From Fusobacterium perfoetens ATCC 29250 (GTDB taxonomy: Bacteria > Fusobacteriota > Fusobacteriia > Fusobacteriales > Fusobacteriaceae), in the NCBI RefSeq assembly GCF_000622245.1, contig NZ_JHXW01000006.1, positions 62,001 through 126,000 of the forward strand: a DNA stretch of 64,000 nucleotides, written 5' to 3'. Of this stretch, positions 1 through 64,000 are shown one piece after another (the first letter of the stretch is position 1; each line of letters begins with the position of its first letter). A program made the position numbers and the translations under genes. The notes under the pieces are model-generated. The model made no database searches. It saw nothing but the letters and a program-made list of their open reading frames with translations, and was not told where the DNA came from.

Positions 1-602
1 CCACTTGGCTCTTCTGGAAAATAATTATATGCCATAGCAACATAGTCATCTAATTCCCAATGAGTAGGAATTTCTATAAAATTAGTTTTTTTATTTTCAA
101 TGATAGTATTATATGGTCTGTCATCACCACGCATTGAACTAGAATATAAAAAACCTCTTTTATATAATAATTTTGGAGTTTCTATAGCCCAATCTCCTGA
201 AGGAGTTCTAAAACCTTTAGCTTCTTTATTAATTATTTTTTTATAAATCTTTTGTGTTTTTTCTATTATTTCAATTTGTTCTTCTACTGTTTTATCAAAA
301 AATCTTTCATGAGTATATCCATGATGTCCTATTTCATGTCCCTCTTCGTCAATTTTTTTTATTAATTCAGGATTATCTTCTGCTACTTTTCCTGGTACAA
401 AAAATGTTGCTTTTATATTATATTTTTTTAATAAATTTAGTATTCTTTCAACTGCCCTTTTAGGTCCATATTGTCCTATTGAAATAGACTTTATGTATTT
501 TTCTCCATTAGGATATCCATCATTTCCATTTTTCCAAGTTGTATCACTATCCAAATCAAAACTAAACATTACAGCACATTTAGAATTTTCTTTCCATTCC
601 AT
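1..602 (-). CDS. polysaccharide deacetylase family protein (3' end cut by window)
   Basis: Reading leftwards from ATG at 602, with GGAG about 8 nt upstream, gives 200 codons and no stop before the window edge, so the C-terminus is missing. The NodB-type fold is recognisable: an early Asp motif (FSFDLD), a His motif (GHEIGHHGYTHE) and a third motif FRTPSGDW. This wording is closest to the HpPgdA/PuuE-like subgroup, which includes peptidoglycan deacetylases and hydrolases of allantoin or cyclic imides. There is no signal peptide, so a cytoplasmic small-molecule amidohydrolase is as likely as a cell-wall deacetylase. It lies 15 nt after the ArgH-family gene and is probably last in that operon. 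The fold is confident; the substrate is unknown. Confidence 0.8.
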   Translation of the reverse strand, partial: MEWKENSKCAVMFSFDLDSDTTWKNGNDGYPNGEKYIKSISIGQYGPKRAVERILNLLKKYNIKATFFVPGKVAEDNPELIKKIDEEGHEIGHHGYTHERFFDKTVEEQIEIIEKTQKIYKKIINKEAKGFRTPSGDWAIETPKLLYKRGFLYSSSMRGDDRPYNTIIENKKTNFIEIPTHWELDDYVAMAYNYFPEEPS

Positions 603-617
603 GCTATTTTCTCCTTA

Positions 618-2033
618 CTAAAAAATATCATTTAATTTATAACTTTTTAAATTTTCTACTTCTTTTTCTATAAATTTATCTACAGATTCTATATGAGAAT
701 TTATACTTTTTTCTGAAGGTCCTCCTATTGTAGTTCTTTTTTCTACACATTTTTCTATACTTATTTCTTCATAAATATCATTTTCAAATAATTCTGAATA
801 AGTTTTATATTCTTCCATAGAAAGATTATCTAAAGTTTTTTTATTATCAATACAATAAGCAACTATACTTCCAACAATTTTATAAGCATCTCTGAAACTC
901 ATTCCTTTATTTGTTAAATAGTCAGCCACATCAGTAGCATTTATAAATCCATCATGACAAGCTTTTAACATATTTTCTTTTAAAGGTTTTGTTGTAGATA
1001 TCATTCCATTGAAAACATCTATACATTTTTTTACTGTATCAATAGCATCAAATAAAGCTTCTTTATCTTCTTGCATATCTTTATTATAAGCTAGTGGAAT
1101 TCCTTTCATTGTTGTTAATATGCTCATCATATCTCCAAAAACTCTTCCACTTTTTCCTCTTATAAGTTCAGCAGCATCTGGGTTTTTCTTTTGAGGCATA
1201 ATGCTACTTCCTGTTGAAAATTTATCACTTAATTCTATATAAGAAAAATCATTTGAAGAATAAACTACTATTTCTTCACAAAATCTTGATAAATGTACCA
1301 TTATTATAGATAAGTCACTTATGAAACTCATAACATGGTCTCTATCTGATACTCCATCTAAACTATTTGCTATAGGTCCTTTAAATCCTAATACTTTACT
1401 TGTATATTCCATATCTAATGGATAAGAAGTTCCAGCAAGAGCAGCTGAACCAAGTGGAGAATAATTTGTTAATTCAAAAGTATTTTCTAATCTTTTATAA
1501 TCTCTTTTAAACATTTCTACATAAGCTAATAAATAATGAGCAAAACTTATAGGTTGAGCTTTTTGTAAATGTGTAAATCCTGGCATATAAGTTTTTACAT
1601 TTTCTTTAGCCATTTTAATTAAAATTTCTATTAATTCCATTAAATATGATTGTACTTTTTTTATCTCATCTTTTATATAAAGTTTTAAATCTAAAGCACA
1701 TTGGTCATTTCTACTTCTTCCTGTATGAAGTTTTTTTCCTATATCTCCTATTCTATCAATAAGATTTTTTTCTACATTCATATGAATATCTTCGTATTCA
1801 ATAGAAAATTTAATTTTTTTACTTTCTATATCTTCTAATATTTCTCTCAAAGTTTTTTCTATAAGTTCAGCTTCCTCTACTGTAACTATTCCTTGTTTAC
1901 CTAAACCTCTTACATGAGCTATACTTCCCATAATATCATAATAAGCTAACTTATCCTCAAATTGAATTGTAGAATGAAACTCTAAAATTGAATTACTTGC
2001 TTTTTCTTTAAAACGTCCTGAAAAATATTGCAT
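618..2033 (-). CDS. argH: argininosuccinate lyase / ArgH-family lyase
   Basis: This 471-residue protein is full length for ArgH, a member of the fumarase/aspartase superfamily that cleaves argininosuccinate to arginine and fumarate. The superfamily blocks are present: SGRF at 5-8, TGRSRNDQ at 104-111, THLQKAQP at 154-161 and the signature GSSIMPQKKNP at 275-285 carrying the catalytic Ser loop. The start at 2033 has AAAGGGG upstream. It follows the transporter ATPase by 27 nt. No argG or other arginine synthesis gene is nearby. It could therefore be biosynthetic ArgH, or a relative that removes fumarate from another N-substituted aspartate taken up by the linked transporter. Family assignment is firm; the physiological substrate is inferred. 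Confidence 0.88.
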   Translation of the reverse strand: MQYFSGRFKEKASNSILEFHSTIQFEDKLAYYDIMGSIAHVRGLGKQGIVTVEEAELIEKTLREILEDIESKKIKFSIEYEDIHMNVEKNLIDRIGDIGKKLHTGRSRNDQCALDLKLYIKDEIKKVQSYLMELIEILIKMAKENVKTYMPGFTHLQKAQPISFAHYLLAYVEMFKRDYKRLENTFELTNYSPLGSAALAGTSYPLDMEYTSKVLGFKGPIANSLDGVSDRDHVMSFISDLSIIMVHLSRFCEEIVVYSSNDFSYIELSDKFSTGSSIMPQKKNPDAAELIRGKSGRVFGDMMSILTTMKGIPLAYNKDMQEDKEALFDAIDTVKKCIDVFNGMISTTKPLKENMLKACHDGFINATDVADYLTNKGMSFRDAYKIVGSIVAYCIDNKKTLDNLSMEEYKTYSELFENDIYEEISIEKCVEKRTTIGGPSEKSINSHIESVDKFIEKEVENLKSYKLNDIF

Positions 2034-2060
2034 TTTTTACCCCTTTCTAAAAACTTTAAT

Positions 2061-2783
2061 TTATAACATTTTTTCTAAAAATTGACGAGCTCTATCTGTT
2101 TTTGGATTTGTGAAAAATTCCTCTGGTGTTGTATCTTCTAATAGATATCCATCTGATAAGAAACATATACGATTAGAAACTTCTCTAGCAAATTTCATTT
2201 CATGAGTTACAATTATCATAGTGATTCCTGTTTTTACTAATCCTCTTATAACCTCTAATACTTCTTTTACCATTTCTGGGTCTAAAGCTGATGTTGGTTC
2301 ATCAAATAAAAGAACATCTGGTTCCATAACAAGGGCTCTAACTATAGCAACCCTTTGTTTTTGTCCTCCTGATAATTTATCAGGATATTGGTCTTTTTTA
2401 TCTTCAAGTCCTATTTTTTTCAATAAATCTATAGATTTTTTTATTGCTTCCTCTTTATTCATTCCTTTTACATTTACAGGAGCATATATCATATTTTCTA
2501 AAACTGTCATATGTGGGAAAAGATTAAAATGTTGAAATACCATTCCTACTTTTTCTCTAATTTTCATTATATCAGTTTTTTTATCTGTAATATCTGTACT
2601 ATTAATTAATATTTTTCCATCTGTTGGAGTTTCTAAAAGATTTATACATCTTAATAATGTTGATTTTCCAGAACCTGAAGGTCCTATTATTGCTACTATT
2701 TCACCTTTTTTTATATTTAATGATATATCTTTTAAAACTTCTAAATTATTAAATTTTTTCTTTAAATTTTTAATTTCTATCAT
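2061..2783 (-). CDS. polar amino acid ABC transporter ATPase (GlnQ/ArtP type)
   Basis: A 240-residue ABC ATPase that would energise amino-acid import at the inner face of the membrane. Walker A is GPSGSGKST, the ABC signature is LSGGQKQRVAI, Walker B is VLLFDEPTSALDPE, and the switch His follows in IIVTHEM. Length and sequence match the GlnQ/HisP/ArtP group. Its start overlaps the end of the upstream binding-protein/permease gene by 14 nt, so the two are translationally coupled and form one transporter. The exact amino acid is not readable from the ATPase. Confidence 0.93.
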   Translation of the reverse strand: MIEIKNLKKKFNNLEVLKDISLNIKKGEIVAIIGPSGSGKSTLLRCINLLETPTDGKILINSTDITDKKTDIMKIREKVGMVFQHFNLFPHMTVLENMIYAPVNVKGMNKEEAIKKSIDLLKKIGLEDKKDQYPDKLSGGQKQRVAIVRALVMEPDVLLFDEPTSALDPEMVKEVLEVIRGLVKTGITMIIVTHEMKFAREVSNRICFLSDGYLLEDTTPEEFFTNPKTDRARQFLEKML

Positions 2784-5019
2784 TTTTTCTTAATCTCCCT
2801 TCTAATACATTTGCAAAACTTGTTAAAATCATAACTAAAACATAATACATTAAAGCAACTATTATGAATGGCTCAAAGGCTAAATATGTAACATTCATTA
2901 CAGTTTGTGAAGCACGCATCATATCAACAACTCCTATTGTAGAAACCAAAGATGATTCTTTTAATAAAGCTATCATTTCATTTACTAATCCTGGTAAAAC
3001 TACTTTTACAGCTTGAGGAATTACAATATCTTTCATCATTTTATAATATGGTACTCCTAAAGCCATTGCTGCTTCATATTGTCCTCTATCTATAGATTGA
3101 ATTCCTCCTCTTAATATTTCTGAAACATAAGCTGCTGAGTTTAATCCAAATGTTATTACAGCTGCATTAAGAGTTGGGATTTTATATCCTATAAGTTGAG
3201 GTGTAGCAAAATATACTAAGAATAGTTGTACTAATAATGGTGTTCCTCTAAATACTGATGTATAAATATTTGCAAATATTTGAAGAGGTTTTATTTTAGA
3301 AACTTTTACTAAAGCTAAAATTGTTCCTAATACAATTCCAGCCACTGCTGAAAGAAGAGTAAATTTCAATGAAATTACTAAACCATTTACAAATAATTTT
3401 TTATATTCTAATACTCTTCCAAAATGTAATTTTAATCCTTCATCTTTTATTTCATTATTATCTGAAACTTCATCTATTTTACTACTTTCATTTACTTTTG
3501 TAAATTCTTCTCCCATCCATTTTACAACTAATTTTTCTATTTCTCCAGATTCTTCTAATTCTGTTAAAGCTTTATTAAATATTTCTACTAATTCAGAGCC
3601 TTTTTGACATCCAATAGCATAAGAATCTGTAGATTTTACTTCTGATTCTGGAAGAACATGAAACTCTAAATTATTATATTTTTTCATAAATTCAGAAGCT
3701 TGTGAAGCATCTATTATAGCTGCATCAACTCTTTCATTTAATAATTCTTGCATTACTAAAGGACTGCTATTTAGTAATGTAACTTTTCCATCTTTAACTC
3801 TTTCAGCTATATTAGCATAATTTGTTCCAAATGTTGTTGCTATTTTTTTACCTTCTAATTTTTTTAATGAATATAAATTTTTATCTTTTAAACAAATTAT
3901 AGCTGTTTTTGGATAAAAATAATCTTTTGTAAAATCTATATTCTCTTTTCTTTCTTCTGTAGGAGATATTCCTGATAAAACAAAATCAGCTCTTTTACTT
4001 TGTAATGCTCCTACTAAACCACTAAACTCCATATTATTTACTTCATAAGTAAATCCTAATTTTTCTGATAAAAGTTTTGCTATATCCATATCAAAACCTA
4101 TTATTTCTTCTTTTCCATCTTCATTTAATTCTACTGATTCAAAAGGTGGAAAAGTAGCATTAACTGCCATTATTAAATGTTTTCCTGATAATGGTTTTGC
4201 TTTAAGATTTGTTATAAAACTTTCTCCTTCTTCTCCTAACCATTTTTTTGCTATTTCACTTAATTTTCCATTTTCTTTTAATGTTACTAATGCTTTATTA
4301 AATTCTTCTGTTAATGGAGAATCTTTTTGACATGCTATTGCAAATGATGAATTACTTGCTGGCGATTCTTTTTCTGATAATATATGATATGTTAATTTAG
4401 GTTGTTCTTTTACAAATTCTACTGCATGACGTCCATCTACTATAGCTCCTTCTACACGTCCACTTAATACTTCTTGTACTGCTACTACACTATTTTCTAA
4501 AGATACTAATTCTGCTCCCTTTACACCTTGAGCTATTTTTTCATAATTTGTTCCAAATGTTGTAGCTATTTTTTTACCTTCTAAACTTTTTAATGTTGAA
4601 TATTCTTTATCTCCTTTTAATGATATTATTGCTATTTTTGGAAAGAAATATCCATTTGTAAAATCTACACTTTTCTTTCTCTCTTCTGTTGGTGACATTC
4701 CTGAAATTATGAAATCTACCCTTTTACTTTGTAGTCCTCCTATTAAACTACTAAATTGTGTATTCATTATCTCATAAGTAAATCCTAATTCTTCTGATAA
4801 AGCTGTTGCTAAATCTACATCAAATCCCACTACTTTATTTTGTCCATTTTCATCTAAGGTAACATATTCTAATGGTGGAAAATTAGCACTTGTTGCCATT
4901 ACAAAATGTTTTCCTTCAAAAGTTTTTTTATTTTCAGCAATAGTATTTGTAAAAAATCCTACAAATACAATTAACATTGCTAAAAATTTTAAAATTTGTT
5001 TTTTTAATAATTCGTTCAT
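2770..5019 (-). CDS. fused amino acid ABC transporter: two binding domains plus permease
   Basis: This 749-residue protein joins three modules. Residues 1-28 are a signal or anchor segment (ends NTIAEN). Residues about 36-265 and 280-508 are two family-3 solute-binding domains that are clearly duplicated, sharing blocks such as SPTEERK and GKKIATTFGTNY. Residues about 540-740 are a HisM/GlnP-type permease with the EAA loop GQYEAAMALGVP. An acidic linker joins the second binding domain to the permease. The arrangement resembles lactococcal GlnP, where two tethered receptors feed one translocator. It overlaps its ATPase gene by 14 nt and lies 27 nt after the racemase gene. Specificity is unknown; an Arg-rich leader peptide upstream hints at a cationic or Arg-related ligand. 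Confidence 0.92.
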   Translation of the reverse strand: MNELLKKQILKFLAMLIVFVGFFTNTIAENKKTFEGKHFVMATSANFPPLEYVTLDENGQNKVVGFDVDLATALSEELGFTYEIMNTQFSSLIGGLQSKRVDFIISGMSPTEERKKSVDFTNGYFFPKIAIISLKGDKEYSTLKSLEGKKIATTFGTNYEKIAQGVKGAELVSLENSVVAVQEVLSGRVEGAIVDGRHAVEFVKEQPKLTYHILSEKESPASNSSFAIACQKDSPLTEEFNKALVTLKENGKLSEIAKKWLGEEGESFITNLKAKPLSGKHLIMAVNATFPPFESVELNEDGKEEIIGFDMDIAKLLSEKLGFTYEVNNMEFSGLVGALQSKRADFVLSGISPTEERKENIDFTKDYFYPKTAIICLKDKNLYSLKKLEGKKIATTFGTNYANIAERVKDGKVTLLNSSPLVMQELLNERVDAAIIDASQASEFMKKYNNLEFHVLPESEVKSTDSYAIGCQKGSELVEIFNKALTELEESGEIEKLVVKWMGEEFTKVNESSKIDEVSDNNEIKDEGLKLHFGRVLEYKKLFVNGLVISLKFTLLSAVAGIVLGTILALVKVSKIKPLQIFANIYTSVFRGTPLLVQLFLVYFATPQLIGYKIPTLNAAVITFGLNSAAYVSEILRGGIQSIDRGQYEAAMALGVPYYKMMKDIVIPQAVKVVLPGLVNEMIALLKESSLVSTIGVVDMMRASQTVMNVTYLAFEPFIIVALMYYVLVMILTSFANVLEGRLRKNDRN

Positions 5020-5046
5020 TTACTCCTCCTAAAAAATAATTAAATT

Positions 5047-5775
5047 TTATATATTACCATTTCCCCAAGAACGATTTTTCTCTTCTGGAAATGGATATGA
5101 GACTTTACTATGGGCTAATTTTTGATAATATATTAACTCTGCCATTAAAACTAAATTAAAAGCTGGATCTATAACTGGAATATTCAATTCTTTTGATATT
5201 TCTTCTGCCATTCCTAAAAAACTTAAACATCCTAATATTATAACTTCTGCTCCATCTTCTATTACTTTTTTACTAGTTTCTAGTAAAAGTTTTTTTAAAT
5301 TTTTTTTATCTTTATGTATATTTTCCAATGAAGTATTTATACTTCTAATAGAACAAAGTCTTGTAAAATCTACTCCTGAATTTCTCACAAATTCTTTTTT
5401 TTCAGGAATTCTTCTATCAAATGTGGTTATTATTGAAAAAGAATATCCTAATCCACAAGCTATTTGTAAAGAACACTGTCCTCCTCCAATTACAGGAATT
5501 TTTAATAATTCTCTACATGCTTCAATAGCTGGGTCACTTAAACAATAAATAGCTACTACATCATACCCTTCTTTTTCTGCTTCAATAGCTATTTTTATTA
5601 TTTCTCCAGAAGCTAAATATACATCTGTTTTAGAATCAATTTCAATATTCCCATTTTTAGGACAATCCATAGAAATAATCGTATCTTTTCTTACTACAGT
5701 TTTTAATATTTTTATCCTTTCATCTAGCTCTTTTCTTGTTAGTCCAGCATCTGGATTAATAATTTTTAATTTCAT
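5047..5775 (-). CDS. Asp/Glu/hydantoin racemase family protein
   Basis: A 242-residue cytoplasmic protein with the two-cysteine layout of cofactor-independent Asp/Glu/hydantoin racemases: Cys78 in AIYCLSDPA and Cys183 in ILGCLSF, the usual acid/base pair for moving a proton at the alpha carbon. INPDAG near the N-terminus and the PVIGGGQCS strand also fit this family, especially the hydantoin/allantoin racemase branch. The start at 5775 follows GGAGTGAAGT. It is the first structural gene after the leader and terminator at 5802-5991 and heads the transporter operon. Racemisation of the imported compound is the natural reading, but the substrate is not proven. Confidence 0.85.
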   Translation of the reverse strand: MKLKIINPDAGLTRKELDERIKILKTVVRKDTIISMDCPKNGNIEIDSKTDVYLASGEIIKIAIEAEKEGYDVVAIYCLSDPAIEACRELLKIPVIGGGQCSLQIACGLGYSFSIITTFDRRIPEKKEFVRNSGVDFTRLCSIRSINTSLENIHKDKKNLKKLLLETSKKVIEDGAEVIILGCLSFLGMAEEISKELNIPVIDPAFNLVLMAELIYYQKLAHSKVSYPFPEEKNRSWGNGNI

Positions 5776-5801
5776 ACTTCACTCCTATCTATTTTTTGGG
5801 T

Positions 5802-5844
5802 AATAAAAAAAGCCAGTCAGTTTTTCAAAAACTAATCTGGCTTT
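5802..5844 (-). terminator. leader terminator / attenuator before racemase operon
   Basis: On the minus strand AAAGCCAG pairs with CTGGCTTT (5809-5816 with 5837-5844), an inner AGTTTT/AAAACT helix extends it, and a run of seven U follows. It sits between the leader ORF (5911-5991) and the racemase start at 5775, downstream of the only good promoter. It must therefore be read through for the operon to be expressed, which is the hallmark of an attenuator. Confidence 0.72.
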
Positions 5845-5910
5845 AAATTTCTAATTTAACAAAATTAATAAGTATTTAAACTTTCTTTAATAATAATTAA
5901 AAACAAAATG

Positions 5911-5991
5911 CTATATAAGTTTTGGAAATGACAAAATAAAACGATATTCTTTTTTCATTATATTTTGTTTCCTTGACCTTAGGTTTAGCAT
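5911..5991 (-). CDS. 26-residue putative leader peptide (Arg-containing)
   Basis: ATG at 5991 is preceded by a perfect GGAGGAG at 5996-6002 with 4 nt spacing, and the frame stops at TAG 5911. The peptide begins MLNLRSRK and ends FPKLI. Its codons are unusual for this window: Arg is AGG, AGG and CGT rather than the dominant AGA, and Leu is CTA, CTA, TTG and CTT. It starts about 25 nt after the predicted transcription start and ends about 65 nt before an intrinsic terminator. That layout matches an attenuation leader whose translation speed or arrest controls the terminator. No homologue is known to me; the regulatory role is inferred. Confidence 0.55.
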   Translation of the reverse strand: MLNLRSRKQNIMKKEYRFILSFPKLI

Positions 5992-6023
5992 TTTTCTCCT
6001 CCATTTATTTTTATTTGATAAGA

Positions 6024-6052
6024 ATTATATTACATTGTTTTTTAAATGTCAA
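6024..6052 (-). promoter_or_regulatory. sigma70 promoter of racemase-transporter-argH operon
   Basis: On the minus strand TTGACA (6047-6052) and TATAAT (6024-6029) are both perfect consensus with a 17-nt spacer. This is among the strongest promoters visible in the window. The transcript would begin near 6017 and carry the leader ORF and attenuator. Confidence 0.82.
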
Positions 6053-6086
6053 TAATTTTTTTGTTTTTTTATATAAATTATTTATA

Positions 6087-6115
6087 TTGACAATTTTTAT
6101 TTTTAATAATAAACT
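6087..6115 (+). promoter_or_regulatory. divergent promoter for YchJ-like gene
   Basis: TTGACA at 6087-6092, 17-nt spacer and TAAACT at 6110-6115 (4 of 6 matches), 25 nt before the ATG at 6140. It is back to back with the promoter at 6024-6052, leaving about 35 bp for shared control. Confidence 0.6.
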
Positions 6116-6139
6116 ATAAAAAAAGATTAGGAGGATTAT

Positions 6140-6460
6140 ATGGCAAATCCAAAAACTGCTCTTGAGCTTATGCAAGCTAGATACGAAGCTTATGTTCAAG
6201 GAGATATAGATTTTATAAAGAAGACTCATGATCCAAAAACTGCTAAAGGAATTAATTGGAAAGATGCTGAAGAATGGTCTAAAAATTCTCTTTGGTTTGG
6301 ACTTGAAATTATTGAAACTATAAGAGGTACTCAATTTGATACTGATGGTATTGTTGAATTTAAAGCTTTTTACAAGGATAAAATATCTGGTAAAGAATTT
6401 ATTCATCATGAGAGAAGTTACTTTGTAAAAAAAGGTAGACATTGGTATTATAAAGGTTGA
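6140..6460 (+). CDS. YchJ-like NTF2-fold domain protein
   Basis: A 106-residue soluble protein. The order ALELMQARYEAYVQGDIDFI, then W-rich segments, FDTDGIVEFKAFYKD, and the end HERSYFVKKGRHWYYKG matches the central NTF2-like domain of the YchJ/UPF0225 family. In that family the domain normally lies between Cys-rich SEC-C motifs. This copy has no SEC-C motif at either end, but a separate 51-residue Cys-rich gene follows 39 nt later. The RBS is AGGAGG before ATG 6140. Function of the family is poorly known, so no activity is assigned. Confidence 0.75.
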   Translation: MANPKTALELMQARYEAYVQGDIDFIKKTHDPKTAKGINWKDAEEWSKNSLWFGLEIIETIRGTQFDTDGIVEFKAFYKDKISGKEFIHHERSYFVKKGRHWYYKG

Positions 6461-6499
6461 CTTCCAATAGATTAATTTTTAAGAGAAATTAGGAAAAAT

Positions 6500-6655
6500 A
6501 TGGAATTAGAAAATTATCAAAAAGAATTGAATAAAATTTTAAAAGGCTGCGATATTTGTAAAGCTAAAATGTGTAACTTCTGTCCTAATGGAAAAAGAAA
6601 GAAATTTTTAAAAGAAAAAATAAAAAAACTTTCTTCCCCAAAAAAATTTTTTTGA
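6500..6655 (+). CDS. 51-residue Cys-rich protein, possibly a detached SEC-C-like module
   Basis: ATG at 6500 with AGGA upstream opens a 51-codon frame ending at TGA 6655, followed by a strong terminator. The middle carries C-x2-C-x4-C-x2-C (residues 17-28: GCDICKAKMCNFC) and then PNGKRKKF, which is reminiscent of a degraded SEC-C zinc motif. The tail is Lys-rich. Because YchJ proteins usually contain SEC-C motifs next to the NTF2-like domain, this may be a split-off zinc module partner of the gene before it. That link is inference; the frame itself looks genuine. Confidence 0.6.
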   Translation: MELENYQKELNKILKGCDICKAKMCNFCPNGKRKKFLKEKIKKLSSPKKFF

Positions 6656-6684
6656 AAAAATTAAAAAATATATTTAAGTAATAA

Positions 6685-6725
6685 AAAAAGAGATGTTTAT
6701 AACTTACAACATCTCTTTTATTTTT
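6685..6725. terminator. bidirectional terminator between YchJ-like locus and guaB
   Basis: AAAAGAGATGTT (6686-6697) pairs with AACATCTCTTTT (6708-6719) around a 10-nt loop. It has U-rich tails in both directions, so it can end the plus-strand Cys-rich gene and the minus-strand guaB. Confidence 0.85.
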
Positions 6726-6745
6726 ATAATATTATTTATTTTATC

Positions 6746-8224
<1,479 letters not shown>

Positions 8225-8245
8225 TTATACGATAATTAAAATTTT

Positions 8246-8278
8246 TAAACAAAGAGGCTGTAATTATATGCAGCCTCT
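8246..8278 (-). terminator. terminator between purD and guaB
   Basis: On the minus strand AGAGGCTG and CAGCCTCT (8253-8260 and 8271-8278) form an 8-bp stem with a 10-nt loop, followed by TTTGTTT. It lies only 40 nt before guaB and no clear promoter fits in that gap. Partial read-through from purD, or a cryptic promoter, would be needed for guaB. Confidence 0.7.
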
Positions 8279-8307
8279 ATTTAGAATAATTTTTAAATAA
8301 TAATATA

Positions 8308-9543
8308 TTATATCATATCTTTAGCACCTATGTCACGTCTAAAAAATAATTTTTCACATTTTATTTTTTCAACATCATCATAGGCATTTTTCATAGCTTC
8401 TTGTAAATTTTTTCCTTCTCCAACAACTATTAAAACTCTTCCACCATTTGTTAAAAGTTTTCCATTTTCTATTTTTGTTCCCATATGGAAAATTTGAGAT
8501 TTTATATCATTTGATATTATAATTTCGGCATTTGATGTAGAACTTGCTGGATATCCTTCTGAAGCCATTACTACTCCACAAGTAGTTGTTTCCTTCCACT
8601 CAACAGGAGTTTCTTTATTATCCATTATATCAAGTATAAGTTGAACTAAATCACTTTCCATTCTAGGTAAAATTGCCTCAGCTTCTGGGTCTCCAAATCT
8701 AGCATTAAATTCTATAGTTTTAACCCCATCTTTTGTGTCCATAATTCCAGCAAAAATAAATCCTGTAAATGGTAGCCCCTCTTCTACAAGTCCTTTTAAA
8801 GTAGGTCTTATAATTTCATTTACACTTGCTTCAATAATATCTTTTGTAACTCTTTTTACTGGAGAATAAACTCCCATTCCACCTGTATTAGGTCCTTTAT
8901 CTCCATCAAAAACTCTTTTATGGTCTTGTCCAATTTCTAATGGAATAACTTTATCATTATGAGCTAAAGCTATAAGAGAAAATTCAAATCCGTCAAGATA
9001 ATCTTCTATTACAACTCTATTTCCTGGAATATCAAAGGCTATATCTAAAGCTTCATAAGCCTCTTCTATTTTCATAGCTACAGTTACACCTTTTCCAGCT
9101 TTTAACCCATCTTCTTTTATAACAATAGGAGCCCCTTTTTTATTTACATACTCTAAAGCATCTTTTTTATTGTCAAAAGTTTTATAAGCCCCTGTAGGAA
9201 CATTATATTTTTCCATGATTTTTTTAGCAAAATCTTTACTACTTTCAAGTCTTGCCACATCTTTTTTAGGTCCAAATATTTTTAAACCTTTTTCTTCAAA
9301 GGCATCAGCCACACCTAAAGCCAAAGTTGTTTCAGGTCCTACAACTGTTAAATCTATTTTTTCTTCTAAAGCAAATTTTACTAATCCTTCGATATCATTA
9401 TCTTTTATATTTACATTTACTCCAAATTCTTCAATCCCTGGATTTCCTGGAGCTACATATACTTTTTCAACTAGTGGACTTTGATTTATTTTCCAAGCAA
9501 GAGCATGTTCTCTTCCACCTTTTCCTATAACTAATACTTTCAT
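8308..9543 (-). CDS. purD: phosphoribosylamine-glycine ligase
   Basis: A 411-residue ATP-grasp enzyme (GAR synthetase) joining glycine to phosphoribosylamine in purine synthesis. The N-terminal MKVLVIGKGGREHALAWK, the ATP-grasp segment with IVIKEDGLKAGKGV, and FNARFGDPEAEAILPR are typical of PurD. The length is slightly short of the usual 420-430 residues but no domain is missing. It lies 20 nt after purH and is the last gene of the purine operon before the hairpin at 8253-8278. Confidence 0.96.
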   Translation of the reverse strand: MKVLVIGKGGREHALAWKINQSPLVEKVYVAPGNPGIEEFGVNVNIKDNDIEGLVKFALEEKIDLTVVGPETTLALGVADAFEEKGLKIFGPKKDVARLESSKDFAKKIMEKYNVPTGAYKTFDNKKDALEYVNKKGAPIVIKEDGLKAGKGVTVAMKIEEAYEALDIAFDIPGNRVVIEDYLDGFEFSLIALAHNDKVIPLEIGQDHKRVFDGDKGPNTGGMGVYSPVKRVTKDIIEASVNEIIRPTLKGLVEEGLPFTGFIFAGIMDTKDGVKTIEFNARFGDPEAEAILPRMESDLVQLILDIMDNKETPVEWKETTTCGVVMASEGYPASSTSNAEIIISNDIKSQIFHMGTKIENGKLLTNGGRVLIVVGEGKNLQEAMKNAYDDVEKIKCEKLFFRRDIGAKDMI

Positions 9544-9563
9544 TTTATCTCCTCACTCAAATA

Positions 9564-11099
9564 TTAATGTTTGAAATGTCTCATTTTTGTGAATACCATA
9601 GCTATACCATGTTTATTACATTCATCTATTGAAAGTTGGTCTTTTATAGAACCACCAGGTTGAATTATTGCTTTTATTCCATATTCTATTGCTAATTGAA
9701 CAGTATCTGGCATTGGGAAGAAAGCATCAGATGATAAGTAAGCCCCACGAGATTTCTCTCCAGCTTGTTCTAAGGCTATCTTAGCTGCCCCTACCCTATT
9801 CATTTGTCCAGCTCCAACACCTAAAGTTTGATTATTTTTACTTACAACTATAGCATTAGATTTTACATTTTTTACAACTTTCCATCCAAATAATAATTCT
9901 TCAATATCCTCTTTAGTTGGTTGTGTTTCAGTAACACAAACTAAGTCATCAGCTGTTATTTCTCCAAAGTCTATATCTTGGATAAGTATTCCATCATTAA
10001 CTCCAACTACTTTTTTCTTATTATAAATTTCTTTTGTAATATCTAAAGTCATAAGTCTTATATTTTTTTTAGCCATTAATATTTCTAAAGCTTTATCTGT
10101 AAATCCAGGAGCTATTACTATCTCCAAGAATAATTTATGTAATTCATTTGCTACATCTACATCTATAATATCATTAACAGCTACAATTCCTCCAAATATA
10201 GAAATAGGGTCAGCTGTATAAGCTCTATCCCAAGCTTCTTTTAATGTATCTCCTATTCCAACTCCACAAGGATTTGTATGTTTTACAGCTACTACAGCTT
10301 TTTTACCAGAATTTAAAAATTCTCTTAAAATTTCAATAGCTCCATTAGCGTCTTGAATATTATTATATGATAATTCTTTTCCATGTAATTGTTTTGCACT
10401 TGCTAAAGAATATCCTGTCATAGGAGAGGCATAGAAAGCAGCTGATTGATGAGGATTTTCTCCATATCTTAAATCTTGAACTTTTTCATAATTTAAAGTT
10501 AATTTTTCTGGATATTCAATTCCTAATTTAGAAGTTAAATATCCAGCTATTAAAGAGTCATAAGCTGCTGTAGTTCTAAATACTTTAGCTGCTAATTCAC
10601 ATCTAAACTCTAAAGTTGTATCTCCATGTTCTTTTATCTCATCTAATACTCTTTGATAATCAGCTGGGTCAACACAAACAGTTACAAATTTATGATTTTT
10701 AGCTGCTGACCTTAACATACTTGGACCACCAATATCTATATTTTCAATTAATTCTTCGTGAGTTCCACCTTTTTTAAGAGTTTCTTTAAATGGATATAGA
10801 TTTACTACAACCATATCTATTAATTCGATATGATTATCTACTAAGTCTTTCATATGCTCTGGATTATCTCTTACACAAAGAAGTCCTCCATGTACATTTG
10901 GATGTAAAGTTTTTACTCTACCATCCATCATTTCAGGGAATTTTGTTATATCAGAAATTCCTAAAGTTTTTATTCCTGCTTCATCTAAAGATTTTTTTGT
11001 TCCACCTGTTGATATTATTTCATATCCTAAAGTAACTAATTCTTTTGCAAATTCAACTATTCCTGTTTTATCTGAAACGCTTATTAAAGCTCTTTTCAT
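9564..11099 (-). CDS. purH: bifunctional AICAR transformylase / IMP cyclohydrolase
   Basis: A 511-residue PurH performing the last two steps to IMP. Residues 1-130 form the MGS-like cyclohydrolase domain ([43 protein letters not shown]). The rest is the formyltransferase, with [14 protein letters not shown] containing the Lys-His pair, and [12 protein letters not shown]. It is 11 nt after purN. Length is normal for the family. Confidence 0.97.
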
Positions 11100-11110
11100 T
11101 TTAAATCCTC

Positions 11111-11683
11111 CTAAAAATTTTTACATAAATTTTTTAATGTTTCTGGATAAATTCTATGCTCTATTTTATGAATCTCTTCTTCTAATTTTTCTAAATCCCA
11201 ATCTTTTTCAATTACTAATTTTTCTTGATAAATTATCTTTCCACTATCTACACCTTCATCTACATAGTGAATAGTAACTCCTGTTTCTTTAGCTCCAGCT
11301 CTAAAAGCATCTCCTATACCATCTTTTCCAGGGAAATTTGGTAAATAAGCTGGGTGAATATTTATAATTTTATCTCTATACTCATTTAATAATACTGGAG
11401 ATATTATTCTCATATAACCAGCTAAAGCTATTAAATCTATATTATTTTCTTTTAAAATTTCTATTATTTTTTCTTCATATTCTTTCTTTGAAGGAAAAGT
11501 TTTAGGAAGTACCACATAACATGGTACTCCTAATTTTTTTGCTCTTTCTATTGCATAAGCTGACTCTTTATCAACTATTAAAAGTTCTACAGAGTAAAGT
11601 TTTTCTTCATAGTTTCTACTTGTTTCAACTATACTTTGGAAATTTCCACCATTTCCAGAAGCAAATACAGCTACTCTTACCAT
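11111..11683 (-). CDS. purN: phosphoribosylglycinamide formyltransferase 1
   Basis: A 190-residue folate-dependent GAR transformylase. The N-terminal [15 protein letters not shown] binds the ribotide phosphate. The catalytic Asn-His-Asp set is visible in [13 protein letters not shown] and [10 protein letters not shown]. The loop after FPG reads KDGIGDAF instead of the common LHAHEQAL, a local variation without obvious loss of catalytic residues. It overlaps the end of purM by 7 nt, indicating translational coupling. Confidence 0.95.
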
Positions 11684-12741
11684 ACTAAGTCTACTCCCTC
11701 TTTACCTTCTACTATTTCTCCTAATAATACAGGTTTTTCTCCTAAAGATTTTAAAACTTCCATAGTTTTTTCAACTTTATCTTCATCAACAACTATCATA
11801 AATCCAATACCCATGTTAAATACATTGTACATCTCTTCTTTTGGTATTTGTCCTACTTCTTGTAAGAATTTAAAGATTTTTGGAGTATCAATTACTTTTG
11901 TATCTAATTTCGCTTGTAATCCTTCAGGTATAATTCTAGGTACATTTTCATAGAATCCTCCACCTGTTATATGACACATTCCGTTAACTTCAACTTCTTG
12001 TAAAAGTTTTTTGATAGTTTTTACATATATTCTTGTAGGAGTAAGTAAAGTTTCTCCTAAAGATTTTCCATCAAATACATCTTTATATCCATTTAAATCT
12101 AATTGATTATCTTTCATAACTATTTTTCTAACAAGAGAGAATCCATTTGAATGAACTCCAGTTGAAGGAAGTCCTATTACTTTATTTCCTTTTTTAACTT
12201 TTTCTCCTGTTATTAATTTTGATTTTTCTACAACTCCAACACAGAATCCAGCTAAATCATAATCTCCAACTTCATACATATCTGGCATTTCAGCAGTTTC
12301 TCCACCAATTAATCCACATTCTGAAAGTTCACAACCATCAGCTACACCTTTTACAATTTGCTCTATTTGTTCTGGGAAGTTTTTACCTACAGCAACATAA
12401 TCTAAGAAAAATATTGGCATAGCTCCTTGAACTAATACATCATTTACACACATAGCTACAACGTCTTGTCCTATTGTGTCATGTTTATCCATTTTGAATG
12501 CTAACATTAATTTTGTTCCAACACCATCAGTTCCACTTATTAATACAGGTTCTTTATATCCTAAAGCTGATAAATCAAACATTCCTCCAAAAGCTCCGAT
12601 ACTATCTATTACACCTTTAACTTTTGTTCTTGCTACATGAGATTTTATTCTTCTAACTGATTCATATCCAGCCTCTAAGTTTACTCCTGATTCCATGTAT
12701 TTTTGGCTGCTCATATTGTTTTCCATATATTCTTTACTCAT
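11677..12741 (-). CDS. purM: phosphoribosylformylglycinamidine cyclo-ligase
   Basis: A 354-residue AIR synthetase that closes the imidazole ring using ATP. Family blocks seen are VLISGTDGVGTKL, GGETAEMPDMY, STGVHSNGFSLVRK and HITGGGFYENVPR. The chosen start gives a short extra N-terminus (MSKEYMENNMSSQ) before the conserved SGVNLEAGYESV; a later ATG is possible, but this one has the better upstream purine-rich spacing. It lies 29 nt after purL. Confidence 0.95.
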   Translation of the reverse strand: MSKEYMENNMSSQKYMESGVNLEAGYESVRRIKSHVARTKVKGVIDSIGAFGGMFDLSALGYKEPVLISGTDGVGTKLMLAFKMDKHDTIGQDVVAMCVNDVLVQGAMPIFFLDYVAVGKNFPEQIEQIVKGVADGCELSECGLIGGETAEMPDMYEVGDYDLAGFCVGVVEKSKLITGEKVKKGNKVIGLPSTGVHSNGFSLVRKIVMKDNQLDLNGYKDVFDGKSLGETLLTPTRIYVKTIKKLLQEVEVNGMCHITGGGFYENVPRIIPEGLQAKLDTKVIDTPKIFKFLQEVGQIPKEEMYNVFNMGIGFMIVVDEDKVEKTMEVLKSLGEKPVLLGEIVEGKEGVDLVW

Positions 12742-12770
12742 TTTTTAAGTTCTCCTTTAGTATTTTATAA

Positions 12771-15700
12771 TTATTTTTTAAAGAAATTTACACCGTTAGC
12801 AAATATATCTTGCATTTTTTCAAAATAGATATTTTGGAATACTCCCTCTTCATAACGTTCTGAGTGTCCCATTTTTCCTAAGATTCTTCCATCTTTTGAA
12901 GTTATTCCTTCTATTGCATAGTAAGAACCATTTAAGTTATATTTAGGGTCTAAAGTAGGATTTCCTTCTAAATCACAGTATTGAGTTGCTACTTGTCCAT
13001 TTTTAAATAATTCTTCAGCAAACTCTTTACTTACTACAAATTTTCCTTCTCCATGAGATAGAGCTATTGAATGAACATCTCCAATATTGAATGATGATAA
13101 CCAAGGTGATGAATTAGAAGCTATTCTTGTTGTAGCCATTCTTGAAACATGACGGTTAATATCATTTCTAAATAATGTTGGAGAATTTTCATTTAACATA
13201 TCCATATCTCCATAAGGTAATAATCCTGATTTTATTAAAGCTTGGAATCCGTTACAAATTCCTAACATTAATCCTTCATTAGCTAAAAATTTATTTATAC
13301 TTTCTTTTACTTTTGGATTTTGTAAGATATTTGTTATAAATTTACCTGAACCATCTGGCTCATCTCCAGCACTGAATCCTCCAGGAATTGCTATAATTTG
13401 ACTTTCAAGTATTTTTTTAGAAAGTTCATCTATACAAACTTCCATATCTTTAACTGTTAAGTTATTTATTACAAATATTTCTGATTTTCCTCCAGCTCTA
13501 TCAAAGGCTTTAGCTGTATCATATTCTGAGTTTGTTCCTGGGAAAGCTAGAACTAATACTTTTGGAGTATCGTATAATGTAGAAGCTTTTTGAATCATGT
13601 TTCCTTTCTTTTCAGTAGGTTTTATTGCTTCTCCATTAGCTTTTTTACCAGCCTCATATGGATATATTTTTCTATATCTTTCTTCCCAAATAGTTATTGC
13701 TTCATCTATTGAAAGTATAGCTTCATTAATTTTTATTGAATGGCCTTGAACTTTTCCAAGTAAAATTCCAAAATCTAATTCTTTTGTAGATTCTACAACT
13801 ATTGCTCCAGGCATTAAATCAAATAAGTTTTCTTTAATTTCTACAACTATACCTAATTTATTTCCAAATGTCATTTTCATTAATGCTTCAGCTACTCCAC
13901 CAAATTTTACTACTGATGAAGAAATTATATTTTTAGCTAGTATTTCTTTTCTAACATTTTTAAAGTTTTCTTTTACAGAATCATAAACAGGAGTGAAATC
14001 TCTATTATATTCTGGTTTTACTAAATAGATATAATTTCCTTCTCCTTTAAATTCAGAAGAAATTATATTTTGAGTTTTTTCTGTTACTACAGCAAAAGAG
14101 ATTAATGTAGGTGGTACATCTATATCTTTGAATGTTCCACTCATACTATCTTTTCCACCAATAGCTGGAGTTTCAAACTCAACTTGAGCTTCAATAGCTC
14201 CAAGTAATGCCATAAATGGTTTACCCCATCTACTTGGAGTTTTTCCTAATCTTTCAAAATATTCTTGGAATGTAAGTCTTGCTTTAGAGTAATCTCCTCC
14301 AACAGCTGTAACTTTGGCAAGAGATTCAATTACAGAATATATAGCTCCTAAATATGGAGATTTTTCTGAAATATATGGATTAAATCCAAAAGTTAATATT
14401 GAAGCTGTATTTGTAAATCCTTTTGTTGGGAATTTTTGGATACTTGCTTCACTTTCTGATAATTGATATTTTCCTCCATAAGGCATATGAACTGTTGATC
14501 TACCAACTGTAGCATCAAACATTTCTACCATACCTCTTTGAGAAGCTACATTCATATCTTTTAATGTTTCAACTAATTTATATTTTAATTCTCCCTCTTT
14601 AGAAGATTTGAATACATCTACTACTTCTGGAGCTATTACTTCTACATCTTGTTCTTGTCTAACTCCATTTGTATCTAAGAAACTTCTAGCTATATCAACT
14701 ATTGTTTCTCCTCTAAATTTAATAACAAGATTTTCTTTGGCTGTAACTTTAGCCACAACACTTGTTTCTAAGTTTTCTGCCTTCATTAATTCATTGAATT
14801 TTTCTACATTTTCTGGAGCTACTACAACAGCCATTCTCTCTTGAGATTCACTAATTGCTAATTCAGTTCCACTAAGTCCTAAATATTTTACAGTAACTTT
14901 ATCTAAGTCAACTTCTATTCCTCTAGCTAACTCTCCAATAGCAACTGAAACTCCTCCAGCTCCAAAGTCATTTGATTTTTTAATAAGTTTTGTAACTTCT
15001 GGATTTCTGAAAGCTCTTTGAATTTTTCTCTCTATAGGAGCGTTTCCCTTTTGAACTTCTGAAGAACATTTAGTAAGTGATGAATCGTTATGCTCTTTTG
15101 ATGAACCTGTAGCTCCTCCTACTCCATCTCTTCCTGTTTTTCCTCCAAGAACTATAATTATATCTCCAGGAATTGGTTCTTCTCTTAATACATATTCTTT
15201 TTTAACAGCTCCAACTACAGCTCCAACTTCCATTCTTTTTGCTTTATATCCATTGTGATAAATCTCTTTTACAAAAGTTGTAGCAAGTCCAATTTGGTTT
15301 CCATAAGAAGCATATCCATGAGCTGCTCCTTTAGAAATTCTTACTTGTGGTAATTTATTTTCTAATGTATCTTCTAATTTTTCACAAATATCTCCAGCTC
15401 CTGTAACTCTCATTGCTTGATATACATAAGCTCTTCCTGATAATGGGTCTCTTATAGCTCCACCTATACAAGTACTAGCTCCTCCAAATGGTTCTATTTC
15501 TGTTGGATGGTTATGAGTTTCGTTTTTAAACATTAAAAGCCATCTTTCAGTTTGTCCATCTACATCTATATCAACTTCAACACTACAAGCATTTATTTCT
15601 TCAGAAACTTCCATATCATTAAGTTTTCCGATTTTTCTCATATATTTTCCACCAATAGTTCCCATATCCATTAAAGTCATAGGTTTTCTATTTCCGTGTA

Positions 15701-16463
15701 CTTCTTCTCTTAATTTTAAATATCTTTCATAAGCTTTTTGAATAGCCTCTGTCATTTGCCCTTTTTCTATTTTTACATCTTTCAAGAAAGTTTCAAATGT
15801 TGTATGTCTACAGTGGTCTGACCAATAAGTATCTAAAACTTTTATTTCTGTTTCTGTTGGATTTCTTTTTTCACTTCTAAAATATTTTTGGATATGAGCT
15901 AAATCTTCTAAAGTCATAGCAAGACCATTTACTGTTAAATATCTTTCTAATTCTTCCATTGTATAGTCATTAAATCCTTCTAACACTGGTACAGGCTCAA
16001 CTTTAACATCTTCTGTATTATCTAATACAGTTAAATCTTTTTCTCTTGTTTCAATAGGATTAATTAAATATTTTTTAATTTTTTCTAATGATTTAATTTC
16101 TCCCTCAAGAACAACTATTTTTCCACTTTTAATTTTAACTGTATCTTTACTATTTAAAAGAACTAAAAATTGTTCTGCCGAATCAGCTCTTTGGTCATAT
16201 TGTCCTGGTAAATTTTCTATAGCTATATATGTTTTTCCAGATAAATCAATTTCTTCATATACATTATCTGTAACTCTTTCTCCTAAAACTTTATTTTTTA
16301 AAAGCTCAACATCATCTTCATCACAATTAAATACATCATAAACATTGATTAATTGAACTTTTTCAAGTCCTGTTTCGTAAAGATTTTCTTGTAATTCTCT
16401 TAATATTGATTCTCCTTCTACTTGAAAACCTGGTTTTTTAGAAACAAAAATTCTTTTATCCAT
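12771..16463 (-). CDS. purL: phosphoribosylformylglycinamidine synthase, single-chain form
   Basis: A 1230-residue large-type PurL that converts FGAR to FGAM with glutamine and ATP. The N-terminal linker region is followed by two PurM-like halves (KNETHNHPTEIEPFGGAST; GGKDSMSGTF) and then a fused class I glutaminase. In that domain Cys1070 (LGICNGFQ), His around 1200 and Glu around 1202 (MGHSERYEEG) form the triad. PurS and PurQ are therefore not needed as separate proteins. Length is in the normal range for this form. It sits 43 nt after purK. Confidence 0.97.
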   Translation of the reverse strand: MDKRIFVSKKPGFQVEGESILRELQENLYETGLEKVQLINVYDVFNCDEDDVELLKNKVLGERVTDNVYEEIDLSGKTYIAIENLPGQYDQRADSAEQFLVLLNSKDTVKIKSGKIVVLEGEIKSLEKIKKYLINPIETREKDLTVLDNTEDVKVEPVPVLEGFNDYTMEELERYLTVNGLAMTLEDLAHIQKYFRSEKRNPTETEIKVLDTYWSDHCRHTTFETFLKDVKIEKGQMTEAIQKAYERYLKLREEVHGNRKPMTLMDMGTIGGKYMRKIGKLNDMEVSEEINACSVEVDIDVDGQTERWLLMFKNETHNHPTEIEPFGGASTCIGGAIRDPLSGRAYVYQAMRVTGAGDICEKLEDTLENKLPQVRISKGAAHGYASYGNQIGLATTFVKEIYHNGYKAKRMEVGAVVGAVKKEYVLREEPIPGDIIIVLGGKTGRDGVGGATGSSKEHNDSSLTKCSSEVQKGNAPIERKIQRAFRNPEVTKLIKKSNDFGAGGVSVAIGELARGIEVDLDKVTVKYLGLSGTELAISESQERMAVVVAPENVEKFNELMKAENLETSVVAKVTAKENLVIKFRGETIVDIARSFLDTNGVRQEQDVEVIAPEVVDVFKSSKEGELKYKLVETLKDMNVASQRGMVEMFDATVGRSTVHMPYGGKYQLSESEASIQKFPTKGFTNTASILTFGFNPYISEKSPYLGAIYSVIESLAKVTAVGGDYSKARLTFQEYFERLGKTPSRWGKPFMALLGAIEAQVEFETPAIGGKDSMSGTFKDIDVPPTLISFAVVTEKTQNIISSEFKGEGNYIYLVKPEYNRDFTPVYDSVKENFKNVRKEILAKNIISSSVVKFGGVAEALMKMTFGNKLGIVVEIKENLFDLMPGAIVVESTKELDFGILLGKVQGHSIKINEAILSIDEAITIWEERYRKIYPYEAGKKANGEAIKPTEKKGNMIQKASTLYDTPKVLVLAFPGTNSEYDTAKAFDRAGGKSEIFVINNLTVKDMEVCIDELSKKILESQIIAIPGGFSAGDEPDGSGKFITNILQNPKVKESINKFLANEGLMLGICNGFQALIKSGLLPYGDMDMLNENSPTLFRNDINRHVSRMATTRIASNSSPWLSSFNIGDVHSIALSHGEGKFVVSKEFAEELFKNGQVATQYCDLEGNPTLDPKYNLNGSYYAIEGITSKDGRILGKMGHSERYEEGVFQNIYFEKMQDIFANGVNFFKK

Positions 16464-16506
16464 CTTTCCTCCAAATTAATATATATAAATTTTTTTGCTT
16501 ATGTGT

Positions 16507-17616
16507 TTACTTACTTAATTCTATTGCTCTTGCTAAAAGTTTTTCTACATCATCACCAATTAAATTAAGATGTCCCATTTTTCTATCAACTTTAGCTTCT
16601 CCTTTTTTATACATATGAAGAAACTCATTTTCTCTTAATTTTGCACTTTCTATTCTTTCAACATCTTGTCCTAAAATATTTAACATAACACTTTTGTGTA
16701 ATAATTTTGGGTCTTGTAATTTTCTTCCACAAATTCCCTCAATATGTAAATCAAATTGAGATTTATCACAACCATCTAAAGTATAATGAGCTGAATTGTG
16801 AGGTCTTGGAGCCATTTCATTTACATAAATTTCTCCATCTTTTCCATAGAAATATTCAATAGCTAGAGGTCCTACAAAATTTAATCCATCTATGATTTTT
16901 TTTGTAATATCTTTTACTTTTTCTTGAATTTCTTCTGATACTCTAGCTGGAGCTATTGTTATATGAAGAATTCCTTTTTTATGTATATTTTCTACAACAG
17001 GAAAAACTCCAATAGTTCCATCAGTACTTTTAACTGCTATACAAGATAACTCGCATTGAAAATCTACCATTTGTTCTAAGATATACTCTCTTTTTTCTAA
17101 ATCTTTTTTTGCTTTTTCTAAATCTTCAGGAGTTTTTATTACCCATTGACCTTTTCCGTCATATCCTCCCATTGAAGTTTTTAATATAGCTGGATATCCG
17201 ATCTCTTCAATAGCTTTATCTAAAGTTTTTTCATCAAGAACTTCCACAAATTTTGCTGTTTTTATTCCCAAAGCATTTATACTAGATTTTTCTCTAAATC
17301 TATGTTGACTAATATATAGTGGTCTTATTCCTTGAGGTACATATCCACCATTATCTTCTAATATATCTATTGATTCAGAAGTAACATTTTCAAACTCATA
17401 AGTTATAACTGATGATTCTTTTGCTATTTCTAATAAAGCTTCTCCATCATCATAAGGTTTTACTAAATGTTTATCTGTTACATATTTTGCACAAGCTGAT
17501 GGAGAGGGTTCTAATACCATTGTTTTGTATCCTTGTTTTCTAGCACTTTCACAAAGCATTTTTCCTAATTGCCCTCCACCTAAAATTGCTATTGTGCTTC
17601 CTTTTTCAATTAACAT
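16507..17616 (-). CDS. purK: N5-carboxyaminoimidazole ribonucleotide synthase
   Basis: A 369-residue ATP-grasp enzyme that makes N5-CAIR from AIR, bicarbonate and ATP. GGGQLGKMLCESARK at the N-terminus, SMGGYDGKGQWV in the ATP-grasp domain, and EMAPRPHNSAHYTLDGC near residue 260 are characteristic. It overlaps the last base of purE, so the pair are coupled and act in consecutive steps. Confidence 0.96.
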   Translation of the reverse strand: MLIEKGSTIAILGGGQLGKMLCESARKQGYKTMVLEPSPSACAKYVTDKHLVKPYDDGEALLEIAKESSVITYEFENVTSESIDILEDNGGYVPQGIRPLYISQHRFREKSSINALGIKTAKFVEVLDEKTLDKAIEEIGYPAILKTSMGGYDGKGQWVIKTPEDLEKAKKDLEKREYILEQMVDFQCELSCIAVKSTDGTIGVFPVVENIHKKGILHITIAPARVSEEIQEKVKDITKKIIDGLNFVGPLAIEYFYGKDGEIYVNEMAPRPHNSAHYTLDGCDKSQFDLHIEGICGRKLQDPKLLHKSVMLNILGQDVERIESAKLRENEFLHMYKKGEAKVDRKMGHLNLIGDDVEKLLARAIELSK

Positions 17617-18101
17617 TATAATTCTACCTCACTTGTTTCTAAAACTTGGTCTCTTTGTTCTCTTCTAAATTCATCAACTTTTTTAGCCACTTCTTCATCC
17701 ATAAGAGCTATAATTTCACTAGCCAATATACCAGCATTTTTAGCTCCAGATTCTCCTATTGCCAAAGTTCCTACAGGAATTCCACCAGGCATTTGAACTA
17801 TTGAAAGAAGAGAATCTTGTCCACTTAAAGCTCTTGATTTTACAGGAACTCCAAGTACAGGTAAAGAAGTTAAACTTGATACCATTCCTGGTAGATGGGC
17901 AGCTCCTCCAGCTCCTGCTATTATTACCTTTAATCCTCTTTCTTTAGCAGTCTTAGCATATTCAAACATCAATTCTGGTGTTCTGTGAGCTGAAACTATT
18001 TTTACTTCATAATCAACTCCAAATCTTTTTAACATTTCTACAGCTTTTTCCATTGTAGGAAGATCTGAACGACTTCCCATTATTACACCAACTCTAGGCA
18101 T
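17616..18101 (-). CDS. purE: N5-carboxyaminoimidazole ribonucleotide mutase
   Basis: A 161-residue class I PurE that moves the carboxyl of N5-CAIR to give [20 protein letters not shown], the SAHRTPELM loop with the catalytic His, and [11 protein letters not shown] are all present. It is the first gene of the purine operon, preceded by AAGGAGGG and a roughly 350-nt leader with a guanine-class riboswitch and terminator. Confidence 0.97.
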
Positions 18102-18144
18102 CTAAACCCTCCTTAAACTTTTAGTAAAGATATTTAAAATTTAT

Positions 18145-18204
18145 AATAAAAAATGCACTATGAAATTTGGACACACTTATCTTGTCCATATTTTTCATAG
18201 TGCA
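18145..18204 (-). terminator. terminator in purE leader (riboswitch expression platform)
   Basis: On the minus strand TGCACTATGAAA pairs with TTTCATAGTGCA (18193-18204 with 18154-18165). An inner GGACA/TGTCC helix lies within, and a U-rich run follows (18145-18153). It lies about 150 nt downstream of the aptamer and 45 nt before purE. It is the only strong terminator between the riboswitch and the operon. Confidence 0.85.
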
Positions 18205-18274
18205 CACTTATACACATATTATTTATATAATTACAATTATTCCTCTTTCTTTTTTTAAGAAAAACAAAAAACAC
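18158..18274 (-). CDS. possible 38-residue leader ORF inside purE leader
   Basis: GTG at 18274 has AAAGGAG 8 nt upstream and opens 38 codons ending at TAG 18158. The frame runs through the left arm and loop of the purE-leader terminator. The product starts (V/M)FFVFLKKRKR and has no recognisable domain. Translation could cover the terminator arm and favour read-through. A random short frame with a chance RBS is equally possible, so confidence is low. Confidence 0.28.
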   Translation of the reverse strand: MFFVFLKKRKRNNCNYINNMCISVHYEKYGQDKCVQIS

Positions 18275-18352
18275 CTTTTTATCTCCTTTATTTTAAAAAT
18301 GATTACACCAATCATTAAAACAAAACGAAAGAAGTCTATATATTTTTAATCA

Positions 18353-18419
18353 CTTATAGTCTGTAAATTTAAGGTTTACAGGTAGAAACTCGTTGTCCAT
18401 ATTACAACCATTATATAAG
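18353..18419 (-). promoter_or_regulatory. purine riboswitch, guanine class
   Basis: On the minus strand P1 is CTTATA/TATAAG, and the J1/2 TATAAT-like segment is present. P2 is GTTGT/ACAAC around AATATGG, J2/3 is AGTTTCTACC, P3 is TGTAAA/TTTACA around CCTTAAA, and J3/1 is GACTA. These are the conserved elements of the purine riboswitch three-way junction. The C in GACTA is the specificity base that pairs with guanine or hypoxanthine; adenine switches have U there. Its position before purE predicts that guanine shuts the operon off. Confidence 0.94.
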
Positions 18420-18450
18420 CTTCTTTGAGGTCTAATTTTAAGAATAAGAT

Positions 18451-18479
18451 AGAATATCATATTTTTTTATTTTTTTCAA
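18451..18479 (-). promoter_or_regulatory. promoter of purE operon
   Basis: Minus-strand TTGAAA (18474-18479), 17-nt spacer, TATTCT (18451-18456), placed about 35 nt upstream of the riboswitch. It would give a leader of roughly 340 nt before purE. Confidence 0.6.
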
Positions 18480-18485
18480 GAAAAA

Positions 18486-19553
18486 TTATAAATTTTTTAT
18501 ACTTTTTAAGAAAATGTTATTTTTTTCAGTATCTTTTATTGCTATCCTTACAAAATTATTACTCAAAAATTTAAAATTAGAACAATTTCTCACAAGAATA
18601 TTTTTTTCTAATAATCTTTTTTGAAATTCCTCTGCTTTCATGTTTTTTATCTTTAGTAGTACAAAGTTTGTATAGGTTTCATAGACTTCAATATAATCTA
18701 CTTTTTTTAACTCCTCTACAAATCTCACTCTCTCATTTTTTATCCAATTATCTGTTTTTCCTATGTATTCTTTATCTTTTAATATAATTTTCCCACTTAA
18801 ATCAGCAAAAGCATTTACTGTCCAAGGCTCTTTTATAGAATTTATCTTTTCTATAATTTTGTTATCATAAGTTATTCCATATCCAAGTCTTATTCCTGGT
18901 AAAGCAAAATATTTTGTTAAAGCTCTTAAAATAAATATATTTTTACTTTTTAGAGTATTTAAAGTTTTTTCTTCCCAACCCTCAACAAATTCTAAAAAAC
19001 ACTCATCAACAAATAATTTTATATTATTTGTTTCTAAAAATTCATTTAATTCTTCTAATATTTCTTTTTTGACGAAAGAACCTGTTGGATTGTTAGGGTT
19101 ACATAAAACTATTAACTGATAATTAATAGCCTCTCTTTTTAATTTTTCTACATCTAAATAAAAATTCCTTTTTTCATTTTCTATATTTTCATCTAATTTA
19201 AAATATCCTATCTCACAATCTATATTTCTTAAAGCTCTCTCATATTCTGCAAAAGTTGGGGAAACTATCAATGCTTTTTTAGGAAGTAGTGCCCTCATAT
19301 AAAGAAATAAAACTTCTGTTGCTCCGTTTCCTACAATTATATTATCACTTGATATATGATTGTACTCTCCTATACTTTCTCTTAATTCTACATAGTGAAC
19401 ATCAGGATACCTTTCTAAAAGAGATATATTATTTTTTATTCCCTCTTCTAAAGATTTTGGTACTCCTAAAGGATTTATATTTGAGCTATAATCTAAGATT
19501 TCTCTTTTTCCCTCTCTTTGAAATTTATAAATATTTCCTCCATGTATATCCAT
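18486..19553 (-). CDS. cobD: threonine-phosphate decarboxylase, cobalamin pathway
   Basis: A 355-residue fold-type I PLP enzyme. Evidence is the HGGN opening, DYSSNINPLGVP, CNPNNPTGS around residue 155, VDECFLEF near 185 and the Schiff-base Lys214 in RALTKYFALPGIRLGYG. This pattern fits CobD (Salmonella naming), which makes aminopropanol phosphate for cobalamin from threonine phosphate; histidinol-phosphate aminotransferase is the close relative. The neighbouring cbiB and cbiP genes decide for CobD. Its ATG directly abuts the stop of the kinase-GNAT gene. Confidence 0.88.
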   Translation of the reverse strand: MDIHGGNIYKFQREGKREILDYSSNINPLGVPKSLEEGIKNNISLLERYPDVHYVELRESIGEYNHISSDNIIVGNGATEVLFLYMRALLPKKALIVSPTFAEYERALRNIDCEIGYFKLDENIENEKRNFYLDVEKLKREAINYQLIVLCNPNNPTGSFVKKEILEELNEFLETNNIKLFVDECFLEFVEGWEEKTLNTLKSKNIFILRALTKYFALPGIRLGYGITYDNKIIEKINSIKEPWTVNAFADLSGKIILKDKEYIGKTDNWIKNERVRFVEELKKVDYIEVYETYTNFVLLKIKNMKAEEFQKRLLEKNILVRNCSNFKFLSNNFVRIAIKDTEKNNIFLKSIKNL

Positions 19554-20570
19554 TTAATTCTCTCTTTTCTCCATAATATAATTTTTTAATAATATTTTAT
19601 TTCTTTCTACAAATTGTTCTTTGATAACTTTATAACCTCTTTTTATAAAAAATGTTTTTGCTGTTATAGAAGCATGAGTATATATCAACTTTTTATTTAT
19701 TTTCTTTTCCAATTCATCACAAATCATTGTAGCTATTCCCATCTTTTGAAAATCTTTATGTACATATAATCTATCTAAATATCCATCTTTGTTAATATCT
19801 CCAAATCCAACTATTACACCATTATTTTCAGCAACAACAGTATAATTTTCTGAAAGAGAAATATTCCATTTTTCTATATCTATATTTTTAGGAGCCCATA
19901 CATCTAACTGTATCTTTGTATAATCTCTCTTATTAATATTATGTACTGTATTATAAAAAAGTTCTATTATTTCTTTACAGTCTGAAGATTTATATTTTCT
20001 AAGTTTTATAAAATTTTGTTCTACATCTACTAAATAATATTTTTTATCTTGTGAAAATATTTGGAAAATATCCTTTTTATAATTTTTGTCTATTAAAATA
20101 TAATTACAATTATATTTTTTACATTCTCTTAGATTTTTTTCATTTTCTCTAATAAGAAAATCTTTAGTACAATAAGAATCATCTAATCTTTTTTCTACTA
20201 CATTAGCATACTTCAATATTTTTTCAAAATTATTTTCAATATATTTTCTAGTCATTATTAGACAATAATATTTTATATTTTCTAAATATTGTTTATCAAA
20301 ATCTTTTTTCCAATTAAAAGGGATATAAAGGCCCTCTACTATTAAATCTTGTTTGTTCTCAATAGCTGTTTTTATAATTTCTTTTATAATCTCCCAAAGA
20401 TATGAAGTTAGTTTTTCATCATCTTCTACTGTAAAATTTATATTTTTACTTCTTATTAATCCCATTTTTATATGGTCTATTGATAAATAAGGAAATTTAT
20501 ATTTTTCTAATAATTTTTGAGCTAATAAAGTTTTTCCTGTATGTGAAGTTCCAGTTATTAAAATTATCAT
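19554..20570 (-). CDS. P-loop kinase-like / GNAT acetyltransferase fusion in cobalamin operon
   Basis: A 338-residue two-domain protein. Residues 1-170 form a small P-loop nucleotide kinase: Walker A GTSHTGKT at 7-14, a DHIK segment near 37, and LIVEGLYIP around 97-105. Residues about 178-330 form a GNAT domain with the acetyl-CoA loop HKDFQKMGIATMI. It overlaps cbiB by 4 nt and abuts cobD, so it belongs to that operon. A supplier of phosphothreonine for CobD, or a resistance or modification enzyme, are possibilities. I know of no assigned role, so none is given. Confidence 0.7.
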   Translation of the reverse strand: MIILITGTSHTGKTLLAQKLLEKYKFPYLSIDHIKMGLIRSKNINFTVEDDEKLTSYLWEIIKEIIKTAIENKQDLIVEGLYIPFNWKKDFDKQYLENIKYYCLIMTRKYIENNFEKILKYANVVEKRLDDSYCTKDFLIRENEKNLRECKKYNCNYILIDKNYKKDIFQIFSQDKKYYLVDVEQNFIKLRKYKSSDCKEIIELFYNTVHNINKRDYTKIQLDVWAPKNIDIEKWNISLSENYTVVAENNGVIVGFGDINKDGYLDRLYVHKDFQKMGIATMICDELEKKINKKLIYTHASITAKTFFIKRGYKVIKEQFVERNKILLKNYIMEKREN

Positions 20571-21523
20571 AAAACCACCTTTATTAATTGAGATAAGATC
20601 AGAAATACAATTAGTCCTATTCCAGATGAAATATATAAAAGTTTTCTAGCATTTTTTATATCATCTAAAATAAAATCTCTTTTTTTATCTCCTATTGTAG
20701 GTTTATCATAGATTTTTCCAAAATAACTTGTTTTACCACCAAATTGTAAACCTAAAGCTCCAGCAAAGGCAGCTTCTCCATGTCCAGAATTTGGGCTTCC
20801 ATGATTTAATCTATCTCTTAGAAATATTCTCCAAGCATTTTTATAATCCATTCTTAAAATAAAAGCTCCTATTGGAATAATAACTCCCCCAGCTATCCTT
20901 GCTGGAAGAAAATTAGCCACATCATCAACCTTGGCTCCTATCATTCCAAAATCTATATATTTTTCATTTTTATATCCTAACATTGAATCTATAGTATTTA
21001 TAGCCTTATAAGTCATAGCAAAAGGTAGGGCTAAAGATATATCATTATAAGTAAAAAAACTTCCAACTATAGCAAAAAACATAGGGGCAATAACTCCATC
21101 AACAGAGTTTTCTGCTATGGTTTCTACTACACTTCTTATTACTTGTTGTTCGTCCATTTTTCCTGTATCTCTACTAACTAAATAGGAAACTTCTCTTTTT
21201 GCTCTCTCAATATCATTAGATTTTAAAATTTCATATATCTTTTTTCCCTCATCAGCTAAACATTTTGTAGCTAAAGTTGTATAAAGAAAAAATATTTCAG
21301 TTATCTTTGATATTGCTAAAACATATGAAACTCCAAAGGTTATTGTTAAAACTAAAAATACTAAAATTCCACCAGTTAATTTTTTATTTTTAAAATTATA
21401 TAATTTTTTTTCTAAAAAACTTATTAATTTTCCTATAACTCTTACAGGGTGATAAAAAAATTCTGGGTCCCCTAAAATTAAATCTAATACATAAGCTATA
21501 AAATATCTAGTAGCAAAAATCAT
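20567..21523 (-). CDS. cbiB: adenosylcobinamide-phosphate synthase CbiB
   Basis: A 318-residue integral membrane protein with several hydrophobic helices. Conserved blocks are AYVLDLILGDPEFFYHPVRVIGK, SRDTGKMDEQQVIRSVVETIAENSVDGVIAPMF and DRLNHGSPNSGHGEAAFAGALG. CbiB attaches aminopropanol phosphate to adenosylcobyric acid, so it uses the products of the neighbouring cobD and cbiP. It overlaps cbiP by 17 nt and the kinase gene by 4 nt. Confidence 0.94.
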   Translation of the reverse strand: MIFATRYFIAYVLDLILGDPEFFYHPVRVIGKLISFLEKKLYNFKNKKLTGGILVFLVLTITFGVSYVLAISKITEIFFLYTTLATKCLADEGKKIYEILKSNDIERAKREVSYLVSRDTGKMDEQQVIRSVVETIAENSVDGVIAPMFFAIVGSFFTYNDISLALPFAMTYKAINTIDSMLGYKNEKYIDFGMIGAKVDDVANFLPARIAGGVIIPIGAFILRMDYKNAWRIFLRDRLNHGSPNSGHGEAAFAGALGLQFGGKTSYFGKIYDKPTIGDKKRDFILDDIKNARKLLYISSGIGLIVFLILSQLIKVVL

Positions 21524-22397
21524 CTGTTTCCTCTCTATTTAGTATCTTGTAAATATAATCTACATCTAAATTTTCTCTTAAAAGTTTTTCTAATTTTTCA
21601 AATTGTTTTTCTCTATACTCTTCAAAAGATAAATTTCCACATCTTTTTTTAATGTCTTCACTATCTCTTTTAGAAATAAGTCCATCTTCATCTTCTATAT
21701 CTATAATCTCATAAGGAACAACTCCTAAAACCTTTGTTTTAGTAAGTCTTTCAATTTCATTTATACCTTTTTGTAAAATATCTTTTTTTCCACGAAATTT
21801 ATTTATTATTATCCCTTTAAGATTTCTTTTTTCTTCTTCATTAAATAAAGTATATGTCCCTATTATTGAAGCAAAAACTCCACCTCTATCTATATCAGCT
21901 ACTAAAATAAAAGGAGCATTAGCTATTTTTCCCATAGATGTATTTACAATATCATTTTCTTTTATATTTATCTCTACAGGACTTCCTGCTCCTTCTAATA
22001 CACAAATTTCATATTTTTTAGGATAAGTTTCATAAATTTTCTGCAGATATTCTCTATATTTCACTTTTTCAGATGAATATTTTTCCCCTGTAGTAGTTTT
22101 TTCATACTCACCATTTAAAATAATATCTACAATTCCATTTCCCTTTGGAATTATAAGAATAGGATTCATCCAAGATTGTGGTTCTTTTTTACAGGCATAA
22201 GCTTGCAAAACTTGTGAGATTGCAATTTTTTTATTATTTCCAATTTCACAGGAGTTTCTTGACATATTTTGGCCTTTAAAAGGCACTACCTCATGACCAT
22301 CACTTGTAAATATTCTACAAAGTCCCGTTGTTATAAGACTTTTCCCAGCTCCTGAAGATGTTCCTAGTATCATTATATTTTTATGTTTTTCTCTCAT
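21507..22397 (-). CDS. cbiP: cobyric acid synthase-like protein lacking the GATase domain
   Basis: A 296-residue protein matching the dethiobiotin-synthetase-like half of CbiP/CobQ. It has the P-loop GTSSGAGKS at 12-20, KGQNMSRNS at 41-49, VLEGAGSPVEIN at 133-144, VADIDRGGVFAS at 167-177 and EDEDGL at 235-240. Full-length CobQ is about 490-510 residues and has a class I glutaminase after EDxxL. Here the protein passes within 20 residues to REKQFEKLEKLLRENLD, which resembles the normal extreme C-terminus of CobQ. The loss therefore looks like an internal in-frame deletion, not a frameshift. It may use free ammonia or a partner glutaminase. Confidence 0.82.
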   Translation of the reverse strand: MREKHKNIMILGTSSGAGKSLITTGLCRIFTSDGHEVVPFKGQNMSRNSCEIGNNKKIAISQVLQAYACKKEPQSWMNPILIIPKGNGIVDIILNGEYEKTTTGEKYSSEKVKYREYLQKIYETYPKKYEICVLEGAGSPVEINIKENDIVNTSMGKIANAPFILVADIDRGGVFASIIGTYTLFNEEEKRNLKGIIINKFRGKKDILQKGINEIERLTKTKVLGVVPYEIIDIEDEDGLISKRDSEDIKKRCGNLSFEEYREKQFEKLEKLLRENLDVDYIYKILNREETDDFCY

Positions 22398-22405
22398 TAT
22401 TCCCT

Positions 22406-23368
22406 CTAAATTTTAAATCTTACTCTTGATAATATCTCTACAGATTTTCTTGAATTTTTAAAAGTATTTACTTTTGACTCTAATTCTCCACTTTCTATTA
22501 AATTTAAAAACTCATCTAACTCATAAACCATTTGATTACTATCTTGTTCTACAGTTAAATTTTCTTCTGTTCCATCTCTTAAGATAAGTTTAATACTTCT
22601 CATTTTAGAAATATCATCTATAAGGATACTTCCCTTTTCTCCTAAAATCTCATTAGGTAAAAAAGTTTGAGTTATTTTAGAATGAATTATTGTAATAATT
22701 TTATCACTATAAGTTAAAAGCATTGTACCTGTACCATCTACACCTGATTCTACAAGATAATTTCTAGCTGTAAAAGAAAGTGGTTCTCCAAATAAATCTA
22801 AAGATACATATAAAGGATAAATTCCTAAATCAAAAGATGAACCACCATGAAATTTAGTGTCAAATACATTTGTTAATTCTCCATTTTTTAATAAATCATA
22901 TCTTGAAGAGTATTGAGAAAAATTAAATACTACATTTCTAATTTCTCCTATTCTATGTAAATTATCTTTTAAAACTTTCATATTTGGTAAAAAAGTTGTT
23001 TTCATTGCTTCCATATATACAACTTTATTTTTTTCAGCTATTTTTATATTTCTATCAAAAATTTCTAAATCTGTTGTTATAGGTTTTTCACAAATTACAT
23101 GTTTCTTATTAAGTAAAAATATTGTTGTCTGCTCTCCATGTAATGAGTTAGGTGAAGCAATATATACAGCATCTATATCAGAAGATTTTCCCATTTCTTC
23201 TAAATCTGTAAAAATTTTTCCTCCTACTCCACAATTTTTTTGAAATTCTAAGGCTGTTTCCTCTTTTCTTGAATAAATAGCTCCTACTTCACATTTAGGA
23301 TTTCTTTTTATAGCTTCTACGAAATCTTTACTTATCCAATTTGTACCTATTATTCCAAATCTTATCAT
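22406..23368 (-). CDS. Gfo/Idh/MocA family oxidoreductase
   Basis: A 320-residue NAD(P)-dependent dehydrogenase. The Rossmann start is RFGIIGTNWISKDF, then AVYIASPNSLHGEQ and the signature HVICEKPITTD containing the conserved Lys. A longer frame begins at 23404, but its first 12 codons encode the Shine-Dalgarno GGAGG (23375-23380). The true start is therefore ATG 23368, which also removes an overlap with the dipeptidase gene. The substrate, probably a sugar or inositol-like compound, is unknown. It precedes cbiP by 8 nt but has no clear cobalamin role. Confidence 0.88.
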   Translation of the reverse strand: MIRFGIIGTNWISKDFVEAIKRNPKCEVGAIYSRKEETALEFQKNCGVGGKIFTDLEEMGKSSDIDAVYIASPNSLHGEQTTIFLLNKKHVICEKPITTDLEIFDRNIKIAEKNKVVYMEAMKTTFLPNMKVLKDNLHRIGEIRNVVFNFSQYSSRYDLLKNGELTNVFDTKFHGGSSFDLGIYPLYVSLDLFGEPLSFTARNYLVESGVDGTGTMLLTYSDKIITIIHSKITQTFLPNEILGEKGSILIDDISKMRSIKLILRDGTEENLTVEQDSNQMVYELDEFLNLIESGELESKVNTFKNSRKSVEILSRVRFKI

Positions 23369-23396
23369 AATTATCCCTCCTAGTAAAAATATTGTG

Positions 23397-24392
23397 TTAT
23401 TCAAAAAAATTTATTGCAAAATTCCAAAAATTTTTATAGGCTATTTTCTCTATATCCTCTTTTGTATAACCTCTATTTAAAAGTTCTTGTATAATATTTT
23501 GACTTTTAGAAGCATCTTCTAAATCTATAGGATTTGTATCACTATGTCCTTCTAAATATTCACAAAAATCAAAACCAAAAGCTACATGATTTATTCCTAC
23601 TAAATTTACTAAATAATCTATATGGTCTACTAAATCCTTTAAAGTTGGTCTTTTATTAAAATCTACATCTTCTACTTTAACAGGATTAGAATACTCACAT
23701 TTTTTTATAAAACCAACATAAGCATTAACTCCTATAAGTCCACCTTTTTGTGCTATAGCTTTAATTTGTTCATCTGTTAAATTTCTAGGAACATCACAAA
23801 GAGATTTACAATTTGAATGGGAAGCTATTATTGGTCTTGTTGTAGTATTGTATATATCCCAGAAAGTTTTTTCATTAGCATGAGAAACATCTATTATCAT
23901 TCCCAATTTATCCATTTTTTCTATAGCTTTCTTTCCTAATTCTGTAAGACCTCTCTCTTTATCTCCTAAAACTCCTGTTCCTAGAGAATTTTCTTCATTC
24001 CAAGTAAGAGTAGCATGTCTAAATCCTAAATTATAAAATGTATCTAACCAATCAAGATTATTTTCTACAACTCTTAATCCCTCTATTCCCATTAAAACAT
24101 TTATTTTTTCAAAATTTGGATTTAAAAAATCTTCTTTAGATTTTAAAATATGAAATATATCTTCATTACTGTTTATCTCGTTCATAGTGGCATTAATCAT
24201 CAACATCATTTCTTTTTCAACTTGCTCTTTTTCATATTTTGAATCAAGCCAAGCTACAAATATTCCACCAAAAATCTCTCCTTTTTTCAATCTTTCTAAG
24301 TGAAAATTTTTAAATCTATCTTTTTCTATTCCGTCTTTTTTCTTTCTATGAATGTCATACCATATATCAGCATGTAAATCAAATATTTTCAT
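23397..24392 (-). CDS. membrane dipeptidase family protein (peptidase M19)
   Basis: A 331-residue zinc hydrolase of the renal dipeptidase family. The metal-binding HAD comes at residues 7-9. Further blocks are a central MGIEG, IDVSHANEKTFWD, ASHSNCKSLCDVPRNLTDEQ and AFGFDFCEYLEG. There is no signal peptide, so it probably cleaves dipeptides in the cytoplasm. It lies 9 nt after the YdbC-like gene and 28 nt before the oxidoreductase gene. Confidence 0.92.
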   Translation of the reverse strand: MKIFDLHADIWYDIHRKKKDGIEKDRFKNFHLERLKKGEIFGGIFVAWLDSKYEKEQVEKEMMLMINATMNEINSNEDIFHILKSKEDFLNPNFEKINVLMGIEGLRVVENNLDWLDTFYNLGFRHATLTWNEENSLGTGVLGDKERGLTELGKKAIEKMDKLGMIIDVSHANEKTFWDIYNTTTRPIIASHSNCKSLCDVPRNLTDEQIKAIAQKGGLIGVNAYVGFIKKCEYSNPVKVEDVDFNKRPTLKDLVDHIDYLVNLVGINHVAFGFDFCEYLEGHSDTNPIDLEDASKSQNIIQELLNRGYTKEDIEKIAYKNFWNFAINFFE

Positions 24393-24401
24393 ATAACCTC
24401 A

Positions 24402-24638
24402 CTATATATCTAAATCATCAATATCTATTGAGTTTAAAAGTCCCTTTAAAGTTTTTAATTCATCTTTTGTGAAAGTTAAACCTTTTCCCATTTTTTCGTG
24501 ATTTTCATCCCAATCTCTTATATCTACTTTAGCTTTTCTTCCATTCCATGAAATTATATTTACTTCTTTTTTCCAACCTTTTGAACCTTCTCCTATAATT
24601 CCTAATTCTTCTATAATATCAAATTTTATTTCTGCCAT
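24402..24638 (-). CDS. YdbC/PC4-like small protein
   Basis: A 78-residue protein with the pattern of the YdbC family, which has a PC4-like fold that binds single-stranded nucleic acid: I-x-E-x-LGII, GWKKEVNIISWNGRKAKVDIRDWDE, KGLTFTKDELKTLKGLL. The start has GGAGGAG upstream. It appears to be the first gene of the minus-strand run leading to the cobalamin genes. The biochemical role in bacteria is not well established. Confidence 0.82.
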   Translation of the reverse strand: MAEIKFDIIEELGIIGEGSKGWKKEVNIISWNGRKAKVDIRDWDENHEKMGKGLTFTKDELKTLKGLLNSIDIDDLDI

Positions 24639-24718
24639 TTTGTCTCCTCCTATTTCCTCTTATATTTTAATTATACAATATCATTAATTTTTTTAAAAAT
24701 TTTTTTTATAATTTTTCA

Positions 24719-24747
24719 TTGACAAAAAGTATTTTTTATTATTTAAT
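24719..24747 (+). promoter_or_regulatory. promoter for the polytopic membrane protein
   Basis: TTGACA at 24719-24724, 17-nt spacer, TTTAAT at 24742-24747 (5 of 6), about 40 nt before the start codon at 24788. Confidence 0.65.
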
Positions 24748-24787
24748 TAAACTAATAAACTAATTATTTTAAGGGCGAGGTTTGTTT

Positions 24788-26134
24788 ATGAAAAAAATAT
24801 TTTTTGGAGCAATGATTTTTATATTCCTTTGTGTTTTTCTCAAGGAATTTTTTGTGGGATTTGAAAATTTCTATCCTCATTTTATTTCTTTAGGATTAGG
24901 GGTTTTAATTTTTTCAGTTTATTTTTTTGCCAAGGGAATGCAAAGAAATATCTCTCTACTTTGTTTTAGTATTTCCCTTTTACTTCTTAGTCAGAATTTT
25001 GATACTAAATTACTCTATAAAAGTTTAGAGAAAAGTGTTGGAATTATTTGTATATTTACAGTAATACCACTTCTTACATTTCCTATTGAAAAAGGTGATT
25101 ATTCTCATTCAATTAAGAATTTTGTAAGTAGATTTAGTAAAAATAATAAATTTATTTTTACTATTTTATCTCTTTTTCATTGGATACTTACAATAATTTT
25201 AAATATTCCATCTATTCCTATAATGCAAGAAATTATACAAAAAAATAATTTTTCTAAAAAATATCTTACTAGAATGTATACTGCTGGATATTGTTGTTTT
25301 ATGATATTTTCTCCTTATGATGGGCTTCTTAATATGATACTTATTATGTATTCTGTAAAACATTATCAATATTTCCCTTATGCACTTTTCATGTGTTTAT
25401 TTATTGTAGGATTATCTTCTATTCTTCTTTCTTTTTCCGAAAAAGAAGTAGAAGATAAAAATCAAATTATTGAAAAATTATCTTCCTTTGATAAAAAGAA
25501 AATCTTTTCTCTTGTAGGAAATATAATATTTTTAATATTTGTAACAATCTTAGGAGATTATCTATTTACTTTTAAAAATCCTATGTTATTTATATCTCTA
25601 ATAGTTGTTGGATATTCTCTATTTTGGAGTTTCCAGAATGCTAATTTCCAAGAATATAAAACTCAATTTAAAACTTATATTGAAAAAGCTACTAATTTTG
25701 GAACTATAATAGTTTTTTTAATATCTACAAACTGTTTAGGAGAAATCATTCAAAATATTTCTATTGGTGAGATTATAGAAAAAGGATTTTTAAAAATAAT
25801 GTTTTTACCTAGTTATTTTTTAATACTTACTTTAATTCTTTTTACTGTAGTTTTAGCATTAGTAGGAGTCCATATGTTAATTCCTGTGGCTGCTATTCTT
25901 ATGATTGTAAAACCTGAATTTTTAGGAATATCTCCTGCTTCATATCCTCTTGTTATAATGTGTTGTTGGATATCAGCTATGTCTATTTCTCCTTTTGTAC
26001 CATTTCCTGCTGTTGTAGCTCAAACTATTGACGAGGATATACTAAAAGTAACTTTTAAATATAATAAAATTTATTCTATCCTTTTAATTTTATTATGTCC
26101 AGCTATAATATTATTATTAAATAAAATTTTATAG
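24788..26134 (+). CDS. polytopic membrane protein, putative transporter
   Basis: A 448-residue, strongly hydrophobic protein with roughly eleven to twelve predicted membrane segments and few long loops. A TTG six nucleotides upstream also opens the frame, but ATG 24788 has the correct 7-nt spacing from GAGG. The C-terminal half has GVHMLIPVAAILMI, then the intramembrane-like SISPFVPFPAVVAQ, reminiscent of ion-transporter superfamily carriers. I do not recognise a named family. It is followed by a weak terminator and then gltS, so carboxylate or amino-acid transport is only a guess. Confidence 0.75.
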   Translation: MKKIFFGAMIFIFLCVFLKEFFVGFENFYPHFISLGLGVLIFSVYFFAKGMQRNISLLCFSISLLLLSQNFDTKLLYKSLEKSVGIICIFTVIPLLTFPIEKGDYSHSIKNFVSRFSKNNKFIFTILSLFHWILTIILNIPSIPIMQEIIQKNNFSKKYLTRMYTAGYCCFMIFSPYDGLLNMILIMYSVKHYQYFPYALFMCLFIVGLSSILLSFSEKEVEDKNQIIEKLSSFDKKKIFSLVGNIIFLIFVTILGDYLFTFKNPMLFISLIVVGYSLFWSFQNANFQEYKTQFKTYIEKATNFGTIIVFLISTNCLGEIIQNISIGEIIEKGFLKIMFLPSYFLILTLILFTVVLALVGVHMLIPVAAILMIVKPEFLGISPASYPLVIMCCWISAMSISPFVPFPAVVAQTIDEDILKVTFKYNKIYSILLILLCPAIILLLNKIL

Positions 26135-26466
26135 CTTTAAAAGAGTTATGAAATAATTCTTTTTATTTTACTGAACTATAAATAAAATTAATTAAAATAA
26201 TTATTTTTAATAATGAATAATAATATTTTGTCTAAAAAATAATAAAAAAGAATTATTTTAAATTATTCTATAAAAATTTTATTTTTTCTAATATTTTCAA
26301 CACTTTATTTATATTTTTTATGTAATTTTATAATAATTATATTTTGTCTAATTCCTTATTAAATTAAACTATATATAATATATATTTGTAATATATGTGA
26401 AATTTATGATATATTTTATTTGCTTTTTATTATTATATGTATATTTTTTAAGGAGGAAACATTTAA
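26135..26466 (+). promoter_or_regulatory. AT-rich intergenic region with weak terminator and gltS promoter
   Basis: No gene is seen in these 332 bases. A weak hairpin lies at 26139-26163 (AAAAGAGTTAT/ATAATTCTTTT, 3-nt loop, one G-U pair) followed by a U-rich stretch, probably ending the upstream gene. A possible promoter is TTGTAA (26386-26391), 18-nt spacer, TATATT (26410-26415). The 11-mer ATTTTGTCTAA occurs twice (26224-26234 and 26341-26351), which may be chance. Confidence 0.35.
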
Positions 26467-27654
26467 ATGATATTAGAACTTACTAGTATCCAAACTATGA
26501 CACTAGCTATAATAGTTTTATATTTAGGAAAATTTATTAATAATACTTTTAGATTTTTAAAGGAAAATTGTATTCCAGATGCTGTAACTGGAGGAACTAT
26601 TTTTTCTATTATCACTTTAATAGGGCATGAAACTCATCTTTTTTCATTTATATTTGAAGATTCTTTAAGAGAAATTTTTATGATTGCATTTTTTACAACA
26701 GTTGGTTTTTCAGCTAGTATAAAACTTTTAAAAAAAGCAGGACTTCCTGTTCTTATGTTTTTAATAGCTGCTGTTGGACTAACTTTCTTCCAAAATATTG
26801 CTGGAATTCTTATGGCAAAACTTTTAAAAGTTAATTTATTAATTGGTTTAGCTACAGGTTCTTTAGCTACAACAGGAGGCCCTGGTACAGCTGGAGCTTT
26901 TGGTCCCATTATGGAAAGTTTCGGAGCTCCTGGAGCTACAATGGTAGCCATGGCTACAGCTACTTATGCTTTAATAGCTGGTAGTGTTATAGCTGGTCCA
27001 ATTTGTAAAAGATTAATAGAAAAACATTCTCTTTTAGAGAAACACAAAAATTCAAATAGTTTTTCATCAACTGAAAATAAAAATGAATTTCTTATTACAA
27101 AAAAAGTTATCCCTACAGGTTTTCAAATTATTATAGCTATGGGAATTGGAAGTTTAATTTCAAGCTTTTTAAATAGTTTAGGTCTTGTTTTACCTTCATA
27201 TATTGGGGCCATGTTTGCTGCTGCTTTAATGAGAAATATTTCTGATTATACAGGGAAGTTTGAGATTGATTTAAATATAGTTTCTACAGTAGGAAGTTTT
27301 ACCTTGGCAATGTTTTTATCAATGACTCTTATGGCTTTTAAACTTTGGGAATTAAAAGAATTAGCTCTTCCTCTTATATTAATGTTAATAGGACAAACTA
27401 TTCTTATGGGAGCTTTTGCTTATTTTATTACATTTAATATTACAGGTAGAGATTATGATGCTGCTATTATCACAGGAGGACATTGTGGTTGTGGTTTTGG
27501 TACTACTCCAAAGGCTCTAGCTAATATGGAGGCTCTTACTGAAAGATATCTTCCATCACCAAAGGCTTTCTTTGTTATACCTATAGTTGGAAGTTTATTT
27601 ATAGATTTCTTTAATGCTGGTATAATTACATTTTTTATAAATTTAGTAAAATAA
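26467..27654 (+). CDS. gltS: sodium/glutamate symporter
   Basis: A 395-residue membrane carrier of the GltS (ESS) family importing glutamate with Na+. It has the early GKFINNTFRFLKENCIPDAVTGG, a first re-entrant Gly-rich loop LATGSLATTGGPGTAGAFGP and a matching second one, ITGGHCGCGFGTTPKALANME. This is the duplicated inverted-repeat architecture of the family. The RBS is AAGGAGG before ATG 26467. A strong terminator at 27667-27712 follows. Confidence 0.96.
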   Translation: MILELTSIQTMTLAIIVLYLGKFINNTFRFLKENCIPDAVTGGTIFSIITLIGHETHLFSFIFEDSLREIFMIAFFTTVGFSASIKLLKKAGLPVLMFLIAAVGLTFFQNIAGILMAKLLKVNLLIGLATGSLATTGGPGTAGAFGPIMESFGAPGATMVAMATATYALIAGSVIAGPICKRLIEKHSLLEKHKNSNSFSSTENKNEFLITKKVIPTGFQIIIAMGIGSLISSFLNSLGLVLPSYIGAMFAAALMRNISDYTGKFEIDLNIVSTVGSFTLAMFLSMTLMAFKLWELKELALPLILMLIGQTILMGAFAYFITFNITGRDYDAAIITGGHCGCGFGTTPKALANMEALTERYLPSPKAFFVIPIVGSLFIDFFNAGIITFFINLVK

Positions 27655-27666
27655 TAGTTTAAAATA

Positions 27667-27712
27667 AAAAAATACACTATTTTCTTTAATAAAAGATTCT
27701 AGTGTATTTTTT
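27667..27712. terminator. bidirectional terminator after gltS
   Basis: AAAAAATACACTA (27667-27679) and TAGTGTATTTTTT (27700-27712) form a near-perfect stem with U-tails on both strands. It ends gltS and the convergent 81-residue gene. Confidence 0.85.
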
Positions 27713-27719
27713 ATTATTT

Positions 27720-27965
27720 TTATCTTTTCTTTAAAATTAATCCTTTTAGGATTTCAGCCATTAATTCTTTTCCAGCTTCTTCATTTAATATATTATCTAT
27801 TATTTCTTCATAAGAAATTTTTAACTCTTTTAATTCCCCACAATCTTCTGTAAGAGAAATTCCATTTTCTTCTGGAGTTATTGTAAGTATATGAGGACAT
27901 TCAGTATATTTTTCATCACCTAATAACAAATAATTTAACTTTTGACTTAAATCTTTATTCATCAT
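27720..27965 (-). CDS. 81-residue protein of unknown function
   Basis: A short acidic protein with no membrane segment or signal peptide. It starts MM(N)KDLSQKLNYLLLGDEKY and has a central HILTITPEENGISLTEDCGELKELKI strand-like stretch. There are two consecutive ATG codons; GGAGG spacing favours the second, at 27962. I do not recognise a family. It stands alone between two terminators, so it is probably monocistronic. Confidence 0.6.
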   Translation of the reverse strand: MMNKDLSQKLNYLLLGDEKYTECPHILTITPEENGISLTEDCGELKELKISYEEIIDNILNEEAGKELMAEILKGLILKKR

Positions 27966-28061
27966 AAATCCTCCTCTATTCTTTTATATTCTAAATTATA
28001 CCATATTTCTCATTAAAAATAAAGAATTTATTTTTGAAATTATTACAATTTAATTTTTTAT

Positions 28062-28098
28062 AAAAAAATACACCTTTATCTTAAAAATTTAGGTGTAT
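28062..28098 (-). terminator. terminator after basic 137-residue protein gene
   Basis: On the minus strand ATACACCT and AGGTGTAT-type arms (28091-28098 and 28068-28075) enclose an AT loop and are followed by seven U. It lies just downstream of the gene ending at 28114. Confidence 0.75.
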
Positions 28099-28113
28099 AA
28101 TTTACAAAATATT

Positions 28114-28527
28114 TTAATCAAATAATTCTTCTAAAGAAAATACTAATTCTTCTCTCTTCTCTTTAAAGTTTTTCAATTTTCTAATAGGAAAATCACTTCC
28201 ATAAAGTTTAACAAATATATTTAGAATTTCAGTGTCTAAATTATCTTTTCTAACTTTTTTCTTATCATATAAAGGAGCTCTTTTTTCAATTTCTCCCTCT
28301 ATATTAAGAAGTAACATATTTTTTCTTACTCCAACAATCTCTACTTCTCTACATTTATCTTGATAAGCAGCTTCTAAATTTTGAGCTTTTCTTTTTTCAG
28401 CATTTTGTCTTCTATTTTCAGTTCTTTGTTTAATAGCTTTTTCTTCTAAAATTCTTTTTTGCTTTCTTTTAGCTTTAATAACAGAATATTCTTTTCCCTT
28501 TGGTTTATTTTTACTTATAACTTCCAT
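28114..28527 (-). CDS. basic, Lys/Arg-rich protein of unknown function
   Basis: A 137-residue protein, after choosing ATG 28527, which has GAGAGGTG upstream; the longer frame from 28572 has no RBS. Residues 1-65 are extremely basic and helical (KAKRKQKRILEEKAIKQRTENRRQNAEKRK-like in character), suggesting a nucleic-acid-binding or coiled segment. The rest is mixed, with a VGVRKNMLLLNIEGEIEKR strand region. No family is recognised. It is transcribed divergently from trmFO. Confidence 0.6.
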   Translation of the reverse strand: MEVISKNKPKGKEYSVIKAKRKQKRILEEKAIKQRTENRRQNAEKRKAQNLEAAYQDKCREVEIVGVRKNMLLLNIEGEIEKRAPLYDKKKVRKDNLDTEILNIFVKLYGSDFPIRKLKNFKEKREELVFSLEELFD

Positions 28528-28697
28528 TTTTTCACCTCTCTTACGTAAACACAAATACAAAAATTTTGGCATAACGATTAATTATACCATAAAAAACAAA
28601 AAAATTCTATTAATTTCTAAAAAATCTCATGAAATATTTTAGAAAATATAGTATAATATTATGTACGAGTGTGTAAAAAAATTAGATAGGAGAATGT

Positions 28698-30011
28698 ATG
28701 GATAGAGAAGTAATTATTGTAGGAGCTGGACTTGCTGGTAGTGAGGCTGCTTATCAACTAGCTCAAAGAGGAATACATGTAAAACTTTATGAAATGAGAC
28801 CAAAAATTTCTACAGAAGCCCATAAAACAGAAAATTTTGCTGAACTTGTTTGTAGTAATTCTTTAGGGGGAGACCATTTAGGAAATGCCAGTGGACTTAT
28901 GAAAGAGGAGCTTAGACTTTTTGGTTCTTTACTTATTAAAGTAGCTGATGAATTTAGAGTACCAGCTGGACAAGCTCTTGCTGTTGATAGAACTCTTTTT
29001 TCTGAAAAAGTAACTGAAATTTTAAAAAATCATCCAAATATAGAGATTATTAATGAAGAATTAAAAGAGATTCCAATGGATAAAATAGTTCTTTTAGCAA
29101 GTGGACCTCTTACATCTTTTGAACTTTCACAAAACATTAAAAATCTTACAAAAGATGAATATTTATATTTCTATGATGCTGCTGCTCCTATTGTAACATT
29201 TGAATCAATAGATAAAGAAAAAGTATATTTCCAATCTCGTTATGACAAAGGAGATGGAGAATATATAAACTGTCCAATGACAGAGGAAGAATACAATAGA
29301 TTTTATGAAAATTTAATTACAGCTGAAAGAATACCTCTTAAAAAATTTGAAGAGGAAAAATTATTTGAAGCTTGTATGCCTGTTGAAAGGATAGCAGGAC
29401 GTGGAATAAAAACTCTTTTATATGGTCCATTAAAACCAAAAGGACTTACAAACCCTAGAACAAATATGAGAGATTATGCAGTAGTTCAACTTAGACAAGA
29501 TGATAAAGAGGGAAAAATGTATAACCTTGTAGGTTTCCAAACTAATCTTAAATGGGGAGAGCAAAAGAGAGTATTTTCAATGATACCTGGACTTGAAAAT
29601 GCTGAATTTGTAAGATATGGAGTTATGCACAGAAATACTTTTATAAATTCTCCAAAAGTTTTAACTACATCATTAAATCTTAAAGAATATGATAATATAT
29701 ATTTTGCTGGACAAATTACAGGTAGTGAAGGATATGTATGTGCTATAGCTACAGGACTTATGGCAGCAATAAATATTTATAATAGATTAGAAGGAATAGA
29801 GCCTTTAGTATTAGAAGATGTATCTTCAATAGGAGCTATTATTAAATATATTACAGAGGAGAAAAAAGACTTTCAACCTATGGGACCAAATTTTGGTATG
29901 ATTAGAGATTTAGAAGGTAAAAAAATCAGAGATAAAAGAGAGAGATACAATAAAATTTCTCAAAGAGCTATTGAATATTTAAAGGAAAATTTTCCTGAAT
30001 ATATAAAATAA
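28698..30011 (+). CDS. trmFO: methylene-THF-tRNA (uracil-54-C5)-methyltransferase TrmFO
   Basis: A 437-residue FAD enzyme that makes ribothymidine at position 54 of tRNA using methylene-tetrahydrofolate. The FAD motif GAGLAGSEAA is at 9-18. Other family blocks are VCSNSLGGD near 53, CPMTEEEY, MPVERIAGRG and FAGQITGSEGYV near the C-terminus. The length is typical. A TATAAT lies at 28652-28657, about 40 nt upstream. It heads a plus-strand run and is directly followed by a Xer-like gene, as in the gid-codV order of Bacillota. Confidence 0.97.
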   Translation: MDREVIIVGAGLAGSEAAYQLAQRGIHVKLYEMRPKISTEAHKTENFAELVCSNSLGGDHLGNASGLMKEELRLFGSLLIKVADEFRVPAGQALAVDRTLFSEKVTEILKNHPNIEIINEELKEIPMDKIVLLASGPLTSFELSQNIKNLTKDEYLYFYDAAAPIVTFESIDKEKVYFQSRYDKGDGEYINCPMTEEEYNRFYENLITAERIPLKKFEEEKLFEACMPVERIAGRGIKTLLYGPLKPKGLTNPRTNMRDYAVVQLRQDDKEGKMYNLVGFQTNLKWGEQKRVFSMIPGLENAEFVRYGVMHRNTFINSPKVLTTSLNLKEYDNIYFAGQITGSEGYVCAIATGLMAAINIYNRLEGIEPLVLEDVSSIGAIIKYITEEKKDFQPMGPNFGMIRDLEGKKIRDKRERYNKISQRAIEYLKENFPEYIK

Positions 30012-30044
30012 AATATGATAAAATGTTATTATGGAGGTGATATT

Positions 30045-30932
30045 TTGGAAAAACTTATAAAAGATTTTTTGTTCTATTCAGAATTTACAATTAGAAAAAA
30101 AGATAGTAGTATAAAATCTTTAAAAAAAGATTTAGAACAACTTCTAGAATATTCCCTTGAAAATAATATTACAGATATTAAAAAAATATCATCTACTGAT
30201 ATTAGAGATTTTTCTCTAAAACTTCAAAGAGATAATGTTACTAAAAGAAGTCTTAGTAGAAAATTGTCATCTATTAGGGTATTTTTTAGGTATCTTATGG
30301 ATAATAAAATCATTGATAGAAACCCAATGACACCAATAAAGACACCAAATTTTAATATAGAAAATCCTGAGATTTTATCATTAGATGAAATAAATATTTT
30401 AAAAAATTCTATGGATACTTCTAAATGTAATGGTATAAGAGATAGACTTATTTTAGAATTACTTTTTTCCTCAGGGATAACACCTATTGAACTTATAAAT
30501 CTAAGTGAAAGAGCTATAAAGATAGAAGAAAGAGAGGCTATTATTTCTAATGGAAAAGAGATTAGACGGGTATTTTTTAGTGAAACTACTAGAAAATATT
30601 TAAAATTATATTTAGAAGCTAAAAAAATAAAGTATAAAGATAAATATAATGAAGATATTATTTTTGTAAATGGTTCTGGAGATAGATTAAGTGATAGGTC
30701 CTTAAGAAGATTATTAGTTAGATATGGAAAGAGAGCAGGTATTCAAAAAGAGGTAAATCCATTTATATTTAGACATACTTTTGGAGCTTATATGCTTTCT
30801 CATGGAATGAGCATCTATCATTTAAAAAAACTTATGGGACACTTAAATATAGAAACAACTAAAATTTATCAAGAACTTATAAAAAAACCTATTGTTTTAA
30901 AAAGTTTAAATATTATAGATAGTAATTCATAA
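30045..30932 (+). CDS. XerC/CodV-like tyrosine recombinase with degenerate active site
   Basis: A 295-residue protein starting at TTG 30045. The frame extends to 30015, but those codons contain the Shine-Dalgarno GGAGGTGAT, so TTG is preferred. It has an N-terminal SAM-like core-binding domain (about 1-100) and a C-terminal catalytic domain. Arg243, His266 (MGHLNIE) and Tyr275 remain. The first catalytic Arg is Thr146 (SGITPIEL), the His of HxxR is Phe240 (PFIFRH), and the strand Lys seems replaced by Asn169. Its place between trmFO and hslV marks it as the CodV position. It may be inactive, regulatory, or dependent on a partner recombinase. Confidence 0.85.
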   Translation: MEKLIKDFLFYSEFTIRKKDSSIKSLKKDLEQLLEYSLENNITDIKKISSTDIRDFSLKLQRDNVTKRSLSRKLSSIRVFFRYLMDNKIIDRNPMTPIKTPNFNIENPEILSLDEINILKNSMDTSKCNGIRDRLILELLFSSGITPIELINLSERAIKIEEREAIISNGKEIRRVFFSETTRKYLKLYLEAKKIKYKDKYNEDIIFVNGSGDRLSDRSLRRLLVRYGKRAGIQKEVNPFIFRHTFGAYMLSHGMSIYHLKKLMGHLNIETTKIYQELIKKPIVLKSLNIIDSNS

Positions 30933-30950
30933 AAATGGAGGTATATTTTT

Positions 30951-31484
30951 GTGGAAAAAATGAAAGCAACTACAATTTTGATTGTAAAAAAAGGTGAAAA
31001 TGTAGCTATAGCTGGAGATGGACAAGTTACTTTAGGAGATACTATTGTAAAATCAAAGGCTAGAAAAATTCGTAAAATAAAAGAACATAATATTCTTTTA
31101 GGTTTTGCTGGAATAGCTTCTGATGCCTTTGTGTTAGAAGAAAAATTTGAACAATACCTTGATGAATATAGAGGTAATTTAAAAAAAGCAGCTGTTGAAT
31201 TAGCAAAAGATATTAGAAATGATAAATTCCAAAGAGTTATGGAAGCAGCCCTTGTAGTTGGTGGAAAAGATGGAATTTATTCTATATCTGGTAACGGTGA
31301 TATATTAGAACCTGAAGAAGATTTAATTGCTATTGGTAGTGGTGGAAACTATGCTTATGCTTCTGGGTTAGCCCTACTAAAACATACAAATATGACAGTT
31401 TCTGAAATAGCCCGTGAATCTTTAAATATAGCTAGTTCTATATGTATATATACAAGTTCTAATATTATAGTAGAAGAAATTTAA
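30951..31484 (+). CDS. hslV: ATP-dependent protease proteolytic subunit HslV (ClpQ)
   Basis: A 177-residue threonine protease subunit. GTG 30951 is 9 nt after GGAGG. A six-residue propeptide (MEKMKA) precedes the Thr-Thr pair, the first Thr being the nucleophile after processing, as in ClpQ. AGDGQVTLGDT, GFAGIASDAFVLEEKFE and IAIGSGGNYAYASG are family hallmarks. HslV normally works with the AAA+ unfoldase HslU, usually the next gene. Here the next gene is yqeH, so the partner must be elsewhere or absent. Confidence 0.95.
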   Translation: MEKMKATTILIVKKGENVAIAGDGQVTLGDTIVKSKARKIRKIKEHNILLGFAGIASDAFVLEEKFEQYLDEYRGNLKKAAVELAKDIRNDKFQRVMEAALVVGGKDGIYSISGNGDILEPEEDLIAIGSGGNYAYASGLALLKHTNMTVSEIARESLNIASSICIYTSSNIIVEEI

Positions 31485-31498
31485 TTTTTGGAGGATAT

Positions 31499-32623
31499 AT
31501 GGCAAAATTCTGTGTAGGTTGTGGAGTAGAATTACAAGGAATTGATAAAAATAAAGAGGGATTTTTACCTTTATCTGTTTTAGAAAAAGAGGAAAATCAA
31601 GTGAAAGATTTATATTGTCAAAGATGTTTTAAAATAAAAAACTATGGAGAATATATACCTATTACTCTTACAAGAGCTGATTATAGAAAAGAAGTTCATG
31701 AAACTTTAAAAGAAGCTGATGTAGCTGTGGCTATATTTGATGCCATAGATTTTGAAGGTTCTTTTGATTATGAAATTTTAGATATTTTAAGAGAGATGGA
31801 TTCAATAGTAGTTTTAAATAAAATAGATTTAATCCCTGATGATAAACACCCATCAGAAGTAGCTGATTGGATAAAATATCGTCTTGGTGAAGAAGGAATA
31901 GCTCCTCTTGATGTAGCTATTGTAAGTAGTAAAAAAGGTTATGGAATAAGTGGAATTTATAAAAAACTTAATCACTTTTTCCCTGATGGTGTAACTGCTA
32001 TAATCTTAGGAGTTACAAATGTAGGAAAATCTAGTATTATAAATAGAATTATTGGAAAAAATATAGCTACTGAATCAAAATATCCTGGAACTACATTAAA
32101 AAGTTCTAAGAAAAAAATTACTAATGGAAATATAACATTAATAGATACTCCAGGATTAATTCCTGAGGGAAGATTTTCTGATTTAGTTTGTGAAAAATGT
32201 AATCTTGATATAGTTCCATCAATGGAAATTTCAAGAAAAACATATAAGACTGGAAAAGATAGAGTAATATTTATAGGAGGACTTGTAAAAATAAGAGTAC
32301 TTAGTGAAAATGAATTTGACCCTATTTTCTCTGTGTATGCTTCTAAAAATATAACTTATCATGACACAAATTTAGAAAAAGCTCAAGAGTTAGAAACTTC
32401 TAATAGAAGAGATTTATTCTATCCACCTTGTGAAGAATGTTATACAAATCCAGATTTAAAAGATTTAATAACAGAAGAATTTGTAGTAGAAAGTGGGGAA
32501 GAATTAGTTTTTAAAGGACTGGCTTGGTTATCTGTAAAAAGAGGTCCTCTTCACTTAGAAATTACTTATCCTAAAAAAGGTGAAATTATCACTAGAAGAG
32601 CATTTATTAAACCAAAAAGATAA
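31499..32623 (+). CDS. yqeH: ribosome biogenesis GTPase YqeH
   Basis: A 374-residue circularly permuted GTPase needed for 30S assembly in other bacteria. An N-terminal zinc ribbon uses Cys5, Cys8, Cys40 and Cys43. The G-motifs appear in permuted order: NKIDL (G4) first, then the P-loop GVTNVGKSS (G1), then DTPG (G3). The C-terminal RNA-binding part follows. It is 14 nt after hslV with RBS GGAGG and probably co-transcribed. Confidence 0.95.
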   Translation: MAKFCVGCGVELQGIDKNKEGFLPLSVLEKEENQVKDLYCQRCFKIKNYGEYIPITLTRADYRKEVHETLKEADVAVAIFDAIDFEGSFDYEILDILREMDSIVVLNKIDLIPDDKHPSEVADWIKYRLGEEGIAPLDVAIVSSKKGYGISGIYKKLNHFFPDGVTAIILGVTNVGKSSIINRIIGKNIATESKYPGTTLKSSKKKITNGNITLIDTPGLIPEGRFSDLVCEKCNLDIVPSMEISRKTYKTGKDRVIFIGGLVKIRVLSENEFDPIFSVYASKNITYHDTNLEKAQELETSNRRDLFYPPCEECYTNPDLKDLITEEFVVESGEELVFKGLAWLSVKRGPLHLEITYPKKGEIITRRAFIKPKR

Positions 32624-32634
32624 TAGGTGATGAT

Positions 32635-33123
32635 ATGACGCTTAATTCTTTAAAAGAAAAAGGATATTATATTGAAATTGTTATTATTATAGTATCTATT
32701 ATATTTTTAGGAATTTATTTTTTAAAACCTAGTTTTTATGAAATAAAGTATGTAAAAAAGGCTGAAATTGTAGAAAAAAATCTTATAGAACTTAGAGTAG
32801 CTCTTGAAAAATACTATCAAGTAGCTGGACATTATCCTGAACTTACTAAAGAAGGAGCTGCTGATAATTTAAGAATTTTAGATTATACAAATAAAAAAGG
32901 AATTCTTATTTCTTTTGCTGATATTTATGGAAGTGATTCTTTAAAACCTACAGAAGATACAGAAAAATTAATAAGAACTAATAAAGTCATAGATACAAAT
33001 GATTTTAAAAATGCTGAATTAAATGGTGGTTGGTTGTATGACGCATCTGGTAAAACAGGAGAGATTCATCCAAATTTACCCCAAAATGCTTATTTTCAAA
33101 ATATTATTTGGACTAGAAGATAA
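32635..33123 (+). CDS. pseudopilin-like membrane-anchored protein
   Basis: A 162-residue protein with one N-terminal membrane helix (about 12-30) and a periplasmic C-domain. The segment LRVALEKYYQVAGHYPEL and the end GGWLYDASGKTGEIHPN resemble the globular body of GspG-type major pseudopilins. However, the helix lacks the usual GFTLIE processing site and follows KGYYIE instead. No other secretion genes are nearby. It is 11 nt after yqeH. It could be a pseudopilin with a divergent leader or an unrelated anchored protein. Confidence 0.55.
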   Translation: MTLNSLKEKGYYIEIVIIIVSIIFLGIYFLKPSFYEIKYVKKAEIVEKNLIELRVALEKYYQVAGHYPELTKEGAADNLRILDYTNKKGILISFADIYGSDSLKPTEDTEKLIRTNKVIDTNDFKNAELNGGWLYDASGKTGEIHPNLPQNAYFQNIIWTRR

Positions 33124-33135
33124 ATAGGAGGATAA

Positions 33136-34530
33136 ATGAAATACGATATAATTTTTCTTGGTGGTGGACAAGCTGGAATATTTGGAGCTTATAAAGCTAT
33201 AACAAAAAATCCAGATTTAAAAGTTTTAGTAATTGATAAAGGAAAAATGTTAAAAAATAGAGTTTGTCCAAAGGAACTTACAGGAAAATGTGCTAACTGC
33301 CCTACTTGTGCTATTATTTATGGAATAAGTGGAGCTGGAGCTTTCTCTGACTCAAAATTTAATATGGATTATAAAGTTGGAGGAGATGTACACAAAGTTA
33401 CAGGAAAAGAAATTGTTAATGAAACTATAAAAGATGTTGTAAATATATATAGAAAATTTGGATTTAATGAAGAACCTGCTGGTCTTAAATATAATCCAGC
33501 TATGATAGAGATAAAAAGAAAATGTATAGAAAATAGAGTTCAACTTATTGATACTCCTACTATGCATTTAGGAACTGATGGTTCTAGAAAATTATATACA
33601 AAACTTATAGATTTTCTTTTAGAAAAAGGTGTAGAATTTAAAGTTGAAAGAGATATAGAAGAACTTCTTATAAAAGATGGAAAAATTTATGGAGCTAAAG
33701 TTTTATACAAAGGTGAGCCTGAGGAATATTATTCTGATAATGTTTTACTTGCTATGGGTAGAAGTGGAGCTCAAAAAGTTATGGAAATGTGCCATAAATC
33801 TGGAGTTAAATGTTCTAATGGAGCTATTGACGTAGGTGTTAGAGTAGAAATTCCTGATATTGTTATGAAAGAAATAAATGAAAATTTCTATGAAGCTAAA
33901 ATGATATATTATTCAAAAACTTATAAAGATAAAATGAGAACTTTCTGTAGTAATCCTAGTGGATTTATAGCTATGGAAAAACATGCTGATGATGTAGTTT
34001 TAGCCAATGGACATGCTTATAAAAATAAAAAATCTCAAAATACAAACTTGGCTTTATTATGTACAAAAACATTTACAGAACCTTTTGATAAACCATTTGA
34101 GTATGCCACAGCTATAGCAAAAATGTCATCAATGCTTACAGGTGGAAAACTTCTTCTTCAATCTTATGGAGATTTAAAAGAGGGAAAACGTTCTACTGAA
34201 GAAAAATTAGAAAGACTTAATATTGTCCCAACTACTTCTGATTATGTAGCTGGAGATATTTCTCTTGCTTGTCCAAAGAGAATATTAGATAATATTATCG
34301 AATTTATAGAAGCTCATGATAAAATTACTCCAGGATTTGCTTCTGCTGATTTACTTCTTTATTTCCCAGAAATAAAATTCAGAAGTACAAGAATGGATAT
34401 TGATTCTAATATGATGACTAATATAGATGGACTTTATGCTGCTGGAGATGGTTCTGGTTATGGTAGTGGATTAAATATTGCTGCTGTAATGGGGATATTG
34501 GCTGTTAGACATATGCTAACTAGAATATAA
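33136..34530 (+). CDS. FAD-dependent dehydrogenase (COG2509 type)
   Basis: A 464-residue flavoprotein. It starts with a Rossmann FAD motif (IIFLGGGQAGIFGA), then the Cys cluster CPKELTGKCANCPTC, followed by GISGAGAFSDSKF, and a C-terminal FAD block GLYAAGDGSGYGSGLNIAAVMG. This order is that of the uncharacterised FAD-dependent dehydrogenase family found widely in anaerobes. The substrate is unknown. It is 12 nt after the pseudopilin-like gene and 12 nt before the YgiQ gene, so it belongs to this operon. Confidence 0.88.
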   Translation: MKYDIIFLGGGQAGIFGAYKAITKNPDLKVLVIDKGKMLKNRVCPKELTGKCANCPTCAIIYGISGAGAFSDSKFNMDYKVGGDVHKVTGKEIVNETIKDVVNIYRKFGFNEEPAGLKYNPAMIEIKRKCIENRVQLIDTPTMHLGTDGSRKLYTKLIDFLLEKGVEFKVERDIEELLIKDGKIYGAKVLYKGEPEEYYSDNVLLAMGRSGAQKVMEMCHKSGVKCSNGAIDVGVRVEIPDIVMKEINENFYEAKMIYYSKTYKDKMRTFCSNPSGFIAMEKHADDVVLANGHAYKNKKSQNTNLALLCTKTFTEPFDKPFEYATAIAKMSSMLTGGKLLLQSYGDLKEGKRSTEEKLERLNIVPTTSDYVAGDISLACPKRILDNIIEFIEAHDKITPGFASADLLLYFPEIKFRSTRMDIDSNMMTNIDGLYAAGDGSGYGSGLNIAAVMGILAVRHMLTRI

Positions 34531-34542
34531 AGGAAGGAAATT

Positions 34543-36315
34543 ATGTTTTTACCTACTACTTTAGAAGAAGTAAAAAAATTAGGTTGGGATTCTCTTGATG
34601 TAATTCTTATATCAGGAGATACCTATATTGATTCATCATATAATGGAACTGCTCTTATTGGAAAATGGCTAGTAAAAAATGGCTATAAGGTTGGAGTTAT
34701 TGCTCAACCTGATATAAATTTTCCAGATGATATTACTCGTCTTGGTGAGCCAAAACTTTATTGGGGAGTTTCTGCTGGTTGTGTTGATTCAATGGTAGCC
34801 AACTATACAGCTACAAAAAAAAGAAGACATAAAGATGACTTCACTCCTGGTGGAGAAAATAATCGTCGTCCTGATAGAGCTTCAATAGTTTATACAGGAC
34901 TTATTAGAAGATTTTTTAAAAATAGTAAAACTCCTATTGTGTTAGGGGGAATAGAGGCAAGCCTTAGAAGAATTACTCATTATGATTATTGGTCTAATAA
35001 TCTTCGTCGTTCTCTTATTTTTGATGCTAAAGCTGATATTCTTTCTTATGGAATGGGGGAGAAATCTATGCTTTCTCTAGCTGATGCCATAAAAAATAAT
35101 AAAGATTGGAGAAATATTCGTGGACTTGCTTATATCTCTAAAGAAGCAAATCCAGACTATATTACAGTTCCATCTTTTGAAGAATGTGTTGAAGATAAAT
35201 TTAAATTTATAGAGATGTTTAATATTTTCTATAAAAATTGTGACCCAATTACAGCTAAAGGATTAAATCAAAAACATGGAGATAGATGGCTTATACAAAA
35301 TCCACCATCTGAAACTTTTTCTCAAGAATTACTTGATGAGATTTATGGTTTAGATTATGAAAGAGATGTTCATCCATATTATAAAGCTCAAGGTTTTGTA
35401 AGAGCTATTGACACTATAAAATATTCTCTTACAACTCATAGAGGTTGTTATGGGGAATGTAATTTCTGTGCTATTGCTATTCACCAAGGGAGAACAGTTT
35501 CATCTCGTAGTGAAGAATCAATACTAAAAGAGATAAAAGATATTACTAAGGATAAAAAATTTAAAGGTCATATATCAGACTTAGGTGGGCCTACTGCTAA
35601 TATGTATCAAATGGAGTGTAGTAAAAAATTAAAGTTTGGAGCTTGTAGTGATAAAAGATGTCTTTATCCAAATGTTTGCCCAGCTCTTAAACCTAACCAC
35701 AAAAAACAAATTGATATTTTGACAAAAGTAAGAAATCTTGATAAAATAAAAAAAGTGTTTATTGCTTCTGGTATAAGATATGACTTAATACTAGGAGATA
35801 AAGTAAATGGTGATAAATATTTAGAGGAGATTGTAGCTCATCATGTATCTGGACAGATGAAAATTGCTCCAGAACATACAGAAGATAAAATTCTTGATTT
35901 AATGGGAAAACCTGGAAAAAATGAACTTATTAAATTTAAAAGAAGATTTTATGAATTAAATAAAAAGTTAGATAAAAAACAATTTTTAACTTACTATTTA
36001 ATAGCTGCTCATCCAGGTTGTAATGAAAAAGATATGTTAGATTTAAAGATTTTTGCTTCTGAAGAATTAAAAATAAGTCCTGAGCAAGTCCAAATCTTTA
36101 CACCTACACCATCTACTTATGCTACTTTGATGTATTATACAGAAATAAATCCTTTTACAGGAAAGAAAATATTTGTAGAAAAGGATAATGGTAAAAAAGA
36201 AAAACAAAAAAATATTATTATTCCTAAACCTACATTAAATAAAGATAAAAAAGTTTTATCAAATAAATCTGATAAAAATAATTTTAAAAATAAAAATTTC
36301 AAAAAAACTAGATAA
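34543..36315 (+). CDS. YgiQ family radical SAM protein
   Basis: A 590-residue protein. An N-terminal B12-binding-like region (residues about 1-200, with LVGGIEASLRR-type block at LGGIEASLRRITHYDYW) is followed by the radical SAM cluster motif CYGECNFC and IHQGR. Then come LGGPTANMYQ and a second Cys-rich patch CSDKRCLYPNVC. The very basic C-terminal tail, rich in Lys and Asn, looks disordered. The YgiQ reaction is not established. It is the last gene before a gap of 88 nt and der. Confidence 0.93.
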   Translation: MFLPTTLEEVKKLGWDSLDVILISGDTYIDSSYNGTALIGKWLVKNGYKVGVIAQPDINFPDDITRLGEPKLYWGVSAGCVDSMVANYTATKKRRHKDDFTPGGENNRRPDRASIVYTGLIRRFFKNSKTPIVLGGIEASLRRITHYDYWSNNLRRSLIFDAKADILSYGMGEKSMLSLADAIKNNKDWRNIRGLAYISKEANPDYITVPSFEECVEDKFKFIEMFNIFYKNCDPITAKGLNQKHGDRWLIQNPPSETFSQELLDEIYGLDYERDVHPYYKAQGFVRAIDTIKYSLTTHRGCYGECNFCAIAIHQGRTVSSRSEESILKEIKDITKDKKFKGHISDLGGPTANMYQMECSKKLKFGACSDKRCLYPNVCPALKPNHKKQIDILTKVRNLDKIKKVFIASGIRYDLILGDKVNGDKYLEEIVAHHVSGQMKIAPEHTEDKILDLMGKPGKNELIKFKRRFYELNKKLDKKQFLTYYLIAAHPGCNEKDMLDLKIFASEELKISPEQVQIFTPTPSTYATLMYYTEINPFTGKKIFVEKDNGKKEKQKNIIIPKPTLNKDKKVLSNKSDKNNFKNKNFKKTR

Positions 36316-36403
36316 TAAATTTAATTTCATATCTTAAATCCTGAACCCTTTAAGATAAAAAACTTAAATTTTTATTATAAAAAATTTGTATAAAGGAGGA
36401 AAT

Positions 36404-37717
36404 ATGAAACCAATTGTTGCTATTATTGGAAGACCTAATGTTGGAAAATCTACTCTTTTTAATAAGCTAGTTGGAGATAGAGTTGCTATTGTTGATGACC
36501 AACCAGGTGTTACAAGAGATAGACTTTATAGAGACACTGAATGGAATGGAAGAGAATTTGTTTTAGTTGACACTGGAGGACTAGAACCTAGAAATAATGA
36601 TTTTATGATGACAAAAATAAAAGAACAAGCTGAGGTTGCTGTTACTGAAGCTGATGTAATTTTATTTGTTGTTGATGGAAAAGCTGGACTTACAGCTTTA
36701 GATGAAGAGGTAGCTTACTATCTTAGAAAAAAAACAAAACCTGTTATTCTTTGTGTAAATAAAATAGATAACTATACAGAACAACAAGATGATTTAATAG
36801 ATTTCTGGGCTTTAGGGTTTGATAATCTTATAGGAATTTCGGCTGAACATAAAACAAACTTAGGAGATATGTTAGACTTAGTTGTTGAATTAATAGATAC
36901 TGTTGAAATTCCAGAAGAAGAGGAAGATGGATTAAAAATTGCTATCATTGGAAAACCTAATGCTGGAAAATCTTCTCTTGTTAATAAATTATGTGGAAAA
37001 AATAGAGCTATTGTAAGTAATATTGCTGGAACTACAAGAGATGCTATTGACACTCCTGTAATGTTCAATGAAAATAAATATATTTTGATTGATACTGCTG
37101 GAATTAGAAGAAAATCTAAAGTTGAAGAAGCTTTAGAGTATTATTCAGTATTAAAAGCTTTAAAAGCTATAAAAAGAGCTGATGTATGTTTCTTATTATT
37201 TGATGGTAAAGAGGGACTTACTGAACAAGATAAAAGAATAGCTGGTATTGCTCATGAAGAAAAGAAACCAATAGTTATAGTTGTTAATAAATGGGACTTA
37301 ATAGAAAAATCTAAGGATACTATGAAAGAGATGAAAGAAAGTTTACTTGCTGAGTTACCTTTCCTTTCTTATGCTCCTATTGAATTTATTTCAGCTTTAA
37401 CAGGACAAAGAACTATAAATCTTTTTGAAATAGCTGATAATATTTATGAAGAATATACTAGAACTATCTCTACAGGACTTCTTAATACTGTTATTAATGA
37501 AGCTGTTATTATGAATCCACCACCTACAAGAAAAGGTAGAGTTACTAAAATCAATTATGCTACTCAAGTTGGTACTGCACCACCTAAATTTGTTTTATTC
37601 TGTAACTATCCAGAGCTTGTACACTTCTCATACTCTAGATATATAGAAAATAAATTAAGAGAAGCATTTGGATTTGAAGGTTCTCCAATAGAAATTGCTT
37701 TTGAAAAGAAAAATTAA
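36404..37717 (+). CDS. der: ribosome biogenesis GTPase Der (EngA)
   Basis: A 437-residue tandem GTPase for 50S assembly. G-domain 1 has GRPNVGKST at 8-16, DTGG and NKID. G-domain 2 has GKPNAGKSS, DTAGIRRKSK and NKWDL. A KH-like C-domain follows (PPTRKGRVTKINYATQ). The frame opens six codons earlier at 36386, but AAAGGAGG lies inside those codons, so ATG 36404 is the start. A strong terminator follows at 37731-37760. A hairpin without a U-tail lies in the gap before it (36330-36357). Confidence 0.97.
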   Translation: MKPIVAIIGRPNVGKSTLFNKLVGDRVAIVDDQPGVTRDRLYRDTEWNGREFVLVDTGGLEPRNNDFMMTKIKEQAEVAVTEADVILFVVDGKAGLTALDEEVAYYLRKKTKPVILCVNKIDNYTEQQDDLIDFWALGFDNLIGISAEHKTNLGDMLDLVVELIDTVEIPEEEEDGLKIAIIGKPNAGKSSLVNKLCGKNRAIVSNIAGTTRDAIDTPVMFNENKYILIDTAGIRRKSKVEEALEYYSVLKALKAIKRADVCFLLFDGKEGLTEQDKRIAGIAHEEKKPIVIVVNKWDLIEKSKDTMKEMKESLLAELPFLSYAPIEFISALTGQRTINLFEIADNIYEEYTRTISTGLLNTVINEAVIMNPPPTRKGRVTKINYATQVGTAPPKFVLFCNYPELVHFSYSRYIENKLREAFGFEGSPIEIAFEKKN

Positions 37718-37730
37718 TTTTTTAAATTTT

Positions 37731-37765
37731 AAGCTGTTATAAAAATTTATAACAGCTTTTTTTAT
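37731..37765 (+). terminator. terminator after der
   Basis: AAGCTGTTATA (37731-37741) pairs with TATAACAGCTT (37748-37758), followed by six or more T. This ends the trmFO-der run. Confidence 0.88.
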
Positions 37766-37807
37766 AATTTTATAAAATATTTTGTTCATATTTTAGTAAT
37801 TTTTCTA

Positions 37808-37836
37808 TTGTCATTTTCATGTCACACTCCTAAAAT
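37808..37836 (+). promoter_or_regulatory. TGTCA direct-repeat box and promoter before small secreted protein
   Basis: TGTCA occurs at 37809-37813 and 37820-37824, exactly 11 bp apart, as in PhoB/OmpR-family binding boxes. TTGTCA (37808-37813) could serve as -35, with TAAAAT (37831-37836) as -10 at 17-nt spacing. The same repeat, in inverse orientation, is found at 38278-38293 near the response regulator gene. Confidence 0.5.
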
Positions 37837-37873
37837 AAAATTGTTTTAACAAATAAAATAAGAGGTGATATTT

Positions 37874-38275
37874 ATGAAAAAACAAATTTTAGCAGGATTA
37901 TTTATTCTTTCCACAATAGCTTTAGCACATCCAACAAAGATACAAGGAACTCACAAATATAAAAAACAATTTGAGTGTTCTCAATATAGTAATTTTAAAT
38001 CAAAAAAAATGTCTAATTGTTTAAGTCCTGAATTACAAAAAGAAGTAAAAAAAACTAACTTAGAAATTCAAGAAAAAGAGATTCAAGTAAAAAGACTTAT
38101 ATTAGAAGAAAAAATAGATTGGAATAAAGTTGAAGAACTAAATAAAGAAATTGCTTTAGAAAGAGCTAAACTAAAAACAAAAATGCAAAAATATTTTGTA
38201 GAAAATCCAATTCCTGAACCAATTAAAGTTCGCCAAGTTGAAGAAAATCCTTTAAAAGTTCAAAATAAAGAATAA
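37874..38275 (+). CDS. small secreted helical protein (Spy/CpxP-like in layout)
   Basis: A 133-residue protein starting at ATG 37874; GTG 37865 opens the frame but lies in the RBS. Residues 1-18 form a signal peptide (KKQILAGLFILSTIALA), so the product is periplasmic. The mature part is one long charged helix region (about 55-115) rich in Glu and Lys, with little else. This layout resembles Spy/CpxP/ZraP-type stress chaperones, but I see no clear LTxxQ motif. It is followed by a two-component system and shares a repeat box with it, suggesting it is a target or sensor accessory. Confidence 0.65.
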   Translation: MKKQILAGLFILSTIALAHPTKIQGTHKYKKQFECSQYSNFKSKKMSNCLSPELQKEVKKTNLEIQEKEIQVKRLILEEKIDWNKVEELNKEIALERAKLKTKMQKYFVENPIPEPIKVRQVEENPLKVQNKE

Positions 38276-38316
38276 TTTGACATAAATTTGACATAGATTT
38301 TTTTTAAACTTAATAT
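38276..38316 (+). promoter_or_regulatory. TTTGACATA tandem repeat and putative promoter
   Basis: TTTGACATA is repeated at 38276-38284 and 38287-38295 with an 11-bp period; its reverse complement is the TGTCA-N6-TGTCA box seen at 37809. TTGACA (38288-38293), 17-nt spacer and TAATAT (38311-38316) could form a promoter transcribing the candidate sRNA. Confidence 0.5.
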
Positions 38317-38321
38317 ATAAA

Positions 38322-38446
38322 TTATATATTTGTTCCATTGCCTAAAAAACTTATTATATAAAATGTACGTATAACTTAAATCTATTAAGTATATAATTTA
38401 TAAAAATTAAAAAATAGGAGATGATAGCTTTCTTCTCCTATTTTTG
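38322..38446 (+). ncRNA. candidate small RNA, about 120 nt
   Basis: Between the promoter-like element at 38288-38316 and a strong intrinsic terminator (AAATAGGAGA 38412-38421 with TCTCCTATTT 38434-38443, then U) lie about 120 nt with no credible ORF. An internal hairpin CTTAA/TTAAG lies around 38374-38388. The terminator cannot end the upstream secreted-protein gene efficiently, being 140 nt away and after this promoter. A small regulatory RNA is plausible; an extended 3' UTR is the alternative. Confidence 0.4.
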
Positions 38447-38494
38447 TTACAATTATAATATAGATAAACTTATAAAAATTTTCAAGGAGTTTTT

Positions 38495-39154
38495 ATGGAA
38501 AATAAAGTACTTATTGTTGAAGATGAAGTAAAATTAAGAAGAATAATGAAAGATTTTCTACAAAAAGAAAATTATAAAGTTATTGAAAGTGGTGATGGAA
38601 TAGAAGCTGTAGATTTATTTTTTTCTGAAAAACCTGACATTATAGTTCTTGATGTTATGTTACCAGGGCTTAATGGTTTTGAAGTTCTAAAAGAAATAAG
38701 AGAAATTGATAAAACAATTCCTGTAATTATGCTTACAGCTCGTGGAAATGAAGATGATGTATTAAAAGGTTATGAATTAAAAGTAGATGAATATATTGTA
38801 AAACCAGTAAGCCTTAAAGTTTTAGTTGCAAAAATTAAAGCTTTTTTAAGAAATAAAACTACTTTCGAGACTATAATTTTTGGTGGACTTAACATTAATG
38901 TGGAAAGTATGGAAATCTCTTTAGATGGAATTCCTATCGATTTATCTTCAAAAGAATTTGAATTGCTTATGTTTTTAATAAAAAATAGAAATCAAGTTCT
39001 TACTAGAGATAAAATTATTACTTCTCTTTGGGGATATGATTATGAAGGAGATTTAAGAGCAGTTGACTCTCAAATAAAAAGACTTAGAAAAAAATTAAAT
39101 GGAAGATATATTGTTACTGTAAGAGGAGTAGGTTATAAAATAGAGGAGGAATAA
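38495..39154 (+). CDS. OmpR/PhoB-family response regulator
   Basis: A 219-residue two-domain regulator. The receiver has the acidic pair ED at 9-10, the phospho-acceptor Asp53 (VLDVMLPG), Thr in MLTARG and Lys in YIVKPV. The C-terminal winged helix contains LSSKEFELLMFLIKN and RGVGYKIE. It stops 1 nt before the kinase gene. OmpR-family regulators bind direct repeats with about 11-bp period, which are present at 37809 and 38276, so those are its likely sites. Confidence 0.95.
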   Translation: MENKVLIVEDEVKLRRIMKDFLQKENYKVIESGDGIEAVDLFFSEKPDIIVLDVMLPGLNGFEVLKEIREIDKTIPVIMLTARGNEDDVLKGYELKVDEYIVKPVSLKVLVAKIKAFLRNKTTFETIIFGGLNINVESMEISLDGIPIDLSSKEFELLMFLIKNRNQVLTRDKIITSLWGYDYEGDLRAVDSQIKRLRKKLNGRYIVTVRGVGYKIEEE

Positions 39155-39155
39155 T

Positions 39156-40490
39156 ATGAAAATTAAAACTAAAATACTTTTACTTACCTCCTCGATTATT
39201 ACAGTTATTTTAGTCTCAATATTAGGATTTAATCAATTTGCTTTTGAAAAATATTATCTTAATATAAAAAAGAAAAAACTTCTTTCTGTTGTAGATTTTA
39301 TAAAAAAGCCTGATTTTTTTGTAGATTTTACAAAATTAGAAGAAGAAAATAATATTAAAATTTTTCTTACAAAACATGAATTTTTAGATGAAAGTAATTT
39401 TCCTCTAACTAAAAATGAAATTAAAGATATTTTTGAAAATGAAGATATTATTTATAAAATCACTAATGAAAAATATTCACCAGATAAAAAATTATTACTT
39501 GTTACAAAGTATGATAAAGAACTTTTAATGGTTATGGTTTCTCCCCTAAGTACTGTTATAGAACCAGTTGAAATAATAAATGGAATTTATATAAAATTAA
39601 TTTTATTTGCTTTGGCTTTTGGTTATCTTATGTCATTATTACTTACAAAAATTTTAAGTAATCCTATTATTTCTATGGGAAATACTGCTAAAAAAGTAGC
39701 TGAGCTTGATTTTTCTGAAAGATTTAATTTTTCTAGTAATGATGAAATAGGAGAGTTAGGAAGAAACCTTAATATAATGGAAGAAAATCTTAAGAAAAAT
39801 TTTGAATTATTAAAAAAAGATATAGAAATAGAAAAAGAAAATGAAAAAACTAGAAAACAATTTATATCTAATATAAGCCATGAATTAAAAACTCCAATAG
39901 CTATTATTAATAACTATACAGAGGGACTTCGTGAAGGGATAGCTGATGATGAGGAAACAAGAAATTTTTATTTAGATACTATTTTAGAAGAAACTGAAAA
40001 TATGAGTAATCTTGTTAATTCATTATTATTTTTATCCCGTTCTGAAAGAAACTTTATGGAATTTAATACCACAAATTTTGATATAAAAAATATTATTAAT
40101 AACGAAATAGATAGATTAAGCAAAATATATCCAAATAAAATTTTTACAAGCAATTTTAAAGGACATAAATTTATAGGAGATGCTAATACCTTCTCTGTTA
40201 TTATTAGAAATCTTTTAGAAAATGCTTGTAAATATTCAGAAGATGATTTTATTTATATTTCTACTGATAATAATGGTTTTAAAATCTCAAATAAATCTTC
40301 TATTGATGAAAGTTTAATAGATAAAATTTGGATACCTTTTTATAGAATTGATTCTGTTAGAGATAGAGCTTCTGGTACAGGGTTAGGACTTGCTATTGTA
40401 AAAGAATTATTAGAAAAACAAAATTTTAAATTTGGTGCTTTTAAAGAAGATGATAATCTTGTATTTTGGATAAAAGGAGGAGAAAAATGA
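39156..40490 (+). CDS. sensor histidine kinase
   Basis: A 444-residue membrane kinase. A membrane helix at about 8-27, an extracytoplasmic sensor of about 110 residues and a second helix at about 145-165 lead into a HAMP-like linker. The HisKA box has His242 (NISHELKTPIAI), then the N box RNLLENACKYS and G box GTGLGLAIVKELL. The sensor region is not recognisable. It is coupled to the regulator gene, and its stop overlaps the next gene's start (ATGA). Confidence 0.93.
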   Translation: MKIKTKILLLTSSIITVILVSILGFNQFAFEKYYLNIKKKKLLSVVDFIKKPDFFVDFTKLEEENNIKIFLTKHEFLDESNFPLTKNEIKDIFENEDIIYKITNEKYSPDKKLLLVTKYDKELLMVMVSPLSTVIEPVEIINGIYIKLILFALAFGYLMSLLLTKILSNPIISMGNTAKKVAELDFSERFNFSSNDEIGELGRNLNIMEENLKKNFELLKKDIEIEKENEKTRKQFISNISHELKTPIAIINNYTEGLREGIADDEETRNFYLDTILEETENMSNLVNSLLFLSRSERNFMEFNTTNFDIKNIINNEIDRLSKIYPNKIFTSNFKGHKFIGDANTFSVIIRNLLENACKYSEDDFIYISTDNNGFKISNKSSIDESLIDKIWIPFYRIDSVRDRASGTGLGLAIVKELLEKQNFKFGAFKEDDNLVFWIKGGEK

Positions 40491-40894
40491 GACTATTAAT
40501 AATTGGTATACTACTTGTTAATATGCCTTTTTTTTCTTTTGCTAAAGAATATTTTTCCAAAAAAGAATCTACTCGTCATGAGGTAGAAAAAATTATAGAA
40601 GAATTGCCTAAAGACAAAATTAATGAACTTCTTTTAATAAGAAAAAATATCATTGAAGATGAGATTGAATTTAAAAATAAATTAATCTCCTTAAGGTCTT
40701 TATCTAATAAAGCTATGCAAGAAAGAAATGAAGTAGAATATAAAGCTATTCTTTCTCAAATTAATGTATTAAAAAACGAAAGAAATATTGTAAGAGCTAT
40801 TTATAAAAAACAAATAGAAAATATCTTACAAATTGAACTTCCTATAAATATTTATATGGAAGAAGAAAAATTTGAATATAAAGTGAGTATATAA
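40487..40894 (+). CDS. small secreted helical protein linked to the two-component system
   Basis: A 135-residue protein starting at ATG 40487 within the overlap ATGA; the frame opens earlier at 40466, but those codons contain AAGGAGG. A signal peptide of about 19 residues (RLLIIGILLVNMPFFSFA) precedes a charged helical region with ELPKDKINELLLIRKNIIEDE and LNKERN-like heptads. This resembles the Spy/CpxP style seen in the secreted protein before the regulator. It could be the periplasmic modulator of the sensor kinase. No named family is recognised with confidence. Confidence 0.65.
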   Translation: MRLLIIGILLVNMPFFSFAKEYFSKKESTRHEVEKIIEELPKDKINELLLIRKNIIEDEIEFKNKLISLRSLSNKAMQERNEVEYKAILSQINVLKNERNIVRAIYKKQIENILQIELPINIYMEEEKFEYKVSI

Positions 40895-40899
40895 AAAGT

Positions 40900-40934
40900 T
40901 GGGGTTATTGTACAATTCAATAACCCCATTTTTT
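40900..40934. terminator. terminator between two-component locus and DAHP synthase
   Basis: TGGGGTTATTG (40900-40910) and CAATAACCCCA (40918-40928) form an 11-bp perfect stem with T6 after it and A5 before it, so it works in both directions. Confidence 0.92.
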
Positions 40935-41955
40935 ATAAATTTTTCTTAAATTCAAAAGTTTTAAATATTTTTTTAGAGGTACTTTTAAATTGTTGAAAAT
41001 CTAAAGTTTGAGCTCCATCAGACAATGCACAACATGGATTTTCATGAACTTCTATCATACAACCATTAGCTCCAGCCATAATACCAGCTAAAGTAATTGG
41101 TTCAACTAAATCTCTTATTCCTGTCCCATGACTTGCATCAATTAAAATAGGAAAATGACAAATTTCTTTTATAAGAGCAATGGCATTTATATCTATTGTA
41201 TTTCTTGTCATTCTTTCAAAAGTTCTAATTCCTCTTTCACAAAGAATAATATTTTTATTTCCATAAGCAATCAAATATTCTACAGCCATTAAAAACTCTG
41301 TAATAGTAGCACTCATACCTCTTTTTAAAAGTATTGGTTTATCAACTTTTCCCAAATCTTTTAACAATGAAAAGTTTTGCATATTTCTTGTCCCAACCTG
41401 TAAAATATCAGCATATTTACAAATCATATCTATATTTTTTCCGTCCATTATCTCAGTACAAAGAATTAATCCATATTTATCACAAGCCTCCCTCATATAG
41501 ATTAATCCCTCTTCCTCTAATCCTTGAAAATCATATGGAGAAGTTCTTGGTTTAAAAGCTCCACCTCTTAAAATTTTTCCACCATTTTTCTTTATTTCTT
41601 TAGCTATCTTCATAACCATCTCTCTATTTTCTACAGAGCATGGTCCTCCTATAAGAACAAAATCATCTCCACCAATTTCTACATCTTTAACTTTTATAAC
41701 AGTATCTGATTTTTTAAACTCTCTACTAGAAAATTTATAAGGAACTGATATCTCTAAAATATCATCTATGACATCTTTTATCTCTTGATTATTCAAAAGT
41801 TCCTCTTTTAGATTTAATTTTTGATTTCCTAAAATCCCAAATTTTCTAATACCATTATCTTCAATATCTAAAACTCCAAGTTTTCTTTCTTCTATAAACT
41901 TTTTTATTTTATTTAACGATATCTCTTGTGTATTCTCTTTAAATTTTATATACAT
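40933..41955 (-). CDS. aroF: 3-deoxy-7-phosphoheptulonate synthase, Thermotoga/Bacillus type
   Basis: A 340-residue DAHP synthase that condenses PEP and erythrose 4-phosphate in the shikimate route. Residues about 1-75 form the ferredoxin-like N-terminal domain that gives aromatic amino-acid feedback in the Thermotoga enzyme. The barrel carries GGPCSVEN, RGGAFKPRTSPYDFQG, LKRGMSATI and DASHGTG, and ends with the metal site region MIEVHENP. The gene stands apart from other shikimate genes. It follows the helicase gene by 56 nt. Confidence 0.94.
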   Translation of the reverse strand: MYIKFKENTQEISLNKIKKFIEERKLGVLDIEDNGIRKFGILGNQKLNLKEELLNNQEIKDVIDDILEISVPYKFSSREFKKSDTVIKVKDVEIGGDDFVLIGGPCSVENREMVMKIAKEIKKNGGKILRGGAFKPRTSPYDFQGLEEEGLIYMREACDKYGLILCTEIMDGKNIDMICKYADILQVGTRNMQNFSLLKDLGKVDKPILLKRGMSATITEFLMAVEYLIAYGNKNIILCERGIRTFERMTRNTIDINAIALIKEICHFPILIDASHGTGIRDLVEPITLAGIMAGANGCMIEVHENPCCALSDGAQTLDFQQFKSTSKKIFKTFEFKKNL

Positions 41956-42010
41956 TATATTCCTCTTTCTATTTTAGTCTATTTTATATTATATAACTTT
42001 TTATTGAAAA

Positions 42011-44794
42011 TCACAAAGTTTTTTCACAATATTTTCTTAAAAAACAGTTTTCACATCTTTCTTTTTTTAGTTCTTCAGTATTAAAATAATTGTTTAAAAT
42101 TTTATTAGTAACAATATCAAAATTTTTAATAGTTTCAGTTATAGCTTCTTGACTAATATCTATTTCAAGTAATTTTCTATCTTCTCTTTCATTGATATAA
42201 AATAACCTAGCTCTTTTTACAGATTTTTTATACTTTTCACCTATTAAATAAGCATATATTCTAAGTTGTGCTTCATAACTACTTATATCTTGTGTTACTC
42301 TTCCTGTTTTAAAATCAATTATTTCAATTTCTCCATCTTTTTCAAGTACCAAATCAGCTATTCCCTCTATAATATAATTATCTCTTATAAAGGAAATTTT
42401 TATTTCATTTTCTTTTATAAAACTTGTTATATTTTTATATTCTGTAAAATATTTTATGATATTTTCTAGAAGTTTTGAAATAATTTTTTCATCTATTTTT
42501 ATTGTATTTTGTCTTAAAATATTATTATAATTTTTATAATATTCCTCTTTAATTTCTTCAACTGTTATTAAATTATTTCTCTTTAAATTCTTATTTATAT
42601 ATTCTAAAGTATCATGAGCCAATACTCCGACTATAGCTTCTCTTGTGCTTTTTTCCACAAATTTATATTTTCTAAAGAAATTATATAATAGAGGACATTT
42701 TTCATATAAAGCTATATGAGAAGTAAAAGAAAATATATCTTTTCTTTTACTTTCATCTATTTTATCTATTTCCAATCTATGATATTTAAAATTCTCACTT
42801 CTTATATCATTTAATTCATCATAGACTTTTTTAAATATTGATTTAGGAACTTTATAATCTCCTTGACTTTCTATACATGTTAAAGCTAATAGATTTTTTG
42901 CTCTAGAAAATCCAGTATAATATAATCTATAAAAATCATAAATATCTACCTTTGATTTTGGCTCAAACTCCTCTAATATCTCAAACTCTAATTTTTTTTG
43001 TGGAGTATCAAAGACATGAGGTTCATTATCCAAAGAACCAATTATAACTATTGGAAATTCTAATCCCTTAGCTTGATGAATAGTTAAAAATGATACTGCT
43101 CCTTTTGGAGTTTCTTCGCTTTCATATTCATGGAGTTTTATTTCTTTTAAATATTTCAAATGGTAATTAAAAAAATAATCACTTACTTTCTTTAAATTTT
43201 CTCTATTAATATCTTTAATTTTACAAAGTATATCAAATTTTAATAAAATATCTGAAAATATCCCCAAATTATAAGTTGTTCTATTTTGTAAAATATCTTC
43301 TTCAAAAAGATTTATATATTTTAAAAAACATTTAAAATTAAAAAGATTATAGAATATGTCTAAAAAACTTCCTATTTTTTCTTGAGAATTTTCATTTTCT
43401 ACCATATCAGTTATTTTTTCTCTAATATCTTTTATATACTCTACAGCCTCTTCATCTAATACTATTTCTTTTCTAGCATATATATAACATTCATTATAAT
43501 ATTGTTCTAAAAGATAGTCTTTTCCTTGATGAAAAATACAAAGTAAAAAACCTATCACAAATCTTATCTCATCTCTTTCAAAAAAATTTCCAGAACGAGG
43601 ACAATAAACTTTTATTCCATTTCTTTCTAAATATTCTACTAAATATTTTATCTTACTATCTTTAAAACTTCTAAATAAAAAAGCTATTTGATTGTAATCA
43701 TCTATTTTTCTACTAGCTTTTAGATAACTTATAAATTTATATATTTTTTCATTCCACTGTCTTTGAGAGCCATTTACAGATATTTTTACCACTCCACTAC
43801 ATTGGTTTATATCCTCTCTACCTGAAATAATTTCCTTTTTATATCTCCAATTATCCCAATTTGTTCCTTCCATCCAGTTTTCACAAAACTCTATTATATC
43901 TTGATTAGAACGATAATTTATATTAAGCTCTACTTTTTTACATTCTCCCTCTTTAAAGTTTTTTTGAAACTCTAATATATTTCTGACAGTTGCTCCACGA
44001 AATCTATATATTCCTTGGTCATCATCACCTACTACACAGATATTTTTTCTATCTCCCGCTATCAGAAAAAATAATTTTTCTTGTATTTTATTAGTATCTT
44101 GATATTCATCTATCATTATATACTTTATTTTTTCTTGTAACTTTCTTAATACTTCTGGATTTTCATTTAAAATTCTATAACATTCTAATTGAATATTTGA
44201 AAAATCTACTCCATTTTCCTCTCTCAAAAGCTCCACATATCTTTTATGTAATCTTTTTAAAAATTTTATATTCTCATCAGTAGTATCTACAATTTTCTTA
44301 TTAGATAACCCCTCTTCATTTATTCTATCTATCCATTTTTGAAATTCTCCAGCTTTTTTCCAAGCTCCACTACTTTCTGTAGTCAATATAAATTCTCTAT
44401 ATCCCTCTATTTTTTCAAACTCTTTAATTTTTGAATAAATAAAAAATCTCTGCTCTAAATCATCAAATATTTTATAATTTTTTTCTAAAAATGAATATTC
44501 TAAATTTTCATCAATTATTCTTAAACAAATGGAATGTATAGTTCCAATATACATTCCACTTATATCCATAGTATTTTTTATTTTCTTAGATATTCTACTT
44601 ATAAGTTCCTTTGAAGCTTTTTCTGTAAAAGTAGCAAGTAAAATATTTTCTGGCTCAACTTCTTTTTGATTTAATATATGAGCCACTCTCTCTATCATTG
44701 TTTTTGTTTTTCCGGAACCAGGACCAGCTATAACCAAAACAGGTCCATCTATTTGATTTACAACTTCCTTTTGTCTTTCATTAAGATTTTCCAT
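42011..44794 (-). CDS. UvrD-like helicase with C-terminal Fe-S nuclease domain
   Basis: A 927-residue superfamily 1A helicase: Q-motif NERQKEVV, Walker A AGPGSGKT, Walker B IMIDEYQDTN, GDDDQGIYRFRGA and FLTIHQAKGLEFP. After about residue 690 comes a PD-(D/E)xK nuclease. It has a first Cys in HIALYEKCPLLYNFF, the metal motif GIADLVLEKDGEIEIIDFKTG, and C-terminal Cys in RCENCFLRKYCEKT, which suits a 4Fe-4S cluster as in AddB and Cas4. It could serve in recombinational repair as an AddA/RecB-like enzyme, but no partner subunit is adjacent. Confidence 0.9.
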   Translation of the reverse strand: MENLNERQKEVVNQIDGPVLVIAGPGSGKTKTMIERVAHILNQKEVEPENILLATFTEKASKELISRISKKIKNTMDISGMYIGTIHSICLRIIDENLEYSFLEKNYKIFDDLEQRFFIYSKIKEFEKIEGYREFILTTESSGAWKKAGEFQKWIDRINEEGLSNKKIVDTTDENIKFLKRLHKRYVELLREENGVDFSNIQLECYRILNENPEVLRKLQEKIKYIMIDEYQDTNKIQEKLFFLIAGDRKNICVVGDDDQGIYRFRGATVRNILEFQKNFKEGECKKVELNINYRSNQDIIEFCENWMEGTNWDNWRYKKEIISGREDINQCSGVVKISVNGSQRQWNEKIYKFISYLKASRKIDDYNQIAFLFRSFKDSKIKYLVEYLERNGIKVYCPRSGNFFERDEIRFVIGFLLCIFHQGKDYLLEQYYNECYIYARKEIVLDEEAVEYIKDIREKITDMVENENSQEKIGSFLDIFYNLFNFKCFLKYINLFEEDILQNRTTYNLGIFSDILLKFDILCKIKDINRENLKKVSDYFFNYHLKYLKEIKLHEYESEETPKGAVSFLTIHQAKGLEFPIVIIGSLDNEPHVFDTPQKKLEFEILEEFEPKSKVDIYDFYRLYYTGFSRAKNLLALTCIESQGDYKVPKSIFKKVYDELNDIRSENFKYHRLEIDKIDESKRKDIFSFTSHIALYEKCPLLYNFFRKYKFVEKSTREAIVGVLAHDTLEYINKNLKRNNLITVEEIKEEYYKNYNNILRQNTIKIDEKIISKLLENIIKYFTEYKNITSFIKENEIKISFIRDNYIIEGIADLVLEKDGEIEIIDFKTGRVTQDISSYEAQLRIYAYLIGEKYKKSVKRARLFYINEREDRKLLEIDISQEAITETIKNFDIVTNKILNNYFNTEELKKERCENCFLRKYCEKTL

Positions 44795-44814
44795 TGCTAG
44801 TCCTCACTTTCTTT

Positions 44815-46143
44815 CTAAAATTCTTTATTTTTTAATATAAATCTATAATAAATATATGTACATAAAGGAATTAACCAAATATATACAGCAAAAGGAATAA
44901 ATTGTACATTACTGATTCCAAGCATTGTACAAGGTACATAACAAGCTATATTTGTTGGAGTGATTGCTGGTAATACAATAGCTGTATTTTCTATATCCTT
45001 TGCTAAATCTTTTCTCTCTATTTTTTTATCATCATAAACACTTTCTATAATTTGTTCTGTCATTATAACAGCAATAGTTTGATTGGCTCCTACTATTCCT
45101 GTTATTATACTTACTAAAACTGTATTTTTAAATAATTCCCCTCTAGTTTTAACATTTTGAATTTTTGATTTTATATAATTTAAAATATTAAGTTGTTCAA
45201 AAACTCCAACTAAAGAACAAGATACAATTATAAGAGCTGAAGCATTTAACATTGATTTTACCCCTCCACCTTTTATAATTGTTTCTAAAGATGTTCCATT
45301 AAATTTATAAAAACCAAGTAATAAGTATTCAAATATTTTTAAAATATTTTCTCCCTGTACAAATATAGCTACTATTGAAGCTAAGATTATACTTACTGCC
45401 ATAGATTTTCTTACATTTATTCTAAGCAAAGAGAAAATAATTATAGATATTACAGGGATAAATATAAATCTTACATCTATGTTATAAACATCTTCTAATA
45501 AAACTAAAAGATTACTTTCACTTGTATTTAAAACATAATTTTTTGAAAGGAAAATATAAAAAATGCTTGTTAAAATATATGGAATTATCATTGATTTTAT
45601 CATATTTTTTAAGTTTGTATAAATATCTATTCCTGTAAGACTAGCCACAAGATTGGCACTTGAAGAAAGTGGTGACCATCTATCTCCAAAATATATTCCT
45701 GAAATTATTGTAGCTCCCACTATATTTACATCTATATTTCCACTTCTAGCAATAGCCATAAGAGCTACTCCTATTGTACTTACTGCTCCAAAGGAACTTC
45801 CTAAGAAAAAAGCTACAATACTTGTTATTAAAAATGAGAAAAATATAAAAAGATTAGGATTTATAAATTTTATTCCATAATAAATAATTCCTGGTATTGT
45901 TCCTGAAGCTAACCAACTAGCTGTCAAAGCTCCAACAAACATAAATACCATTAAAACTATTTTAGATTTTTTACTATATTCAATAGATACATTTACTATA
46001 GAATCTATTGTATTTTTCTTTTTTAAAGATAAAAGTATAAATAAAAAATATACTCCCATCACAATCAGACCTAAAGTAAATTTTGTCCAAAATACATAAA
46101 AAAATATCAATCCAAGTAACCCTAAAAAACCTATTTTTTTCAT
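44815..46143 (-). CDS. Na+/H+ antiporter, NhaC family
   Basis: A 442-residue membrane protein with about twelve helices. The frame extends to 46227 but overlaps the AEC gene; ATG 46143 has GGGGGAG 5 nt upstream and starts the hydrophobic MKKIGFLGLLG. Family-like blocks are ALTASWLASGTIPGIIYYG, FFLGSSFGAVSTIGVALMAIA, YFGDRWSPLSSSANLVASLTG and ITPTNIACYVP. It probably exports Na+ or exchanges a metabolite. It is coupled to the AEC transporter gene 14 nt upstream. Confidence 0.87.
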   Translation of the reverse strand: MKKIGFLGLLGLIFFYVFWTKFTLGLIVMGVYFLFILLSLKKKNTIDSIVNVSIEYSKKSKIVLMVFMFVGALTASWLASGTIPGIIYYGIKFINPNLFIFFSFLITSIVAFFLGSSFGAVSTIGVALMAIARSGNIDVNIVGATIISGIYFGDRWSPLSSSANLVASLTGIDIYTNLKNMIKSMIIPYILTSIFYIFLSKNYVLNTSESNLLVLLEDVYNIDVRFIFIPVISIIIFSLLRINVRKSMAVSIILASIVAIFVQGENILKIFEYLLLGFYKFNGTSLETIIKGGGVKSMLNASALIIVSCSLVGVFEQLNILNYIKSKIQNVKTRGELFKNTVLVSIITGIVGANQTIAVIMTEQIIESVYDDKKIERKDLAKDIENTAIVLPAITPTNIACYVPCTMLGISNVQFIPFAVYIWLIPLCTYIYYRFILKNKEF

Positions 46144-46157
46144 CTTTCTCCCCCATA

Positions 46158-47075
46158 CTAAACTTTTAATATCATACACCAAATTGGTATAGTTATCATT
46201 GATAATATTGATGTTACCAATATACATTGTGTTGCAAAATCTACATCACCATTATATTTACTAGCTAGTATTGCTGATGTACTAGCTGCTGGCATTCCTG
46301 TTATCAATACTTGAACTCCAATTATGATATCATCAAAATTTAAAAGTTTTCCAACAATAAAAACTATTAATGGTAAAATTATAAGTCTTATACTTGAAAA
46401 AAATAAAATTATCTTTGAAAAGAAATCTTTAACATTTTTCATTTCTCCAAGTATAACTCCCACTAACATCATTGAAAAAGGTGTTGTAGTTTTCCCAATA
46501 CTTTTTATAGCTCCTCCTAAAAATTCTGGAAAAGATATTTGAAATACCATTATTAAAATTCCTATATAAACAGTTACTAAACAAGGATGAGTAAGAATTT
46601 TTTTAATCAATTCTTTTTTAGAACTTGCATTGGTAAAATAAGCTAAACCTACTGACCATAAAAGAGCTCTTTGAGATATTAAAGATATAGCTCCATACAT
46701 ACAACCAATACTTCCATATATTCCATCTATTACAGCTATTCCCATAAAACCAGCATTTGAAAGAACTGTTACATATTTTAAAACTTTTTGTTTTTCTATA
46801 TCTTGATTTCTATATATAAAAAAATTTATTCCAATAGCAAAAAATTGTATTCCTAAAGCTAAACAAAATAACTTTACAAAATTTACTAAAATATTCATAT
46901 CTAACTCTGTTCTAAAAGAATCTATTATATTACAAGGAAGTATAATATTAATTAATAAATCTGTCATTACTTCCCCAGAAGTTTTAGGTATAATATTTTT
47001 CTTTCTTGCAAAAAAACCTGTAAGTATTAATAAAAACAACATTCCTTGTAATGAGATTATTTTATTAAAATCCAT
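46158..47075 (-). CDS. AEC family transporter (auxin efflux carrier fold)
   Basis: A 305-residue protein with about ten membrane helices and a duplicated five-helix layout. NIILPCNIIDSF in the first half and TGMPAASTSAILASKYNGDVDFATQCIL in the last helices are characteristic of AEC carriers, which move organic acids such as malate or malonate. The start at 47075 has GGAAGTGAGGG. It and the NhaC gene form a two-gene transport operon. The substrate is unknown. Confidence 0.9.
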   Translation of the reverse strand: MDFNKIISLQGMLFLLILTGFFARKKNIIPKTSGEVMTDLLINIILPCNIIDSFRTELDMNILVNFVKLFCLALGIQFFAIGINFFIYRNQDIEKQKVLKYVTVLSNAGFMGIAVIDGIYGSIGCMYGAISLISQRALLWSVGLAYFTNASSKKELIKKILTHPCLVTVYIGILIMVFQISFPEFLGGAIKSIGKTTTPFSMMLVGVILGEMKNVKDFFSKIILFFSSIRLIILPLIVFIVGKLLNFDDIIIGVQVLITGMPAASTSAILASKYNGDVDFATQCILVTSILSMITIPIWCMILKV

Positions 47076-47119
47076 ACCCTCACTTCCTTATTAAGTCTTT
47101 AAAAATCCCTTTATATCTC

Positions 47120-47148
47120 ATTTTACTACATTTTTTTTCTTTTATCAA
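47120..47148 (-). promoter_or_regulatory. promoter of AEC-NhaC operon
   Basis: Minus-strand TTGATA (47143-47148), 17-nt spacer and TAAAAT (47120-47125), about 45 nt before the AEC start codon. Confidence 0.6.
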
Positions 47149-47235
47149 TTTTTTAATAAATATTATATTTTATTTCTATTTTTTATGATAAAATATTTAT
47201 GTATGAATTTTTTATTATGGAAGTGATTTATTTTT

Positions 47236-48597
47236 ATGGAAACAATGAAAGCTAGTGAACGTTTGGGAACTGAACCTATTGGTAAATTAATTTTAAAACT
47301 TTCTATTCCAGCTGTTATAGCTCAAATAGTAAATGTTCTTTATAATATTATAGATAGAGTTTATTTAGGACATATTGAAGGAGTTGGGACTTTAGCTCTT
47401 ACAGGAATAGGAGTTACTTTCCCTATAATTGTTGGAATATCAGCTTTTAGTGCTTTTGCTGGTTATGCTGGTGCCCCCCTTTCATCTATAGAATTAGGAA
47501 GAAAAAATTATAAAAAAGCTGAAAAAATTCTTGGAAATAGTGTCACTATTACTTTATTTTTTACTTTAATTATTCCCACAATAGTTTACATATTTAGAGA
47601 ACAACTATTATTTAGTTTTGGAGCTAGTGAAAATATCTTACCCTACGCTTTAGATTATCTTAATATATATTTAATTGGAACCATTTTTGTTTTAATCGCC
47701 CTTGGACTTAATCCTTTCATTTCTAGTCAAGGTTTTCCAAAGGAAGCAATGTTTTCTATTCTTATAGGTGCTATTACAAATCTTATACTAGACCCTATTT
47801 TCATTTTTCAATTTCATATGGGAATTAGAGGAGCAGCATGGGCTACTGTTATTTCTCAAGGATTTAGTGCCTGTTGGATATTCTTCTTTCTAACCTCTAA
47901 TAAATCAGTTATAAAAATAAAATTAAAAAATCTTATTCCTGATTTTAAAATTATAAAAAATATTCTTGTATTAGGTACCTCATCTTTTACAATGCAAATA
48001 ACAGAAAGTATGTTAGGAGTAACTTTAAATAAAAGTCTTCAAATTCATGGAGGAGATTTATATGTAGGAGCTATGGCTATAGCTCAAAGTATAATGCAAC
48101 TTATCTCTATCCCAATAAGAGGATTTACTTATGGTTCTCAACCTATAGTAAGTTATAATTTTGGAGCAAAAAATAAAGAAAGAGTTATGAAAGCTACCAA
48201 AATTATTGTTGGATATGCTACTTTTATTCTAGGTTTTTCTTCTCTATTAACAATAATATTTCCAGAATTTTTCTCATCAATGTTTACTAAAGACCCTGAA
48301 CTTCTTGCTCTAATGGGAAAAACTCTTCCAGTTTATATGGGAGGAATGGTAATATTTGGAATACAAAATGGAGGACAAGCTGTATTTTTAGGAATTGGAC
48401 TTGCTAAAACTTCAATATTCTTAGCATTATTTAGAAAAATTTTGCTTCTTATTCCTTTAGCTTTAATTTTACCTAATTATATGGGCGTTATGGGAGTTTT
48501 CTATGCAGAATTTATATCTGATACTCTTTCTGCTATAACAACACTATTTATATTTGTATTTATTTTTAAAAAAGTTGTAGATAAAAATATGCAATAA
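47236..48597 (+). CDS. MATE family efflux transporter
   Basis: A 453-residue protein with twelve membrane helices in two related halves. It starts with the common RLGTEPIGKLILKLSIPAVIAQIVNVLYNIIDRVYLG; the second half has GFTYGSQPIVSYNFGAKNKERV. It is a cation-driven exporter of drugs or dyes, of the DinF/NorM-type family. GGAAGTGA serves as RBS. It is monocistronic between divergent AEC and the terminator at 48619-48650. Confidence 0.93.
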   Translation: METMKASERLGTEPIGKLILKLSIPAVIAQIVNVLYNIIDRVYLGHIEGVGTLALTGIGVTFPIIVGISAFSAFAGYAGAPLSSIELGRKNYKKAEKILGNSVTITLFFTLIIPTIVYIFREQLLFSFGASENILPYALDYLNIYLIGTIFVLIALGLNPFISSQGFPKEAMFSILIGAITNLILDPIFIFQFHMGIRGAAWATVISQGFSACWIFFFLTSNKSVIKIKLKNLIPDFKIIKNILVLGTSSFTMQITESMLGVTLNKSLQIHGGDLYVGAMAIAQSIMQLISIPIRGFTYGSQPIVSYNFGAKNKERVMKATKIIVGYATFILGFSSLLTIIFPEFFSSMFTKDPELLALMGKTLPVYMGGMVIFGIQNGGQAVFLGIGLAKTSIFLALFRKILLLIPLALILPNYMGVMGVFYAEFISDTLSAITTLFIFVFIFKKVVDKNMQ

Positions 48598-48618
48598 AAT
48601 TTTATTTATAAAAATATT

Positions 48619-48652
48619 AAAAGGACTGTTATATTCTAACAATCCTTTTATT
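48619..48652. terminator. terminator after MATE gene, shared with P1 peptidase gene
   Basis: AAAAGGACTGTTA (48619-48631) and TAACAATCCTTTT (48637-48649) pair with one mismatch and carry U-rich tails on both strands. Confidence 0.8.
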
Positions 48653-48653
48653 T

Positions 48654-49622
48654 TTATTTATTTAATTCTTCATAAGATTTTAAACCATAACTAGATTTTG
48701 CCTTTATTACTGCTCTATTTATAGCTTTTCCCATTACATAAGCTCCTAAACTTCCGATTATATCCACTGTAGTTTCTACTTCTCCTGTTCCTATAGTAAA
48801 TATTGTATCTCCATCTAAAGATGTATGTACAGGACAAATTGCTCTTGCATATCCATTATGTGCCATTGAAGATATTTTTGTAGCTTGAGCTTTTGTTAAG
48901 TTTCCATTTGTAATTATACACCCTATTGTTGTATTTGTATTTTGAAATACATCTACATCTTTTCCTAAATCTTCCCACATAAGCTCTCTTGTACTTAATA
49001 TTTTAGTTTTCTCCTCATTTAAAATTCCAGCTAATGGTTTATTAGTATTTACATCAATTACATCTCCTATAGCATTTACACTTACAATAGCTCCAACTTT
49101 TAATCTTCCAACTTGTACACAATAAACTCCAAGTCCTGATTTCATTGCTCTATCCATTCCCCTATATTTTCCAACAGAAGCCCCTGTTCCAGCCCCAAAA
49201 TTTCCTTCTTGGATATTATTTTTTTCAGAATTACAACAAGCTTCATATCCCATATTTTTATCAGGTCTAATTTTAGAATTTCCAACAGCTAAATCAAAAA
49301 GAGAAGCTCCACAAACAATAGGTACAACTCCTACTCCAACTTGAAATCCTACTCCTCTTTCTTCTAAATATTTCATAACTCCACTAGATGCTTCTAATCC
49401 ATAAGCACTTCCACCAGATAATACAATTCCATGAATTTTTTCTATAGTATTTATAGGATTTAAAAGTTCTGTTTCATGAGAAGCAGGTCCTCCACCTCTT
49501 ACATCTACTCCAGCACAACCACCTTTTTCACATAAAATTACTGTGCAACCTGTTCCAGCTTCAAAATTTTGGGCATTACCTATTTTTATTCCATCTATTT
49601 CAGTTATATTTATCTCTTTCAT
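48654..49622 (-). CDS. P1 family peptidase (DmpA/BapA fold)
   Basis: A 322-residue member of the self-processing N-terminal nucleophile family of L-aminopeptidase/beta-peptidyl aminopeptidases. Blocks visible are VILCEKGGCAGVDVRGGGPASHETELL, LSGGSAYGLEASSGVM, GAGTGASVGKYRG and VGAIVSVNAIGDV. It contains IGCIITNGNLTKAQATK near where the chain is cut before the nucleophile. There is no signal peptide. It acts on N-terminal residues of small peptides; the exact substrate is not known. Confidence 0.9.
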   Translation of the reverse strand: MKEINITEIDGIKIGNAQNFEAGTGCTVILCEKGGCAGVDVRGGGPASHETELLNPINTIEKIHGIVLSGGSAYGLEASSGVMKYLEERGVGFQVGVGVVPIVCGASLFDLAVGNSKIRPDKNMGYEACCNSEKNNIQEGNFGAGTGASVGKYRGMDRAMKSGLGVYCVQVGRLKVGAIVSVNAIGDVIDVNTNKPLAGILNEEKTKILSTRELMWEDLGKDVDVFQNTNTTIGCIITNGNLTKAQATKISSMAHNGYARAICPVHTSLDGDTIFTIGTGEVETTVDIIGSLGAYVMGKAINRAVIKAKSSYGLKSYEELNK

Positions 49623-49699
49623 TTTTCCCTCCTTTTTATATTTTAATTATATAAAAATTTTTATTTTTCTTCAATATTCACTTTTTATCAAAAAATAAA

Positions 49700-49728
49700 A
49701 AAGCAGTCAGACAACTGACTGTTTTTTA
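49700..49728 (-). terminator. terminator after exonuclease III gene
   Basis: On the minus strand CAGTCAG and CTGACTG (49715-49721 and 49704-49710) pair around a 4-nt loop, with A/T extensions and a U-tail. It lies directly after the stop of the exonuclease gene. Confidence 0.85.
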
Positions 49729-49729
49729 T

Positions 49730-50482
49730 TTATTTTATTACAAGTTCTACAGGACAATGGTCAGACCCTAATATTTCTGTGTGAATTTTAGCTGACTCTA
49801 ATCTTTCTTTTAAACTTTCTGATACTACAAAATAATCTATTCTCCAGCCAGCATTTCTTCCTCTAGCATTAAATCTATAAGACCACCACGAATAAACATC
49901 TGTTACATCTGGATAAAAATAACGGAAAGTATCTATAAATCCATCATTTACTAAATTATCAAATTTTCCTCTTTCTTCATCTGTAAATCCAGCATTTCTT
50001 CTATTTGCTTTAGGATTTTTTAAATCTATCTCTTTATGAGCAACATTCAAATCTCCACAGAAAATTACAGGTTTTTTCTTTTCTAAATTTTTTAAATAAT
50101 TTTTAAATTCATCTTCCCAAACCATTCTATAATCTAATCTCTCTAATTCTGTTTTAGAGTTTGGAGTATATACTGTTATAAAATAATAATCTTCAAATTC
50201 TAAAGTTATTACCCTTCCTTCTTTATCATGTTCATCAATTCCTAAGCCATAAGATACACTTATAGGTTCAACTTTAGTAAAAATTGCTGTTCCTGAATAT
50301 CCTTTTTTTTCAGCATAATTCCAATATTGATGATACCCCTCTAATTGTAAATCAATTTGTCCCTCTTGTAATTTTGTTTCTTGAAGGCAAAAAATATCTG
50401 CATCTACTTCTTTAAAAAAATCCATAAATCCTTTTGTTACACAAGCTCTAAGCCCATTTACATTCCACGAAATAAACTTCAT
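49730..50482 (-). CDS. xth: exodeoxyribonuclease III / AP endonuclease
   Basis: A 250-residue Mg-dependent DNA repair nuclease. [17 protein letters not shown] at the N-terminus, CLQETKLQ with the metal Glu, [34 protein letters not shown] and the terminal [11 protein letters not shown] are all conserved. It cuts at abasic sites and trims 3' ends. It lies 9 nt after the HD-HAD fusion gene. Confidence 0.96.
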
Positions 50483-50491
50483 ACTTCTCCT

Positions 50492-51883
50492 TTATACATC
50501 TAATTTCAAAAATAAGTTTAAAAATTTTCCTACTCCACTATCTTCATTTGATTTAGTATTATATCTTACATTTTCTTTTACTAAATCTTTAGCATTTTCT
50601 ACAGCCACAGAATAATTTACATCTTTTAACATAGCCAAATCATTTTCGTTATCTCCAAAAACCACTATTTCATCTAAAGCTATTCCCATATCATTAGTTA
50701 CTATTTTTAGAGCATTTCCTTTACTAGCTTCTTTATTTACTATATCCATTACACTGTCACCAGATTCAAAAATATTTACTTTATCTAAATATTTTTCCTC
50801 TACATAATCTCTTAATTTTTTAAATTTTTCTTTATCTCCATAAAAAACTAATTTTTGGTAATCTTCTTTTAAAATATTTTCTTTTTTCTCATCAAAAACA
50901 AAATTAAAATTTTTATTTTCTAATGAAAATTCTCTATAATATTCTGTATCTAATTGAGAATAATAGATATTTTTTCTACTTGTAGCACTATAATTTAATC
51001 CAACCTCTTTAGCTTTTAAGAAAATATCATAAGATACCTCTCTATCTATTGAAGCTTCATATATAATTTCATCTTCTTTATAAACTCTTGCTCCATTTAG
51101 ACAGATAAAATATTTAATATTTGGAATATCTTTTAATAAATCATTTATACTTGTTCTATCTCTTCCAGAAGCTGCTATAAATTCTATTCCCTTAGCTTGA
51201 GCTTTTAATATTGCTTCTCTATTTATATCAGTTACTTTCTTTTCTTTTGTTACAAAAGTTCCATCTAAATCACTAGCAATAGCTTTTACTGGAAAATCAT
51301 CTTCTACTACACCTAAATCAATATATTTTTGTAAATAATCTTTTATATATCCATTATAAACTTCTGGCATATATTGAATAATTGGTCTCATTCTTTTTAA
51401 AATTTTACTTTTATTAGGTTTGAATTTTCTCCAAGTATGAGCATCAGATGTTACATTTTGAATAAATCCTTGGAATCTATCACAAGCATTAGCAAATTTT
51501 GATTCATCAGTTTCCATATTTTCAAATTCATACCATAGATTTAGATACTCTTCTTTTTGGTCTTCAGGCAACATTCCAAAAGTTATATTTGCACTTTCAA
51601 CCTCTTTTTTATATTTTTCTTCTGGTGAAAATTCTCCATAAGCTGGTGTATCTCCAGCTAAAATCTCTACTATATCATGAATTAATATCATTTTTATCAC
51701 TCTTGACATATCAACTTCTTTTTTATAATACTCTCTTAGTATAAAAGCTGAAGTTGCCATATGCCATGAATGTTCTGTGTCATTTTCTCTTCTAGTTCCA
51801 TTTAGTACAAGACTTTGACGAAGAATTCCTTTTAATTTATCAATTTCTATTAAAAAATCTATTTGTTTTTTTAGTCTATCCAT
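50492..51883 (-). CDS. HD-domain phosphohydrolase fused to Cof-type HAD phosphatase
   Basis: A 463-residue fusion. Residues about 1-185 are an HD hydrolase of the YfbR/HDDC2 type: RRENDTEHSWHMA, ILIHDIVEI and NACDRFQGF give the H-HD-D metal ligands. Residues about 197-460 are a Cof-family HAD phosphatase: AIASDLDGTFV (nucleophile Asp), FIAASGRD, and VVFGDNENDLAML. Both families dephosphorylate nucleotides or sugar phosphates, so a house-cleaning enzyme is likely. The domains normally occur as separate proteins. It precedes exonuclease III by 9 nt. Confidence 0.88.
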   Translation of the reverse strand: MDRLKKQIDFLIEIDKLKGILRQSLVLNGTRRENDTEHSWHMATSAFILREYYKKEVDMSRVIKMILIHDIVEILAGDTPAYGEFSPEEKYKKEVESANITFGMLPEDQKEEYLNLWYEFENMETDESKFANACDRFQGFIQNVTSDAHTWRKFKPNKSKILKRMRPIIQYMPEVYNGYIKDYLQKYIDLGVVEDDFPVKAIASDLDGTFVTKEKKVTDINREAILKAQAKGIEFIAASGRDRTSINDLLKDIPNIKYFICLNGARVYKEDEIIYEASIDREVSYDIFLKAKEVGLNYSATSRKNIYYSQLDTEYYREFSLENKNFNFVFDEKKENILKEDYQKLVFYGDKEKFKKLRDYVEEKYLDKVNIFESGDSVMDIVNKEASKGNALKIVTNDMGIALDEIVVFGDNENDLAMLKDVNYSVAVENAKDLVKENVRYNTKSNEDSGVGKFLNLFLKLDV

Positions 51884-51906
51884 CTTTCCTCCTTATCCTA
51901 AATTAA

Positions 51907-51935
51907 ATTATATCATAATTTTTTTTTATTGTTAA
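51907..51935 (-). promoter_or_regulatory. promoter of HD-HAD/xth operon
   Basis: Minus-strand TTAACA (51930-51935), 17-nt spacer and perfect TATAAT (51907-51912), 24 nt upstream of the start at 51883. Confidence 0.65.
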
Positions 51936-51971
51936 GATTTCAAACTAAAAAAGAATTTTTCTGTTAATTTA

Positions 51972-52000
51972 TTGAAAAGATTTAATTTTATTTATATAAT
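51972..52000 (+). promoter_or_regulatory. promoter of FAD oxidoreductase gene
   Basis: TTGAAA (51972-51977), 17-nt spacer and perfect TATAAT (51995-52000), 33 nt before the TTG start at 52033. Confidence 0.72.
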
Positions 52001-52032
52001 CTAATATATTAATATTATTTCAAGGAGGAAAA

Positions 52033-53667
52033 TTGAAGTTAGATTTTATTTTAAATTTTGATATTGTTATAGTAGGTAGTGGAATTGCTGGATTAGTTTC
52101 AACTAAAGAAGCTGTAAAAACTGGTAAAAATATTTGTTTAATTACAAATGGAAATTTTGGTGGTGGAGCTAGTTATTTTCCTTTAAAAGGTACTTTAGGA
52201 ATTCAATCTACTTTAAATAATGAAGATAGAGAAAAATTTTTAGAAGATATAAAAAATATTGGAAACAAAATGGAAAATGAAGATTTAATAAAAACTTATA
52301 TAAATGAAATCCCTGATAATATTTCTTCATTAAAAGAAATTGGTTTTGAACCTTGGTTAAGAAATGATAGAAGACCAGCTTGTTTTGCTAAATATCCTAG
52401 AGATATTTATCTTATAAAAGATTGGGAAAAGGCTAGAGAAAAAGGTAAAGAGATATTTTCAAACTTTGAAAACTTAAAAATATTTGAAAACACATCTATA
52501 GTTAAAATTATAAAAGATAATGAAAAAATTATCGGAGGAATCTTTAAAAATAAAGATAAATTTTTTGGTATTTCTTCGCCTATTATCATTCTTGCTACAG
52601 GTGGAATAGCTGGGAATTTTAAACATAAATTATATCCAGAAGATGTTAACGGAATAGGACATATTGTAGCTTTGGATTCTGGAGCAGAAGTACAAAATAT
52701 GGAGTTTATTCAATTTATCCCTGGTTTTTTAAAACCAAAGTATAATACTTTATTTGGTGAACATACTCTTAAATACTGTGAAGGAATGTTTGACTTAAAT
52801 AACAATTTAATTTTTGATGGTATAAATAATCCTGAAAATAAAAATTTATGGATAGAAAGAAGTGGTTATGCTCCTTTTAGTTTTGATTTTGAAAGTCATA
52901 AAATAGATTTAAAAATGATAAAATCTTTAGATAATGAAGGGGTAATTTTAAAATATTCAAAAGATTTATATAAAGATGAGGGAGAATTTTATAAAGTTTA
53001 TTTAAGTTGGTTAAAAGATACTATGGGAATAGATATGTGTAAAGATGAGGTTATAATTACTCCTTTTGTCCATAGTTGTAATGGAGGTATAAAGATAAAT
53101 AATAATTCTGAAACCTCTGTAAAAGGATTATATGCAGTTGGAGAAATATCTTCTTGCATTGAAGGAGCTAATAGATTAGGTGGAAATTCTGTTGGTGGTT
53201 CTTTAGTCTTTGGTAAAAGAGCTATAATTTCAGCCATAAACTACTTAAAAAATTCTGATTTTAAAGAATATTCTCTCTTAGATTTTCAATTAAAATTTAA
53301 TGATTGGCTAGATTCTTTAATAGATGGAAAAAATATTTTATCTGAAAATGAAATTTTGACTAAATTAAAAGCTATTACTTCAAAAGCTTGTAATATAAAA
53401 AGAAATGAAAAAGTTTTAAATACTTCATTAAAAGAAATAGAAAATTTAAAAAATAATTTTAGTATAAAAGAAAATATTAAAAGTAAAGGTTTAGAAATAT
53501 ATTTAAGATTGGAAGTAACTAAAATGTTAATCTTAAGTATGTTAGAAAGAAAAGAAAGCAGAGGAGCTCATTATAGAGAAGATTATCCATATTCTTTAGA
53601 TGATACTTATAAAATTATTCTTTCAAGAAAAAATAATAATTTTATAGTAAAAATTTTAAAAATATAA
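52033..53667 (+). CDS. FAD oxidoreductase of the NadB/FrdA flavoprotein family
   Basis: A 544-residue flavoprotein starting at TTG 52033, 4 nt after AAGGAGGAAAA. The FAD motif VIVGSGIAGLVS comes near residue 12. VKGLYAVGEISSCIEGANRLGGNSVGGSLVFGKRA and the C-terminal SRGAHYREDYP are signatures of the fumarate reductase/L-aspartate oxidase family. The NadB, FrdA and other subfamilies cannot be separated safely here. There are no nadA, nadC or frdB genes beside it. It is monocistronic. Confidence 0.82.
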   Translation: MKLDFILNFDIVIVGSGIAGLVSTKEAVKTGKNICLITNGNFGGGASYFPLKGTLGIQSTLNNEDREKFLEDIKNIGNKMENEDLIKTYINEIPDNISSLKEIGFEPWLRNDRRPACFAKYPRDIYLIKDWEKAREKGKEIFSNFENLKIFENTSIVKIIKDNEKIIGGIFKNKDKFFGISSPIIILATGGIAGNFKHKLYPEDVNGIGHIVALDSGAEVQNMEFIQFIPGFLKPKYNTLFGEHTLKYCEGMFDLNNNLIFDGINNPENKNLWIERSGYAPFSFDFESHKIDLKMIKSLDNEGVILKYSKDLYKDEGEFYKVYLSWLKDTMGIDMCKDEVIITPFVHSCNGGIKINNNSETSVKGLYAVGEISSCIEGANRLGGNSVGGSLVFGKRAIISAINYLKNSDFKEYSLLDFQLKFNDWLDSLIDGKNILSENEILTKLKAITSKACNIKRNEKVLNTSLKEIENLKNNFSIKENIKSKGLEIYLRLEVTKMLILSMLERKESRGAHYREDYPYSLDDTYKIILSRKNNNFIVKILKI

Positions 53668-53760
53668 CTTTATATAAAATATCATACTAATTTATAACTT
53701 AAAAAACTTTATGATAAATAATTTTTTTACTTATTGGTGTATATTTTATTTTAGAATAAA

Positions 53761-53790
53761 AAAGGCTATAGTATATCTATAGCCTTTAAT
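53761..53790. terminator. bidirectional terminator between flavoprotein and AbgT genes
   Basis: AAAGGCTATAG (53761-53771) and CTATAGCCTTT (53777-53787) form a perfect 11-bp stem with 5-nt loop. The U-run is better on the minus strand. Confidence 0.88.
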
Positions 53791-53798
53791 CTTTATTA

Positions 53799-55331
53799 TT
53801 ACATTACATAATGCATTACAACACCAGGTCCAATAGGAAGTCCTAAGAAGAAGAATATCATTAGTAATATTGTCCATCCAATTAAGAATGTAATTGAATA
53901 TGGTAACATTGTTGAAATAAGAGTTCCCATTCCACTTTCTTTATCAAATCCTTGCATATAAGCAACTATGAAAGCAAAATATGACATTAATGGAGAAATA
54001 ATATTAGTAGAAGAATCTCCTATTCTATACATTGCTTGAGTCAATTCTGGAGAGAATCCTAATCTCATAAACATTGGAATAAATACTGGAGCCATAATAG
54101 CCCATTTTGCTGATGCAGAACCCATAAATAGATTAATAAATGCTGCTACACAAATAAATGCTACTACTAATGGGAATCCTGTAAATCCTATTGATTGTAA
54201 GAAATCAGCACCTTTAACAGCAACTATTGTTCCTAAACTTGTATATGAGAAGTAAGCTATAAATTGAGCAGCTACGAAAGCTAATGCCATATATCCACCC
54301 ATACTAGCTAATGCTTTACCCATAAGTTTAGCTACATCTTTATCTGTTTTTATTGTTCCAACTGTTTTTCCATAAGCATATCCTGGAATCATAAAGAATA
54401 ACATAATAATTGGTAATAATCCATTACCCATAAAATTATTTAAATTTCCATTTTCTCTAAATATTGCATTTTCTGGAATTGTTAAGAATCCCATAATTAC
54501 CAAGAAAATAACTAAAGAAATTCCAGCATTTCTTAATCCTCTTTGCTCTAATTCTCCCATTTCAGTTAATTCTTCTTTATGGTCACCTTTATATTCTCCA
54601 AGTCTTGGTTCTACTATTTTTTCAGTAACTACTGTTCCTAATATAGTAATTAAGAAAGTTGATACCATCATAAAATACCAGTTAGCTGTAGGTAATACTG
54701 TATAATTAGGAGCAAATATTCTAGCTGCCTCTGTTGAAATTCCTCCAAGTAATGGGTCTATTGTTCCAAGTAATAAGTTAGCTGAGAATCCTCCAGATAC
54801 CCCTGAAAAAGCTGCTGCTAGACCAGCTAATGGATGTCTTCCAACTGAAGCAAAAATTATAGCTCCAAGAGGTATTAATACAACATATCCAGCATCAGAA
54901 GCGATATTTGACATAACTCCAGCAAATACTAAAACAGCTGTTAATAATCTTGGTGGTGTTGATAAAACTAATTTTCTAAGAGAAGCATTAATAAGTCCTG
55001 TTCCTTCTGCTACTCCAACTCCTATCATAGCTACTAAAACTGTTCCTAAAGGAGCAAATCCAGTAAAGTTTTTAGTCATACTATTAAAAATATATCTAAT
55101 TCCATTAGCATCTAATAAAGATTTTGCTTGAAGAGTAATGTCTTCAATCTTTTTAGTTTTCATATTCATTCCTGTATAAGTAACTTCTACTCCTGTTCTA
55201 ACACAGATTTCTGATATTACAATAACTAATACTGATAATATAAAAAATAATGTTATAGGATGTGGTAATTTGTTTCCAACTTTTTCTACTCCATCCAGAA
55301 ACTTGTTAAAAAAACCTTTTTTTTGTTCCAT
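53799..55331 (-). CDS. AbgT family transporter
   Basis: A 510-residue membrane protein of the AbgT family, which includes p-aminobenzoyl-glutamate importers and sulfonamide exporters. It opens with a short amphipathic region and LPHPITLFFILSVLVI. Further blocks are VMSNIASDAGYVVLIPLGAIIF, GVSGGFSANLLLGTIDPLLGGIS, GSASAKWAIMAPVFIPMF and GDSSTNIISPLMSYF. GGAGG lies before ATG 55331. It is a single-gene unit with a strong promoter. The true substrate is not known. Confidence 0.94.
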   Translation of the reverse strand: MEQKKGFFNKFLDGVEKVGNKLPHPITLFFILSVLVIVISEICVRTGVEVTYTGMNMKTKKIEDITLQAKSLLDANGIRYIFNSMTKNFTGFAPLGTVLVAMIGVGVAEGTGLINASLRKLVLSTPPRLLTAVLVFAGVMSNIASDAGYVVLIPLGAIIFASVGRHPLAGLAAAFSGVSGGFSANLLLGTIDPLLGGISTEAARIFAPNYTVLPTANWYFMMVSTFLITILGTVVTEKIVEPRLGEYKGDHKEELTEMGELEQRGLRNAGISLVIFLVIMGFLTIPENAIFRENGNLNNFMGNGLLPIIMLFFMIPGYAYGKTVGTIKTDKDVAKLMGKALASMGGYMALAFVAAQFIAYFSYTSLGTIVAVKGADFLQSIGFTGFPLVVAFICVAAFINLFMGSASAKWAIMAPVFIPMFMRLGFSPELTQAMYRIGDSSTNIISPLMSYFAFIVAYMQGFDKESGMGTLISTMLPYSITFLIGWTILLMIFFFLGLPIGPGVVMHYVM

Positions 55332-55367
55332 ATAAAACCTCCGTTTTGTTAAAATGTACGCATTATT

Positions 55368-55396
55368 ATTATATTATATTTTTTTATAAAAATCAA
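55368..55396 (-). promoter_or_regulatory. promoter of AbgT gene
   Basis: Minus-strand TTGATT (55391-55396), 17-nt spacer and TATAAT (55368-55373), about 37 nt upstream of the start codon. Between 55397 and 55494 I see only AT-rich sequence. Confidence 0.7.
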
Positions 55397-55494
55397 CTTT
55401 TTTTGTAAAAAAAATACAATATATATTACAAATTGCTTATATAGTATACAAGATTTTTAACTAAAATTTTAATTTCTCTTTTAAAAGCTTTATT

Positions 55495-56346
55495 TTATTT
55501 CTTTAACACAAAATTTTCTCCATTTTTTTCTATAAGTCCTTGTTTTAAAAGACCTCCTATAGCTCTTTTAAAAGCTTTTTTACTTATTCCGAAATAATCA
55601 TAAATTTCTTCTGGAGAACTTTTATCATTAAAATGAAAAGCAGATTTTAAGATTCTCATTTTTTCTAAAATAATTTTTCCATCATCATCTAATTGTTCAA
55701 AAGCTAATTTTCTAGGAGCTAAATCTAATTTTCCATCTTCTCTTACTCTTATAACTCTTGCTGTAATTTCTTGCCCTATTTTATATTCTTTAAAATATTC
55801 ATTTTTAGGCATCATTCCAAAATATCTATCATCTACAGCTACAAAAACTCCTATATTATTATCTATATTATAAACAGTTCCTGTAACTAAATCATTTTTC
55901 TTATAATCTTTACAAGGTAAAAGGAATTTATAAACTTTCATTGTAGCTGATATTCTTCCCTTTTTATCTTCATATAGTCCTACTAAATATTTTTTTCCTA
56001 TTTCTAATTTTCCTACTTCTTGCCCTTTTGGAAGTAATAATTCCTTTTTTAATCCCCAATCAAGAAAAGCTCCTATTTTAGAATTTATATCTGTTACTTC
56101 TAATTTTGCTAAAGTTCCTATTGTAGCATATGTAACTCTTAATGTTGAAATAAGTCTATCTTCTGAATCTCTGTAAATAAATACATCTAATTCCTCACCA
56201 ATTTCTGGTTTTTTTTCTAATAACTCTAATTCATTTTTTGGAAGAAGTATGTTGTCTTCTTCATTTCCTGTTTCTGCATCTAAGTATAATCCGATTGGAG
56301 TATAATTGTTAACTTTTAACAATTGTCTTTTTCCTATTTTTATCAT
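55495..56346 (-). CDS. cvfB: CvfB-like S1/winged-helix RNA-binding protein
   Basis: A 283-residue protein. Three S1-like OB folds come in series (about 1-65, 66-140 and 145-220; NIGVFVAVDDRYFGMMPKNE is in the last), followed by a C-terminal winged helix (SSPEEIYDYFGISKKAFKRAIGGLLKQGLI). This order is that of CvfB/YitL, an RNA-binding regulator of virulence in staphylococci. The start at 56346 has AAGGAGG. It is monocistronic and carries a short inverted repeat at the very start of its transcript. Confidence 0.9.
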   Translation of the reverse strand: MIKIGKRQLLKVNNYTPIGLYLDAETGNEEDNILLPKNELELLEKKPEIGEELDVFIYRDSEDRLISTLRVTYATIGTLAKLEVTDINSKIGAFLDWGLKKELLLPKGQEVGKLEIGKKYLVGLYEDKKGRISATMKVYKFLLPCKDYKKNDLVTGTVYNIDNNIGVFVAVDDRYFGMMPKNEYFKEYKIGQEITARVIRVREDGKLDLAPRKLAFEQLDDDGKIILEKMRILKSAFHFNDKSSPEEIYDYFGISKKAFKRAIGGLLKQGLIEKNGENFVLKK

Positions 56347-56379
56347 TTTTCCTCCTTAAAATATTTTTCAATAAAAAAA

Positions 56380-56434
56380 TTGATATAAAAATATCAATAG
56401 ATTAATATTATATCATTTATTGTAAAAAAATCAA
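56380..56434 (-). promoter_or_regulatory. cvfB promoter and inverted repeat near +1
   Basis: Minus-strand TTGATT (56429-56434), 16-nt spacer and TATAAT (56407-56412). The perfect repeat TTGATAT-AAAA-ATATCAA at 56380-56397 covers the predicted first transcribed bases and is followed by seven U. It could be an operator or a 5' hairpin. Confidence 0.55.
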
Positions 56435-56446
56435 TTATTATTTTTC

Positions 56447-56476
56447 TTGACTTTTTTAGTTTGATATGATATCATT
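56447..56476 (+). promoter_or_regulatory. promoter with palindrome for small winged-helix gene
   Basis: TTGACT (56447-56452), 17-nt spacer and TATCAT (56470-56475). The 10-bp palindrome ATGATATCAT (56466-56475) covers the -10 element and is a candidate operator, possibly for the DNA-binding protein encoded just downstream. Confidence 0.5.
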
Positions 56477-56508
56477 TTTGTATAAATATAAATTAACGGA
56501 GGAAAATT

Positions 56509-56682
56509 ATGAATTTAAAAGATAAAGTATTAGAATTATTACAAAAATCTGAACCTATGAAAGCTGGAGAAATTGCTGAAGCTCTAGGAGAAGATAAAAA
56601 ATTAGTTGATAAAGCTATAAAAGAATTAAAAGCTGAAGAATCTATAATATCTCCAAAAAGATGTTTTTATTCAGCTAAATAA
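56509..56682 (+). CDS. 57-residue winged-helix protein
   Basis: ATG 56509 is preceded by GGAGG with good spacing, and the frame ends at TAA 56682 before a strong terminator. The product reads as a mini winged helix: MNLKDKVLELL, SEPMKAGEIAEAL, EDKKLVDKAIKELKAEE, SIISPKRCFY. Small proteins of this type bind DNA or are transcription-associated. Having its own consensus promoter and terminator makes it a real gene. The target is unknown; autoregulation through the palindrome at 56466 is a guess. Confidence 0.8.
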   Translation: MNLKDKVLELLQKSEPMKAGEIAEALGEDKKLVDKAIKELKAEESIISPKRCFYSAK

Positions 56683-56716
56683 TAATTACGCCCCTACTAA
56701 AAATTCTTATAAATTA

Positions 56717-56750
56717 AAAGAGAGAACCTTTTATGATTCTCTCTTTTTTA
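56717..56750. terminator. bidirectional terminator after winged-helix gene
   Basis: AAAAGAGAGAA (56717-56727) and TTCTCTCTTTT (56737-56747) pair perfectly with U-tails either side. It ends the small gene and the convergent TlpA-like gene. Confidence 0.88.
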
Positions 56751-56754
56751 TTAT

Positions 56755-57225
56755 CTATTGTCTTACTTTTTCTAAAACATTCTTTATTTGGTCTTTTGTT
56801 AGACCTCCCATAACATATCCATAAACATTTCCATTTTTATCTATAACAAAACTTGTAGGAAATGCTGATATAAAATACTGACTTGTTATTTTTTCTCCTT
56901 CCTCAAATACTGTTGGAAATGTATAATTATTTTCTTTTAAAAATTTTATTACATTTTCTTTCTTTTCATTATTAACACCTAAAAATATTACATCTTTTTT
57001 ATTTTCTCCATATTCTTTATAAAGTTCTTCTATTTCAGGCATTTCTTTTCTACATGGAGGACACCAAGTAGCCCAGAAATTTAAAAATACTACTTTCCCT
57101 CTATAATCTTCTAAATTATGAATAACTCCATATTGATCTCTTAATGAAAATGTTGGAGCTTTAGCTTCATTTCCATAACTAAAAATTGTAAAAACTAAAA
57201 ATAATAAACTTATAACTTTTTTCAT
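56755..57225 (-). CDS. TlpA/ResA-like periplasmic thioredoxin
   Basis: A 156-residue exported thiol-disulfide protein. A signal peptide of about 18 residues (MKKVISLLFLVFTIFS) is followed by an AhpC/TSA-type fold with PTFSLRDQYG, the active site WCPPC (Cys55, Cys58) and the cis-Pro region in SAFPTSFVIDKNG. It probably receives electrons from CcdA, whose gene lies 14 nt upstream, and reduces periplasmic disulfides. Confidence 0.94.
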   Translation of the reverse strand: MKKVISLLFLVFTIFSYGNEAKAPTFSLRDQYGVIHNLEDYRGKVVFLNFWATWCPPCRKEMPEIEELYKEYGENKKDVIFLGVNNEKKENVIKFLKENNYTFPTVFEEGEKITSQYFISAFPTSFVIDKNGNVYGYVMGGLTKDQIKNVLEKVRQ

Positions 57226-57239
57226 ATATCACCTCATTT

Positions 57240-57905
57240 TTATAATAAATAACCTATTATTTCATTTAATTTTCCCATAAAAACAATTATTCCTAAAATT
57301 ACTAATAAAATACCCATTATTTTACTAGTATAATTTACTACATTCATATTTTTTCTAAAAATTTTTATAAAATATGAACTAAATAAAGCAGTTATTAAAA
57401 AAGGTAAAGTAAAACCTAAAGTATAAAATCCCATTAAAATATATCCTTGTTTTATATCTTTTAAAGCTGTTATTGTAAATAGTATACTCGAAAGAGCTGG
57501 TCCAATACATGGTGTCCAAGCAAAACTAAATGTAAATCCAAATAAAAATGCTACTATAGGATTTATATTTTTTATTTCAATTTCCATTCTTCTTTCTCTT
57601 TCTAAAGTAGACACTCTAAATAATCCTATTTGAAAAAAACCTAAAAATATAATAAGAATACCTGAAATTTTACTTATTAAATCTCTATATTTTTGTAAAA
57701 ACATTCCAAAAGTTGAAAATCCCATACTTAATACAATAAATGCAAAGGATATACCAATTGTAAAAAATATAGTATTTAATATTAATTTCTTTTTATTTTC
57801 CAAATTATTTCCTGATAAATATCCAATATAAAGTGGAAGTACTGGTAAAATACAAGGTGAAAAAAAAGATAAAATCCCACCTAAAAAAATTGTTAAATAT
57901 ACCAT
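57240..57905 (-). CDS. ccdA: CcdA-type thiol electron transport protein
   Basis: A 221-residue membrane protein with six helices. The frame extends to 57956, but ATG 57905 has GGAGAG upstream and begins the hydrophobic MVYLTIFLGGILSFFSPCILPVLPLYIGYLSG. The paired Cys are in FFSPCILPVLP and SFAWTPCIGPALS, as in CcdA/DsbD cores. It passes electrons across the membrane to the TlpA-like partner encoded next. No cytochrome c genes are visible nearby. Confidence 0.93.
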   Translation of the reverse strand: MVYLTIFLGGILSFFSPCILPVLPLYIGYLSGNNLENKKKLILNTIFFTIGISFAFIVLSMGFSTFGMFLQKYRDLISKISGILIIFLGFFQIGLFRVSTLERERRMEIEIKNINPIVAFLFGFTFSFAWTPCIGPALSSILFTITALKDIKQGYILMGFYTLGFTLPFLITALFSSYFIKIFRKNMNVVNYTSKIMGILLVILGIIVFMGKLNEIIGYLL

Positions 57906-57920
57906 TATCACTCTCCAATA

Positions 57921-57953
57921 AAAAAAGTTGTCTTTTTTTAGACAACTTTTTTT
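57921..57953 (-). terminator. terminator after flavodiiron gene
   Basis: On the minus strand AAGTTGTCT pairs with AGACAACTT around an A-rich loop and is followed by seven T. It separates the flavodiiron gene from ccdA-tlpA, which would then need their own promoter or read-through. Confidence 0.82.
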
Positions 57954-57973
57954 CAATAATTGTTATTATAATT

Positions 57974-59173
57974 TTATAAAGTTTTTAAAATTGAATCCAT
58001 TAAACTTTCTATTTCTTGCTCTGATTTTTCATTTAAAGATGAAACTATTTTCACTTTTTCTTCTAATACAATCATATTTTTCATTTCTTTTATTATTTTT
58101 ATCATTTCATCTCCAGCTTTACAAGCCCATGTTCCATTCTCTATTATTCCAACTATTTTATTTTGAACATTTAAAGCTTTCATATCTTCCAAATAATTAT
58201 GCATAATAGGGAACACTCCCATATTGTAAGTAGGAGAAGCCAATACCAAATGACTATATTTAAAAGTTTCAGCTATTAAAGTTGAAACATCAGTTTTTGA
58301 TACATCATATACTGCTAAATTAGCTAAACCTTTTTCTTTTAATTTATTAGCTAATGTAATAGCTCCTTTTTCTGTATTTCCATACATTGAAGCATATACA
58401 ATTAATACTCCATTTTCTTCAGGTTCATACTTACTCCATTTATTATACTTATCTAAAAGTAATGAAAGATTTGTTCTCCAAATTGGTCCATGTAAAGGAC
58501 ATATCATTTTTATATCTAAACCACTTGCTTTTTTTAATAAAGTTTGAACTTGAACTCCAAATTTACCTACTATATTTGTATAATATTTTCTCATTTCTTC
58601 TAATAATTCTAATTCTATATTAAAATCATCATCATATAATTTCCCATATAAACAACCAAAAGTTCCAAAAGCATCTGCACTAAATAATGTTTTTGTTGTT
58701 GACTCATAACTTACTAAAGCCTCTGGCCAATGCACCATTGGAGCTCCTACAAATGTAAACTCATGTTTACCAAATGATATTTTATCTCCCTCTTTTACCA
58801 CTATCATATTTTCTTCTTTAATATTTGCACCAAATTGTTTTATAAATACAAAAGCTTGTTTTGAAGCTATCACTTTTATATTAGGATATAAAGTAACAAC
58901 TTCTCCTATCATAGCTCCATGGTCTGGCTCTACATGATGAACTATTAAATAATCTAAAGCTCTTCCATTTAAAACTACTTTTATTTTTTCTAAAAATTCT
59001 TTTCCTTTTGATGAATCAACTGTATCTAACAAAACAGTTTTCTCATCTAACAATAAATAAGAATTGTATGAAACTCCTTTTTGGATAGGATGAATATTTT
59101 CAAATAATTCTAAACGAATATCATCACTACCTAAATAATAAAGCTCTTCTGAAATTTTTCTTATATTATACAT
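57974..59173 (-). CDS. flavodiiron protein (O2 / NO reductase)
   Basis: A 399-residue A-type flavoprotein. The beta-lactamase-like domain (1-250) holds the diiron ligands in HHVEPDHG (His80, Glu82, Asp84, His85), then HWPEALVSY and a late His in CPLHGPIW. The flavodoxin domain (about 255-399) starts VLIVYASMYGNTEKGA. These enzymes reduce O2 to water or NO to N2O in anaerobes. No fused rubredoxin is present, so electrons come from a separate donor. Confidence 0.95.
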   Translation of the reverse strand: MYNIRKISEELYYLGSDDIRLELFENIHPIQKGVSYNSYLLLDEKTVLLDTVDSSKGKEFLEKIKVVLNGRALDYLIVHHVEPDHGAMIGEVVTLYPNIKVIASKQAFVFIKQFGANIKEENMIVVKEGDKISFGKHEFTFVGAPMVHWPEALVSYESTTKTLFSADAFGTFGCLYGKLYDDDFNIELELLEEMRKYYTNIVGKFGVQVQTLLKKASGLDIKMICPLHGPIWRTNLSLLLDKYNKWSKYEPEENGVLIVYASMYGNTEKGAITLANKLKEKGLANLAVYDVSKTDVSTLIAETFKYSHLVLASPTYNMGVFPIMHNYLEDMKALNVQNKIVGIIENGTWACKAGDEMIKIIKEMKNMIVLEEKVKIVSSLNEKSEQEIESLMDSILKTL

Positions 59174-59201
59174 CTTTCCTCCTATTATTTTGTTAATATC
59201 C

Positions 59202-60113
59202 CTATTTATCTATTTCAATAGCATTTTCTACCTCTTGTCCAAGAGATATTTTCATTGCTACTATTGCTACTTCTAATTGTTCAACACTTGGTTCTTTTGT
59301 TGTTATTTTTTGTAATGCCATACCTGGCATTGCTAACATTCTTATAAAAAAATTATCTAAATGTTTGCTAGAAAATCTTTGAAATTCATAAGATAATCCA
59401 GCTATTAAAGGCATTAGTAATATTCTTAAAAATACTCTTAATAATATTTTCATATATAATGTTTCTGGTGTTGGCAATATATAATCGATTGAACTAAATA
59501 CAATAATTGCTATTAACATAACAGTTAATAAAAAACTTGTTCCACATCTTGGATGTAAAGTTGTAAATTTTTTTGCATTTTCTGGAGTTAATTCTAAGTC
59601 ATTTTCATAGGCATAAATAGTTTTATGTTCAGCCCCATGATATTCAAATACTCTTTTTATATCATCTGAAAATGAAATTCCCCAAATATAAAGTAAAAAG
59701 AATACAAGTCTCAATATTCCTTCACATAAATTTACATATCCTTTATTTTCTTGAAATAAAAAACTACTTATTATTGAAGGTAAAACTATAAAAAGTCCTA
59801 TACCTAAAGCTAATGAAAGAGATGTTGTTAATACTGCCTCCTTGTTTGTTAATTGTTCTTCTTCATTTTCTTCACTTTGATTTGCTGAAAATGTTAATTC
59901 TTTCATTCCTATTACAAGAGAATCAAATAAAGTTACCACTCCTCTTACAAATGGAATTTCTGATAATTTTTTTCTTTTTAATGATAAATTTGTTCTTTTA
60001 TATACAATTTCACCATTAGGTCTTCTAACAGCAGTAGCTATTAAAGAACCATTTCTCATCATAACTCCTTCTATTACAGCTTGACCTCCTACATTTCTGC
60101 ATCTATTATTCAT
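59202..60113 (-). CDS. YqhQ-like membrane protein (DUF1385)
   Basis: A 303-residue membrane protein. It starts with the very conserved VGGQAVIEGVMMR and has RRPNGEI, then EIPFVRGVVTL, EYHGAEHKTIYAYEN and LHPRCGTSFL before the last helices. About five membrane segments are visible. Function is unknown in the family. It lies 28 nt upstream of the flavodiiron gene and 8 nt after the phosphatase gene. Confidence 0.92.
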   Translation of the reverse strand: MNNRCRNVGGQAVIEGVMMRNGSLIATAVRRPNGEIVYKRTNLSLKRKKLSEIPFVRGVVTLFDSLVIGMKELTFSANQSEENEEEQLTNKEAVLTTSLSLALGIGLFIVLPSIISSFLFQENKGYVNLCEGILRLVFFLLYIWGISFSDDIKRVFEYHGAEHKTIYAYENDLELTPENAKKFTTLHPRCGTSFLLTVMLIAIIVFSSIDYILPTPETLYMKILLRVFLRILLMPLIAGLSYEFQRFSSKHLDNFFIRMLAMPGMALQKITTKEPSVEQLEVAIVAMKISLGQEVENAIEIDK

Positions 60114-60121
60114 AAATTCTC

Positions 60122-61648
60122 CTATTCTATCTCACTATCTTCAGTATTTTTTATTATAACAAAAGTTAAATCATCTACTTGTTGATATCCTTTTCTAAAA
60201 TTATTAATAGCATCTAATATCATATCTTTAATTTGACATGGAGTTTTATCCTTACTTTTATAAATAACTTCTTTTAATCTTTCTATCCCAAATAATTCTT
60301 TCTCATGATTTTCTGTCTCAGTTATTCCATCAGTATAATATACTACTATATCCCCTTTATCTAATTTTAATTCTTTTTGACAATATCTATAATCATCTAA
60401 AAATCCTATAGCTACACCTTTTGTTGTATGTAATTGTATCTCATCATTTTTTGCCTTATATACAACTAATGGATTATGACCTGCATTAGAATATGTTAAA
60501 ATTTTTGTTTTATAATTAAAATTACTATGTAACATTGTTATAAACATATCTTCTGTTATATCAGGATATATTATTTTATTAAGAATTTTCAAAGTATTAG
60601 CTGGAGTTAGTTTTTGTATTTCTAAGGTTTTCATAATCGAACGACCTAAAGCCATTAAAAATGCAGCTGGTACTCCTTTTCCACTAACATCAGCTATAGT
60701 GATAGAAAAATTCTCATCATCTATCACAGAATAATCATAATAATCTCCTCCTATTTCTTTAGCAGGATTAAAATATTTTTCAATTTGAAGTCCATAAATA
60801 TTAGATACATTTTGAGGAAGTATTTTTTCTTGAATTTTAGCTGCTACTTCTAATTCTTGAGAAATTCTTTCTTTTACTCTTAAATCAGCATACATTTTAG
60901 CATTATTTATAGCTATAGCCACTTGAATAGCTAAAGCTGATATTGTTTCTTCATCATTTGTAGTAAATTTATCTTTATCCTCTACTATGTATATTACTCC
61001 AAATTCTTTCTCTTTTATTAAAAGTGGAGAAACTATTATTATTTCCTCTTCTTTTATTGGAAATTCTTTTTTTAATTCCTCATAAACTCTTTTATAATCT
61101 CTATAAGTAAATTCTTTTAAAGTTACTTCTGGAAAAGAAACTTCCCCTTTAAATCCTATATCCCCTCTTACTTTTTTATTAACTAGTTTCCCTTCTTCCC
61201 ACAAATAAAGAGATATTTTTTTAGCTCCTGTCAATACAAAATAAGCATCCAAAATAATATTTATAATGTGGTCTAAATCCATTATTGATAAAACGGTTCT
61301 TGAAAGAGCATTTATATTTGATAAAGATGTAACTTTTTCTTCTAAACTTTGATTAGAATATTCTAATTTTTTTGATTTTTCCAACAAAGTATTATATGTT
61401 ACCTCTAATTCTTTTCTATATTCTCTTAATTCAAATATAGAATTATCTAATTCTAAATCTTGTTTTATTATTTTATGTAAAGTTTCCATGTATTCTTCTT
61501 TTAAACCAGCTGGAATTTTATCATATATTTTTTTTTCATTTAAACTTTTTAAAATTTTTTCTATTGTATTTATATTTGTTTTTTCTTGGATTTTTAAAAA
61601 TATTATAAATGTTATTATTAAAATTAATATTATAAAATATATTAGCAT
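60122..61648 (-). CDS. membrane-anchored PP2C phosphatase (SpoIIE/RsbU type) with GAF domain
   Basis: A 508-residue signalling phosphatase. A single N-terminal membrane helix (about 2-20) precedes a coiled coil (about 65-110), a GAF-like domain (about 115-255) and the SpoIIE phosphatase domain from about 290, with IGGDYYDY, ADVSGKGVPAAFLMA, SNAGHNPLVVY and VVYYTDGITE. Such enzymes control anti-anti-sigma partners, but no sigma-switch genes are adjacent. It is part of a run with YqhQ. Confidence 0.92.
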   Translation of the reverse strand: MLIYFIILILIITFIIFLKIQEKTNINTIEKILKSLNEKKIYDKIPAGLKEEYMETLHKIIKQDLELDNSIFELREYRKELEVTYNTLLEKSKKLEYSNQSLEEKVTSLSNINALSRTVLSIMDLDHIINIILDAYFVLTGAKKISLYLWEEGKLVNKKVRGDIGFKGEVSFPEVTLKEFTYRDYKRVYEELKKEFPIKEEEIIIVSPLLIKEKEFGVIYIVEDKDKFTTNDEETISALAIQVAIAINNAKMYADLRVKERISQELEVAAKIQEKILPQNVSNIYGLQIEKYFNPAKEIGGDYYDYSVIDDENFSITIADVSGKGVPAAFLMALGRSIMKTLEIQKLTPANTLKILNKIIYPDITEDMFITMLHSNFNYKTKILTYSNAGHNPLVVYKAKNDEIQLHTTKGVAIGFLDDYRYCQKELKLDKGDIVVYYTDGITETENHEKELFGIERLKEVIYKSKDKTPCQIKDMILDAINNFRKGYQQVDDLTFVIIKNTEDSEIE

Positions 61649-61718
61649 ATCCCCCCCAAGTCTACTACATACTAAACTTACTCTATTTTATATTATATCA
61701 AAAAAATAAATTTTTGTA

Positions 61719-63491
61719 TTATTTTTTTATTTTTTCAAGTAATTCTATAGCAATTTTTTCAGGTAATATATCTTTTAATTCATTTAAAGTCGCTTCTTTT
61801 ATTTTCTTTACACTTCCAAACTTCTTTAAAAGTTTTTCTTTTCTTATTTCTCCTATTCCTTTTATATCATCTAATTCACTTTTTAAAACTCTTTTACTTC
61901 TTAATTTTCTATGATAAGTTATCCCAAATCTATGAGTTTCATCTCTCACCCTTATTAAAATTTTTAAAGCTTCATCTGAATGAGAAAATCTGTAAGGAAT
62001 ATCTTCTCCATATTTATAAATTAACTCTTCTTTTTTGGCAATACTTAATAAATCAGATATTCCATTTCTACCTATTTCTTCTAATATTTTTCCAGCAGCA
62101 TTTATCTGTCCAAGTCCTCCATCTATTAAAATTATATCTGGAAATTTTTCTGGTTCTAATTTTGAATATCTTCTTGTTATTACTTCTCTCATCATTTGGA
62201 AATCGTCAGGAGTATCTTTACATTCTATTTTAAATTTCCTATAATCTTTTTTTGAGGCTTTTCCCTCTACAGCTACAGCCATTGAAGCTACAGCATCCTT
62301 TCCTTGAATATTAGAAATATCAAAACATTCTATTTTTCTAGGATAATTTTTTAGATTTAACTCTTTATAAAGTTTTTCCATTCCCTCTTCTATTACAGTC
62401 TTTTTATTATAATAATCTATAATATCTTTATTTATATTTAAAAGAGCCATATCTAATAATTTTTTTCTTCTTCCATCTATTTTAGGATAATATGTATGTA
62501 CAACTTCATGTTTATTTAATTTTAACCACTCTTTTATAAGTTCATCACTTTCAATATATTCAGCTTGAAAAATTATATTTTTAGGAATTGGATGTTTTGA
62601 ATAAAATTCTCTAACTACCTCTTGAAAAATATCTCCATAAATTTTATCCTTCAATTTTATAGTACTTGAAGTTTTTCCTAAAATTTTACCTTCTCTCATA
62701 TTTAGCACACATAAAAATAACAAATCTCCATCTATTATAATTGAAAAAACATCTTCATCTATCCCTTTTCCATATTCAGTAACTTGATTATTTATTACAT
62801 TTTTTATTTCATTACTTTGATTTCTATAAAAAATAGCTTCCTCAAACATCATTTTTTCCGAAGCATTCTTCATTTTTTCTTGAAGAAGTTTTAAAACTAT
62901 TTCTCCATGTCCTTTTAAAATTTTTATAATATTTTCTACATTTTCCTTATATTTTTCTTCAATATCTTTATATTTACAAGGTCCATCACACATTTTCATA
63001 TAATATTTTAAACAAGGTCTTTGTGATATTTTATTCATATCTTTATTACAATCTCTAATTTTAAAAAGTTTTACTAAAATTTTTTTTAAATTCCAAGCTC
63101 CTTGAGGATAAGGTCCAAAATATTCTCCACTTTTTGTATCTAAAGCCCTTGTACTTCTTACTATACTTATTTTAGGAAATTTCTCTTTAGAAATTTTTAT
63201 ATATGGATAAGTTTTTTCATCTTTTAATAATATATTATATTTTGGTGAATATCTTTTTATAAGATTATTTTCTAAAACAAAAGCATCTATTTCACTATTA
63301 CAAATTATAGTTTCAATATCTTCTATATTTTTTACTAGATTTCTTGTTTTTTCATCTTCGTGTTCTCTAAAAAAATATGAATAAACTCTTCTTTTTAAAT
63401 TCTTAGCTTTACCTACATATATAACTTCATTATTTTTTTTCATTAAGTATACTCCTGGATTTTCAGGAATAATATATTTTTTTATGTCCAG
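61719..63491 (-). CDS. uvrC: excinuclease ABC subunit C (non-ATG start)
   Basis: About 590 residues. The first ATG is at 63443, but that would remove the first half of the GIY-YIG motif: in-frame codons upstream read PENPGVYLM, and IYVGKAKNLKRRV follows. The real start must be upstream and overlap the end of rapZ. CTG 63491, about 10 nt after GAAGGAG, fits the expected length; ATA or ATT are alternatives. The UVR motif, a Cys-rich segment (CNKD...CDGPCKY), the RNase H-like domain (IDGGLGQINA) and C-terminal HhH follow. It makes the dual incision in nucleotide excision repair. Confidence 0.9.
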   Translation of the reverse strand: MDIKKYIIPENPGVYLMKKNNEVIYVGKAKNLKRRVYSYFFREHEDEKTRNLVKNIEDIETIICNSEIDAFVLENNLIKRYSPKYNILLKDEKTYPYIKISKEKFPKISIVRSTRALDTKSGEYFGPYPQGAWNLKKILVKLFKIRDCNKDMNKISQRPCLKYYMKMCDGPCKYKDIEEKYKENVENIIKILKGHGEIVLKLLQEKMKNASEKMMFEEAIFYRNQSNEIKNVINNQVTEYGKGIDEDVFSIIIDGDLLFLCVLNMREGKILGKTSSTIKLKDKIYGDIFQEVVREFYSKHPIPKNIIFQAEYIESDELIKEWLKLNKHEVVHTYYPKIDGRRKKLLDMALLNINKDIIDYYNKKTVIEEGMEKLYKELNLKNYPRKIECFDISNIQGKDAVASMAVAVEGKASKKDYRKFKIECKDTPDDFQMMREVITRRYSKLEPEKFPDIILIDGGLGQINAAGKILEEIGRNGISDLLSIAKKEELIYKYGEDIPYRFSHSDEALKILIRVRDETHRFGITYHRKLRSKRVLKSELDDIKGIGEIRKEKLLKKFGSVKKIKEATLNELKDILPEKIAIELLEKIKK

Positions 63492-64000
63492 TGTTCTTTC
63501 ACTCCTTCTCTATGTCTTTTTAAAATTTTTATTCCTTTTATTTCTTTTAAATCTTTTGCCAATCTATTTACAAAAGCAACTGAACGATGTTGTCCTCCAC
63601 TACATCCAATTCCTATTGATAGATGTTGTTTATTATCTTTTTTATAAAGAGGTAATAAAAATTTTATCATATCATATATTTTTTTATATAATTCTTCTGA
63701 ATCTTTATTTTCCATAACATAATCATATACTTCTTTATCATTTCCTGTTTTACTTCTAAGTTCCTCCACATAATATGGATTAGGCAAAACTCTTACATCA
63801 AAAATTAAATCTTTATCCATTGGTATTCCATATTTATATCCAAAAGATTCTAAATGTATATTTATATCTATATTTTCTGTATTGCTTATTATTTCTAAAA
63901 TTTCCTTTTTTAATTCTTTAGCTGTAATATCTGTAGTATCTATTACAAAAGTAGCTTTTTCTTTTATAATGCTCATGGCTTTTTTTTCATTTTTTATACT
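63482..64000 (-). CDS. rapZ: RNase adapter RapZ (5' end beyond window)
   Basis: The open frame continues without stop to the window edge; Met at 63976 is internal. The visible C-terminal 172 residues contain ADLVIDT-like FVIDTTDITAKELKKEI, FGYKYGIPMDKDLIFDVRVLPNPYYVEELR, KTGNDKEV and the GIGCTGG-like GIGCSGGQHRSVAFVN. This is the RapZ/YvcJ C-terminal domain; the P-loop half is missing from view. RapZ senses cell-envelope precursors or nucleotides depending on species. It overlaps uvrC at its stop. Confidence 0.93.
   Translation of the reverse strand, partial: SIKNEKKAMSIIKEKATFVIDTTDITAKELKKEILEIISNTENIDINIHLESFGYKYGIPMDKDLIFDVRVLPNPYYVEELRSKTGNDKEVYDYVMENKDSEELYKKIYDMIKFLLPLYKKDNKQHLSIGIGCSGGQHRSVAFVNRLAKDLKEIKGIKILKRHREGVKEHWT

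Follow-up and report, generated by a model that had tools for sequence, protein, structure and literature searches.

Genes and leader at the locus

The window, by which we mean the whole 64-kb stretch of DNA analysed, contains a minus-strand operon of the following genes, listed in the direction of transcription:

5047–5775, minus strand: Asp/Glu/hydantoin racemase family gene, first in the operon (PF01177; nearest solved relatives are hydantoin and allantoin racemases)
2770–5019, minus strand: SBP-SBP-permease fusion of a polar amino acid ABC transporter (TIGR01096, Lys/Arg/Orn SBP, 259 bits, cut-off 256)
2061–2783, minus strand: ABC transporter ATPase, polar amino acid type (profile matches)
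618–2033, minus strand: argH, argininosuccinate lyase (TIGR00838, 609 bits, cut-off 280)

The PF01177, TIGR01096 and TIGR00838 matches bear out the racemase-transporter-argH order that an earlier note on this DNA had placed after a terminator. ArtJ is among the solved relatives of the fusion, which joins two substrate-binding domains to one permease domain, and within the family searched its full-length form (E<=1e-100) was found only in the species of the window and in a congeneric genome, G005. Upstream of the racemase gene lies a leader region with these features:

6047–6052, minus strand: −35 box TTGACA (12/12 sigma70 match with the −10 box, 17-nt spacer)
6024–6029, minus strand: −10 box TATAAT
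5996–6002, minus strand: Shine-Dalgarno sequence GGAGGAG, read directly
5911–5991, minus strand: putative leader peptide ORF MLNLRSRKQNIMKKEYRFILSFPKLI, 26 codons (ATG at 5991, stop TAG at 5913–5911)
5971–5979, minus strand: putative control codons AGG TCA AGG, codons 5–7 (AGG-x-AGG recurs before arginine genes)
5962–5972, minus strand: arm 1, GGAAACAAAAT, predicted to pair with arm 2 as a protector hairpin (MFE and centroid folds; block identical in G005)
5917–5937, minus strand: arm 2, predicted to pair through ATTTTGTCATTTCC with arm 1 and through CCAAAACTT (5925–5917) with arm 3
5826–5844, minus strand: arm 3, the 5' arm of the terminator (predicted fold)
5809–5844, minus strand: intrinsic terminator hairpin AAAGCCAGATTAGTTTTTGAAAAACTGACTGGCTTT-TTTT, U-tract 5810–5804 (−16.1 kcal/mol)

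The promoter (6052–6024) is the only perfect TTGACA-17-TATAAT arrangement that our scan found within 5000–7000, and transcription would start near 6017. The perfect sigma70 promoter and the 26-codon ORF with its GGAGGAG are as the earlier note had described them, and the rarity in the window that it ascribed to AGG, AGG and CGT (codon 17) holds in the long ORFs, where AGG occurs 19 times and CGT 30 times among 16969 codons. AGG thus has a frequency of 1.1 per 1000 codons, and since AGA occurs 532 times, finding AGG at both codons 5 and 7 is unusual. The combination of a Shine-Dalgarno sequence, a short ORF and two close AGG codons has a single instance in the 64 kb, this leader; shuffled windows gave 0.35 such leaders per window, with promoter and terminator not required.

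An overlapping 35-aa ORF in another frame (ATG at 6004) is without a Shine-Dalgarno sequence and its frame is not conserved. The intergenic region is shared with a divergent gene for a YchJ-middle-domain protein (6140–6460, plus strand), which has a promoter-like site, TTGACA/TAAACT, at 6087–6115. Elsewhere in the window there is a purine riboswitch aptamer (18337–18438, minus strand; RF00167, 80 bits).

Predicted folding of the window leader

The terminator noticed earlier after the leader ORF, a hairpin with a U-tract spanning 5844–5804, begins 69 nt past the leader stop; a simple terminator scan missed it because its stem is bulged. The whole leader folds better than shuffled sequences (z −3.9), and a protector hairpin between arms 1 and 2 is predicted over the ORF, with the stop codon beside arm 2, in both species that have the operon. 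When a stall at codon 5 or 7 is modelled, arm 2 is predicted to pair with arm 3. This helix (CCAAAACTT / AGTTTTTGA) is weak, at −6.2 kcal/mol, and does not outperform swapped arms, and the antiterminator scores z 1.1 against shuffles. Equilibrium folding favoured the terminator in every ribosome state (0.94), so a switch in this leader must be kinetic, and the antiterminator of the window's own leader is a model prediction with putative arms.

The leader in the nearest relative

Among seven genomes of the genus examined, the operon is also present in G005 only. There the leader peptide is identical at 24/26 residues and 23/26 codons with both AGG codons kept, the terminator differs by a single base change in its loop, and the pairing of arms 2 and 3 is predicted to be conserved. 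ORF and terminator, on whose conservation in relatives the earlier proposal had been made to depend, are thus both retained. The stem that closes the ORF hairpin is ATGCTA...TAGCAT in the window and ACACTA...TAGTGT in G005, with the pairing kept and the bases different. The two species share a run of identical codons (P about 0.002 to 0.04, depending on the gene), which weakly suggests constraint at the RNA level. The FPKLI end of the peptide is conserved in this nearest relative only; the C-terminal pattern YRFILSFPKLI has mismatch-free matches in the two species only, the others looking like chance. A DNA similarity search with the leader returned one true relative, the remaining matches being AT-rich noise or promoter boxes.

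Leaders of the same design elsewhere in the order

Among the genomes examined, non-homologous arginine-codon leaders that share this anatomy were found in nine Fusobacteriaceae-like genera, an assignment inferred from base composition and from the family and genus layout of the relatives. The genes that follow them are argH, permease-argH, SBP-argG, argG-argH, ABC permeases, carA and an amidohydrolase gene. In G001, G002 and G003, which belong to the same genus as the window's species, and in G018 from another, argH comes first after an AGG-containing short ORF and a terminator; the leader peptides are MLFTLLRRLKYKN, MKTMLLRKQINI..., MLSLFRRNQI and MKLRQRHIKIQI. The G003 contig begins inside the leader, which places the promoter outside the contig, and a promoter, Shine-Dalgarno sequence and short ORF are present in most relatives shown. 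Further leaders came from a scan of loci, where they precede permease-argH, argG-argH, SBP and ABC permease genes, and from in-frame matches of an SD-ATG-AGGxxxAGG pattern, where the genes that follow are those for SBPs, ABC permeases, carA and an amidohydrolase. Counts of the AGG pattern alone were modestly above the control, the informative cases being the in-frame matches read individually. A scan of a contig collection that does not include the window genome and its near relatives gave mainly Firmicutes argH. Four further candidates (L250, L254, L332 and L333) were rejected as false leads lying inside or between other genes.

The window's own genome has four arginine-codon leaders in all. 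The other three, each with a terminator, precede SBP-argG (L243, G000:C5), a third SBP gene (L327, G000:C8; MLQSLKLRNFYTV...) and an ABC permease-ATPase-SBP operon (L326, G000:C3; MLFMTRQERNRKF). A second family of the order has leaders encoding MKLVRRIRERK..., MKLVVRIRES..., MKMIRRIRDNKFT and MKLVTRIRDNRR in front of argC, with argJ and argB after argC in the single locus examined downstream. These argC leaders (L328, L329, L330 and L331) have the pattern MK-x-x-x-R-I-R, with AGG ATA AGG, and tandem hairpins before the gene. In the G+C-rich genome G016 the SBP leader has AGG CAA AGG. Across these leaders the early AGG codons and the terminator are kept before arginine genes and the remaining leader sequence varies, which is the pattern of conserved arginine codons with varied flanks that had been put forward as support for attenuation.

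Details differ between some leaders. The carA leader of L256 (minus strand, reverse-complement position 610; MKRFRSVIRKF..., three AGG codons) has a terminator that extends over the stop codon of the leader, which sets it apart from the other leaders. At L080, L078, L082 and L083, two tandem terminator-like hairpins follow the arginine leader before argH or permease-argH.

This recurrence bears on whether the leader might be a separate small-protein or small-RNA gene that ends at its own terminator, with the operon served by another promoter or by plain read-through. Such a gene would account for the strong promoter and for a strong terminator that always forms in equilibrium folding. However, scanning 5776–5910 on the minus strand gave no promoter, unrelated leaders share the same codon choice before arginine-type genes, and the order promoter-terminator-gene is constant; we regard this explanation as highly improbable.

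Codon choice and tRNA

In 25 leaders found via the downstream gene, AGG accounts for 42/52 early arginine codons, against a background share of 3.3% of arginine codons in window genes, a figure that comes from one genome; some of the 25 were picked by a scan that required two nearby arginine codons of any kind. AGG was not used for locus choice where leaders were located via the downstream gene, that is argH-first (three congeners and one other genus), permease-argH and the SBP orthologues. The SBP orthologue leaders have AGG at codon 8 in 14/14 cases and at codon 10 in 12/14, the remaining two having AAA (Lys) at codon 10. Both of these (L265 and L266) have a further AGG close to the ORF end. 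Within the tRNA loci scanned, which were most but not all, we found one CCU, two UCU and one UCG tRNA-Arg gene. In theory, rare control codons raise the sensitivity of an attenuator, and rare codons read by a starvation-sensitive isoacceptor are predicted to sharpen attenuation (PMC1183508). On the sequence evidence, it is the choice between synonymous codons (AGG over AGA) that is under selection rather than the peptide.

That codon preference weighs on the alternative raised in the earlier note, arrest by the peptide itself. An R-x-R motif or the FPKLI end would then stall the ribosome, with arginine, some other metabolite or a macrolide as the trigger, in the manner of +x+ macrolide leaders and the fungal arginine attenuator peptide. 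R-x-R is common in these leaders, and the two SBP leaders that have lost the second AGG keep the positive charge (R-x-K). In addition, an R-L-R uORF before hflX has been tied to antibiotic-type stalling (PMC8632094). Arrest is nevertheless made less likely by selection for AGG over AGA, as seen in the excess of AGG among early arginine codons over background; moreover, the peptide ends vary from one leader family to the next, some of the peptides contain R-R or just one R, and the genes downstream are arginine genes and not resistance genes. We therefore consider nascent-peptide arrest very unlikely. A macrolide-sensing +x+ leader in particular was rejected, as R-x-R occurs in many leaders but they stand before arginine genes and show selection at the codon level.

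Predicted antiterminator pairing across leader families

Pairing was modelled on the transcript just before arm 4 is made, with ribosomes at different places. In 42 leaders, the predicted upstream engagement of arm 3 was 0.73 with the ribosome stalled at the arginine codons, 0.45 with the ribosome at the stop and 0.39 with none; by leader, the stalled value exceeded the stop value in 35 and the ribosome-free value in 38. Compared with dinucleotide shuffles, 30/31 leaders lay above the mean (mean z 1.28). Cognate arm 2:3 duplexes were stronger than permuted or swapped ones over 22 leader families (z −4.4 to −5.0, P<=5e-5), although the leaders are partly related and P values are therefore overstated. 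Within the SBP family, the cognate assignment of arms in six lineages ranks 2 of 720. Here one lineage pairs AATGTTGCT of arm 2 with GGTAACATT and another AATG-ATCTG with CAGAT-CATT, while the lineage with TTTTG-AATG in arm 2 has the partner CATTCAAAA, and other lineages have TTTTT and CATTAAAA. The suggestion that an antiterminator would pair with the terminator arm is thus borne out across families, but in the window leader itself the pairing is weak and not specific.

Search for other regulators

ArgR (PF01316) was above the cut-off in 0/96 genomes of the order and in 8/14 control genomes, and on this count an ArgR-controlled operon was rejected. Arginine T-boxes exist in other bacteria (PMC1262725), and the leader could accordingly be a T-box or an arginine riboswitch in which the ORF is incidental. 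Rfam gave no match to the window leader, even at lax thresholds, and no T-box or other regulatory family in the 14 leader loci. Furthermore, it is the ORF, Shine-Dalgarno sequence and codon choice that are conserved and not the surrounding RNA, and an RNA sensor of this kind is extremely unlikely. A uORF of the rbfL type that occludes the ribosome-binding site was also rejected, as the leader stops at 5911, the racemase gene starts at 5775 and there is no overlap with its ribosome-binding site.

Proposed mechanism

The region is very probably a ribosome-mediated transcription attenuator of the trp/his type that senses arginine through charged tRNA-Arg at AGG. Arginine-responsive attenuation through a leader peptide, the main proposal of the earlier note, gains from the recurrence of early AGG codons with a terminator before arginine genes and from arm 2:3 pairing that tracks sequence change across families. 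The evidence, all of it from sequence, consists of the anatomy, the codon choice, its conservation, its recurrence before arginine genes, the cognate arm pairing across families and the lack of an ArgR above cut-off; from it we infer stalling, antitermination, the direction of the response and the exact arms in the window leader.

RNA polymerase would start near 6017 and a ribosome would translate the leader. With ample charged tRNA-Arg, the ribosome would pass both AGG codons and reach the stop directly after arm 2, which it would cover, so that arms 3 and 4 form the terminator and transcription stops near 5805. Under arginine shortage, a stall at AGG codon 5 or 7 would place the ribosome over arm 1, leaving arm 2 free to pair with arm 3 and allowing read-through into racemase-transporter-argH. 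This would bring import of arginine or its precursors, together with arginine from the cleavage of argininosuccinate.

Relation to known systems

Ribosome-mediated attenuators of the trp/his/leu/thr/phe type are known from Proteobacteria and from some Actinobacteria and Firmicutes. The leaders described here resemble them in having early codons for the pathway amino acid, a stop beside arm 2, predicted 1:2, 2:3 and 3:4 alternatives and an intrinsic terminator. They differ in that the amino acid is arginine, in relying on one rare synonymous codon, AGG, usually as two copies spaced by one codon and not as a run, and in serving many operons of one order with no ArgR above cut-off.

Arginine codons in a leader ORF (there AGG CGG) also sense arginine shortage in Salmonella orf34-speF, although the target is ornithine decarboxylase rather than an operon for making or importing arginine, and control is by Rho, mRNA decay and unfolding of the ribosome-binding site, without an intrinsic terminator (PMC6386406). 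In S. aureus rbfL-rbf, low arginine slows the ribosome at AGA/AGG codons of an 8-aa leader, but control is translational: the leader covers the ribosome-binding site of rbf, a biofilm regulator gene, and represses at low arginine (PMC13009471). The window leader, in contrast, has its stop about 135 nt before the gene, with a terminator in between. Paired control codons and a terminator also mark the uORFC-8-2 motif before cysS in Rhodobacterales, for which ribosome-mediated attenuation is predicted, but the codons are for cysteine and the motif serves one gene in Alphaproteobacteria (PMC8632094). ArgR regulation and arginine T-boxes put the same kinds of gene under arginine control but through protein or tRNA-binding RNA sensors, and a survey of Actinobacteria detected no RNA element upstream of arginine operons (PMC1262725).

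In the open-licence literature we found neither an arginine transcription attenuator for bacterial arginine genes nor any account of leaders like these in Fusobacteria; given that scope, priority is not certain. The kind of attenuator is already known, with arginine as the sensed amino acid apparently new, and the system is larger than the earlier note proposed.

Implications

Extending this to the order, we lean towards the view that these bacteria, without an ArgR, run an arginine regulon (uptake, argG, argH, carA and argCJB) by many separately evolved AGG attenuators, whose common signal would be the charging of the AGG-reading tRNA-Arg, probably the single-copy CCU species. If the proposal is true, arginine would join the amino acids that ribosome-mediated transcription attenuators sense, and the range of this mechanism would gain a further bacterial group. 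A number of short ORFs upstream of arginine genes would be accounted for, and the differing leaders with one shared rare codon would form a natural series well suited to testing the theory that attenuators use the isoacceptor most sensitive to starvation. It would also explain how arginine is sensed in a group without ArgR.
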